In this document: positions 1 to 33,087 of the stretch, in pieces
How positions within the stretch are numbered: position 1 is the first letter of the stretch
Layout: each line of letters starts with the position of its first letter
Assembly: GCA_015523485.1 (NCBI GenBank)
Contig: WAKH01000086.1
Location: 1-33,087 of the forward strand
Direction of reading: 5' to 3'
DNA length: 33,087 bases
Source: Thermodiscus sp.
GTDB lineage: Archaea; Thermoproteota; Thermoprotei_A; Sulfolobales; Acidilobaceae
The notes under the pieces: generated by a model
What the model saw: only the letters and a program-made list of their open reading frames with translations
Databases searched by the model: none
Told to the model about the DNA's origin: nothing
Program-made: the position numbers and the translations under genes

Positions 1-186
1 GCGTTGTATAGATTTTATCCTGGAAATCTTGACTCCAACATTGTAGCCGCTGTCAAGCTTAAGCACTATATGATCTGGGCTGGCTAACTCGTATCTAGGC
101 ATCACTATTCCTTCGAGTATAAGTCCATCGTCTCTCTCGACCCTCACCCTCTCTCCCGGTTTTACCTGTAGCCTATCCAATACCAC
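1..186 (-). CDS. gatD: Glu-tRNA(Gln) amidotransferase subunit D, N-terminal part (partial)
   Basis: This is the first ~60 codons of a gene that runs off the left edge. GatD is the asparaginase-like subunit of the archaeal GatDE complex, which releases ammonia for converting Glu-tRNA(Gln) to Gln-tRNA(Gln). The visible part reads VKPGERVRVERDDG, then GIVMPRYELASPDHIVLKL and DSGYNVGVKI. This is the characteristic small beta-barrel N-terminal domain of GatD; the catalytic asparaginase domain lies outside the window. A stop codon just upstream limits the start to GTG at 186 or TTG at 180. TTG at 180 has a GAGGCGG-like element at better spacing, so the exact start is uncertain. Family assignment rests on the N-terminal domain only. 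Confidence 0.8.
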   Translation of the reverse strand, partial: MVLDRLQVKPGERVRVERDDGLILEGIVMPRYELASPDHIVLKLDSGYNVGVKISRIKSIQR

Positions 187-335
187 CGCCTCAATAATCC
201 TGGTTCCCCGGATCTAGATATTTTGGTTTCCTAACAAGGAGTGCCCATCTAGACAGAGGGGATACTGGGATGCATTTAGCAATGAGAGGACAATAGAATA
301 TTATTGATACTGAATTTATTATGAATTTATTATGC

Positions 336-503
336 TTACCTTCTCCTCCTGCCTGCTATCGGCTGGGCAGGCTGCTCTAGCCTCTTCAAGTACTTCATTC
401 TGTTCCTTAGCCTTGGAGGCGGGTTCTTCCTCTGCTTACCCGGTATCTTGGGCGTCTGCTTCCTAACCTTGCCAGCCTTTGTCATCGAACCGTGCGTTGG
501 CAT
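336..503 (-). CDS. rps30e: 30S ribosomal protein S30e
   Basis: A 55-residue, very basic protein that begins [20 protein letters not shown], the family signature of S30e, and ends in an Arg-rich tail (AGRRRR). S30e is a small-subunit ribosomal protein of archaea and eukaryotes; archaeal forms lack the ubiquitin-like leader of the eukaryotic Fau precursor, as here. A GGGGTG ribosome binding site lies 7-8 bases upstream of the ATG. It lies upstream of gatD on the same strand, separated by about 150 bases that end in an AT-rich stretch just after the stop codon. Length is normal for the family. Confidence 0.93.
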
Positions 504-650
504 ATTCTATCGCACCCCGCTTTACATGGTTGAGGATGAGTGGGGTATTAAAGTGTGGAGTTAGACTAAAGACCGGGGATGTATAAGTCTTAATAATAGT
601 AGAATCCCTCGAAGAGTATGGGATGACGAGTTAAATGGGGTGTAATTGGA

Positions 651-1904
651 TTGAAAGTGTATATAGCTGACCTGATAATCGGAGCATTCGCTTTCGATGA
701 AGATGGCAAACGGATTGACTATCAATTAGCTCCTAAAGATATGGACGAAGCCGTGGACCAGGCGATGAAGATAGAGGAAGGAGAGATATATGGCGCTCTA
801 GCCGAGCTCCTAGAGAGACTCTGTAAAGACAATCCCACAATAGTCGTGGAAGACGACTACATTGCCAGAGCAATATCGAGACTGGGCTTCGAAACAGTAG
901 TAGAGCCTGGAAACAAGATAGCAGTAAAAGCAAGGGAGAACATGGTCTCCCTAGCAATCGAGACAGGCTTCATGAAAGATGAGAAGGAATTCCTAGAATG
1001 GCTATTCGAGGCAGAACTTGAATATACAAGGAGAAAACTGAGGAAAGCCGCCCAGAAGAGAGACCTCCTAGCCGCACAAGCAATTAGAGCAATCGACGAC
1101 ATTGACAAGACCGTCAACCTATACGTAGCAAGACTAAGGGAGTGGTACAGCGTACACTTCCCAGAGTTAAATGACCTGGTGCGAGAACACGAGGACTACG
1201 TGAAGATCGTGGCAGAGCTAGGCCACAGGGCAAACATAACCAAAGACGCTTTAACAGGGCTGGGCTTCAGCGAGGAGAAAGCCAGGAAGATCGCGGAGGC
1301 GGCAGAGACCAGTATAGGAGCAGACCTATCAGAGTTCGACGTAGAAGCGGTAAGGACGCTAGCACGCATTGTATCAGAACTCTATAAGCTAAGGAGGAGA
1401 CTAACCGAATACATCGAACAGGTCATGAAGGAGGTTGCTCCGAACATCACAGCACTCGTAGGCCCCTTGCTAGGAGCAAGACTAATCAGTCTCGCGGGAA
1501 GCCTAGAAAAGCTAGCCCGCCTACCAGCAAGCACAATACAGGTCCTAGGAGCAGAGAAAGCCCTGTTCAGGGCATTAAGGACGGGAGGAAAGCCGCCAAA
1601 GCACGGCATCATATTCCAGTACCCAGACATCCACAGGAGTCCAAGATGGCAGAGAGGTAAAATTGCAAGAGCACTAGCCGCCAAGCTAGCCATAGCAGCT
1701 AAGGTAGACGCTTTCAGCGGAAGATTCATAGGAGACAAGCTCAGGGAAGAGCTTAGAAAGAGGATCGAAGAGATCAAGAGAGTATACGCTAAGCCACCTA
1801 AGAGGAAGCCCGAAGCCGCAAGGCCTGTTGCAAGACCACAGAGACCTAGAAGAGGTAAAGGTAGACGTCCAGGTAGAGGTGGTAGAAGGAGGAAGAGGAG
1901 GTGA
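651..1904 (+). CDS. nop5: C/D box RNP scaffold protein Nop5 (Nop56/58)
   Basis: Nop5 joins L7Ae-bound guide RNA to fibrillarin in the archaeal C/D box RNP, which 2'-O-methylates rRNA and tRNA. The 417-residue protein has the usual layout: a fibrillarin-binding N-terminal domain, a long coiled-coil middle, and the Nop domain around residues 235-345. The Nop domain holds the hallmark stretches ALVGPLLGARLI, PASTIQVLGAEKALFRAL and KHGIIFQYP. The last ~40 residues are a Lys/Arg/Gly-rich tail common in hyperthermophile homologues. The TTG start is preceded by GGGGTG with 8-base spacing. A TATA-like stretch near 580-595 gives a likely promoter. The fibrillarin gene follows after 6 bases, so the two are co-transcribed. 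Confidence 0.96.
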   Translation: MKVYIADLIIGAFAFDEDGKRIDYQLAPKDMDEAVDQAMKIEEGEIYGALAELLERLCKDNPTIVVEDDYIARAISRLGFETVVEPGNKIAVKARENMVSLAIETGFMKDEKEFLEWLFEAELEYTRRKLRKAAQKRDLLAAQAIRAIDDIDKTVNLYVARLREWYSVHFPELNDLVREHEDYVKIVAELGHRANITKDALTGLGFSEEKARKIAEAAETSIGADLSEFDVEAVRTLARIVSELYKLRRRLTEYIEQVMKEVAPNITALVGPLLGARLISLAGSLEKLARLPASTIQVLGAEKALFRALRTGGKPPKHGIIFQYPDIHRSPRWQRGKIARALAAKLAIAAKVDAFSGRFIGDKLREELRKRIEEIKRVYAKPPKRKPEAARPVARPQRPRRGKGRRPGRGGRRRKRR

Positions 1905-1910
1905 TTGTGA

Positions 1911-2612
1911 ATGGAAGTAGTTAATGTAATGGAACACCCTAAGTGGAAGGGGGTCTACGTAGTCGAATTAGAAGACGGTAGCCTAAGGATAGCGACACGT
2001 AACCTCGTCCCTGGCCAGAGAGTATACGGAGAGAGACTATACCACTACGGCGGAGTAGAATATAGGGAATGGAACGCTTATCGCAGCAAGCTGGCAGGAG
2101 CCCTACTCAAAGGACTAGAGGAGCTGCCAATCAAGGAGGGCGATGCAATCCTATACCTTGGAATCGCAAGTGGAACGACCGCGAGCCACGTCAGCGACAT
2201 TATAGGGCCAGAGGGCAGGATCTATGGAGTAGAATTCGCCCCGAGAGTAATGCGAGACCTGATATTAGTGGTTAGAGAGAGGAAGAACATATACCCGATA
2301 CTCGGAGACGCCAGATTCCCCGAGAAATACAGGCACCTAGTCGAGGGAGTAGACGGCTTATACGCAGACGTAGCACAGCCAGAGCAGGCAGAGATAGTAG
2401 TGAGAAATGCTCAATTCTTCCTAAAAGACGGTGGCTACATGCTCCTCGCAATAAAGGCTAGGAGTATAGACGTTACAACCTCGCCCAGCGAAGTATACAA
2501 GGGTCAGATAGAGACTCTTATGAAGGCGGGTTTCGAGATAAAAGACGTAGTCCACCTCGACCCCTTCGACAGAGACCACGCAATGATATACGCTAGGTTC
2601 CGGAGAGGATAA
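1911..2612 (+). CDS. flpA: Fibrillarin-like rRNA/tRNA 2'-O-methyltransferase
   Basis: This is the SAM-dependent methyltransferase of the C/D box RNP. The 233-residue length matches archaeal fibrillarins. An N-terminal beta-domain (VYVVELEDGSLRIATRNLVPG, in part) is followed by the Rossmann fold with SAM motif I YLGIASGTTASHVSDIIG near residues 80-98, GVEFAPR (motif II) and the conserved YADVAQPEQ segment. The catalytic K-D-K-H residues of fibrillarins fit with LAIKARSID and the HLDPFDRDHAM region. GAGGTGATTG sits just before the ATG, inside the end of nop5. It forms an operon with nop5 and probably the DUF61 gene. Confidence 0.96.
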   Translation: MEVVNVMEHPKWKGVYVVELEDGSLRIATRNLVPGQRVYGERLYHYGGVEYREWNAYRSKLAGALLKGLEELPIKEGDAILYLGIASGTTASHVSDIIGPEGRIYGVEFAPRVMRDLILVVRERKNIYPILGDARFPEKYRHLVEGVDGLYADVAQPEQAEIVVRNAQFFLKDGGYMLLAIKARSIDVTTSPSEVYKGQIETLMKAGFEIKDVVHLDPFDRDHAMIYARFRRG

Positions 2613-2617
2613 CCGCT

Positions 2618-3034
2618 GTGGGAGAAAAACTGAAGAGATACGTCGAGACAAGATACCGAGAAGAGCTCAGAAAACTATCGAGCTATTGGCCAGCAGAATA
2701 TGTGACACTACAAGAACTATCCGAGGGAAAGACCACGATCCGCCTACAAACTGGTGGTTCACATACTTTTTCACCCGACGAAGTCTCCAAGCTACTAGAA
2801 ACAATTCCAACATACTTCCACAAGCTAATGAGGGTCCCTATAACATTGAGATATGAGAGGATAGGAGGAGTATCACAATACAAGGTGCTAGGAGACCAAT
2901 GGCAGCGGCGCCTAGTTGAATTACTACTAACCGAAAAATACTCGTATCAGGGTAAGGATGTATTAAGTGTCAATGAATTCATCCAGCTATTGAAAAAGTA
3001 TAAGTCACTGGTATTCGTTTCCGTCACAATCTAA
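2618..3034 (+). CDS. DUF61 (UPF0216) family protein
   Basis: A 138-residue protein of unknown function. Its pattern, a helical start with RYREELRKL, then PAEYVTLQELSEG, a GGSHTFSPDEVSKLL segment and a strand-rich RVPITLRYER region, fits the archaeal DUF61/UPF0216 family from memory of that family. The extra C-terminal helix (RRLVELLLTEKYS onward) is also seen in longer members. The GTG start follows flpA by 5 bases and has a GAGAGG element 8-9 bases upstream, so it is the third gene of the nop5 operon. That context suggests a link to RNA modification or ribosome assembly, but this is inference only. Confidence 0.7.
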   Translation: MGEKLKRYVETRYREELRKLSSYWPAEYVTLQELSEGKTTIRLQTGGSHTFSPDEVSKLLETIPTYFHKLMRVPITLRYERIGGVSQYKVLGDQWQRRLVELLLTEKYSYQGKDVLSVNEFIQLLKKYKSLVFVSVTI

Positions 3035-3077
3035 AGCTTAACAAGATCATCATGCTAACTTACCTGTACGAGATGAG

Positions 3078-3133
3078 ACTGGTGTAAATTTAAGCGTCCT
3101 GCTGCTCGCCTTTTAAATGGATGAAGCACCAGT
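3078..3133. repeat. Spaced inverted repeat upstream of the prenyl synthase gene
   Basis: ACTGGTG (3078-3084) and CACCAGT (3127-3133) form a 7-base inverted repeat that brackets both TATA-like elements of the gene. This could be an operator or a chance match; seven bases is short. Confidence 0.35.
3083..3119 (+). promoter_or_regulatory. TATA-like promoter elements of the prenyl synthase gene
   Basis: Two AT-rich elements, GTAAATTTAAG (3083-3093) and CTTTTAAATGG (about 3110-3120), lie upstream of the TTG start. The first gives a transcript that still carries the GGAGG ribosome site; the second would start inside it. The assignment is from spacing only. Confidence 0.4.
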
Positions 3134-3151
3134 AAACCGGAGGACTACGAG

Positions 3152-4078
3152 TTGGCGAACTCACTGGAAGAACTAAGAATGAATAGAGAAGAGCTAGTTA
3201 ACTTACTCTATAAAGAATGGGCTGAGAAGAAAATATTGATTGAAAGAGAGATCAACAAGGTTGTTAACACCCAGATGAATGAAGCTGGACTAATAGATGT
3301 AGCCAAATACATATCGGCTGGAGGAAAGAAGTTCAGGGGCTTTCTCACTATACTTACGGCTGAAGCCCTAGGCGGGAAAGTCGAAGACGCTATAGACGCG
3401 GCTGTGGCGATAGAGCTGGTACAAGCGGCTAGCCTAGCCCTAGACGACATAATCGACAGAGACACCCTGAGGAGGGGGAAGGCAGCAGCCTGGATAGTAC
3501 ATGGTCTACCTAAGACCATCTTATCCAGCCTCTTATTCATCCCCGTGTCCCAAAGGATAGTCGAGAAACTAGGCTTCAAGGCAATATTCCATGTGATACG
3601 AGCATGGGAATCAACGGTCAGGGGAGAGATACTAGACTCATTCATCCCAGAGCTAGTTCCGGCAACACGCTACATTGAGCTCTGCAAATTGAAGACTGGT
3701 AGCCTCTTCAAGCTCGCGACAATCCTCGGGGCAATTAGTGCCAAGGCACCGACAGAAGCAGAGCAGAAAATGGGTGAGTATGGAGAGGTACTAGGAATAC
3801 TCTACCAGGTAGCAGACGACGTTGTGGATTACTACAACTACAAGCGTGGAGTAGGAAAGCTCGAGCCGGGTCTAAAGCATTTCGAAAAATGGGCTAAGAC
3901 GCGAGGAGTCGATCCCATAAAGGTAGGGATAGAGTATCTTAGGGAAAGACTAGCCTACACGAGGAAAATACTCTCAACCATAGAATTCGCCAACGAGAAA
4001 GGCGCACTACTTGAATTCATCCCACAGTTCATGGTAACAAAAATGCTTGCAGAGGCCAACCTCGAATCCCTCCTCTAA
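3152..4078 (+). CDS. Polyprenyl diphosphate synthase (GGPP/GFPP synthase type)
   Basis: A trans-isoprenyl diphosphate synthase that makes the allylic precursor for archaeal membrane lipids. The expected motifs are present: GGKKFRG (substrate-binding Lys/Arg) near residue 56, the first Asp-rich motif DDIIDRDTLRRGK near 97-109, and the second one QVADDVVD near 220. At the chain-length position five residues before the first DDxxD there is Ala instead of the Phe/Tyr usual in archaeal GGPP synthases, and Ser at minus four, so a C25 or longer product is possible. The region after the second motif is shorter and diverged from the usual GxDIxxGK pattern. The TTG start is chosen because GGAGG lies 8 bases upstream; an ATG at 3179 is the alternative. 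Confidence 0.88.
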   Translation: MANSLEELRMNREELVNLLYKEWAEKKILIEREINKVVNTQMNEAGLIDVAKYISAGGKKFRGFLTILTAEALGGKVEDAIDAAVAIELVQAASLALDDIIDRDTLRRGKAAAWIVHGLPKTILSSLLFIPVSQRIVEKLGFKAIFHVIRAWESTVRGEILDSFIPELVPATRYIELCKLKTGSLFKLATILGAISAKAPTEAEQKMGEYGEVLGILYQVADDVVDYYNYKRGVGKLEPGLKHFEKWAKTRGVDPIKVGIEYLRERLAYTRKILSTIEFANEKGALLEFIPQFMVTKMLAEANLESLL

Positions 4079-4100
4079 TACCCCGGAGAGGAACGGAAAT

Positions 4101-4110
4101 TCCTTAAACC
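4101..4110 (+). promoter_or_regulatory. TATA box of the tRNA-Cys gene
   Basis: TCCTTAAACC is centred about 32 bases before the first base of the tRNA, the distance usual for archaeal tRNA promoters. The same CCTTA core recurs before the other two tRNA genes of the window. Confidence 0.6.
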
Positions 4111-4137
4111 CTCGACTCTCAATCAAAGTGAATGGAT

Positions 4138-4246
4138 GCCGGGGTGGCCGAGCGGTCTAAGGCGGCGGGCTGCAGTGGGGTACCGCCCTAATTGCCCATC
4201 GTGGAGACCCGTTTAATCCCGGGTTCGAATCCCGGCCCCGGCTCCA
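4138..4246 (+). tRNA. trnC: tRNA-Cys (GCA) with a 31-base intron
   Basis: The acceptor arm GCCGGGG (4138-4144) pairs with CCCCGGC (4236-4242), followed by T73 and an encoded CCA. U73 is the Cys discriminator. The D arm is GCC/GGC, the anticodon stem is GCGGG (4165-4169) with CCCGT (4208-4212), and the T arm is CCGGG-TTCGAAT-CCCGG. The loop reads C-T-GCA-G, then an intron of about 4176-4206 and A38, so the intron is at the canonical archaeal position 37/38. The exact splice points need the bulge-helix-bulge fold and could shift by a few bases. The variable loop is 6 bases by this pairing. Confidence 0.9.
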
Positions 4247-4260
4247 CCATAAGGGAAAAG

Positions 4261-4269
4261 CCTTATACC
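4261..4269 (+). promoter_or_regulatory. TATA box of the tRNA-Tyr gene
   Basis: CCTTATACC lies about 30 bases upstream of the first base of the tRNA, so the tRNA-Tyr gene appears to have its own promoter and not to depend on read-through from tRNA-Cys. Confidence 0.6.
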
Positions 4270-4295
4270 CTCCAACACACATTGGGTGGAATGGA

Positions 4296-4428
4296 CCGGC
4301 CGTAGCTCAGCGGCAGAGCGCCCGGCTGTAGTGGGACACGGGCCGTGCGAGGGACCCCGTGCATGCATGAGGGTCCCTCGCCTGCAGAAACCGGGTGGTC
4401 CGGGGTTCGAATCCCCGCGGCCGGACCA
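4296..4428 (+). tRNA. trnY: tRNA-Tyr (GTA) with a 58-base intron
   Basis: The acceptor CCGGCCG (4296-4302) pairs with CGGCCGG (4418-4424), then A73 and an encoded CCA. The C1-G72 pair is the identity element of archaeal tRNA-Tyr. The D arm is GCTC/GAGC, the anticodon stem CCCGG (4321-4325) with CCGGG (4391-4395), and the T arm CGGGG-TTCGAAT-CCCCG. The loop C-T-GTA-G is interrupted after position 37 by an intron of about 4332-4389. The intron holds a perfect 11-bp hairpin, GCGAGGGACCC (4347-4357) with GGGTCCCTCGC (4371-4381), around a 13-base loop. Splicing is presumably by the archaeal bulge-helix-bulge endonuclease. Confidence 0.93.
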
Positions 4429-4491
4429 CCCGATCTACCATATCCTCCTCATAGAGATGATTTAGGCTAGATCTGTCTACTCTAGGATTTG

Positions 4492-4563
4492 GCCGGGCCG
4501 TGATGAGAGGTGGGCTTAAATGAGCCTGTAAGGATGATTAGTGCGGTCGTATCTGAGCCTGGC
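4492..4563 (+). ncRNA. Candidate C/D box guide sRNA
   Basis: A canonical C box GTGATGA (4500-4506) and D box CTGA (4553-4556) are held by a terminal stem GCCGGGC (4492-4498) with GCCTGGC (4557-4563), seven pairs with one G-U. Internally, GGATGAT (4532-4538) can serve as C' and CTGT (4526-4529) or the TGA at 4521 as a degenerate D'. This leaves guide segments of roughly 12-14 bases before D' and before D (ending GCGGTCGTAT). The total of about 72 bases is slightly longer than the archaeal norm of 50-65. An AT-rich ATGATTTAGG at 4456-4465 is a possible promoter. The targets were not identified. Its 3' stem ends exactly at the last base of the convergent gene. Confidence 0.7.
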
Positions 4564-5120
4564 TAACCTAGGAATTCAGGCCTCATTCTGCCTCCGTCGT
4601 CATCGGAGGAAAGCTCTTCCACGATACTATCCACATATTCTCTGAACTCATCGAGTATCCCTAGTTCCTCGGCTCTTTCAAGGGCTATGGATGCCATCTT
4701 TATGGCATTGTCAAGGTGGGCCTCGTCAACCGATTTCGGCCAGTTCTTTAATGCCAACTCAAGGCCGTAGCTGGCCCTGTATAGAGGGGCAAGTATCCAG
4801 GCCTTAGTCTTATTGTCAAGCTTCGACCACGTGGGTGTGCATTGGAACAAGAATCCGGATTCTATCAGGCTCTTTGTCAATAAGATTTTGGCAGCTTCGG
4901 CCGAATCCACTACTTCAGCCGCAGTATTGAGCCTGACTAGCTCTATGACACTTGTTGGATCCTCGCAAATCCTCCTTCTCTTCTCGAGAAGGTACTCTTT
5001 CAAGTCCTCGTCAATCAGATTAAGATATTCTACAAGGATACTCTCCGCTTCCTCCAATGTATCAGTCCAGTAGATTTCCTGGATTACCTTCCTGAAAGCC
5101 TCGTTTACAGGGTCGGACAT
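4563..5120 (-). CDS. Helical protein of unknown function
   Basis: I do not recognise this ~185-residue protein. It is acidic and almost wholly alpha-helical by composition, with no membrane segment, no Cys pairs and no nucleotide-binding motif. Conserved-looking stretches are NEAFRKVIQEIYWTDTLEEA near the start and KAWILAPLYRASYGLELAL in the middle; the tail is Asp-rich. The ATG at 5120 is preferred because GGGGGAG lies 11-12 bases upstream; an in-frame GTG at 5147 would add nine residues and could be used if transcription starts at the TATA-like element near 5180. It follows the translin gene on the same strand after about 70 bases, so it may be a functional partner. That is context only. 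Confidence 0.75.
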   Translation of the reverse strand: MSDPVNEAFRKVIQEIYWTDTLEEAESILVEYLNLIDEDLKEYLLEKRRRICEDPTSVIELVRLNTAAEVVDSAEAAKILLTKSLIESGFLFQCTPTWSKLDNKTKAWILAPLYRASYGLELALKNWPKSVDEAHLDNAIKMASIALERAEELGILDEFREYVDSIVEELSSDDDGGRMRPEFLG

Positions 5121-5188
5121 CTCTTTTCCAGCTCCCCCGTAAGCCACTGAATCCAGTGGAGGTTAAATGGTGTAGGTAATTATACTGT

Positions 5189-5815
5189 TCACTTGGATTC
5201 AAGTAGTCTCGAGAGCCTCTCTCTGCTCGACAAGTCTATGAGAAAGGCTTTAGTATCATCAGTTAACCTTCTCGCCACATCAGATTTATGACGTACACCT
5301 GGTGCTAAGGCTTCGGGGAGATCTAGGCTTCTCAATGCTAGGTATATCGCCTCCATGACTTCAAAATACTCCCAAGCCTTGTCATATGAACCCCTCCTTA
5401 TCTCCTCTAAGACTAGTCGCCTCAGCTCTCCTACAACATCGCCCAAGCCCTGAAGATATGGCGTGGGCGGGATACCCAGCTCCTCGTAGCCAGGGATGTC
5501 CTTTCCAGTTACAATATCGTAGAGGACGATAGCCTCGACATACTCGCTCAAAGCATTATACGCCATACCCGAATAGTACAACTCTGGGTAGGGACGTACT
5601 AGCTCGAGGAACCTTTCAGTGGCTTCCTTTAGCTGTCTAAGATATTCCTCGGCCTTATTCAAATCCCCCTTCTGTATCTCGGTTATCATACGCCCCGAGT
5701 GCTTTATCACGTCCCTAGAGGCCTTGATAGCCTTCTCTCTAACCTCGTCACGCTCTGAGAGAAACATCCTAGCCTTCTCAACCTCTGCCTGTATTCGAGC
5801 CTTGTAATCCACCAT
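5189..5815 (-). CDS. Translin/TRAX-family RNA-binding protein, possible RNase
   Basis: A translin-superfamily protein: all-helical, with REKAIKASRDVIKHSGRMI near the start, YPELYYSGMAYNALSEYVEA, GLGDVVGELRRLVL and the terminal DVARRLTDDT block. Eukaryotic translin and TRAX form the octameric C3PO nuclease, which acts on passenger-strand RNA and tRNA leader fragments. The acidic positions that form the TRAX active site (ExxE and DxxxE) are both present here, as E-Y-V-E and D-V-V-G-E, so a nuclease role is plausible. The ATG at 5815 is chosen because GGAGGG is 9 bases upstream; the ATG at 5824 abuts that site. It heads a two-gene minus-strand unit, divergent from the GHMP-family gene. Confidence 0.88.
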   Translation of the reverse strand: MVDYKARIQAEVEKARMFLSERDEVREKAIKASRDVIKHSGRMITEIQKGDLNKAEEYLRQLKEATERFLELVRPYPELYYSGMAYNALSEYVEAIVLYDIVTGKDIPGYEELGIPPTPYLQGLGDVVGELRRLVLEEIRRGSYDKAWEYFEVMEAIYLALRSLDLPEALAPGVRHKSDVARRLTDDTKAFLIDLSSRERLSRLLESK

Positions 5816-5863
5816 ACTATTCATCCCTCCTATACTTGTGTGTAGATGAGTATATGACCTAGC

Positions 5864-5872
5864 CGTTTAACA
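5864..5872 (+). promoter_or_regulatory. TATA box of the RFAP synthase-like gene
   Basis: CGTTTAACA is centred about 26 bases before the ATG at 5895, which would make that start leaderless. No good ribosome binding site precedes it, which fits. Confidence 0.5.
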
Positions 5873-5894
5873 TAGGAATGACGGGTTGGCTGGA

Positions 5895-6863
5895 ATGGCG
5901 AATGATTGCCTTGAGATATCTGCACCGTCACACGTGCACGTCGGCAACATAGACATACATGGCGGGCTAGGCAGGCTCTATGGTACACTCGGCTTTACTC
6001 TAGAAAAGCCGAGGCTCCGGGTAAAGATCTGTAGATCTAGCAAGAACGAGGTCCGAGGTACTAGTAGAAGAGACGTAGAGGAATATGTTGACTTATTCTC
6101 GAAATACTATGGCGTCGAACTATCTGTGAGCTTCATGGAAGAGATTCCGGCACACGTGGGGCTAGGATCGACAACCCCCATAGCACTATCCATTGGGATA
6201 GCGGCTGCAATACTCTCAGGTAAGAGATATGATTTGGAAGACATAGCCCTGCGTGCTAAGAGGTCGCGTGTAACAGGGTTAGGTTTTTACTCGTTCAAAT
6301 ATGGAGGCTTCATTTGCGACGGCGGCTACCGCCCCGATAAGTTGAAGGTACCTCCGCTTTTGATGAGGGTCCCCGTACCCGAGAAGTACCGGATCATCTA
6401 CGCTGTGCCGACGAAGCACTTGGACGAGATTTTCGCACTTAAGGAAAGGGAGGATGAGATTCTCGAGTCCATGCCCACGATGGATGAGAGGATGGCTGAA
6501 AAGAACGCCCGGATAGTCCTAATGGGTATTCTCCCAGCTGTGGCTGAGGGTGATTGGGAAACCGCTGGTAGACTACTCTATAGACTGAATAGGGGGCTAG
6601 GCGAGTATTGGGCAAGCGAGCAAAGAGGAATCTATTGTTGCGAGGAGGTTGAGGAGATAGTCAACTTCTACTTACAGCAAGGCGCTCTCTGTGCGTGCCA
6701 AAGTAGTTGGGGACCCACAGTATATGCTCTATTCCCAGCGGGAAAGGTTGATAGCGTATATGGGAAGCTAGTCGATCTAATCGAAGAACTGGGCGGAGGC
6801 CTACATGGAGTAACGAAAGTTGACAATAACGGTGCGATGATAAGGGCGATCTCCGATGGCTAG
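5895..6863 (+). CDS. Beta-RFAP synthase-like GHMP superfamily protein
   Basis: It resembles beta-ribofuranosylaminobenzene 5'-phosphate synthase, which condenses PRPP with 4-aminobenzoate (or 4-hydroxybenzoate) in the first committed step of tetrahydromethanopterin-type cofactors. Visible signatures are SAPSHVHVGNIDIHGGLGRLYG at the start (about 22 residues, partly quoted) and the GHMP glycine loop PAHVGLGSTTPIAL near residue 90. Also visible are a TGLGFYSFKYGGFICDGG segment and the C-terminal CQSSWGPTVYALF. About 322 residues is normal for the family. The leaderless ATG at 5895 is preferred to the upstream TTG at 5886. The stop overlaps the next start by 8 bases, so the two are translationally coupled. 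In a non-methanogen the product may be a C1-carrier pterin; the exact substrate is inferred. Confidence 0.8.
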   Translation: MANDCLEISAPSHVHVGNIDIHGGLGRLYGTLGFTLEKPRLRVKICRSSKNEVRGTSRRDVEEYVDLFSKYYGVELSVSFMEEIPAHVGLGSTTPIALSIGIAAAILSGKRYDLEDIALRAKRSRVTGLGFYSFKYGGFICDGGYRPDKLKVPPLLMRVPVPEKYRIIYAVPTKHLDEIFALKEREDEILESMPTMDERMAEKNARIVLMGILPAVAEGDWETAGRLLYRLNRGLGEYWASEQRGIYCCEEVEEIVNFYLQQGALCACQSSWGPTVYALFPAGKVDSVYGKLVDLIEELGGGLHGVTKVDNNGAMIRAISDG

Positions 6864-8013
6864 GGTTCTTGGAATCGATCCTGGAACGGGTTCCATGGAT
6901 CTACTCCTTCTAGACGATAAGGACAACAAAGTGCTCTACGAGGAAGCAATACCGAGGCCTTGGGTAACAGAGAATCCGAGGATAATACTGGATAGAGTCG
7001 AGACACTAAACAAGAAGTATAGTCTAGATGCAATCGCTGCCCCTTCAGGATATGGTATCCCACATAACCTCGAAAGGGACATACTCGATTACATCATGGA
7101 GGCCACCTTTATTCATGAAGACGACTTGAGAGTAAACATTCAAATTCAGGGGCTAAGAAGGGTCATGCTCGAACTCTACAACTCCGGGCTAAACGTCTAC
7201 TTCACCCCAGGCGTCATCCACTTACCCACGGTACCTAAACATAGGAAGACGAACAGGATAGACATGGGGACAGCCGATAAGATATTCACCGTAGCTGCCG
7301 CCCTCTACGACTCTGTGGAAGTCAGAGGAGAAGAACTGGGCAACGCCAACTTCATAGTGGTGGAGGCTGGGAAAGCCTACACTGCATCGATAGCCGTCGA
7401 GTCAGGCACGATAATTGACGGAATTGGAGGGACCCTGGGCGACCACGGATTCCTTGGAGCAGGAGCCTTCGACGCTGAGGTCGCATACACTCTCGCATCA
7501 CTGGAAGGCAGATTCTCCAGGAAGAGACTATTCGAGGGAGGAGCCGGCTTCCTTGCTGGAGAACTAGATGTAGGAAGCTTTGCCGCCAAGATCGCCATGG
7601 GCGATGAAAAAAGTAAATCGGCTCTAGAGTTGCTTGCCGAGTCAGTAGCCAAAAACGTATTCAGACTACTACCCTCCTTCAACACGAAACCAAGAGCACT
7701 ATACGTCAGTGGAAGATTATTCCGCCAAAAACTACTATCGGGCTACATAATAGAGAAGATAGCAGGCAAATTCGAACTCTATGGGCTAGACATGGAGATC
7801 AGACGGGTACCACGCTTTGGAAAACTGACAAAAGAGGGAGCCACCGGAGCCGCCCTACTAGCCAGCGGCTACATGGGCGGAAGGTATGACTGGATAGTAA
7901 AATCTCTAAGACTGCGTGAGTCTAAGGGATCCATATTCGACTACGTGATAATAGGTGGCTTGGCCAATAGAGCAAGGAACTATTTCATAAACGTGGGCCG
8001 GGATACATTATAA
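6856..8013 (+). CDS. DUF1464 family protein, ASKHA ATPase-like fold
   Basis: This protein has the look of archaeal DUF1464, a relative of the acetate/sugar kinase-Hsp70-actin superfamily. The N-terminus VLGIDPGTGSMDLLLLDD is a typical phosphate-1 loop, TFIHEDDLRVNIQIQG and GNANFIVVEAGKAYTA fit the middle, and ALYVSGRLFRQ resembles the adenosine-binding stretch. The substrate is unknown. At 385 residues it is of family length and appears complete. It overlaps the end of the RFAP-synthase-like gene by 8 bases in another frame, which argues for a shared pathway or a chaperone or kinase role for that pathway; this is inference. Confidence 0.78.
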   Translation: MARVLGIDPGTGSMDLLLLDDKDNKVLYEEAIPRPWVTENPRIILDRVETLNKKYSLDAIAAPSGYGIPHNLERDILDYIMEATFIHEDDLRVNIQIQGLRRVMLELYNSGLNVYFTPGVIHLPTVPKHRKTNRIDMGTADKIFTVAAALYDSVEVRGEELGNANFIVVEAGKAYTASIAVESGTIIDGIGGTLGDHGFLGAGAFDAEVAYTLASLEGRFSRKRLFEGGAGFLAGELDVGSFAAKIAMGDEKSKSALELLAESVAKNVFRLLPSFNTKPRALYVSGRLFRQKLLSGYIIEKIAGKFELYGLDMEIRRVPRFGKLTKEGATGAALLASGYMGGRYDWIVKSLRLRESKGSIFDYVIIGGLANRARNYFINVGRDTL

Positions 8014-8054
8014 TACCCTTCGAGTGACTCCAGCATGCGGGGGTGCAGATAGTA

Positions 8055-8264
8055 GTGTCAACTGTACCGGCGAGGAAGATAGACGTCTACGATCCAGTAA
8101 CGCCTCCAGTATGTACCAGCTGTGGCAGGATCATCCATCCAAACGAGCGAGCAACAGTATTCGTATGCCCCAACTGTGGAATAGCAGTGATTAGAAGATG
8201 CGCCAGGTGCAGATCACAGGGAGCAACTTATACCTGTCCAAACTGCGGATTCACGGGGCCTTAA
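8055..8264 (+). CDS. Zinc-ribbon RNA-binding protein (COG2888 type)
   Basis: A ~69-residue protein with four CxxC knuckles: CTSC, CPNC, CARC and CPNC, enough to bind two zinc ions in a treble-ribbon arrangement, ending GFTGP. Small archaeal zinc-ribbon proteins of this kind are encoded next to elongation factor 1-beta and are thought to act in translation, which matches the next gene here. GTG at 8055 is preferred as start since GGGGTG (8040-8045) is 9 bases upstream; an in-frame GTG at 8043 overlaps that ribosome site. A TATA-like CATTATAATA lies near 8006-8015. The aEF1B gene begins 14 bases after the stop. Confidence 0.85.
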
Positions 8265-8278
8265 GGAGGGATTAGAGA

Positions 8279-8548
8279 ATGGCTAGGGTTGCGGTAATAA
8301 TGAAGGTCCTTCCAAACGCGGTCGAAGTCACACCCGACCAGCTACTCGAGAAGATCAAGGAGACTCTGCCGGAAGACTATAAGATAATGGGTAGCGGTGA
8401 GGAGCCGATAGCCTTCGGCCTCAAAGCACTCAAGATAATCATCTCGATCCCCGAAGAGACAGAGGGAGGAACCGAGAAGCTAGAAGAAATCATCAAGGGA
8501 ATCGACATAGTAGAAGAGGTAGAAGTAGAGGCAGTCCACAGGCTTTAA
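8279..8548 (+). CDS. ef1b: Elongation factor 1-beta (aEF1B)
   Basis: The GDP/GTP exchange factor for aEF1A. At 89 residues it is the minimal archaeal form, equal to the C-terminal exchange domain of eukaryotic EF1B. The start ARVAVIMKVLPNAVEV, the central EEPIAFGLKALKIIISIPE and the end IVEEVEVEAVHRL match the family closely. AAGGAGGG precedes the ATG. It is co-transcribed with the zinc-ribbon gene. Confidence 0.95.
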   Translation: MARVAVIMKVLPNAVEVTPDQLLEKIKETLPEDYKIMGSGEEPIAFGLKALKIIISIPEETEGGTEKLEEIIKGIDIVEEVEVEAVHRL

Positions 8549-8577
8549 TCCACACATATCCTTATTTATTGAATCTT

Positions 8578-8588
8578 CCTTTATAGCC
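8578..8588 (+). promoter_or_regulatory. TATA box of the CDC48 gene
   Basis: CCTTTATAGCC lies about 57 bases before the TTG start, which would give a leader of around 30 bases that includes the GGGGTGA ribosome site (8625-8631). Confidence 0.5.
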
Positions 8589-8640
8589 TCTTGTTGGAAC
8601 CACCTCCTATGGAAAGTGCTATGTGGGGTGAACCTACAAA

Positions 8641-10851
8641 TTGACTGAAACACCAAACGAAGAATTCAAGAAGGAAGTAGTCCTAAGAGTCGAAGAAGCG
8701 CGGAACAGAGACACTGGTAGGAAGAGGGTAAGAATCGATATCCAGACAATGAGGGAACTCGGCCTCAGGCCAGGCGATATTGTCGAAATAGAGGGGAAGA
8801 AGAAGACAGTGGCAATAGTATGGCCAGGGCTACCTGAAGATAATGGTAGAAACATCATAAGAATGGATGGAATCCTCAGGAAGAGTGCAGGCGTAAACGT
8901 GGGAGATAAGGTTATCGTAAGGAAAGCCGAAGTACAACCCGCAGTCAAGATTAAGCTTGCCCCAGTAAGCCAGTCATCAGTTATAGACGAGGGATTCAAG
9001 AGATACATAAAGAAGAGGCTCCTCGGAATCCCAGTTGTTGAGAGAGACATAATACAGATCCCAGTGCTAAGCCAAGGCATACCCTACACCGTAGTTGTAA
9101 CGAAGCCAAGGGGACCCGTCATTATAACTGAGAAGACTACTATCGAGGTGCTAAACAAGCCTCTCAGCCCAAGCCAAGTACCAAGAGTATTCTACGAGGA
9201 CATCGGTGGACTATCAAGCGTTATCGAGAGGGTCAGAGAGCTAATAGAGCTGCCACTGAGACATCCAGAGTTATTCGCTAGACTAGGCATCGAGCCGCCA
9301 AAGGGCGTCTTACTCTATGGCCCGCCAGGTACAGGCAAGACTCTACTGGCTAAGGCAGTAGCAACGGAAAGCGACGCATACTTCATCGCGATAAATGGTC
9401 CTGAGATTATGAGTAAGTTTTATGGTGAGAGTGAGCAGAGGCTTAGGGAGATTTTCAAGGAGGCTGAGGAGAATGCTCCAAGCATAATATTCATAGACGA
9501 AATAGACGCAATAGCACCAAAAAGAGATGAGGTCGCTGGAGAGGTAGAGAGGAGAGTAGTAGCACAGCTCCTAGCCCTAATGGACGGCTTGTCCACAAGG
9601 GGCCAAGTAATTGTAATAGCCGCAACCAACAGGCCAAACGCTCTAGACCCCGCGTTGAGAAGACCCGGTAGATTCGATAGAGAGATCGAAGTACCACTAC
9701 CAGACAAACAGGGTAGGCTAGAGATCTTGCAGATACACACGAGGCACATGCCACTAGCCGAAGACGTAGACTTAGAGATGCTTGCGGAAATAACAAAGGG
9801 ATACACTGGAGCAGACCTAGCGGCGCTAGTGAGAGAAGCCGCAATGCATGCACTGCGAAGATACCTCCCCGAAATAGACATTGAGGAGGAAAGGATACCC
9901 GTAGAAGTTCTCGAAAAGATGGTCGTAAAGATGGAGGACTTCATGGCGGCCTTCAAAGAAATAACACCAAGCGGTCTGAGAGAAATACAGGTTGAGATAC
10001 CCGAAGTAAGATGGGACGATATAGGAGGACTGAAAGAGGCCAAGATAGAACTAAGGGAGACTGTAGAGTGGCCGCTAAAGTACCCACACGCATTCGCCAG
10101 GCTAGGAGTCAAGCCGCCTAGAGGCATACTCCTCTTCGGCCCGCCAGGAACGGGCAAGACTCTGCTAGCTAAAGCAGTTGCAACAGAGAGTGGCGCCAAC
10201 TTCATCGCTGTAAGGGGACCCGAGGTACTAAGCAAGTGGGTAGGAGAAAGCGAGAAGATGATAAGAGAAATATTCAGAAAGGCCCGACAATACGCCCCAG
10301 CAGTAGTATTCTTCGACGAGATAGACGCTATAGCCTCGGTGAGGGGAACAGAGATAGGATCAAGAGTAGGAGAACGCATTGTAAGCCAGCTACTAACAGA
10401 GATAGACGGTATATCAGAGCTATCCGATGTAGTAGTGATAGCCGCAACCAACAGGCCAGACATCATCGACCCAGCACTCCTAAGGCCAGGACGGCTAGAG
10501 AAACTGATCTACGTACCACCGCCTGACATGGAGGGTAGACTGGAGATCCTACGAATACACACGAGAAACGTGCCACTGGGAGATGATGTAGACCTAGTAG
10601 AGATAGCCAAGAGGACAGAAGGATACACAGGAGCAGACTTAGCGGCGTTGGTAAGAGAGGCTGCAATGCTAGCATTAAGGGAGAGTCTAGAGGCAAAGTA
10701 CGTGGCTATGAGGCACTTCGAGGAAGCACTACTCAAGGTCAAGCCAAGTGTAACGGAGCAAATGATTGAATACTACAGGAGATGGCTAGAGTCAGCCAGG
10801 CAAATGAAGGTTGCAAGGAAGGCTCAGGCAGCTCCAACCCTGACATACTAG
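8641..10851 (+). CDS. cdc48: CDC48/VAT-type AAA+ ATPase
   Basis: The archaeal p97 homologue, a hexameric unfoldase acting in protein quality control, probably with the 20S proteasome. The 736 residues hold an N domain (double-psi barrel, to about residue 185) and two AAA modules. D1 has Walker A GPPGTGKT near residue 227 and Walker [16 protein letters not shown]2 has Walker A near residue 500 and [15 protein letters not shown], each followed by the second region of homology (AATNRP, RPGRFDR / RPGRLEK). All catalytic residues are intact. The TTG start has GGGGTGA 9 bases upstream. The C-terminus TLTY is not an obvious HbYX proteasome-docking motif. Codons between about 9403 and 9480 differ clearly from the rest. 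Confidence 0.96.
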
Positions 10852-10921
10852 AATCCATCCTCAATATTATCATCATATTTAGGTCCTGCAGCCTACATTC
10901 TTTCACAATGGGGTGGCGATA

Positions 10922-11164
10922 GTGAATGTATGGTCTCCTCAACCACTAATTAACAGCGTATACGAGACGTTATTGAAGCTCTCTAAGAACGGTACGGTGC
11001 CCGTGGAAGAGTCAGACCTAATTGCCGAGCTGAAAAGGAGAGGGGAGGATGTCTCTAGGAGGGATCTTGCCAAGATACTAATGACCCTGGAGATTCTGGG
11101 CTATATCTCAACCCAGACGAGCAAGGAAGAACTCCTGATCAGTGTAAAGAAGGGGAAGGAGTAA
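10922..11164 (+). CDS. Small winged-helix-like protein upstream of fen
   Basis: About 80 residues, with a predicted helix-turn-helix and wing: INSVYETLLKLSKNGTVPV, then VSRRDLAKILMTLEILGYIS and a terminal strand pair. No named family is recognised. The pattern suggests a DNA- or protein-binding winged helix. GTG at 10922 is preferred because GGGGTG (10910-10915) lies 6 bases upstream; a GTG at 10913 falls inside that site. A TATA-like CATATTTAGG is near 10874. The stop TAA overlaps the ATG of fen (TAATG), so the two are tightly coupled, and the product may help FEN1 or its regulation. That is inference. Confidence 0.78.
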   Translation: MNVWSPQPLINSVYETLLKLSKNGTVPVEESDLIAELKRRGEDVSRRDLAKILMTLEILGYISTQTSKEELLISVKKGKE

Positions 11165-12213
11165 TGGGGGTCAACCTCAGAGACATAATACCGCCAGGAG
11201 CGAAGCAAGAGGTTGATCTGAGGGCCCTGAAGGGTAGGGTGATTGCCCTAGACGCCTACAACGCATTATATCAGTTCCTCGCGGCGATAAGGCAGCCAGA
11301 TGGGACGCCACTAATGGATAGGCAGGGGAGAGTTACCAGCCATCTCTCTGGCTTATTCTATAGAACAATTAACCTCGCCGAGGAAGGAATAAAGCCGGTT
11401 TACGTCTTCGATGGTAAGCCTCCTGAGCTGAAGAAAAAGGAGCTCGAAACAAGGTTCTCGAGGAGGGCTGAGGCCGAGAAAAAGTATGTTGAAGCGAAAA
11501 AAGTCGGCCTAGTCGAGGAAGCGCGTAAATACGCTGTACAGGCGATCCGCCTTACGAAGGACATGGTTGAAGACGCAAAAAGACTGCTAACCGCTATGGG
11601 TATACCATGGGTTCAAGCACCAGAGGAGGGAGAAGCACAGGCAGCATATATCGCGAGTAAGGGCGAGGCTTGGGCTGCAGGTAGCCAGGACTACGATGTT
11701 CTCCTCTTCGGGTCCCCTAGGCTTGCTAGGAATCTAACCATTACTGGGAGGAGGAAACTACCCGGCAAGGACGTCTACATAACAATTAAGCCTGAGATTA
11801 TAGAGCTAAGAAAACTCCTCGAGAGTCTAGGTTTATCGAGAGAACAGTTAATACTTCTCGGCATACTATTGGGTACAGACTACAACCCTAGAGGTATACC
11901 AGGTTATGGTCCTAAGAACGCCCTCAACCTAGTTAGGAGTATCCAGGACGTGGAGAAGGCTCTCGACACTATACAGGCTAGGCTTCCTCAATACGATATT
12001 AAGAAGATATTCAATTATTTCCTAGAACCCGTTGTCACTGACGATTACAAGATCGAGTTCAACGAGCCCGATCTGAACGAGATAAGGCGAATACTAGTCG
12101 AAGAACACGACTTCAACCCCGAGAGAGTAAATAGGGCTTATGAGAGGCTTAAGAAGGCCTATAGAGAGAATCTGAAGACGAGACATGTAGGTCTGGATGC
12201 CTGGTTTGGCTAG
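11164..12213 (+). CDS. fen: Flap endonuclease 1
   Basis: A structure-specific nuclease that removes 5' flaps in Okazaki fragment maturation and base excision repair. At 349 residues it has the N-terminal nuclease region (VIALDAYNALYQFLAAI, with metal-binding Asp), the internal region PEEGEAQAAYIASKG and GSQDYDVLLFG, and the helix-hairpin-helix segment LLGTDYNPRGIPGYGPKNAL. The last residues, VGLDAWFG, form a PCNA-interaction (PIP-like) motif with the usual Leu and Trp-Phe but without the Gln. It overlaps the last four bases of the convergent gene. FEN1 partners PCNA, which is encoded 10 kb away in the window. Confidence 0.96.
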   Translation: MGVNLRDIIPPGAKQEVDLRALKGRVIALDAYNALYQFLAAIRQPDGTPLMDRQGRVTSHLSGLFYRTINLAEEGIKPVYVFDGKPPELKKKELETRFSRRAEAEKKYVEAKKVGLVEEARKYAVQAIRLTKDMVEDAKRLLTAMGIPWVQAPEEGEAQAAYIASKGEAWAAGSQDYDVLLFGSPRLARNLTITGRRKLPGKDVYITIKPEIIELRKLLESLGLSREQLILLGILLGTDYNPRGIPGYGPKNALNLVRSIQDVEKALDTIQARLPQYDIKKIFNYFLEPVVTDDYKIEFNEPDLNEIRRILVEEHDFNPERVNRAYERLKKAYRENLKTRHVGLDAWFG

Positions 12214-12803
12214 TCGAACTTGTCGAGCAGGTCCTTAACATTTGGTTTTTTGATACCAAGCCATTCTGGCTTAAGCACAGTCGATGTTGTTCCTTCAATG
12301 TATTCTACATAGATCTGCCTGTTCAGGAGCTTCTCAGCTAGTTTCAGTATGTATTTTCCCTTTAGGGAGTCTAGAAGGCGCTTCGCCTCCTGCGGTACCT
12401 TTATGACGAATACCTGGCTACCATCGGGTAGGTAAGCTTCCTGCATGCCGAGCACCTTGTACGGCGCGATCAAGTCTTCTATCAACTGTCTCTTGTCCTT
12501 CCTGTGTTCAACGATTATGACTCGGCTTATTTCTTCACTGTTCAATGCTTTCCTGACATCAGCTCCGAGTGTTGAAGGTAGACTCTCCCCCGACTCAACT
12601 AGAACGTAGAGGATATCATCGATCTGATAGGATTTAACATACTTTATGTCGTAGTTCCGGTATTTCTTCTCGATATCGACGAATGCCTTCATTACCCTCA
12701 CGTCGAGATCGGTATACTTTCCACTATTGACTAGCGATTCACACCTAGGACAAAGGACCCCGCTCTTGATGCATATCTTGTCCAATGGTATCTTTATGGC
12801 CAC
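12210..12803 (-). CDS. KH-domain / NusA-like transcription or RNA-binding protein
   Basis: About 197 residues starting MAIKIPLDKICIKSGVLCPRC, with a CPRC knuckle near the start. Two regions resemble tandem KH folds: one around EEISRVIIVEHRKDKRQLIEDL and one around YILKLAEKLLNRQIYVEYI. Crenarchaeal proteins of this type are usually described as NusA-like; a role in RNA binding is likely but not shown. GTG at 12803 is chosen because GGGGTGG is 7-9 bases upstream; a TTG at 12839 would add 12 residues but has no ribosome site. TATA-like ATTATAAC near 12865 fits. It converges on fen and is divergent from rpl40e. Confidence 0.7.
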   Translation of the reverse strand: MAIKIPLDKICIKSGVLCPRCESLVNSGKYTDLDVRVMKAFVDIEKKYRNYDIKYVKSYQIDDILYVLVESGESLPSTLGADVRKALNSEEISRVIIVEHRKDKRQLIEDLIAPYKVLGMQEAYLPDGSQVFVIKVPQEAKRLLDSLKGKYILKLAEKLLNRQIYVEYIEGTTSTVLKPEWLGIKKPNVKDLLDKFD

Positions 12804-12861
12804 CTGCAGCACCACCCCAGAACACTCGTGTTTAACCAACAGTTAAGTATCGGGCAGACTC

Positions 12862-12883
12862 GAAGTTATAATTAATAACCCCG
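12862..12883. promoter_or_regulatory. Divergent promoter region of the NusA-like gene and rpl40e
   Basis: The stretch AGTTATAATTAATAACC contains TATA-like sequences readable in both directions, placed about 35 bases before the rpl40e ATG and about 60 bases before the start of the minus-strand gene. Confidence 0.4.
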
Positions 12884-12914
12884 TTAATCCAACCAGCCGA
12901 CCGGGGTGGAATAG

Positions 12915-13067
12915 ATGCCAATAACAGACCCAGAGCTGATAGCAATAGTGGAGAAGAGGGTCCTCAACAAGCTAGTGTGCAGGAAGTGTGGTGCCCTCAA
13001 CCCGCCGGGAGCGAAGAAGTGTAGACGCTGTAAGAGCAAGAACCTGAGGCCCAAGAAGAAGAAGTAG
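12915..13067 (+). CDS. rpl40e: 50S ribosomal protein L40e
   Basis: A 50-residue zinc-finger ribosomal protein. It reads [17 protein letters not shown] at the start and has the C-x2-C / C-x2-C finger [18 protein letters not shown], then KNLRPKKKK. Archaeal L40e lacks the ubiquitin fusion of eukaryotes, as here. GGGGTGGA lies 6 bases before the ATG. Length and sequence are typical. About 150 AT-rich bases with no recognisable gene follow before the tRNA-Glu gene. Confidence 0.95.
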
Positions 13068-13216
13068 AGTTTTAAAATACTCCGCATAAATTTTAGAATT
13101 TAATTCTCGCGTCTCCGATTATTTGTCCGCGCCACTGATAACATATCCCCTAGATATTCTGAATTAGGCTGGAGGATTAGATTGTAGGTTCTGAGAATGG
13201 GGGTCCCGCGCGGCGT
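13068..13216. other. AT-rich intergenic stretch without a recognised gene
   Basis: About 150 bases between rpl40e and the end of tRNA-Glu. The left half (AGTTTTAAAATACTCC and TAAATTTTAGAATTTAATTC) is AT-rich and could hold termination signals for rpl40e. No C or D box pair or tRNA-like fold was seen, although three CTGA tetramers occur. Confidence 0.5.
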
Positions 13217-13294
13217 TGGTGCCGCCGCCGGGATTTGAACCCGGGTCACGGGCTCGAAAGGCCCGCATACTGGGCCGGGCTATACTACGGCGGC
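13217..13294 (-). tRNA. trnE: tRNA-Glu (TTC), no intron
   Basis: Read on the minus strand, acceptor GCCGCCG pairs with CGGCGGC, followed by A73 and an encoded CCA. The D arm is the short GTAT/GTAT form typical of tRNA-Glu, the anticodon stem is CGGGC/GCCCG around the loop CTTTCGA with anticodon TTC (13256-13258), and the T arm is CCGGG-TTCAAAT-CCCGG. It is uninterrupted, unlike the two other tRNA genes in the window. Confidence 0.96.
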
Positions 13295-13320
13295 GCCCAT
13301 AATGGAATCATGTTAATTGG

Positions 13321-13330
13321 GGTTATAAGG
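13321..13330 (-). promoter_or_regulatory. TATA box of the tRNA-Glu gene
   Basis: On the minus strand this reads CCTTATAACC, centred about 32 bases before the tRNA, closely matching the CCTTATACC element of tRNA-Tyr. Confidence 0.65.
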
Positions 13331-13406
13331 ATTAGCAGGGGGTTCATGGCTCCGGGACAGTATTCTTTTAAGACTATAGGACAGCCTGGGGTTTTGGGGA
13401 TAGGTT

Positions 13407-13613
13407 ATGGGTGGAAAGCACGGCAAGTACGTCTACGTGAAGAGGAGCGACGGCTGGTATGTCAAGGTTAGAGTGTTTAAGAGTAGGGCCGAGGATGACC
13501 CAGAGCGATATATCGTCGTCGGCCCTAAAGTTAAGGAGCCGCCCTTCACATACGAGGTATTGGATGAGGAGGAACTCCCCGAAGAAGTTCGCGAAAGGTT
13601 GAGGGACGTCTAG
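13407..13613 (+). CDS. Small basic protein, DUF5622-like
   Basis: A 68-residue protein that starts MGGKHGKYVYVKRSDGWYVK and has DPERYIVVGPKVKEPPF in the middle and LPEEVRERLR at the end. It looks like the small crenarchaeal family DUF5622, of unknown function; this assignment is from memory and tentative. The sequence suggests a compact beta-sheet with a final helix. The upstream TATA-like CTTTTAAGAC (about 13366-13375) and a GGGGATAGG-like site fit the ATG start. The glycosyltransferase gene starts about 20 bases after the stop. Confidence 0.75.
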   Translation: MGGKHGKYVYVKRSDGWYVKVRVFKSRAEDDPERYIVVGPKVKEPPFTYEVLDEEELPEEVRERLRDV

Positions 13614-13632
13614 ATACGCTAGAGTGATAGAC

Positions 13633-14727
13633 TTGAGTAAGCCTAGCGTATCCATCATTATCCCAACTTATAATGAAGCAGAGAACATTGGTCCTTTATT
13701 GGATAAAATTGTAGAAGTATTGGAATCTAACGGTTACTCCTCATTTGAGGTAATTGTTGTAGACGATAACTCCCCTGACGGTACATGCAATATTGTCCGC
13801 GCGAAAGGAGAAAGGGACCCTAGGATAAAGTGTATTCTCAGAACCCAGGAAAAGGGTCTCTCCTCGGCAGTAGTAACAGGCTATAAGAACGCGAAATCAG
13901 ATATCGCTGTAGTTATGGACGCCGATTTCCAACACCCACCAGAGGTTATCCCGAAACTCATCAAGGCTATAGAAGAGGGAGCCGATATTGCAATCGCAAC
14001 ACGTTATGGAAAAGGTGGTGGAGTAGAGGGATGGAGTAGGATAAGGTTACTTATGAGCAGAGTAGCTACTATAGGCGTTAAAATCCTGATTAGAGAAGCA
14101 AGGAATACTAGCGATCCGCTCTCAGGCTTCTTCGCAGTAAGGCTAAGCACAATTAACCTAGAGGGCCTTAAGCCCAAGGGGTTCAAAATCCTCCTAGAAA
14201 TACTTGCACGACACCCCTGCCTCAAGGTAAAAGAGGTCCCCTACGTCTTCAAGAAAAGGAGGAGTGGGGAGAGCAAGTTAGGCTTCAGCGTAATAACTGA
14301 CTTTCTAATGCAATCCTGGGAAATCTCACCCATGCCTAGGTTCCTCCTAGTCGGAGCAAGCGGAGTCCTAGTAAACCTCCTAACCATGTGGCTCATACTA
14401 AAGCTGACAGGCCTCTTGGATTTAGCCAGCATAGCGGGAATCGAAGCGAGCATCCTATCGAACTTTGCATTACATGAGACATTCACCTTCCGCCACTACT
14501 TCAAGAGGGATTGCCTAGGTAGAGGAGCGGTCAAAAGGCTACTATACTATCATAGGGCTTCTCTCGCATCGATAATCACCACCTACATAGTAATGAGGTT
14601 ACTAGTAACACTACTCTCGATGAACCCGGTTCTTGGCCAATTCATAGGAATCCTAATGGGTTTCGCAGTGAATTATCTTCTATCGGTGGAGACGGTCTGG
14701 GAGTGTGGAAGATATGGTGGATGCTGA
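13633..14727 (+). CDS. Dolichol-phosphate mannosyltransferase-like GT2 fused to a GtrA domain
   Basis: A membrane glycosyltransferase that probably makes a polyprenyl-phosphate sugar for N-glycosylation or surface glycans. Residues 1 to about 230 form the GT2 catalytic domain: SVSIIIPTYNEAENI, VVDDNSPDGT, the DxD region VMDADFQHPPEVIPKLI, and ADIAIATRYGKGGGVEGWS. The rest is a GtrA-type domain with about four membrane spans (FLLVGASGVLVNLLTMWLI; ASIITTYIVMRLLVTLLS; FIGILMGFAVNYLLS). This GT2-GtrA fusion is common in archaea. TTG at 13633 has GAGTGAT 5 bases upstream; GTG at 13624 is an alternative. Its end overlaps the next gene. Confidence 0.9.
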   Translation: MSKPSVSIIIPTYNEAENIGPLLDKIVEVLESNGYSSFEVIVVDDNSPDGTCNIVRAKGERDPRIKCILRTQEKGLSSAVVTGYKNAKSDIAVVMDADFQHPPEVIPKLIKAIEEGADIAIATRYGKGGGVEGWSRIRLLMSRVATIGVKILIREARNTSDPLSGFFAVRLSTINLEGLKPKGFKILLEILARHPCLKVKEVPYVFKKRRSGESKLGFSVITDFLMQSWEISPMPRFLLVGASGVLVNLLTMWLILKLTGLLDLASIAGIEASILSNFALHETFTFRHYFKRDCLGRGAVKRLLYYHRASLASIITTYIVMRLLVTLLSMNPVLGQFIGILMGFAVNYLLSVETVWECGRYGGC

Positions 14728-15334
14728 AGCCTACAAGAAGCTAGTAGAGGAGATAAGGAACTGTAAGAAATGCCCCCTCTATAGAACTCGTAAAAACGCT
14801 GTCCCAGGCGAGGGCCCCCTTGAAGTTGAAGTAATGCTGATAGGAGAGGCCCCCGGGAGAAAAGAGGACGAGCAGGGCAGACCCTTTGTGGGGATGGCAG
14901 GTAAGCTCCTTGATGCAACCCTCGAGAAGGTTGGATTATCCAGGAAATCCGTCTATATTACCAATGTTGTGAAATGCCGGCCTCCGGGGAACAGGGATCC
15001 TAAACAGGAAGAAGTACAGGCATGCCTACCCTATCTGAGGAAACAGATAGAGTTGTTGAGGCCTAAAGTGATAGTTGCATTAGGAAGGATCTCGGGGAAA
15101 CTATTGTATAATCTAGCAGGACTGCCCTGGAAAGGGATCTCGAAGGAGAGGGGCAAGGTTAGGGATGCAAGGTTGTTTGGAATAGATACCAAGATCATAG
15201 CAACCTATCATCCAGCGGCTGCATTATACAATCCCCAGTTGAGGAGTTCCATAGAACATGATCTACGGCAAGTTGCGGAAATTAAGAAGATGAACGGGGA
15301 GGGCAAGAGGAAGACCCTGGAGGACTTCTTCTAG
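14714..15334 (+). CDS. udg: Family 4 uracil-DNA glycosylase (Fe-S)
   Basis: It removes uracil arising from cytosine deamination, a major threat at high temperature. The four Fe-S cysteines are present as CKKC near residues 17-20, KCRPP near 88 and ACLPYL near 104. The catalytic loop reads GEAPGRKEDEQGRPFVG and the second motif is ATYHPAAAL. The C-terminus RKTLEDFF resembles a PCNA-interaction motif (Leu and Phe-Phe, no Gln), so coupling to the sliding clamp is plausible. ATG at 14714 is preferred for GGGAG 8 or more bases upstream; GTG at 14705 is in frame. The start lies inside the end of the glycosyltransferase gene. Confidence 0.95.
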   Translation: MVDAEAYKKLVEEIRNCKKCPLYRTRKNAVPGEGPLEVEVMLIGEAPGRKEDEQGRPFVGMAGKLLDATLEKVGLSRKSVYITNVVKCRPPGNRDPKQEEVQACLPYLRKQIELLRPKVIVALGRISGKLLYNLAGLPWKGISKERGKVRDARLFGIDTKIIATYHPAAALYNPQLRSSIEHDLRQVAEIKKMNGEGKRKTLEDFF

Positions 15335-15343
15335 TAGTGTAAC

Positions 15344-17239
15344 CTAGTACATCTGTCTCAGTATCTTGGCGACGCCCTTAACGCTCGAGAGATATCCTAC
15401 GACGAAAGCGAATAATCCAACGATAATGACCAGTAAGATGGCCTGGGAAGCCTGAAATCCTCCGGGTCCCTCACTAGTAACTAATTGGGATGTTTGATTT
15501 ATGCTCGATAGCGTTATGGTTAGCATATCCCATACCAGTGCGCTCACTACAGCTTCATCCAGTAGGAGGAGGCTTGTAGAGGTCTGGTTCAATGACTTCA
15601 TCACTTGACTGTAGTCGTAATAGGCAGGGGCAAGACCGGGTGTTAATCCCCTCGTCAACAGGCGAGTGACTAATGTATTGTACATCCTAGTTAGCTCATC
15701 GGCATACTCTGGAATCACTGTACCTGGACCCCTGTATGCTTGAATTGACGCCTGAAACATTACGTCAAGGCTCTTGGATAGGAGTTCTCTGTAGAATCCG
15801 ATTGCCGCCAAATAATTGGATCGAGCCATGTAGGAGTCTGCGGCCTTCCTTATAGAGTCCAGTATATCGATGTACACCAGTATTGATTTACTTCTACCGT
15901 AGTATTTTACAGCGTATTGAGCGAGTGTTGAGGCATATTCGCTACTTGTAGTCGAGTAGTCCTTGAGTATCCAGGCTAGCCTCTCGATATCAGTACTACT
16001 CACGAGCGGTTTTTCATTCCTTGTAGCATTAGCACTTCTAATCCATTCCTCAATACTAGTTACCCTAGCGGCGGCATGAGATAGCTCGTATATCGCTCTA
16101 TCGTAGAGCGTAGTCGGAGAATCAGAATAATTATGATAGGCTAGGAGACTACTCTTAGCTGCTGCGAGCCGCGTATACGCTGTAGCAATGAACTCAACAT
16201 AATAGATAGATCCGTTCTTCGGTAGTGACTCGAGTACCTGCTCTAACTGGTTCAGTTTCTCAGACACGTTGGAAGCCACTTTGTCAAGGTATTCTTTCGC
16301 CAACGTGTAAGACTGGTTTAATGTACGAGCAGTAAAGTATGCCGCGTAGGCCTCGTTTAACGCCGTAAATGCTAAACTTGCTGCTGCGTATGGGTGTTTA
16401 TCTAGGAATCTTCTACTCTCGTTGATGGTCTCTTGGACGGTAGAGAGTGTTTCATCCGTCATACCTAGTTTTCTGGCTTCGTTGACTAGCCCTTTCGCCT
16501 CGTTGATCATCCTGTTGGCGGCGGCCTTCATAGTCTGATTGAAGGCTACAGGTAGGGTGAACGGGGGCTTGGATAGTGGAGGTTCGACTATGTTGAATAC
16601 CTGTGCTGTTAGGTTTAGCACGCCTGTATACCTGTGGCCGTTACATGCTTGGGCTAGTTTTATCGTGTAGTTCACTAGCGGGTAGTAGAAGGTTAGCCCT
16701 TTGGCTTCAGTTGTTCTACACTTGTATTCGACGCCTCCTACGCTAGACGCTAATCCGTCGGGTGAGATTGCTCCTGTTACGACGAATCCGTTGAAGCCCT
16801 GTCCTGTAGGGGCTCCTGATAGGAGTGTGTATGTAACGAATGTTATCATAACACTACCGCTGGGACCATCGATGCCTGAATCCGTGTGTATCGTTAGATT
16901 ATAGTTCCACTGCCTCCAATCCACGCCTGATAGGAGCGACGCCAGCTTTATGGCCTGCATAGTACTCTTAACGGTGATATCTCCGACCTCGCCTCCCGCC
17001 TTGACAATAACCGTTCCGTTGCCTGGGTAAGTTAGGGTCAGCGTGGCTGGTATCAATACACCCTCCTCCTTACCCTCAACAACTGCTATCAAGTTGAAAT
17101 CCGCAGTCATACGGATGGCCTGATTCTCCCCTTGAGCCTTACTCACCCAGGCTAGCTGGGTGAACGAGGCTGATACCACCATGAATAGTATTAATACTGC
17201 GATTACCTTCTTCAACTTGCTCCCCGCCATCGCCTGCAT
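15344..17239 (-). CDS. Secreted or membrane-anchored Lon-fold (S16-type) serine protease, COG1750-like
   Basis: A 631-residue surface protein. Residues ~8-35 form a signal peptide, and a C-terminal membrane span (ILLVIIVGLFAFVVGYL) is followed by a short basic tail. Residues ~40-190 resemble the Lon proteolytic domain without its ATPase: the Ser-loop DSGIDGPSGSVMITFV (candidate nucleophile S127), the segment GFVVTGAISPDGLASSVGGV and the Lys helix VEYKCRTTEAKG (candidate base K173), matching the Lon Ser-Lys dyad. The remaining ~400 residues are helical, with several N-glycosylation sequons. Such proteases exist in archaea with unknown targets. There is no ribosome site, and a TATA-like TATTAAGTA (about 17262-17270) suggests a leaderless ATG. 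Confidence 0.82.
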   Translation of the reverse strand: MQAMAGSKLKKVIAVLILFMVVSASFTQLAWVSKAQGENQAIRMTADFNLIAVVEGKEEGVLIPATLTLTYPGNGTVIVKAGGEVGDITVKSTMQAIKLASLLSGVDWRQWNYNLTIHTDSGIDGPSGSVMITFVTYTLLSGAPTGQGFNGFVVTGAISPDGLASSVGGVEYKCRTTEAKGLTFYYPLVNYTIKLAQACNGHRYTGVLNLTAQVFNIVEPPLSKPPFTLPVAFNQTMKAAANRMINEAKGLVNEARKLGMTDETLSTVQETINESRRFLDKHPYAAASLAFTALNEAYAAYFTARTLNQSYTLAKEYLDKVASNVSEKLNQLEQVLESLPKNGSIYYVEFIATAYTRLAAAKSSLLAYHNYSDSPTTLYDRAIYELSHAAARVTSIEEWIRSANATRNEKPLVSSTDIERLAWILKDYSTTSSEYASTLAQYAVKYYGRSKSILVYIDILDSIRKAADSYMARSNYLAAIGFYRELLSKSLDVMFQASIQAYRGPGTVIPEYADELTRMYNTLVTRLLTRGLTPGLAPAYYDYSQVMKSLNQTSTSLLLLDEAVVSALVWDMLTITLSSINQTSQLVTSEGPGGFQASQAILLVIIVGLFAFVVGYLSSVKGVAKILRQMY

Positions 17240-17259
17240 AAGAGGGAGTAATCCGGCCT

Positions 17260-17278
17260 ATACTTAATAGTCTTAAGA
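17260..17278. promoter_or_regulatory. Divergent promoter region between the S16 protease and a winged-helix-like gene
   Basis: The AT-rich run ATACTTAATAGTCTTAAGAGG includes two TATA-like cores. One is about 26 bases from the protease ATG, the other lies about 45 bases before the plus-strand ATG. Confidence 0.4.
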
Positions 17279-17314
17279 GGGGCCTGTTAAACGAAGTGGC
17301 TGGGGGAAGGTGGA

Positions 17315-17830
17315 ATGGCTAAGAAGAAGGACAAGGGAGGAGGACAGCAGGAAGGCAAGGGTACTAAGGAGTTGAAGATTGTCAGCGTGCAGGTCGTGAC
17401 TCCAGACGCTGTTATGAAGAATCCAAGACAGATGGGTCTACTATACATAATAGACAGGCTAGGTCCCACGCACGAGAAGACGCTCCAGCACATAACATAC
17501 ATTATCCAGGAGGAATTAAACGTGGGTCTAGGCTACGACTTCAGAAAAGTGGGCAACACGCCGTACAGCCCACAGCTAAAGTCGGATCTAGTAGCCCTCC
17601 TATACGTGGGCTTTGTTGAGACAGAGCCGGGACTATTCAGAAAGCTTAGAACAACGAGCTCTGGCAAGGATGCCCTAGAGAAGGTGGCTCCGCCAGCAGG
17701 ACTAGTTGAGACGATAAACTCTAACTTCGAGTTACTAAGGAATAAAGCCTCAATACTCGACAGCGAGCTAGACCTAGAGATAAGAAAGAGGATGAGAGGG
17801 CTAGGCGGTAGAAGAAGGAGCTTTTTCTAG
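17315..17830 (+). CDS. Unknown protein, winged-helix-like core with basic tails
   Basis: I cannot name the family of this 171-residue protein. The first ~18 residues are Lys/Gly-rich and disordered, the last ~12 Arg/Gly-rich. The core, with LLYIIDRLGPTHEKTLQHITYII, YSPQLKSDLVALLYVGFVE and a following beta-hairpin-like stretch, looks like a winged helix. That combination points to nucleic-acid binding. GGGGGAAGGTGGA precedes the ATG. The RecA-like gene starts 10 bases after its stop, so the two are co-transcribed and may work together, possibly in DNA repair or recombination control (inference). Confidence 0.78.
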   Translation: MAKKKDKGGGQQEGKGTKELKIVSVQVVTPDAVMKNPRQMGLLYIIDRLGPTHEKTLQHITYIIQEELNVGLGYDFRKVGNTPYSPQLKSDLVALLYVGFVETEPGLFRKLRTTSSGKDALEKVAPPAGLVETINSNFELLRNKASILDSELDLEIRKRMRGLGGRRRSFF

Positions 17831-17840
17831 GCGTAAAGCC

Positions 17841-18392
17841 TTGAATAACAAAGGCAGTAACCTCTTTTACAAGCTCGTAGAGGAAAAGGTGTTTGTGCTA
17901 GTCTACGGTCCCTACGCGACTGGAAAGACGCATCTAGCCTATGACGCATATATTCTTGCGGAGAGACTAGGATACAATCCGGTAATAATAGCTACAGAGC
18001 CAGGGACCCGGACCTTCCTAAGAGACCTTAAAGTTAACTATACATCTGTCCTCACCATGGACGGCTTAGCCGAGGAAACCACTAGAGCTGTTCTAGAGGA
18101 CAGATACCCTATAGTAGACAGTATTAACTGGATCTATAGGGAAAATCCCGGTCCAGAGAATGGCAGAATCCTCGCCTATATCTCAGCCTTACTGGGGCGC
18201 AATGGGGGGTTAGCCACCGCGCAAGTGTCAGGTAGTGAGGATGAGGCCAGCGGGGCCCCCTACATAATACCGTGGACCTACGCAATAGGTAGGACGTCGA
18301 GGGAAAAGGGATTATACCTCCTCGAATTCAAGACTCCAGTGAAAAAAGTTCTTGGATTCAAGATATGGGGGAAGCAAATAGAATGGCTCTAA
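17841..18392 (+). CDS. Minimal RecA-fold ATPase (RadB/RadC-like)
   Basis: A 183-residue protein consisting of little more than a RecA core. Walker A is GPYATGKT near residues 23-30, and YPIVVDSI-like YPIVDSINWIYRE forms a Walker B region without the usual extra hydrophobic residue. A GRILAYISALLGRNGGLATAQVSG segment resembles the L1/L2 area of RadA relatives, and beta strands end the fold. The N-terminal HhH domain of RadA is missing. Archaeal RadA paralogues (RadB, aRadC) regulate recombination; assignment within that group is uncertain. The TTG start has only a weak AGGCG; GTG at 17889 is a shorter alternative. carS overlaps its end. Confidence 0.8.
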   Translation: MNNKGSNLFYKLVEEKVFVLVYGPYATGKTHLAYDAYILAERLGYNPVIIATEPGTRTFLRDLKVNYTSVLTMDGLAEETTRAVLEDRYPIVDSINWIYRENPGPENGRILAYISALLGRNGGLATAQVSGSEDEASGAPYIIPWTYAIGRTSREKGLYLLEFKTPVKKVLGFKIWGKQIEWL

Positions 18393-19042
18393 ACGAGGCC
18401 GACAGCCCGTGGCGCAAGAGCCTAGTGACATACCTCATGTTAACTTCATTGATGCTTGTGCTACTAGTGATATACTTCTATTATTATATAGGTAAGATAA
18501 CGGATTTCCTAGTGCTAGTAGCATTCCTAACGCCTGCCATGGTTGCAAACGGATCAGCTGTACTAGCAAGGAAAGTAAAGCTATCAGTCAAAGGAGAGTC
18601 CGCATCTCTGACACCAATAGATGGAGGGAGGACCTGGAAGGGGAAACCAATACTTGGCTCAAATAAGACTTGGGAGGGGCTATTCTTCGGGTCCCTGCTA
18701 GGCGTGCTCGCAGGCGAGATCATCGCGGTATTGGCTTGGTTTACACTAGATTGGGAGCTGGCTCCCATGTTGGCAGTAGTTACTCCCTACGTTAGTGTTG
18801 CCGCACTCTTGGGGGATTTGGCTTCCAGTTTCTGGAAGAGGAGGAGGGGGCTCAAGCCGGGCGAGCCATTCCCCATCTGCGATCAGCTAGATTTCTACTT
18901 GTTTGCTGTAATTGCATTATTGTTGACGGGATTCCGGCCCCCATTGATGGATATAGTATTAGTGGGGTTGTTCGTCTATTCGCTCCACATAGTTACAAAC
19001 TGTATTGCTAGAGAGTTAGGGATCAAGAAAGAATGCCCTTAG
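18383..19042 (+). CDS. carS: CDP-archaeol synthase (CarS)
   Basis: It activates digeranylgeranylglyceryl phosphate with CTP to give CDP-archaeol, the key intermediate of archaeal polar lipids, in the membrane. The family signatures are clear: LTPAMVANGSAVLARK, LTPIDGGRTWKGKPILGSNKTWEG, LLGDLASSFWKRRRGLKPGEPFP and CDQLDFYL. About five membrane spans are visible. ATG at 18383 is favoured because GGGGGA is 10 bases upstream; an ATG at 18365 would extend it by six residues. It overlaps the preceding ATPase gene by 10 bases. It shares a pathway with the polyprenyl synthase encoded near 3.5 kb. Convergent with nop10. Confidence 0.95.
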   Translation: MALNEADSPWRKSLVTYLMLTSLMLVLLVIYFYYYIGKITDFLVLVAFLTPAMVANGSAVLARKVKLSVKGESASLTPIDGGRTWKGKPILGSNKTWEGLFFGSLLGVLAGEIIAVLAWFTLDWELAPMLAVVTPYVSVAALLGDLASSFWKRRRGLKPGEPFPICDQLDFYLFAVIALLLTGFRPPLMDIVLVGLFVYSLHIVTNCIARELGIKKECP

Positions 19043-19056
19043 CCCCTGGTATGTAA

Positions 19057-19233
19057 CTAGTCTTTGATTTCGCCGGCCAACTTCTTCATCAAGTACCGGT
19101 ACTTGATGAACCTATCGTCTGGCGAGAATCGTGGAGGATGAGGTACCTTGACCTCTCCCCCGCATACGGGGCACTTATCCCTCCTTAACGTATATCTTCC
19201 ACACTTCACACATTTTCTGAGCAGCCATTTCAA
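19057..19233 (-). CDS. nop10: H/ACA RNP protein Nop10
   Basis: A 58-residue protein of the H/ACA guide RNP that makes pseudouridine with Cbf5, Gar1 and L7Ae. It reads KWLLRKCVKCGRYTLRRDKC with a zinc ribbon (CVKC and CPVC), then VPHPPRFSPDDRFIKYRY, the family signature. The start is TTG, with GGTG 8 bases upstream. It closes the conserved archaeal cluster L44e, S27e, aIF2-alpha, Nop10. Confidence 0.95.
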   Translation of the reverse strand: MKWLLRKCVKCGRYTLRRDKCPVCGGEVKVPHPPRFSPDDRFIKYRYLMKKLAGEIKD

Positions 19234-19252
19234 TTCTATAACACCATTATGC

Positions 19253-20065
19253 CTACTCCTTCAGGCGTTCGAACGAGTATTCTATTCCGAGCTTCGACGC
19301 TTCCTTCTCAGCCACCTTTAAACTCTTTTGAAGGGCTTTCTCCAGTATCTTATAGTCGTGACTCTGTAAGTCTATCCTATACCTCGGGGCTCCTATAGTG
19401 TATACTCTGACCTTGATCTCCTCTCCTTCGACTACAGCGTTCTCACGGGCTTTGACGAGCACCTTCTTTATCCTCTCAACACCGTCTGAGGCGAAGGATC
19501 TAAGCGTGAATATCCCCGAGATCTTCACCTGCTTAATCTTAATGTGCGTCTTCGCGGCCTCTAGCAAAGGCTCTATCCACTCCTCTGGTATCTCCGCCTC
19601 TTCAAGTGCTTCTCTACCGTAGATCACGGCTCTCTCTAGGCCAGACATAGGGTCACCATAGGCGTCTTCAAGCTTCCATATAACCTCCTTGTAGGCTTCA
19701 TCCAGGGTTTTGCCCATGTCCTTTGCTACAAGCTCTATTATCGAGGCTGCCTTCAGCCTTCTTTTGTAGTCTATCATCTTCCTCCTTCTCTCTCCCTCCA
19801 TTACTCGCTTTAGGCTCACGTCCACCTGCTTCCTAGCCTTATAGACACGGATTACCTTGACGACAACCTTTCTTCCAGGCTGAACTACCCTGTCAATCTT
19901 CCTAACTGCCCTTGTCGCGACCTCGCTCCATGGTAGGAAGGCTCTCATTCCGTCATACTCGTCCAGTGATAGGTAGGCGCCGAAATCGTAGACTTCCTCC
20001 ACCGTACCTACAACTAGCTCTCCCACACTAGGCAGTGGTCTTCGAGGCTTGAGCGTGGTAACCAT
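19253..20065 (-). CDS. eif2a: Translation initiation factor aIF2 subunit alpha
   Basis: The alpha subunit of the heterotrimer that brings initiator tRNA to the ribosome. At 270 residues it has the three expected parts: an N-terminal S1 domain (VGELVVGTVEEVYDFGAYLSL through KQVDVSLKRV), a central helical domain, and a C-terminal alpha-beta domain (VEGEEIKVRVYTIGAPRYRI region). The loop around LDEYDGMRAFLPWSEVA corresponds to the site phosphorylated in eukaryotes. The gene lies between S27e and Nop10, the standard archaeal order. Confidence 0.96.
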   Translation of the reverse strand: MVTTLKPRRPLPSVGELVVGTVEEVYDFGAYLSLDEYDGMRAFLPWSEVATRAVRKIDRVVQPGRKVVVKVIRVYKARKQVDVSLKRVMEGERRRKMIDYKRRLKAASIIELVAKDMGKTLDEAYKEVIWKLEDAYGDPMSGLERAVIYGREALEEAEIPEEWIEPLLEAAKTHIKIKQVKISGIFTLRSFASDGVERIKKVLVKARENAVVEGEEIKVRVYTIGAPRYRIDLQSHDYKILEKALQKSLKVAEKEASKLGIEYSFERLKE

Positions 20066-20119
20066 CTCTATCTACACCAGTGGATAGGAGTATGGGTCGA
20101 GGAAATTAAGGGATAGCGT

Positions 20120-20338
20120 TTAGCCTAGGATTCTCTCTATCTTGCCTAGGATCTTTGCCTTACCTCCAGTTGGCTGCACTAGGAGTGCTCCACATGATAG
20201 ACAGCGTGCTGGGAAGGTTGCATGGCTGAATACCACTTGTCTCTGGCCACACTGGGGGCATGTTACTAGTAGGAATCTGCTCCTCGGCTGTGGTACTAGT
20301 ATCTTCTTTCTCCTGCCCCCGAATTCGACCGCCGACAC
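20120..20338 (-). CDS. rps27e: 30S ribosomal protein S27e
   Basis: A 72-residue zinc-binding ribosomal protein with two knuckles, CPQC and CLSC, in the family frame [19 protein letters not shown] and [18 protein letters not shown]. The start is GTG, with GGGGAGCAGG upstream. The L44e gene ends about 13 bases before it. Confidence 0.95.
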
Positions 20339-20351
20339 TACCTGCTCCCCC

Positions 20352-20639
20352 TTATATTGCCTTCTCTACTAGCTCGATCTTTTTCAATCTAATCCCTAGT
20401 ATGTGCCTCTTGTATCCGCACTCGCTACATGTTATCCTGAGGACGACCTTCTTGGTTACCTTTGCATACCTCTTTTGCTCAGGCCTCCTCTGCGAACCGT
20501 AACCTTCCTGCTTCCTCACGTATCTCCTCTGACCCTCAGCCATGGACCTCCTCTTGCCATGCTTGTACACGCTTACTGAGTGTAGCGTGTGCGTCTTACA
20601 CCTTGGACAGTACGTCCTTATCTTCTTTGGAAACTTCAC
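20352..20639 (-). CDS. rpl44e: 50S ribosomal protein L44e
   Basis: A 95-residue basic protein with [20 protein letters not shown] at the start and a second zinc pair, CSECGYKRH, toward the end. It contacts the E site of the large subunit. The GTG start has AAGGGGGAAGGG just upstream. It follows gins15 on the same strand after about 30 bases, linking the replication genes with the translation genes. Confidence 0.95.
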
Positions 20640-20671
20640 TGTCCCTTCCCCCTTATACCGCCTCCAACCGG

Positions 20672-21136
20672 CTAGTCGTTGCTAGGTAATTTTATAGCTG
20701 TTTCCCTGACAGGCTCTGCCAAGCCAGCCAGTATTAAGCCTATCCCCCTGCCCAAGGAGAGTGGGAGGGTTTCACCCGGCTCCACTATGATGCCGTCGAG
20801 CGAGAAGGGATGGAGGACTCTGACCACAATGTCTTCTCCGTAATTAACGAGTAAGCCTGAGAGATAATCCGCGTATAGTTCTACCAGCTTATTGTAAAGG
20901 CTCAATACATCCCTATCAATACCAGCATAGTTTTCATCATACGAGAGATCGTAGAGCCTAGACTTTGCAACCAGCAGGGCGGTCTTCCTAACCCGAGCCA
21001 AGTACTCCTCGCAGAAGTCTCCAGGACAATAAGTGTAAAGCAGGCCTTTAGCCTCACTCAAATGCTCAAGGTTGAGAGAGTCGTGCATCCCTGTTGAAGC
21101 CCTAAAGGGACCCCCAGCCGGTATACGCTCTGACAA
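20672..21136 (-). CDS. gins15: GINS complex subunit Gins15 (Sld5/Psf1-like)
   Basis: A component of the archaeal CMG-like replicative helicase assembly. The 154 residues show an N-terminal helical A domain ([21 protein letters not shown] onward) and a C-terminal beta-rich B domain ([23 protein letters not shown]), the A-B order of Psf1/Sld5. Sequence similarity within this family is weak, so the call leans on fold order and on context: Crenarchaea encode Gins15 directly after PCNA and PriS, as seen here. The TTG start has GGAGGTGA 5 bases upstream and lies 35 bases inside the end of priS. Confidence 0.8.
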
Positions 21137-22187
21137 CTATCTCACCTCCAATTATCTTACATAGACCCTTAGACTCGAACACCAACGCCATCTCGGCGGG
21201 GAGAGATACCTCTTCACCTTCCCTAAAGCCTCCCTTAAACCCATAATAGTCGTCGGAGGGTATATCGGAGTGACACCTGGCCGTAACCTCTCCCTTAAAT
21301 GGCGAGAGATACCTGTAGTCGGGCCTCCAATCTCTACTCACTCCTACAGCTAACAGGCTGGTCTTTCCATTAAGCGATCCCTCAATCCTCAACAGCCTAG
21401 AAGGATCCTGGGTCACCTGGTGATCAATCTCAACAGCCGTTTTTCTAACAGCATCGTATAATTGATCCATCCAATCCTTACCGAGGGACTTAAGTGAACC
21501 GGTGGCTCCTCCACCGAGCTGTCTAGCAATCCAGCCCCTCCAGCCAGGCTCCTCTTCGCTTGGGAGAGCCGGTTGGTACCCCTTAGGCGGCTCTAAGGGA
21601 AATATTATGTTGAAGTCCAGGCCCTGGGCGGCAATATACTGAGCTATCTCCCTCCTCTCCTCCCGACCCAGAGTGAAGCACCCACTACACTCAACAACTA
21701 TATGGAATCCTCTATGGCCCGTGAAGTAAACATACCCGGCCTCCGCGCCGAAGTCACGTTTAGCCAAATCAACGACCCTATAAGCCATCTCTAGCCCCTT
21801 CAACAGGCACTCAGTATTAGGCAGTACACCATCACACCCGGGCAGGTGGTCGACATCTATGTCGAAGAACAAGTCGCTGCCAATCCAACCCTTCTCCTCC
21901 ATAGACCTTGCCTCTGGCAGCTCATAGAGTGCCACTGAATAGTAGGCTTGCCTAGGCGGGTTCTCCACCATGTAATCCAGTACCTCAGACATAGATGAGA
22001 ATGATAGATGCCTGTGATAAGTATCCGACCCAAAGTATTGGAAGGCGAATTCCCGCCTCTCGATATCACGGGGTTCACGTAGCCCGGGCCTCAGAGAATA
22101 ATACATTTTGTAGAGTTGTTCGAGGTCAACCCTACCATCCCTTACCCGGTATGTTAACTCGCTCCTCCTATATCGTCGGCGATACAT
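21102..22187 (-). CDS. priS: DNA primase catalytic subunit PriS
   Basis: The catalytic subunit of the eukaryote-type primase. The metal-binding motif FFDIDVDHL (Asp109 and Asp111 catalytic) is followed by a Cys-containing loop. The signature TGHRGFHIVVECSG and the later pair STLTRLLRIEGSL-like stretch (here PSRLLRIEGSLNGKTSL) are also present. At 361 residues it is a normal length. The ATG start lies 20 bases inside the end of the PCNA gene, and its own end overlaps gins15, so the three are translationally coupled. PriL is not in the window. Confidence 0.96.
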   Translation of the reverse strand: MYRRRYRRSELTYRVRDGRVDLEQLYKMYYSLRPGLREPRDIERREFAFQYFGSDTYHRHLSFSSMSEVLDYMVENPPRQAYYSVALYELPEARSMEEKGWIGSDLFFDIDVDHLPGCDGVLPNTECLLKGLEMAYRVVDLAKRDFGAEAGYVYFTGHRGFHIVVECSGCFTLGREERREIAQYIAAQGLDFNIIFPLEPPKGYQPALPSEEEPGWRGWIARQLGGGATGSLKSLGKDWMDQLYDAVRKTAVEIDHQVTQDPSRLLRIEGSLNGKTSLLAVGVSRDWRPDYRYLSPFKGEVTARCHSDIPSDDYYGFKGGFREGEEVSLPAEMALVFESKGLCKIIGGEIVVRAYTGWGSL

Positions 22188-22911
22188 AGAATGTCAGCCT
22201 TCCCCCACCCATGAACTCGAAGTCAACCCTAACGGGTGCATCACCAGCATATTTTACTGTCGCAGTCTCAGCTGCCTGGGCCGCTTGTAGCATCTGGCTG
22301 AAGTACTCTAGCGAATAGTTAGAGGTATCCTCCGATTCAACTAGCAAGTCTAGCAGACTTTGCCTCTCCATCGAGAACTCGAGCTCAGCGCTCTCAATAT
22401 CACCAATACCCCTAATTATCAACTTGTCCTCCGTAGCCATCAACCTGATAGTATCGGCGATCGGTTCAATAGTCCTTATAGCCTCCCTGAACGTCGTGGC
22501 GAGCATCTTTGCTGTAACAGTAAAGCCGATCTTTGGCTCCGGAGGCCTCTCAACTGCAAGGGATATCTGGGGTATCCTGAACCTCCTAGTCCCCCTACCA
22601 AGGAACATTACATCAATAAAGGTCTCAGATATCTTGAACTCGAGCTCATCGTCCTTCCTAGCACGCCTAAGGACCTTTACCAGGGTATTGAAGGATACAC
22701 CGAACTCGACCTCATCCTTCTCCAACTCATAGTTGAGCATTGAATCGGCCGGGTAGAACAAGTCAATCATAACAACTCTTGCAGGATCAAGGGCTCTGAA
22801 TGAAAGGCCGTCATTAGTAGCAACGAATACGCCTTCATCGAGGACTTTCTCCATGGAGGCAACGATGTATCTCCAGGTACGGGCGTCTTGGAACCTGATA
22901 CGAGTTACCAT
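22168..22911 (-). CDS. pcn: Sliding clamp PCNA
   Basis: The DNA polymerase processivity clamp. At 247 residues it has both clamp domains and the interdomain linker: WRYIVASMEKVLDEGVFVAT, GLSFRALDPARVVMIDLFY, and LEYFSQMLQAAQAAETATVKYAGDAPVRV near the end, the most conserved PCNA stretch. Many Crenarchaea carry several PCNA genes, and this could be one subunit of a heterotrimer. GGGGGTACGTAG precedes the ATG. A likely TATA box AATTTTATC lies near 22950, so the replication trio may start its own transcript. Confidence 0.96.
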   Translation of the reverse strand: MVTRIRFQDARTWRYIVASMEKVLDEGVFVATNDGLSFRALDPARVVMIDLFYPADSMLNYELEKDEVEFGVSFNTLVKVLRRARKDDELEFKISETFIDVMFLGRGTRRFRIPQISLAVERPPEPKIGFTVTAKMLATTFREAIRTIEPIADTIRLMATEDKLIIRGIGDIESAELEFSMERQSLLDLLVESEDTSNYSLEYFSQMLQAAQAAETATVKYAGDAPVRVDFEFMGGGRLTFYVSPTI

Positions 22912-22947
22912 CTACGTACCCCCTTAAGGGAATAGTAGACCGCACTA

Positions 22948-22958
22948 GATAAAATTGT
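22948..22958 (-). promoter_or_regulatory. TATA-like element upstream of the PCNA gene
   Basis: On the minus strand this reads CAATTTTATCT, about 40 bases before the ATG, allowing a short leader that includes the GGGGGTA ribosome site. Confidence 0.4.
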
Positions 22959-22967
22959 CTTGGAGCA

Positions 22968-23180
22968 CTAGCATTCCATTCTCTTACCTATATCATGGGC
23001 TAGTATGACCATTGCATGGGCCAGCCTCTGTAGCTCCTCCAGAAGCTGGCGGGAAGTGACCGTGTAAGGGGTTCTCTCAACCGCCTCAACCAAATCCCTC
23101 GACAGCTTCTCTAACCCACGTGTAAGGGTATGGATTCGTGCGCAGTCGTCTACGCGTACTCTCTCCAAGTATAACCACAC
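22968..23180 (-). CDS. Small helical protein between TFS and PCNA
   Basis: A 66-70 residue protein, not recognised. It looks like a two-helix hairpin (ARIHTLTRGLEKLSRDLVEAV; LLEELQRLAHAMVILAHDIG) with no metal-binding motif. It overlaps the end of the TFS gene by 31 bases if GTG at 23180 is used; TTG at 23168 has a GGAG 11 bases upstream and may be the true start. Regular amphipathic helices and its place in the operon argue that it is real. Confidence 0.6.
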   Translation of the reverse strand: MWLYLERVRVDDCARIHTLTRGLEKLSRDLVEAVERTPYTVTSRQLLEELQRLAHAMVILAHDIGKRMEC

Positions 23181-23542
23181 TCCTTACATCTATAGAACCT
23201 GGTCGGGGGCTCATCAGCCGCCCTTGTCTGCATCATCCAGAAGTATACCTCGTCGCCCCCACACTTTGGACATCTAACCTGTCCCTTCAACAATACGGCA
23301 GTAGATGGTGCCTTATCGGCATCAACTACAATTATCTTCTCCCTTGGACTATGCTCAACCTTCCTCTTAACCTTGTATGCCTCTAGGACCTCCTCTCCAA
23401 TCTCCATCTCGTAGCCACATCTAGGGCAGAATAACTGTCTCTTCCCATCCTTCACTCGGGGATACATTACTGAGCCGCACTTGGGGCAAAACCTTATCCT
23501 CGACTTCCTAGTTGTCGGTCTTGTCGCAGGCACCTTCCACAC
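23150..23542 (-). CDS. tfs: Transcription factor S (TFIIS-like cleavage factor)
   Basis: It rescues stalled RNA polymerase by stimulating RNA cleavage. Two zinc ribbons are visible: RFCPKCGSVMYPR with LFCPRCGYEM at the N-terminus, and VRCPKCGGDEVYFWMMQTR with FYRCKECGYTW at the C-terminus. The acidic tip RAADEP carries the Asp-Glu pair that reaches the polymerase active site, so it should be cleavage-competent. The GTG at 23542 could be nearly leaderless after the TATA box AAAATATAAC (23567-23576); GTG at 23533 with AGGTG upstream is the alternative. Confidence 0.95.
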   Translation of the reverse strand: MWKVPATRPTTRKSRIRFCPKCGSVMYPRVKDGKRQLFCPRCGYEMEIGEEVLEAYKVKRKVEHSPREKIIVVDADKAPSTAVLLKGQVRCPKCGGDEVYFWMMQTRAADEPPTRFYRCKECGYTWREYA

Positions 23543-23565
23543 CTGGAGGGTCTGGAGTGGATAAC

Positions 23566-23577
23566 GGGGTGTTATAT
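23566..23577 (-). promoter_or_regulatory. TATA box of the TFS gene
   Basis: On the minus strand this reads AAAATATAACA, centred about 29 bases before the GTG start. It indicates that a new transcript can begin here inside the long minus-strand gene run. Confidence 0.5.
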
Positions 23578-23585
23578 TTTATGAG

Positions 23586-23897
23586 TCAGTGGCAGTCTCC
23601 AGCTCCCAGGAGATGCATGGACCTTGATACCCATAGTGGAAGGCTTGAGGATAATGTGAGTAGTAGAGACTGGGACTCGAGCGATGCTCTTGGCGGGAGC
23701 GGGAAACCGCATCTGCAGTCTCCAACTGCATAGCGTAGTTCGCCAGAGAACCCCCTTGATTTTAGCTCGCTGCATAGCTCGTCGCAGGAATGGCCGGAGA
23801 CTGCTCCGTCTACGTCCCCGCCTCTCAATACTACTCCTATACATTTAGAACAGTAGCATTTTGAGACTAGGATCCTAGCCTCCCTTTTAATCTTCAA
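23586..23897 (-). CDS. Cys-rich small protein of uncertain reality
   Basis: An open frame of 103 codons that fills the otherwise empty 344-base gap between Rpo11 and TFS. It starts with TTG overlapping the end of rpo11 by 11 bases. The N-terminal 65 residues look structured and carry most of the cysteines: KCYCSKCIG, HSCDELCSEL and GDCRCGFPLP, possible metal ligands. The last ~35 residues are Ser/Leu-rich and less convincing. No family is recognised. A second minus-strand frame here (23572-23844) is strongly basic and looks spurious. Position and Cys pattern favour a real gene, but a non-coding spacer cannot be excluded. Confidence 0.45.
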   Translation of the reverse strand: MKIKREARILVSKCYCSKCIGVVLRGGDVDGAVSGHSCDELCSELKSRGFSGELRYAVGDCRCGFPLPPRASLESQSLLLTLSSSLPLWVSRSMHLLGAGDCH

Positions 23898-24192
23898 GCT
23901 GGATCCCGGCTTCCTTATAGGCGGCTATCAGTTTTTTCTTTAATCCTTTTGCTTCTTTTATTATTTTGTTTAATGCGTCGGATAAGACTTCGACGGGATC
24001 ATCATCGCTCGCCAGCTTCACGTAGACCTTAATGGCACGCTCCAACGGGTGGATTAGAGAATAGTATGCGTTAACCACTCTCTCGTCCTCCTGGAGGTAG
24101 TGCTGGAGTAAGCTACCCATAGTGTGATCCTCGCCTTCGATCGTGAACTCGTACTCCCTCTCAGAGATCCTCCTCAGCTTCACCTGCTCCAA
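23887..24192 (-). CDS. rpo11: RNA polymerase subunit Rpo11 (L)
   Basis: The subunit that pairs with Rpo3 in the assembly platform of archaeal RNA polymerase. The fold signature EYEFTIEGEDHTMGSLLQHYL and VVNAYYSLIHPLERAIKVYV is clear. About 101 residues is the usual length. TTG at 24192 has GGAGGG 7 bases upstream; another TTG at 24207 lies directly at that site. The start region overlaps the end of the DUF2067 gene. Confidence 0.94.
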   Translation of the reverse strand: MEQVKLRRISEREYEFTIEGEDHTMGSLLQHYLQEDERVVNAYYSLIHPLERAIKVYVKLASDDDPVEVLSDALNKIIKEAKGLKKKLIAAYKEAGIQLED

Positions 24193-24820
24193 AGCCGAAC
24201 CCTCCAATCCTCTGTCTATTCAACACCCTTTTTACTGCTTCCCTCCAGTCGACCGTGACGTATAATTTGCCTTCATCGTCCTCCTCGATAGTCTCCGTTT
24301 CAAAGCCCCAATCAATCATCTCCAACACGTTAGCGCCAGTAACCGCGCCCACAGCCATGAAGAACTTCTTCGCAGTCCTAGTCGCTTCTAGCGTGGCCAA
24401 CTCTCCTAATACTCGGGCGATCTCCTGGGCGAACGTGAATACAACGTCAACGGGAGCACGGGTTACGAGCTCGTCATCCTCAACCCTCGCATCATAACCC
24501 AAGTGTGAAAGTACAAGCTCGAGCACATCCAAGGGTATCGCTACTCCAGCCTCGCGGAAGATAGCCCTCCTACCGAGCCTCGTATAACCCTTCTTAGGAG
24601 CCCTAGGGGTGGTGAACTCGTCAAGTACCTTCCTTATCCCGAGCTGCGTCCTCTTAGCTAGCACTTCTCCACCATAGACCTCAACCCTAAGCTGATCCCC
24701 CTTCATCTTAATCAGTACAGGATCCCCTGCGAGGGCCTTAGACAGCCTCTCGAGAAACTTCTCCATGTTCTCCTTGGCCATAGGAGGAATCTTTACGATG
24801 AAAACCCTCTTCTTCCTCAT
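24161..24820 (-). CDS. DUF2067 family protein
   Basis: A 219-residue archaeal protein of unknown function. It matches my memory of the DUF2067 family, which lies between csl4 and rpo11 in Crenarchaea. It starts with a basic strand (RKKRVFIVKIPP), has an alpha-beta body with KLYVTVDWREAVKRVLNRQ near the end, and finishes with a Gly/Glu-rich tail. It follows csl4 after 9 bases and overlaps rpo11, so a role in RNA processing or transcription is suggested by context only. Confidence 0.75.
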   Translation of the reverse strand: MRKKRVFIVKIPPMAKENMEKFLERLSKALAGDPVLIKMKGDQLRVEVYGGEVLAKRTQLGIRKVLDEFTTPRAPKKGYTRLGRRAIFREAGVAIPLDVLELVLSHLGYDARVEDDELVTRAPVDVVFTFAQEIARVLGELATLEATRTAKKFFMAVGAVTGANVLEMIDWGFETETIEEDDEGKLYVTVDWREAVKRVLNRQRIGGFGFGAGEAEEDL

Positions 24821-24829
24821 CCGACACGT

Positions 24830-25474
24830 TCACCTTATCGGGATCATCAGGTAGTTTCTGAGCTCAAGCTTTAGGATCCGTGAGGAGGCCAACACTGACA
24901 CCTTCCTCTTCTCGACCAATCCACACTTCGGACACCTCATAGTCCTGGGATTGACCGGCTCTAGTGTTGCACCGCATCTAGAACACTCCGCGTATAGTAC
25001 TCCGTATGGTGGATCGACTGTAGTCAAGTGATAGGGGTTGGTTCCGTTGATTACTTTCACAAGCACTATGTCCCCCTTCCTATAGTAGTCATCGATGCTC
25101 CTCACGTACTCCTCACTAATGTTGGATATAGGTATAGCTCCGAGAAACCTGCCGCTATACTCATAGAGCCATAGAGGACTAGGCTGGAGGCGAACCTCTC
25201 CATATAGCTCCACGAGGACGACGTCATGTCTAACCTGCATAACCATTCCTACAGCCGAGGAGCCAGGCCTGGGAATACGGAGTACCTTGAGCGGCTTAAC
25301 CTCGACTGTTCTAGTTAGCATGTTATACTTGGCTACACCCTCTACCGCGGCCCTGATAACACCGTTATCACTGTCCACGTAGGTTCCAGGGCCAGGTATG
25401 AATTCCTCTATCGATGCTAGCTCCTCTCCAGGCGTTACCCTCTTCTCCTTATACTCTCTCGAAGACTGAGACAT
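24830..25474 (-). CDS. csl4: Exosome RNA-binding subunit Csl4
   Basis: A cap protein of the archaeal RNA exosome that binds substrate RNA and DnaG. It has an N-terminal beta-domain (GPGTYVDSDNGVIRAAVEGVAKY in part), a central S1 domain (VGMVMQVRHDVVLVEL through YRKGDIVLVKVI) and a C-terminal zinc ribbon (CSRCGA and CPKCGL). Length (214 residues) is somewhat above average because of an N-terminal extension. The ATG lies 26 bases inside the end of the METTL5-like gene. Confidence 0.94.
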   Translation of the reverse strand: MSQSSREYKEKRVTPGEELASIEEFIPGPGTYVDSDNGVIRAAVEGVAKYNMLTRTVEVKPLKVLRIPRPGSSAVGMVMQVRHDVVLVELYGEVRLQPSPLWLYEYSGRFLGAIPISNISEEYVRSIDDYYRKGDIVLVKVINGTNPYHLTTVDPPYGVLYAECSRCGATLEPVNPRTMRCPKCGLVEKRKVSVLASSRILKLELRNYLMIPIR

Positions 25475-26078
25475 TCACGTCCACCCTCCTAATCCTCGAC
25501 TTATGGTGGCGCATCGTGGCTGGTATAGGGAACCGCTCCCTGTACAGCACCCTATGCCTATACCCGTACTTCTCCGCCAACCCTGTATGGTATTGCTCAT
25601 TGCCAGTTTTTAGTATAGCGTAAATCCTCCTCGGCCTGAGAGACATTGCATAGACGAGGAACTCGGTGTCAGCACCCTTCCTCTGTACTCCGAAAGGGGG
25701 ATTCATAACGATGATATCGAACGAGGCCTCAACTAGCAACCGGGTCCCTGGCCTAATCCTACCGACAATATACGCGTCAAGCACTGGCAAGCCTGCGTTT
25801 CTGAAAGCCCCGATACATAGGGGAGGGAGACGGTAGTCTGCATCAACCGCCACTATCCTCGTGGCACCATACAAGGCCAGTGCCAGGGACAGCCTGCAAG
25901 TACCTGCGCCCAGGTCGAGGATCGAGGCCTCCTCAAGGTCCTCTCGGAGACTCATATTGCTGGCTAGCCTAGCAGCTATATCGCCGGGGGTAGTGTACTG
26001 TTCTAACATGGGCATAGGCTCTGGTATGGGAGGGGAATACTCCTCGACCAGCCTCGCAACTATCGACACCCTCCTCAT
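25449..26078 (-). CDS. METTL5-like N6-adenine RNA methyltransferase
   Basis: A Rossmann-fold SAM methyltransferase with the amino-methylating motif NPPFG and the N-terminal LEQYTTPGDIAARLA stretch typical of archaeal METTL5 relatives. SAM motif I is ILDLGAGTCRLSLALAL. The human enzyme makes m6A in 18S rRNA, so an rRNA adenine is the likely target here; the actual site is not known. The C-terminal KSRIRRVDVNVSVFERV is also family-like. It sits between dph2 and csl4. Confidence 0.85.
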   Translation of the reverse strand: MRRVSIVARLVEEYSPPIPEPMPMLEQYTTPGDIAARLASNMSLREDLEEASILDLGAGTCRLSLALALYGATRIVAVDADYRLPPLCIGAFRNAGLPVLDAYIVGRIRPGTRLLVEASFDIIVMNPPFGVQRKGADTEFLVYAMSLRPRRIYAILKTGNEQYHTGLAEKYGYRHRVLYRERFPIPATMRHHKSRIRRVDVNVSVFERV

Positions 26079-26084
26079 AGGCCA

Positions 26085-27116
26085 TTACCATGGGAAGAGG
26101 TAGGGTTCGAGGCTGCCCTGCAACGCCATCCTAGCTTCTCCAGGAGTTAGAACTGGCTTCTCATATCTATGCAGGTCGTCCAACGGTATCCTCGGGCAAC
26201 TGGTAATAACCCAGGCATCAATTATTGGTGAATCTATCGTTCTAAGGCGTTGCTCGTCTACGTGTTCCATAACATACACGTGGTGCGTTCCACCTCTTGA
26301 CTCGATCAGTTTAACGAGCTTATCAACTAGCCATGGACGGTATTGGCCTGTCTTCAAACCAACGACGACCCCCCACGACTTCGCATTCATGGCTTGAGAA
26401 ACCTTGTAGAGTCTAGCCCCATAGAATTTCTCGAATTCACGTGTGCGGTCAATTAACTCGCCGCGGTACGGGTCTAGTTGTAATAGTGGCTTGAAGGTGG
26501 ATAGATACAGCCCGAGAGCGTGGAACACGCCTCCTGCAACGATTAGGAAAGCATCCGCGTCGAATCTCCTCGCAAGGTGATAATCACACCCAATAACCTG
26601 GCCTTCCTCGAAGTATGGAGGCTTTGATGGTGGTATGATCGCCTCGACACCACTCCTAACTAGCACGTCTCTGATCTCGCGTAGGAGATGGGTATGTTGG
26701 CTAGTGGCTGTTAGGACAATATTCTTCCATCCCTCTTCTCTCATCTTGCCGATGACTTCATCTAGGAGGCGTCTCGGAGGCTTATGCCTGCTTCTGGCCT
26801 GGAGATAGATTATTCTAGGCCTACCTCCCGGCTCTACCCCTTCATGAGCTAGGCTCGGAGGATAAGGGGTATGGCCTATATGGACTATGACATCCGCCCT
26901 CAATATGTATGCGAGCCTAGGCCAGTGCAGATCACATGCTCCGAAGCTACTGTCGCCGTCAATGAACACTGACGCGTCTGTTAACTCTTGGATCTTCCCG
27001 CTGAGGCAAGCGGCGTACTGTTTTAACCCGTCGGGGAGCTGTAGGACTATTCTCTCAGCTCTTACATCTTTTAGAGGAGAGAAATCTATGTGGTAGGGGA
27101 TCTCGCAGTTTTCCAT
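26085..27116 (-). CDS. dph2: Diphthamide biosynthesis radical-SAM-type enzyme Dph2
   Basis: It catalyses the first step of diphthamide formation on elongation factor 2, transferring a 3-amino-3-carboxypropyl group from SAM by an unusual radical chemistry. The three Cys that bind the 4Fe-4S cluster are visible: GACD (C61), IGCDYH (C177) and TSCPRIPLDD (C307). LQLPDGLKQYA and GDSSFGACD are family signatures. At 343 residues it is of normal length. The ATG overlaps the stop of rpl10e (TAATG), giving translational coupling. Archaeal Dph2 acts as a homodimer. Confidence 0.95.
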   Translation of the reverse strand: MENCEIPYHIDFSPLKDVRAERIVLQLPDGLKQYAACLSGKIQELTDASVFIDGDSSFGACDLHWPRLAYILRADVIVHIGHTPYPPSLAHEGVEPGGRPRIIYLQARSRHKPPRRLLDEVIGKMREEGWKNIVLTATSQHTHLLREIRDVLVRSGVEAIIPPSKPPYFEEGQVIGCDYHLARRFDADAFLIVAGGVFHALGLYLSTFKPLLQLDPYRGELIDRTREFEKFYGARLYKVSQAMNAKSWGVVVGLKTGQYRPWLVDKLVKLIESRGGTHHVYVMEHVDEQRLRTIDSPIIDAWVITSCPRIPLDDLHRYEKPVLTPGEARMALQGSLEPYLFPW

Positions 27117-27646
27117 TAGGACACCTGCCCGGTAGCCGCTAGCTTCTTTATCTTAATCCTGGTCGGGATGGGGAACTTGTCTCCTCCCCTCCTCAGCGCC
27201 TCCTTTATCTTCTCGATGTCCTTCTCCCTACCCCATACCTCTAGTATGACATGGCCCGGGTAGACTCTGGCAGCAGTGCCTATCGGCTTACCGAAAGCCT
27301 GCCTCATTCCATCCTGGAGACGGTCTGCCCCTGCGAAGGCCATCATCTTGTTCTCCCTTAGCACGTGGTGCGGGTATACTCTAATCCTGAAGTAAAAGTT
27401 CATGTCTCCCACGCTAGACGATAGGAACTTATTGACCGCTATTCTAGCAGCCTCTAGAGCATTATGCCTTATCTGGCCAGCCTCAATAGCGATTAGCTCT
27501 CCCTTAACCTCGGCTTTCTCCATCATCTCCCTGTTGCCCATCTCGAACTTGGTTATCTTCGGCTGTGGCACTCCGTGGATGTACTCCCTCCTAGTATACG
27601 GAGGCCCGCTGAAATGCGTATAGCACTTAGCTGGTCTCAGCGGCAT
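27116..27646 (-). CDS. rpl10e: 50S ribosomal protein L10e (uL16)
   Basis: Starts [20 protein letters not shown] and has the conserved [34 protein letters not shown] and [12 protein letters not shown] stretches. uL16 lies near the peptidyl-transferase centre. About 176 residues fits the family. The frame is open to 27682, but ATG at 27646 is the true start by homology and by a GGGGGAT site just upstream. Confidence 0.96.
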
Positions 27647-27704
27647 CCTAATCCCCCACTCTCCACCAGACCCCCAGTCCATTCCTCAAGGTTATATTTG
27701 TTGA

Positions 27705-28766
27705 CTAGCCCGGCTTCTCGAATACTATCAGCGACACCCAGAGGTCACCGTGCCTAACCTTGCGTATGTGAGCAACATTGAAGCCAGCCCTACGAGCAAC
27801 GTTAACCGCGTGCCTCGACTCGGTAGTGACTATTGCTGCCCTACCACCCGGTCTCATCACATTATACAGTGATAGAATGAACTTACTGTACAGGCGGCGG
27901 ACTGACGAGGGGTCCCCCATCCTTATACCATAAGGTGGGTTAGAGGCTACGAAATCCACAACCTCGTTTCCAATAATCTCCTCCAGCCTCCTCGCATCCC
28001 CCACTAGGAATTCTATCCTGTCAACAACCCTCGCGGCCGCGGCGTTCCTCACAGCACCCTCTATATGCCTCGGATTCTTATCTAGACAGATAATCTGGGC
28101 ATCCTCGAATAGTAGGGCTGCCTCGATAGCAACAGTACCACCACCACACATAGGGTCTAGGATGACAGAGGAGTCCCTGGCCTCAGCCAACCTCAAGAGA
28201 CCATATGCCAGTGTGGACTTTAAAGCGGCTGGGTGATCGTAGACCCGGTACCCCCTTCTATGACCACTCCTCTCACCGATGACATAGACTCCAAGCCTGA
28301 AGACTTCGCCGTCAACCTCAGCCATTATCGAGATACTGGGCGACTCAAGCCTAACCTCTGGTATAACACCATACTCCTCCTTGTACGCTTCCTGAACCGC
28401 TTTACCAACAACCCTGGCAACATCCATACTAGTATACTCGTGGCCTTCTCCAATCCTCTCGGATCTAACCGCAAACGCCGCCCCGAAGGGGATAAACCTG
28501 TGCACGCCCGACGACCTGGCGATATTGTCTATCCGCTTCAACGCGTCTAGACTATACCCGACGGGTTCCTCGACGCTCAGTAGTGCTGCTGAGTGTACAC
28601 TCCTCATCCGGAAAACGGGTCTAAGAGAAGTGGAGTCCACTTCCAAAATAACCCTACCACGCCCCTTCCTAACATCAACTTCCCGAATTCTACTCTGATA
28701 TTCCTCCTCGGCCTCAGTAACTGTCACATCCTCCAGGCCAGGGTTACATTTCAGTAGCAGCCTCAC
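27705..28766 (-). CDS. trm14: tRNA (guanine-N2) methyltransferase, Trm14/TrmN type
   Basis: A THUMP-domain plus Rossmann methyltransferase that probably makes m2G at position 6 of tRNA. The N-terminal ~170 residues hold the ferredoxin-like and THUMP region (MRSVHSAALLSVEEPVG; MAEVDGEVFRLGVYVIGE). The catalytic part has ILDPMCGGGTVAIEAALLF and the amino-methylating motif SNPPYGIRMG. Length (353 residues) is typical. The GTG start lies 23 bases inside the end of trmJ. Confidence 0.92.
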   Translation of the reverse strand: MRLLLKCNPGLEDVTVTEAEEEYQSRIREVDVRKGRGRVILEVDSTSLRPVFRMRSVHSAALLSVEEPVGYSLDALKRIDNIARSSGVHRFIPFGAAFAVRSERIGEGHEYTSMDVARVVGKAVQEAYKEEYGVIPEVRLESPSISIMAEVDGEVFRLGVYVIGERSGHRRGYRVYDHPAALKSTLAYGLLRLAEARDSSVILDPMCGGGTVAIEAALLFEDAQIICLDKNPRHIEGAVRNAAAARVVDRIEFLVGDARRLEEIIGNEVVDFVASNPPYGIRMGDPSSVRRLYSKFILSLYNVMRPGGRAAIVTTESRHAVNVARRAGFNVAHIRKVRHGDLWVSLIVFEKPG

Positions 28767-29460
28767 TACCGCATCCCTCGATCAGGTTACAGGCCCTTGA
28801 AAGCAGGTATAAGAGTGATCGGAGGTCCTTCTCGTACTCTATATTCCTCGCGGCTAGCCTTCTAATAGAGACTATGACCTCTTTCCTCCTCCGAGGATCT
28901 GTTACTAGAATGCTGGCCAACTCTTCAACGTACTTCTCGATCAGCCTGACGTATTTGGACTCGTGCTTCCTCGAAACGGGTTCTAGTCTGGCCTGGAAGA
29001 ACTCGTATAGGAGTATGGCCGTCGCGTTGGCCAGATTCAAGGCTTGATACCTTGGGCTCGTGGGTATGTTGACTAGAAGATCGCACTGTTCAAGTTCCTC
29101 CCTTGTTAACCCTACACTCTCCCTACCCATTACGAGCGCAACTACTCCCTCGGTTCTAGCAGCGATCTCCGCCGCCCTCTTCGGGTGGAGGGGGACCCTC
29201 AACGCGTCGCGGTGAGAGGCCTTAGCCGAGGTGCATAGAGATAGGGAGGAGCCTCTCAACGCCTCGTCCAGCGACCCCACAACAACAGCTTCATCTAGTC
29301 TGTGAGCCGCTCTCACAGCATATTCACGTGCTTCCTCAAAGTCGGCTTTCGGACTGACTATGTAGAGTTCGTCTACCTGGAAGTTCTCGCATAGCCTAGC
29401 GATCATTCCAAGGTTAACAGCTCCCTCGATGCCGACGAGCACTAATCTTAGCTTATCCAA
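28744..29460 (-). CDS. trmJ: tRNA (cytidine-2'-O-)-methyltransferase TrmJ
   Basis: A SPOUT-class enzyme that methylates ribose 32 of tRNA. Motifs run VLVGIEGAVNLGMIARLCENF at the start, VVALVMGRESVGLTREEL and VNIPTSPRYQALNLANATAILLYEF, the trefoil-knot signatures of TrmH/TrmJ proteins. The C-terminal helical extension is the TrmJ form. In archaea, TrmJ has been found to prefer C32. The TTG start has GGGG 5-6 bases upstream and overlaps the end of the HemK2-like gene by 13 bases. Confidence 0.9.
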   Translation of the reverse strand: MDKLRLVLVGIEGAVNLGMIARLCENFQVDELYIVSPKADFEEAREYAVRAAHRLDEAVVVGSLDEALRGSSLSLCTSAKASHRDALRVPLHPKRAAEIAARTEGVVALVMGRESVGLTREELEQCDLLVNIPTSPRYQALNLANATAILLYEFFQARLEPVSRKHESKYVRLIEKYVEELASILVTDPRRRKEVIVSIRRLAARNIEYEKDLRSLLYLLSRACNLIEGCGSEAATEM

Positions 29461-30050
29461 TCCTTACCCCTCACCGCGACGACAGCGTATAACTTCTCCA
29501 TAAAGTAGGATTCCTCGAGGAGATGAATAACTCTGAACCCCCTCCTATCTAGGCACTCCCGGGGAGACCATCCTGACAGGCTAGAATATATCATGACAAT
29601 AGCATTTGAAATACTGGCTAGCTCGGAACAAATATCCTCTAGGAGGCCGGGCGAACCGCTCCACGCCTTGGACAACAAACTACACTCTTCCAGCTCATCG
29701 GATACTGGCAGATATGGCGGGTTTACAATCGATAGATCCACGGGTCCCCCAATACATGAGGACCAGTTACACGCGATTACAGTCGAGTTGGAGCTCTCCA
29801 AATTCCTCCTAGCAGTCCTGAGAGCGTATTCGTTTATGTCAACGCCGATCAAGAAGGCCTGAGGGAAGAGTCTTGAGGCAGCCACTGATATGATCCCAGT
29901 TCCTATACCCAGTTCTAAGATGATCCCGGGCTGGTATCCCTCGTCAGCCAGCTGTTTTACCGCTTTTATGGCTAGGAGGGAGTCTTCAGCGGGCTCATAA
30001 ACACATGGGTGAGTGTAGATCTCCAGCTCGCCTACTACTGTATTGTACAC
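29448..30050 (-). CDS. HemK2/PrmC-like N5-glutamine methyltransferase
   Basis: It probably methylates the glutamine of the GGQ motif in release factor aRF1. Signatures are YEPAEDSLLAIKAV, motif I LELGIGTGIISVAASRL, and the hallmark NPPYLP. The protein is about 200 residues, the compact HemK2 form without the N-terminal domain of bacterial PrmC. GTG at 30050 is preferred (GGAG about 10 bases upstream); a TTG at 30074 adds eight residues. Eukaryotic HemK2 works with Trm112, whose archaeal homologue is not in the window. Confidence 0.88.
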   Translation of the reverse strand: MYNTVVGELEIYTHPCVYEPAEDSLLAIKAVKQLADEGYQPGIILELGIGTGIISVAASRLFPQAFLIGVDINEYALRTARRNLESSNSTVIACNWSSCIGGPVDLSIVNPPYLPVSDELEECSLLSKAWSGSPGLLEDICSELASISNAIVMIYSSLSGWSPRECLDRRGFRVIHLLEESYFMEKLYAVVAVRGKDWIS

Positions 30051-30862
30051 CCGCCTGCCTTCTCCAGGAGCCAATCCACGTCCACCACCGTCAGCTCTCT
30101 CACCCTCTTACCAGCAATCCTTGTTAGTAGGGCCCGATCGAGTCCTAGGCACTTGGAGGCCATCTTATCAGCAAGCTTATTGCGCCCCGTGAATAGGCAA
30201 GCCGTGAGCTTCTCGAAACACTCGTCGCCCTCCCTCCACTCCCTAACCCTCTCTAATAATACTATTGAGCCGTGGACGTCAGGGCGGGGATAGAACCATT
30301 CGCGGGGGAGGCGTCCAACCTCAGTAACCCTAAAGTACCTGTTAACGAGTAGAGTCAGCCTTCCGTAATCCTGGGAGCCCGGCACGGCTAACACTCTCTT
30401 CGCAACCTCCAACTGTAGGCCTAGGAGAGCCCTCGAGATGTGATTATTTCTTGCAGATGCTGAGATTATCCTTGAAGATTCACTATAGGGGGTGTTCGAA
30501 TAATATCCTGATATCTTAGCATATGATAGGAACCGTACACCATCTCCCAGCACAATCGAGGAACCAGTACCTTGAAGTACGCTGGCAGCGACGGCTGCTA
30601 GCTCGCTGTCGACCTCCACTCCTATAACTCCTCCTACTCTCCTGGCGACATAGTAGGTGAGGTGGCCGGGACCCGTCCCTATCTCCGCCACGGGATAGCC
30701 TAGTAGGTCGGCAACCTTCTCTGAGAACACCTCTATGCCTCTCTTGTTTACTAGGAAGACCTGGCCAAGCCTGGGATTAGGCCTCCTCCCAAGCAGGGAG
30801 AACAAGTGCTTGATCCAGGAGTAAAGATTTGTAGGATTGTCGGGGAGGGCTGGGTACTTCAT
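30035..30862 (-). CDS. ksgA: rRNA adenine dimethyltransferase KsgA/Dim1, divergent
   Basis: By family it dimethylates two adjacent adenosines near the 3' end of 16S rRNA. SAM motif I is EIGTGPGHLTYYVARR near residue 60, GVEVDSEL follows, and FYPRPDVHGSIVLLE is a clear KsgA marker. Two catalytic-region motifs are altered: NTPYS (residues 123-126) where the family has N-L/I-P-Y, and GQVFL where GQNFL or GQHFL is expected. The ATG overlaps the TGA of the DUF655 gene (ATGA). Confidence 0.88.
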   Translation of the reverse strand: MKYPALPDNPTNLYSWIKHLFSLLGRRPNPRLGQVFLVNKRGIEVFSEKVADLLGYPVAEIGTGPGHLTYYVARRVGGVIGVEVDSELAAVAASVLQGTGSSIVLGDGVRFLSYAKISGYYSNTPYSESSRIISASARNNHISRALLGLQLEVAKRVLAVPGSQDYGRLTLLVNRYFRVTEVGRLPREWFYPRPDVHGSIVLLERVREWREGDECFEKLTACLFTGRNKLADKMASKCLGLDRALLTRIAGKRVRELTVVDVDWLLEKAGGCTIQ

Positions 30863-31755
30863 CTCCTAAACCTTACTCTCTCCTTCTCGATCCTATCGAA
30901 GTAGTCGAGGAATGGCGCGTCGGGGGTTGGAGGCTTGATGAACAGGTAGTATTTCGCCTCGCCCTTGATCTCCTCCAATATCTTCTCTGTGAGGGCCTCA
31001 ACGGGGTCCGTCTTCAACACCTTCTTAACCTCTTCAAGCGACCTGAAGGGTCTCTGGCTCCTAATCCTCAAGAGTGACATTAGAGTCCTCTTGCCAACTC
31101 CCTTTAGCAACGCTAGACTGTGTAGACGTATGTTGATCGGCTGGGCTATATTGAAGAATGTGACGAAGTCGAACTCCCTCTTCTTAATAATCCTAGTTAT
31201 GGCCTCCTCAAGGTTCCTCTTAGCAAGATCCGATAACTCATCATAGCGTAAGGGCCTCCTCGGTACAACTACTATCTTCTCGGGCAGATTCTTCTCCCGG
31301 GCCACACTCTTCAACGCTTCAGGCTTATCCAACACTATTATTCTGGGGTCAGCGGCCTCCAGATCCATCCTAAGAATCTCTACAAGCTCCTTATCCCTAT
31401 AGTTTAGGGGGAGACAGTAGATTCTGCGATCAGCGCCGGGGAGACAGGCTAGGAGTGCAGTCACTCTCCTCGGCCTAGGGGACCGTGGGCTGGGTGGTAA
31501 TACAACAGTCCTGGGAACCTCCCTTGCAAGTGTAACCTCCTCTAGCAGGTCAACCTCCTCCAGGGGGACCCCATCGGCTAGGGTAAGCCTACGAGTCCCG
31601 ACAACCTGTGCTATGGGAGTCTCCCTATGCTCTCTATGAGGGTCTGCATAGTACCCGGTAGGCATGTAGTCGAGTACTAGGGCTGTCCTCTCAAGCTCCG
31701 CAGGGTGCGGCTCGGGCCTAGCAGGCCTCCTCGGATCTCTAAGCTGCCTCGTCAT
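30859..31755 (-). CDS. DUF655 family RNA-binding-type protein with an inserted segment
   Basis: DUF655 proteins combine an S1/OB-like N-terminus with a helix-hairpin-helix region and are of unknown function. Here the N-terminal VLDYMPTGYYADPHREHRETPIAQVVG and the C-terminal YDELSDLAKRNLEEAI, FFNIAQPINIRLHSLALLKGVGKRTL and KYYLFIKP match the family (quoted in part). Between residues ~80 and ~158 there is a stretch rich in Pro/Arg followed by an alpha-beta segment with no counterpart in ordinary members. That makes it 298 residues instead of about 180-200. GGGTGGT lies 7 bases before the ATG. It is coupled to ksgA, which suggests ribosome assembly. Confidence 0.82.
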   Translation of the reverse strand: MTRQLRDPRRPARPEPHPAELERTALVLDYMPTGYYADPHREHRETPIAQVVGTRRLTLADGVPLEEVDLLEEVTLAREVPRTVVLPPSPRSPRPRRVTALLACLPGADRRIYCLPLNYRDKELVEILRMDLEAADPRIIVLDKPEALKSVAREKNLPEKIVVVPRRPLRYDELSDLAKRNLEEAITRIIKKREFDFVTFFNIAQPINIRLHSLALLKGVGKRTLMSLLRIRSQRPFRSLEEVKKVLKTDPVEALTEKILEEIKGEAKYYLFIKPPTPDAPFLDYFDRIEKERVRFRR

Positions 31756-31831
31756 CGGCGTACCACCCTCAGCCCACTCTAATCAATACACTGGGGGAGT
31801 AATGAATGTGAGGATTTCACCCATTTTACGA

Positions 31832-32191
31832 TTATTCTTCAGGAAACGTCGAGTTACAATAATCCGTTATTGAGTCTAGAATCTTACTAACTAGTTCCTC
31901 GTCGTAAACGAACTCCTTCTTCATAGATAGAATGCTTCTAACCTCGCCTGGATCGGATGGGCATATATTAGCTACGACAACCGCGAGGTCCTCGTCGAGG
32001 CCGAGCTCGACGAGCTTCTTAACAGTCTCCCTGGCCTTCTCGGGATCCTTGTCTCCGAATAGCCTGAGGTAGTTTAGAGTCTTATCTACGGTGATTATGA
32101 TGCCGAACTCTTTCTCCCTAACCCTCTTCTCTAGGAGTTCTCGCGCTTCGGAGTAGGTGACGTATTTCTCCTTGATTATCTTACGCTCCAA
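31832..32191 (-). CDS. rpo4: RNA polymerase subunit Rpo4 (F)
   Basis: The partner of Rpo7 in the stalk of archaeal RNA polymerase. It reads KYVTYSEARELLEKRV and has the HRDC-like helical end DLAVVVANICPSDPGEVRSIL. The 119-residue length is normal. The TTG start has GGGTG 8 bases upstream. In archaea rpo4 follows the L21e gene, as it does here. Confidence 0.94.
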   Translation of the reverse strand: MERKIIKEKYVTYSEARELLEKRVREKEFGIIITVDKTLNYLRLFGDKDPEKARETVKKLVELGLDEDLAVVVANICPSDPGEVRSILSMKKEFVYDEELVSKILDSITDYCNSTFPEE

Positions 32192-32236
32192 CGCTTATGC
32201 ACCCGGCCCTTGAAGATTATGTGGGGTTGGCTTCTA

Positions 32237-32536
32237 TTAGGCCTTTAATGGTCTGATGTGTTCTGGCGTTACTATTAGGAGCTTCTTCTTCCTACCCAGA
32301 TATACTTCTACCTCGTAGGCCCTACCCCTCTTGCCGACGATCGTACCAGTTAACCCGTGGAACCTCCTATGGGGCATTGCATAGTGGAACGATGGGTCTA
32401 TCTTAATCGCAACCTTATCCCCGATCTTGTATGGGTATAGTAGCACGCTTAGCTTGGGTATTGCTCCCTTCTCGCGTACCTTCTTCCTCAGTAGCTTCCT
32501 CGTCCTATGCCTGTATCCTCTCGGCGGCTTAACCAT
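32237..32536 (-). CDS. rpl21e: 50S ribosomal protein L21e
   Basis: A 99-residue protein with the start VKPPRGYRHRTRKLLRKKVR and the SH3-like core YKIGDKVAIKIDPSFHYAMPHRRFHGLTGTIVGKRGR (quoted in part). It is typical in length. It heads the operon with rpo4, DUF655 and ksgA. A probable TATA box CTTTAAAACC lies about 45 bases upstream. Confidence 0.95.
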   Translation of the reverse strand: MVKPPRGYRHRTRKLLRKKVREKGAIPKLSVLLYPYKIGDKVAIKIDPSFHYAMPHRRFHGLTGTIVGKRGRAYEVEVYLGRKKKLLIVTPEHIRPLKA

Positions 32537-32575
32537 ACCTACTCAACCCCATACTCCTACCAGCTTATGCTCCGG

Positions 32576-32586
32576 GTTTTAAAGTA
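32576..32586 (-). promoter_or_regulatory. TATA box of the rpl21e operon
   Basis: On the minus strand this reads ACTTTAAAACC, about 42 bases upstream of the ATG. It fits the start of the long minus-strand transcription unit. Confidence 0.5.
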
Positions 32587-32684
32587 GAGGGTTCTATACT
32601 AGGGTGAGTAACGGTTTCTAGATTGTAGGTCTTTTAAGGTCTCTTTAAGTGTTTTATCGCTCTCTGAAAACTATGTCTGTAATA

Positions 32685-32693
32685 CTTATAAAC
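32685..32693 (+). promoter_or_regulatory. TATA box of a candidate non-coding RNA
   Basis: CTTATAAAC precedes the structured segment; a transcript should begin about 25-27 bases later, near 32713-32718, just ahead of the first hairpin. The core is nearly palindromic, so activity on the other strand is possible. Confidence 0.4.
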
Positions 32694-32717
32694 GTTGCTG
32701 AAAATAACAAATAAAAT

Positions 32718-32793
32718 GTGACCTCCGCTGGGGGCCTGGTGCCTCTGGCGGAGAGAAACCGTGATGAACCGCCCTACAGAGGCCTACAATGAC
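32718..32793 (+). ncRNA. Candidate structured sRNA, H/ACA-like
   Basis: The 257-base space between pus10 and rpl21e is unusually long here and its right half is GC-rich and highly structured. One fold pairs GCCTCTG (32741-32747) with CAGAGGC (32777-32783) and GCGG (32748-32751) with CCGC (32769-32772). It leaves a loop that contains GTGATGA (32761-32767), a possible kink-turn, and ends with ACA (32786-32788). A competing fold pairs CTCCGC (32723-32728) with GCGGAG (32748-32753) and GGGGC with GCCTC inside. The ACA after the stem and the kink-turn-like element suggest an H/ACA guide RNA, but the pseudouridylation pocket is not convincing. Strand is inferred from the TATA box. Confidence 0.35.
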
Positions 32794-33087
32794 CTAGGGC
32801 AGGGAACGGTGTTCCACGTGGACTACATCTAGCTCAACGCATTCAGTTGCGATGCCGAGTACTTCTGAGAAGCTGGGAGTGGTCCTGCCCCCATCGCCCG
32901 AGACTAGCTCCTTAACGTATAGGCCTCCATCAGCCGCTACGAGGCACTCCGCGACATTATCCATAATCTTCCTGCACTTAACACTATGCACCCTCCTCTT
33001 GCGCAGTATATCGGGCCTCCTATGGAGAACCCTCCTAGGCGTCCTCTGGAGTATGAGCCTGTTACTGAAGAATTCACTCAGCCTCGA
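32794..33087 (-). CDS. pus10: tRNA pseudouridine synthase Pus10, C-terminal part (partial)
   Basis: The last ~97 residues of a gene entering from the right edge. The signature RTPRRVLHRRPDILRKRRV and the terminal GGLYVKELVSGDGGRTTPSFSEVLG match the catalytic end of archaeal Pus10, which makes pseudouridine 54 and 55 in tRNA. The catalytic Asp and the N-terminal THUMP and zinc region are outside the window. It ends LDVVHVEHRSLP. It is the first gene of the minus-strand run. Confidence 0.92.
   Translation of the reverse strand, partial: SRLSEFFSNRLILQRTPRRVLHRRPDILRKRRVHSVKCRKIMDNVAECLVAADGGLYVKELVSGDGGRTTPSFSEVLGIATECVELDVVHVEHRSLP

Follow-up and report, generated by a model that had tools for sequence, protein, structure and literature searches.

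We identify the unannotated gap at positions 4492 to 4563 of the window (the whole 33,087-nucleotide stretch of Thermodiscus sp. DNA analysed here) as a C/D box sRNA gene on the forward strand; a closing stem encloses its two guides and all four boxes, C, D', C' and D. The sRNA is a real gene of a well-known kind, for which targets are now predicted, and it belongs to a wide family of orthologues. From the sequence comparisons, we consider it highly probable that the product is a double-guide RNA directing 2'-O-methylation of two nucleotides of 16S rRNA, G874 and G894. We observed the characteristic anatomy, conservation among relatives, pairing of both guides with the relatives' 16S rRNA, guide changes that keep this pairing, and covariation in the terminal stem and in the kink-turn.

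Anatomy and genomic surroundings

Read 5' to 3', the element runs GCCGGGC C GTGATGA GAGGTGGGCTTAA ATGA GCCTGTAAGGA TGATTA GTGCGGTCGTAT CTGA GCCTGGC (Table 1). The initial annotation had proposed a guide RNA with a C box, a D box and a 7-bp closing stem, and a base-by-base check bears out all three; one of the seven stem pairs is G.U. The D' and C' boxes, absent from that annotation, are degenerate in the Thermodiscus copy and were recognised through an alignment of 44 relatives. The 3' arm of the stem does end at the last base of the convergent gene, position 4563 being the final base of the stop codon of the ORF at 4563-5147. A search with the sRNA model recovers the Thermodiscus copy at G000:C86:4496-4560 (E 1.3e-15). 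The bare motif RTGATGA-N40-60-CTGA occurs twice in the window, compared with 0.67 times expected in shuffled sequence. Its second occurrence, at 10824-10876 on the reverse strand, overlaps the 3' terminus of a CDC48-like gene encoded opposite to it, and the count that includes it is near chance expectation.

Table 1. Location of the sRNA gene, its parts, neighbouring genes and swapped-order loci
Feature	Position	Strand	Remarks
Nop5, C/D particle core protein	651..1904	+	Pfam Nop, 264 bits
Fibrillarin/FlpA, C/D particle 2'-O-methyltransferase	1911..2612	+	Pfam Fibrillarin, 348 bits
tRNA-Cys with intron	about 4138-4246		upstream of the sRNA
tRNA-Tyr (GTA) with intron	4296..4428	+	lies upstream on the same strand; may be co-transcribed with the sRNA
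C/D box double-guide sRNA gene, whole element (putative)	4492..4563	+	sequence and 44-member alignment
Terminal stem, 5' arm GCCGGGC	4492..4498	+	pairs with 4557-4563; covaries in relatives
C box GTGATGA	4500..4506	+	sequence, alignment
D' guide GAGGTGGGCTTAA	4507..4519	+	pairs with 16S UUAAGCCCGCC; predicted Gm874 (E. coli numbering)
D' box ATGA	4520..4523	+	CTGA or CCGA in same-genus relatives
D'-C' spacer GCCTGTAAGGA	4524..4534	+	length and sequence vary among relatives; hairpin in several
C' box TGATTA, degenerate	4535..4540	+	recognised from alignment of 44 relatives
D guide GTGCGGTCGTAT	4541..4552	+	pairs with 16S UACGGCCGCA; predicted Gm894, helix 27
D box CTGA	4553..4556	+	sequence, alignment
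Terminal stem, 3' arm GCCTGGC	4557..4563	+	last base is last base of convergent gene's stop codon
Swapped-order loci	L201-L217, L221-L224, L232		families f2 and f3

Two tRNA genes had been placed upstream of the element, and these are tRNA-Cys and tRNA-Tyr, with introns of 31 nt and 58 nt, respectively; a default ARAGORN run missed both. The sRNA starts 63 nt downstream of tRNA-Tyr. tRNA-sRNA dicistrons are known in archaea (PMC7994747), and transcription of the sRNA could therefore be read-through from tRNA-Tyr; alternatively, it could start at an own promoter. Such a promoter would be needed in genus g13, where tRNA-Tyr points the opposite way. We rejected a general dependence of the sRNA on tRNA-Tyr: the two are neighbours in genera g1, g12 and g13 (divergently in g13), and ARAGORN, run with introns allowed, found no tRNA beside most of the orthologues outside these genera. 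The reported proximity to nop5-flpA holds as well, since Pfam confirms both genes within 651-2612; this closeness is real, and no tested result ties it to function.

Predicted targets in 16S rRNA

A search for 16S and 23S rRNA in the Thermodiscus assembly, an 88%-complete crenarchaeal MAG placed near Acidilobaceae, found neither. Because the organism's own 16S is not assembled, we read guide pairing on the 16S rRNA of relatives, including the sister species G004, which carries the sRNA and has the 16S target sequence. The best match anchored at the +5 position is TTAAGCCCGCC for the D' guide, with 11 pairs (10 Watson-Crick and one GU), and TACGGCCGCA for the D guide, with 10 pairs (nine Watson-Crick and one GU). 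Position 5 before the D' and D boxes forms a Watson-Crick pair in both cases, opposite G874 and G894 of E. coli 16S, respectively, and the two sites lie exactly 20 nt apart. When guides were shuffled, 9 of 20,000 pairs matched 16S within 100 nt at the same stringency. The initial annotation had argued from the rule of five that the D guide would target a G, and in the relatives' 16S this nucleotide is G894; the D' guide adds G874 as a second predicted target. The 16S genes of the same-genus genomes G001 and G004 (L119 and L120) are interrupted by intron-like insertions.

The proposal had been made to depend on a complement of nine or more bases to some stable RNA, and each guide forms at least 10 consecutive pairs with 16S. 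Each guide core contains one G.U, and no uninterrupted Watson-Crick run in the D guide reaches nine pairs. According to the main text of PMC4644070, nine consecutive Watson-Crick pairs are generally asked for, a demand relaxed for some double guides; the Thermodiscus guides, each with its G.U, fall in this relaxed class. The same main text describes helix 27 as a methylation hotspot in archaea and reports that archaeal double guides typically have both targets within 100 nt.

Orthologues and their distribution

We searched 48 genomes of the family with a pattern that required the C box and both guide cores, and obtained a match in five, compared with none for the reversed pattern. Over 424 bases, the G004 region shares 96% identity with that of Thermodiscus. 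In G002 and G003, an inverted tRNA-Cys flanks the sRNA on its opposite side, the order of tRNA-Tyr followed by the sRNA is kept, and the C box, D box and both guide cores are identical to those of the Thermodiscus copy. A model built from five sequences retrieved more orthologues throughout the order, and one built from 44 sequences extended the set to three families belonging to other orders. Across genera, the boxes and both guides are kept while the flanks are scrambled. The lack of conservation in relatives that would have counted against the element is thus not what we see, as dozens of genomes show conserved or covarying boxes, guides and stem.

The distribution also includes clear absences. 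At the locus itself, where it had been suggested that the boxes be looked for in related genomes, they are present in G004, G002 and G003 and absent from G001, a member of the same genus that is 95% complete. There, tRNA-Cys, tRNA-Tyr and the convergent gene are in place (L189, G001:C8:49300-50700) and the sRNA is missing; a model search of the whole G001 genome found no copy elsewhere. The complete relatives G001, G008 and G022 gave no match to the sRNA model, and an exact-pattern scan of viral contigs gave none either. We excluded one model match, in G013 (L181), which is without C/D anatomy. In genus g6 (L228-L230), the G874 guide is kept and its partner differs, perhaps being aimed at another 16S site (…GCATCG…).

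Guide variation and covariation

The way in which the sequence varies indicates that selection maintains the pairing. Among 14 distinct D guides, positions 2 to 11 before the D box vary only between C and T opposite G (GTGCGGTCGTA, GTGTGGCCGTA, GTGCGGCCGTA), with the sole exception of a G-to-A change at position 8 in two sequences; position 12, outside the duplex, and position 1, beside the box, vary freely. Variation in the D' guide is likewise mainly C/T opposite G, so that pairing with 16S is kept by both guides. The first two bases of the D' box vary, but 44 of 46 relatives keep its terminal GA precisely in the +5 register. In the terminal stem, the 44 relatives show 51 double-sided changes compared with 26 in shuffles, and the covariation score (0.457, against 0.174 in shuffles) is the best among slid registers. 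Base 5 of the C box and base 2 of the D box form U.U in 33 sequences, G-C in seven, G.U in three and U.C in one, related sequences being counted individually. In L162-L165, L167, L169 and L175, a C box RUGAGGA accompanies a D box CCGA, which amounts to an exchange of U.U for G-C inside the kink-turn. These patterns of guides, boxes, stem and kink-turn are the signature of a structured RNA that has another RNA as its target.

Alternative explanations

The strongest competitor to methylation of G874 and G894 is that the RNA is a C/D box sRNA in which one or both guides truly target 23S rRNA, a tRNA or another transcript, the 16S match being secondary. We regard this as unlikely. It draws on the central G.U that the D guide needs with 16S in its own genome, on an equally good match of the D guide in the 23S rRNA of genus g5 (10 pairs, nine of them Watson-Crick), and on a run of nine Watson-Crick pairs between the D' guide and the 23S record of G011. 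However, such matches of similar strength are confined to single genera and are not common to the family's 23S sequences, and the g5 genomes are without an sRNA match. The 16S matches of both guides, by contrast, lie 20 nt apart, and guide variants lose the G.U or shift it to another position opposite G at the same 16S site. A search of the Thermodiscus genome for the exact complement of the D guide found only the sRNA gene itself. Even less probable, in our estimate, is a role mainly as a folding chaperone for 16S helices 26 and 27, with methylation at one or neither site. Such a role has been proposed for archaeal double guides in the main text of PMC4644070, and it would sit well with family f5, where the base opposite G874 is U, giving a G.U at the critical position with pairing kept, and with members that keep the pairing although a D' or D box of theirs is degenerate or displaced by 1-2 nt. 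Against a pure chaperone stand the Watson-Crick C-G at position 5 at both sites in nearly all members and the kept box register, because pairing alone needs neither.

That the element is a chance resemblance in a spacer from which no RNA is made is scarcely credible. The bare motif on its own is weak evidence, with its expectation of 0.67 in a shuffled window, and G001 lacks the element at this locus; the comparative sequence evidence nevertheless lifts it beyond chance, through boxes and guides kept across genera amid scrambled flanks, pairing-preserving guide changes, and covariation of stem and kink-turn.

Proposed mode of action

In archaeal C/D particles, which contain L7Ae, Nop5 and fibrillarin, the guide RNA directs 2'-O-methylation by fibrillarin. 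The Thermodiscus genome encodes Nop5, fibrillarin and an L7Ae-family protein. We infer expression, particle assembly, methylation and a folding role for a double-guide sRNA that would act as follows. Transcribed alone or behind tRNA-Tyr, the RNA would fold through its C/D and C'/D' boxes into kink-turn or k-loop motifs to which L7Ae would bind, and Nop5 and fibrillarin would join the L7Ae-bound sRNA. The D' guide would then pair around G874, the D guide would do so 20 nt from there, around G894 of helix 27, and fibrillarin would methylate the 2'-OH of both nucleotides by the N-plus-five rule. The double pairing may in addition help this region of the 16S core to fold.

Comparison with known sRNAs

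Like the archaeal double guides in the main text of PMC4644070, the sRNA combines the same box layout with two guides about 12 nt long, whose targets on a single rRNA lie within 100 nt; the N-plus-five register and the helix 27 region of 16S as a hotspot are shared as well. That main text names no orthologue. An Rfam search found no family above threshold for the element. Its best match among archaeal C/D sRNA families, and that of L162, is sR44 of Pyrococcus (RF01129), which has the same C/D box layout. We do not assign the sRNA to RF01129, as the scores of 14.1 bits (window) and 27.6 bits (L162) are below the gathering score of 45 and the guide sequences differ. The sRNA family is absent from Rfam, and Rfam-based annotation therefore overlooks it everywhere in the order. 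In G036, L173 has at 1107-1158, about 400 bases away from the orthologue, a sub-threshold match to Rfam sR11 (28.8 bits against 39), perhaps another C/D sRNA.

Swapped guide order in two families

In families f2 and f3, the model matched with its second half ahead of its first. Of 22 such loci, 21 read out with the G894 guide leading and the G874 guide behind it, each guide being followed by a D-type box. The box order suggests which C/D pair would be the terminal one in the swapped form. The final box is displaced by 1-2 nt in three f3 genomes, G127, G128 and G132. A 16S tree unites families f2, f3 and f5 (97/98), and the guide order of f5 is the usual one; one or two swaps are therefore possible.

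It is tempting to hypothesize, tentatively and at somewhat short of even chances, that this guide family is older than the order, that the 874/894 pairing has been kept, and that at least one lineage underwent a circular permutation of the gene. The swapped order may also come from guides that re-evolved in new sRNAs. Circular permutation has a precedent, as the main text of PMC4644070 proposes a circular rearrangement that repositioned two guides, as in f2 and f3, for the M. kandleri sRNAs sR39/sR119/sR88. Those are paralogues of one species in which one guide has decayed, whereas about 20 genomes of f2 and f3 retain the two guides together with their two targets. If the hypothesis is true, it would suggest that circular sRNA forms, or particle symmetry, allow guide order to change while function is retained.

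Significance

While this kind of RNA is well known, conservation across many related archaea and the swapped order in two families are what our analysis adds. The orthologues form a well-populated set for studying how guides change and swap, how the kink-turn covaries and where the gene is cleanly absent, and an unannotated gap becomes a gene whose two predicted methylation sites in the core of 16S rRNA can be tested.
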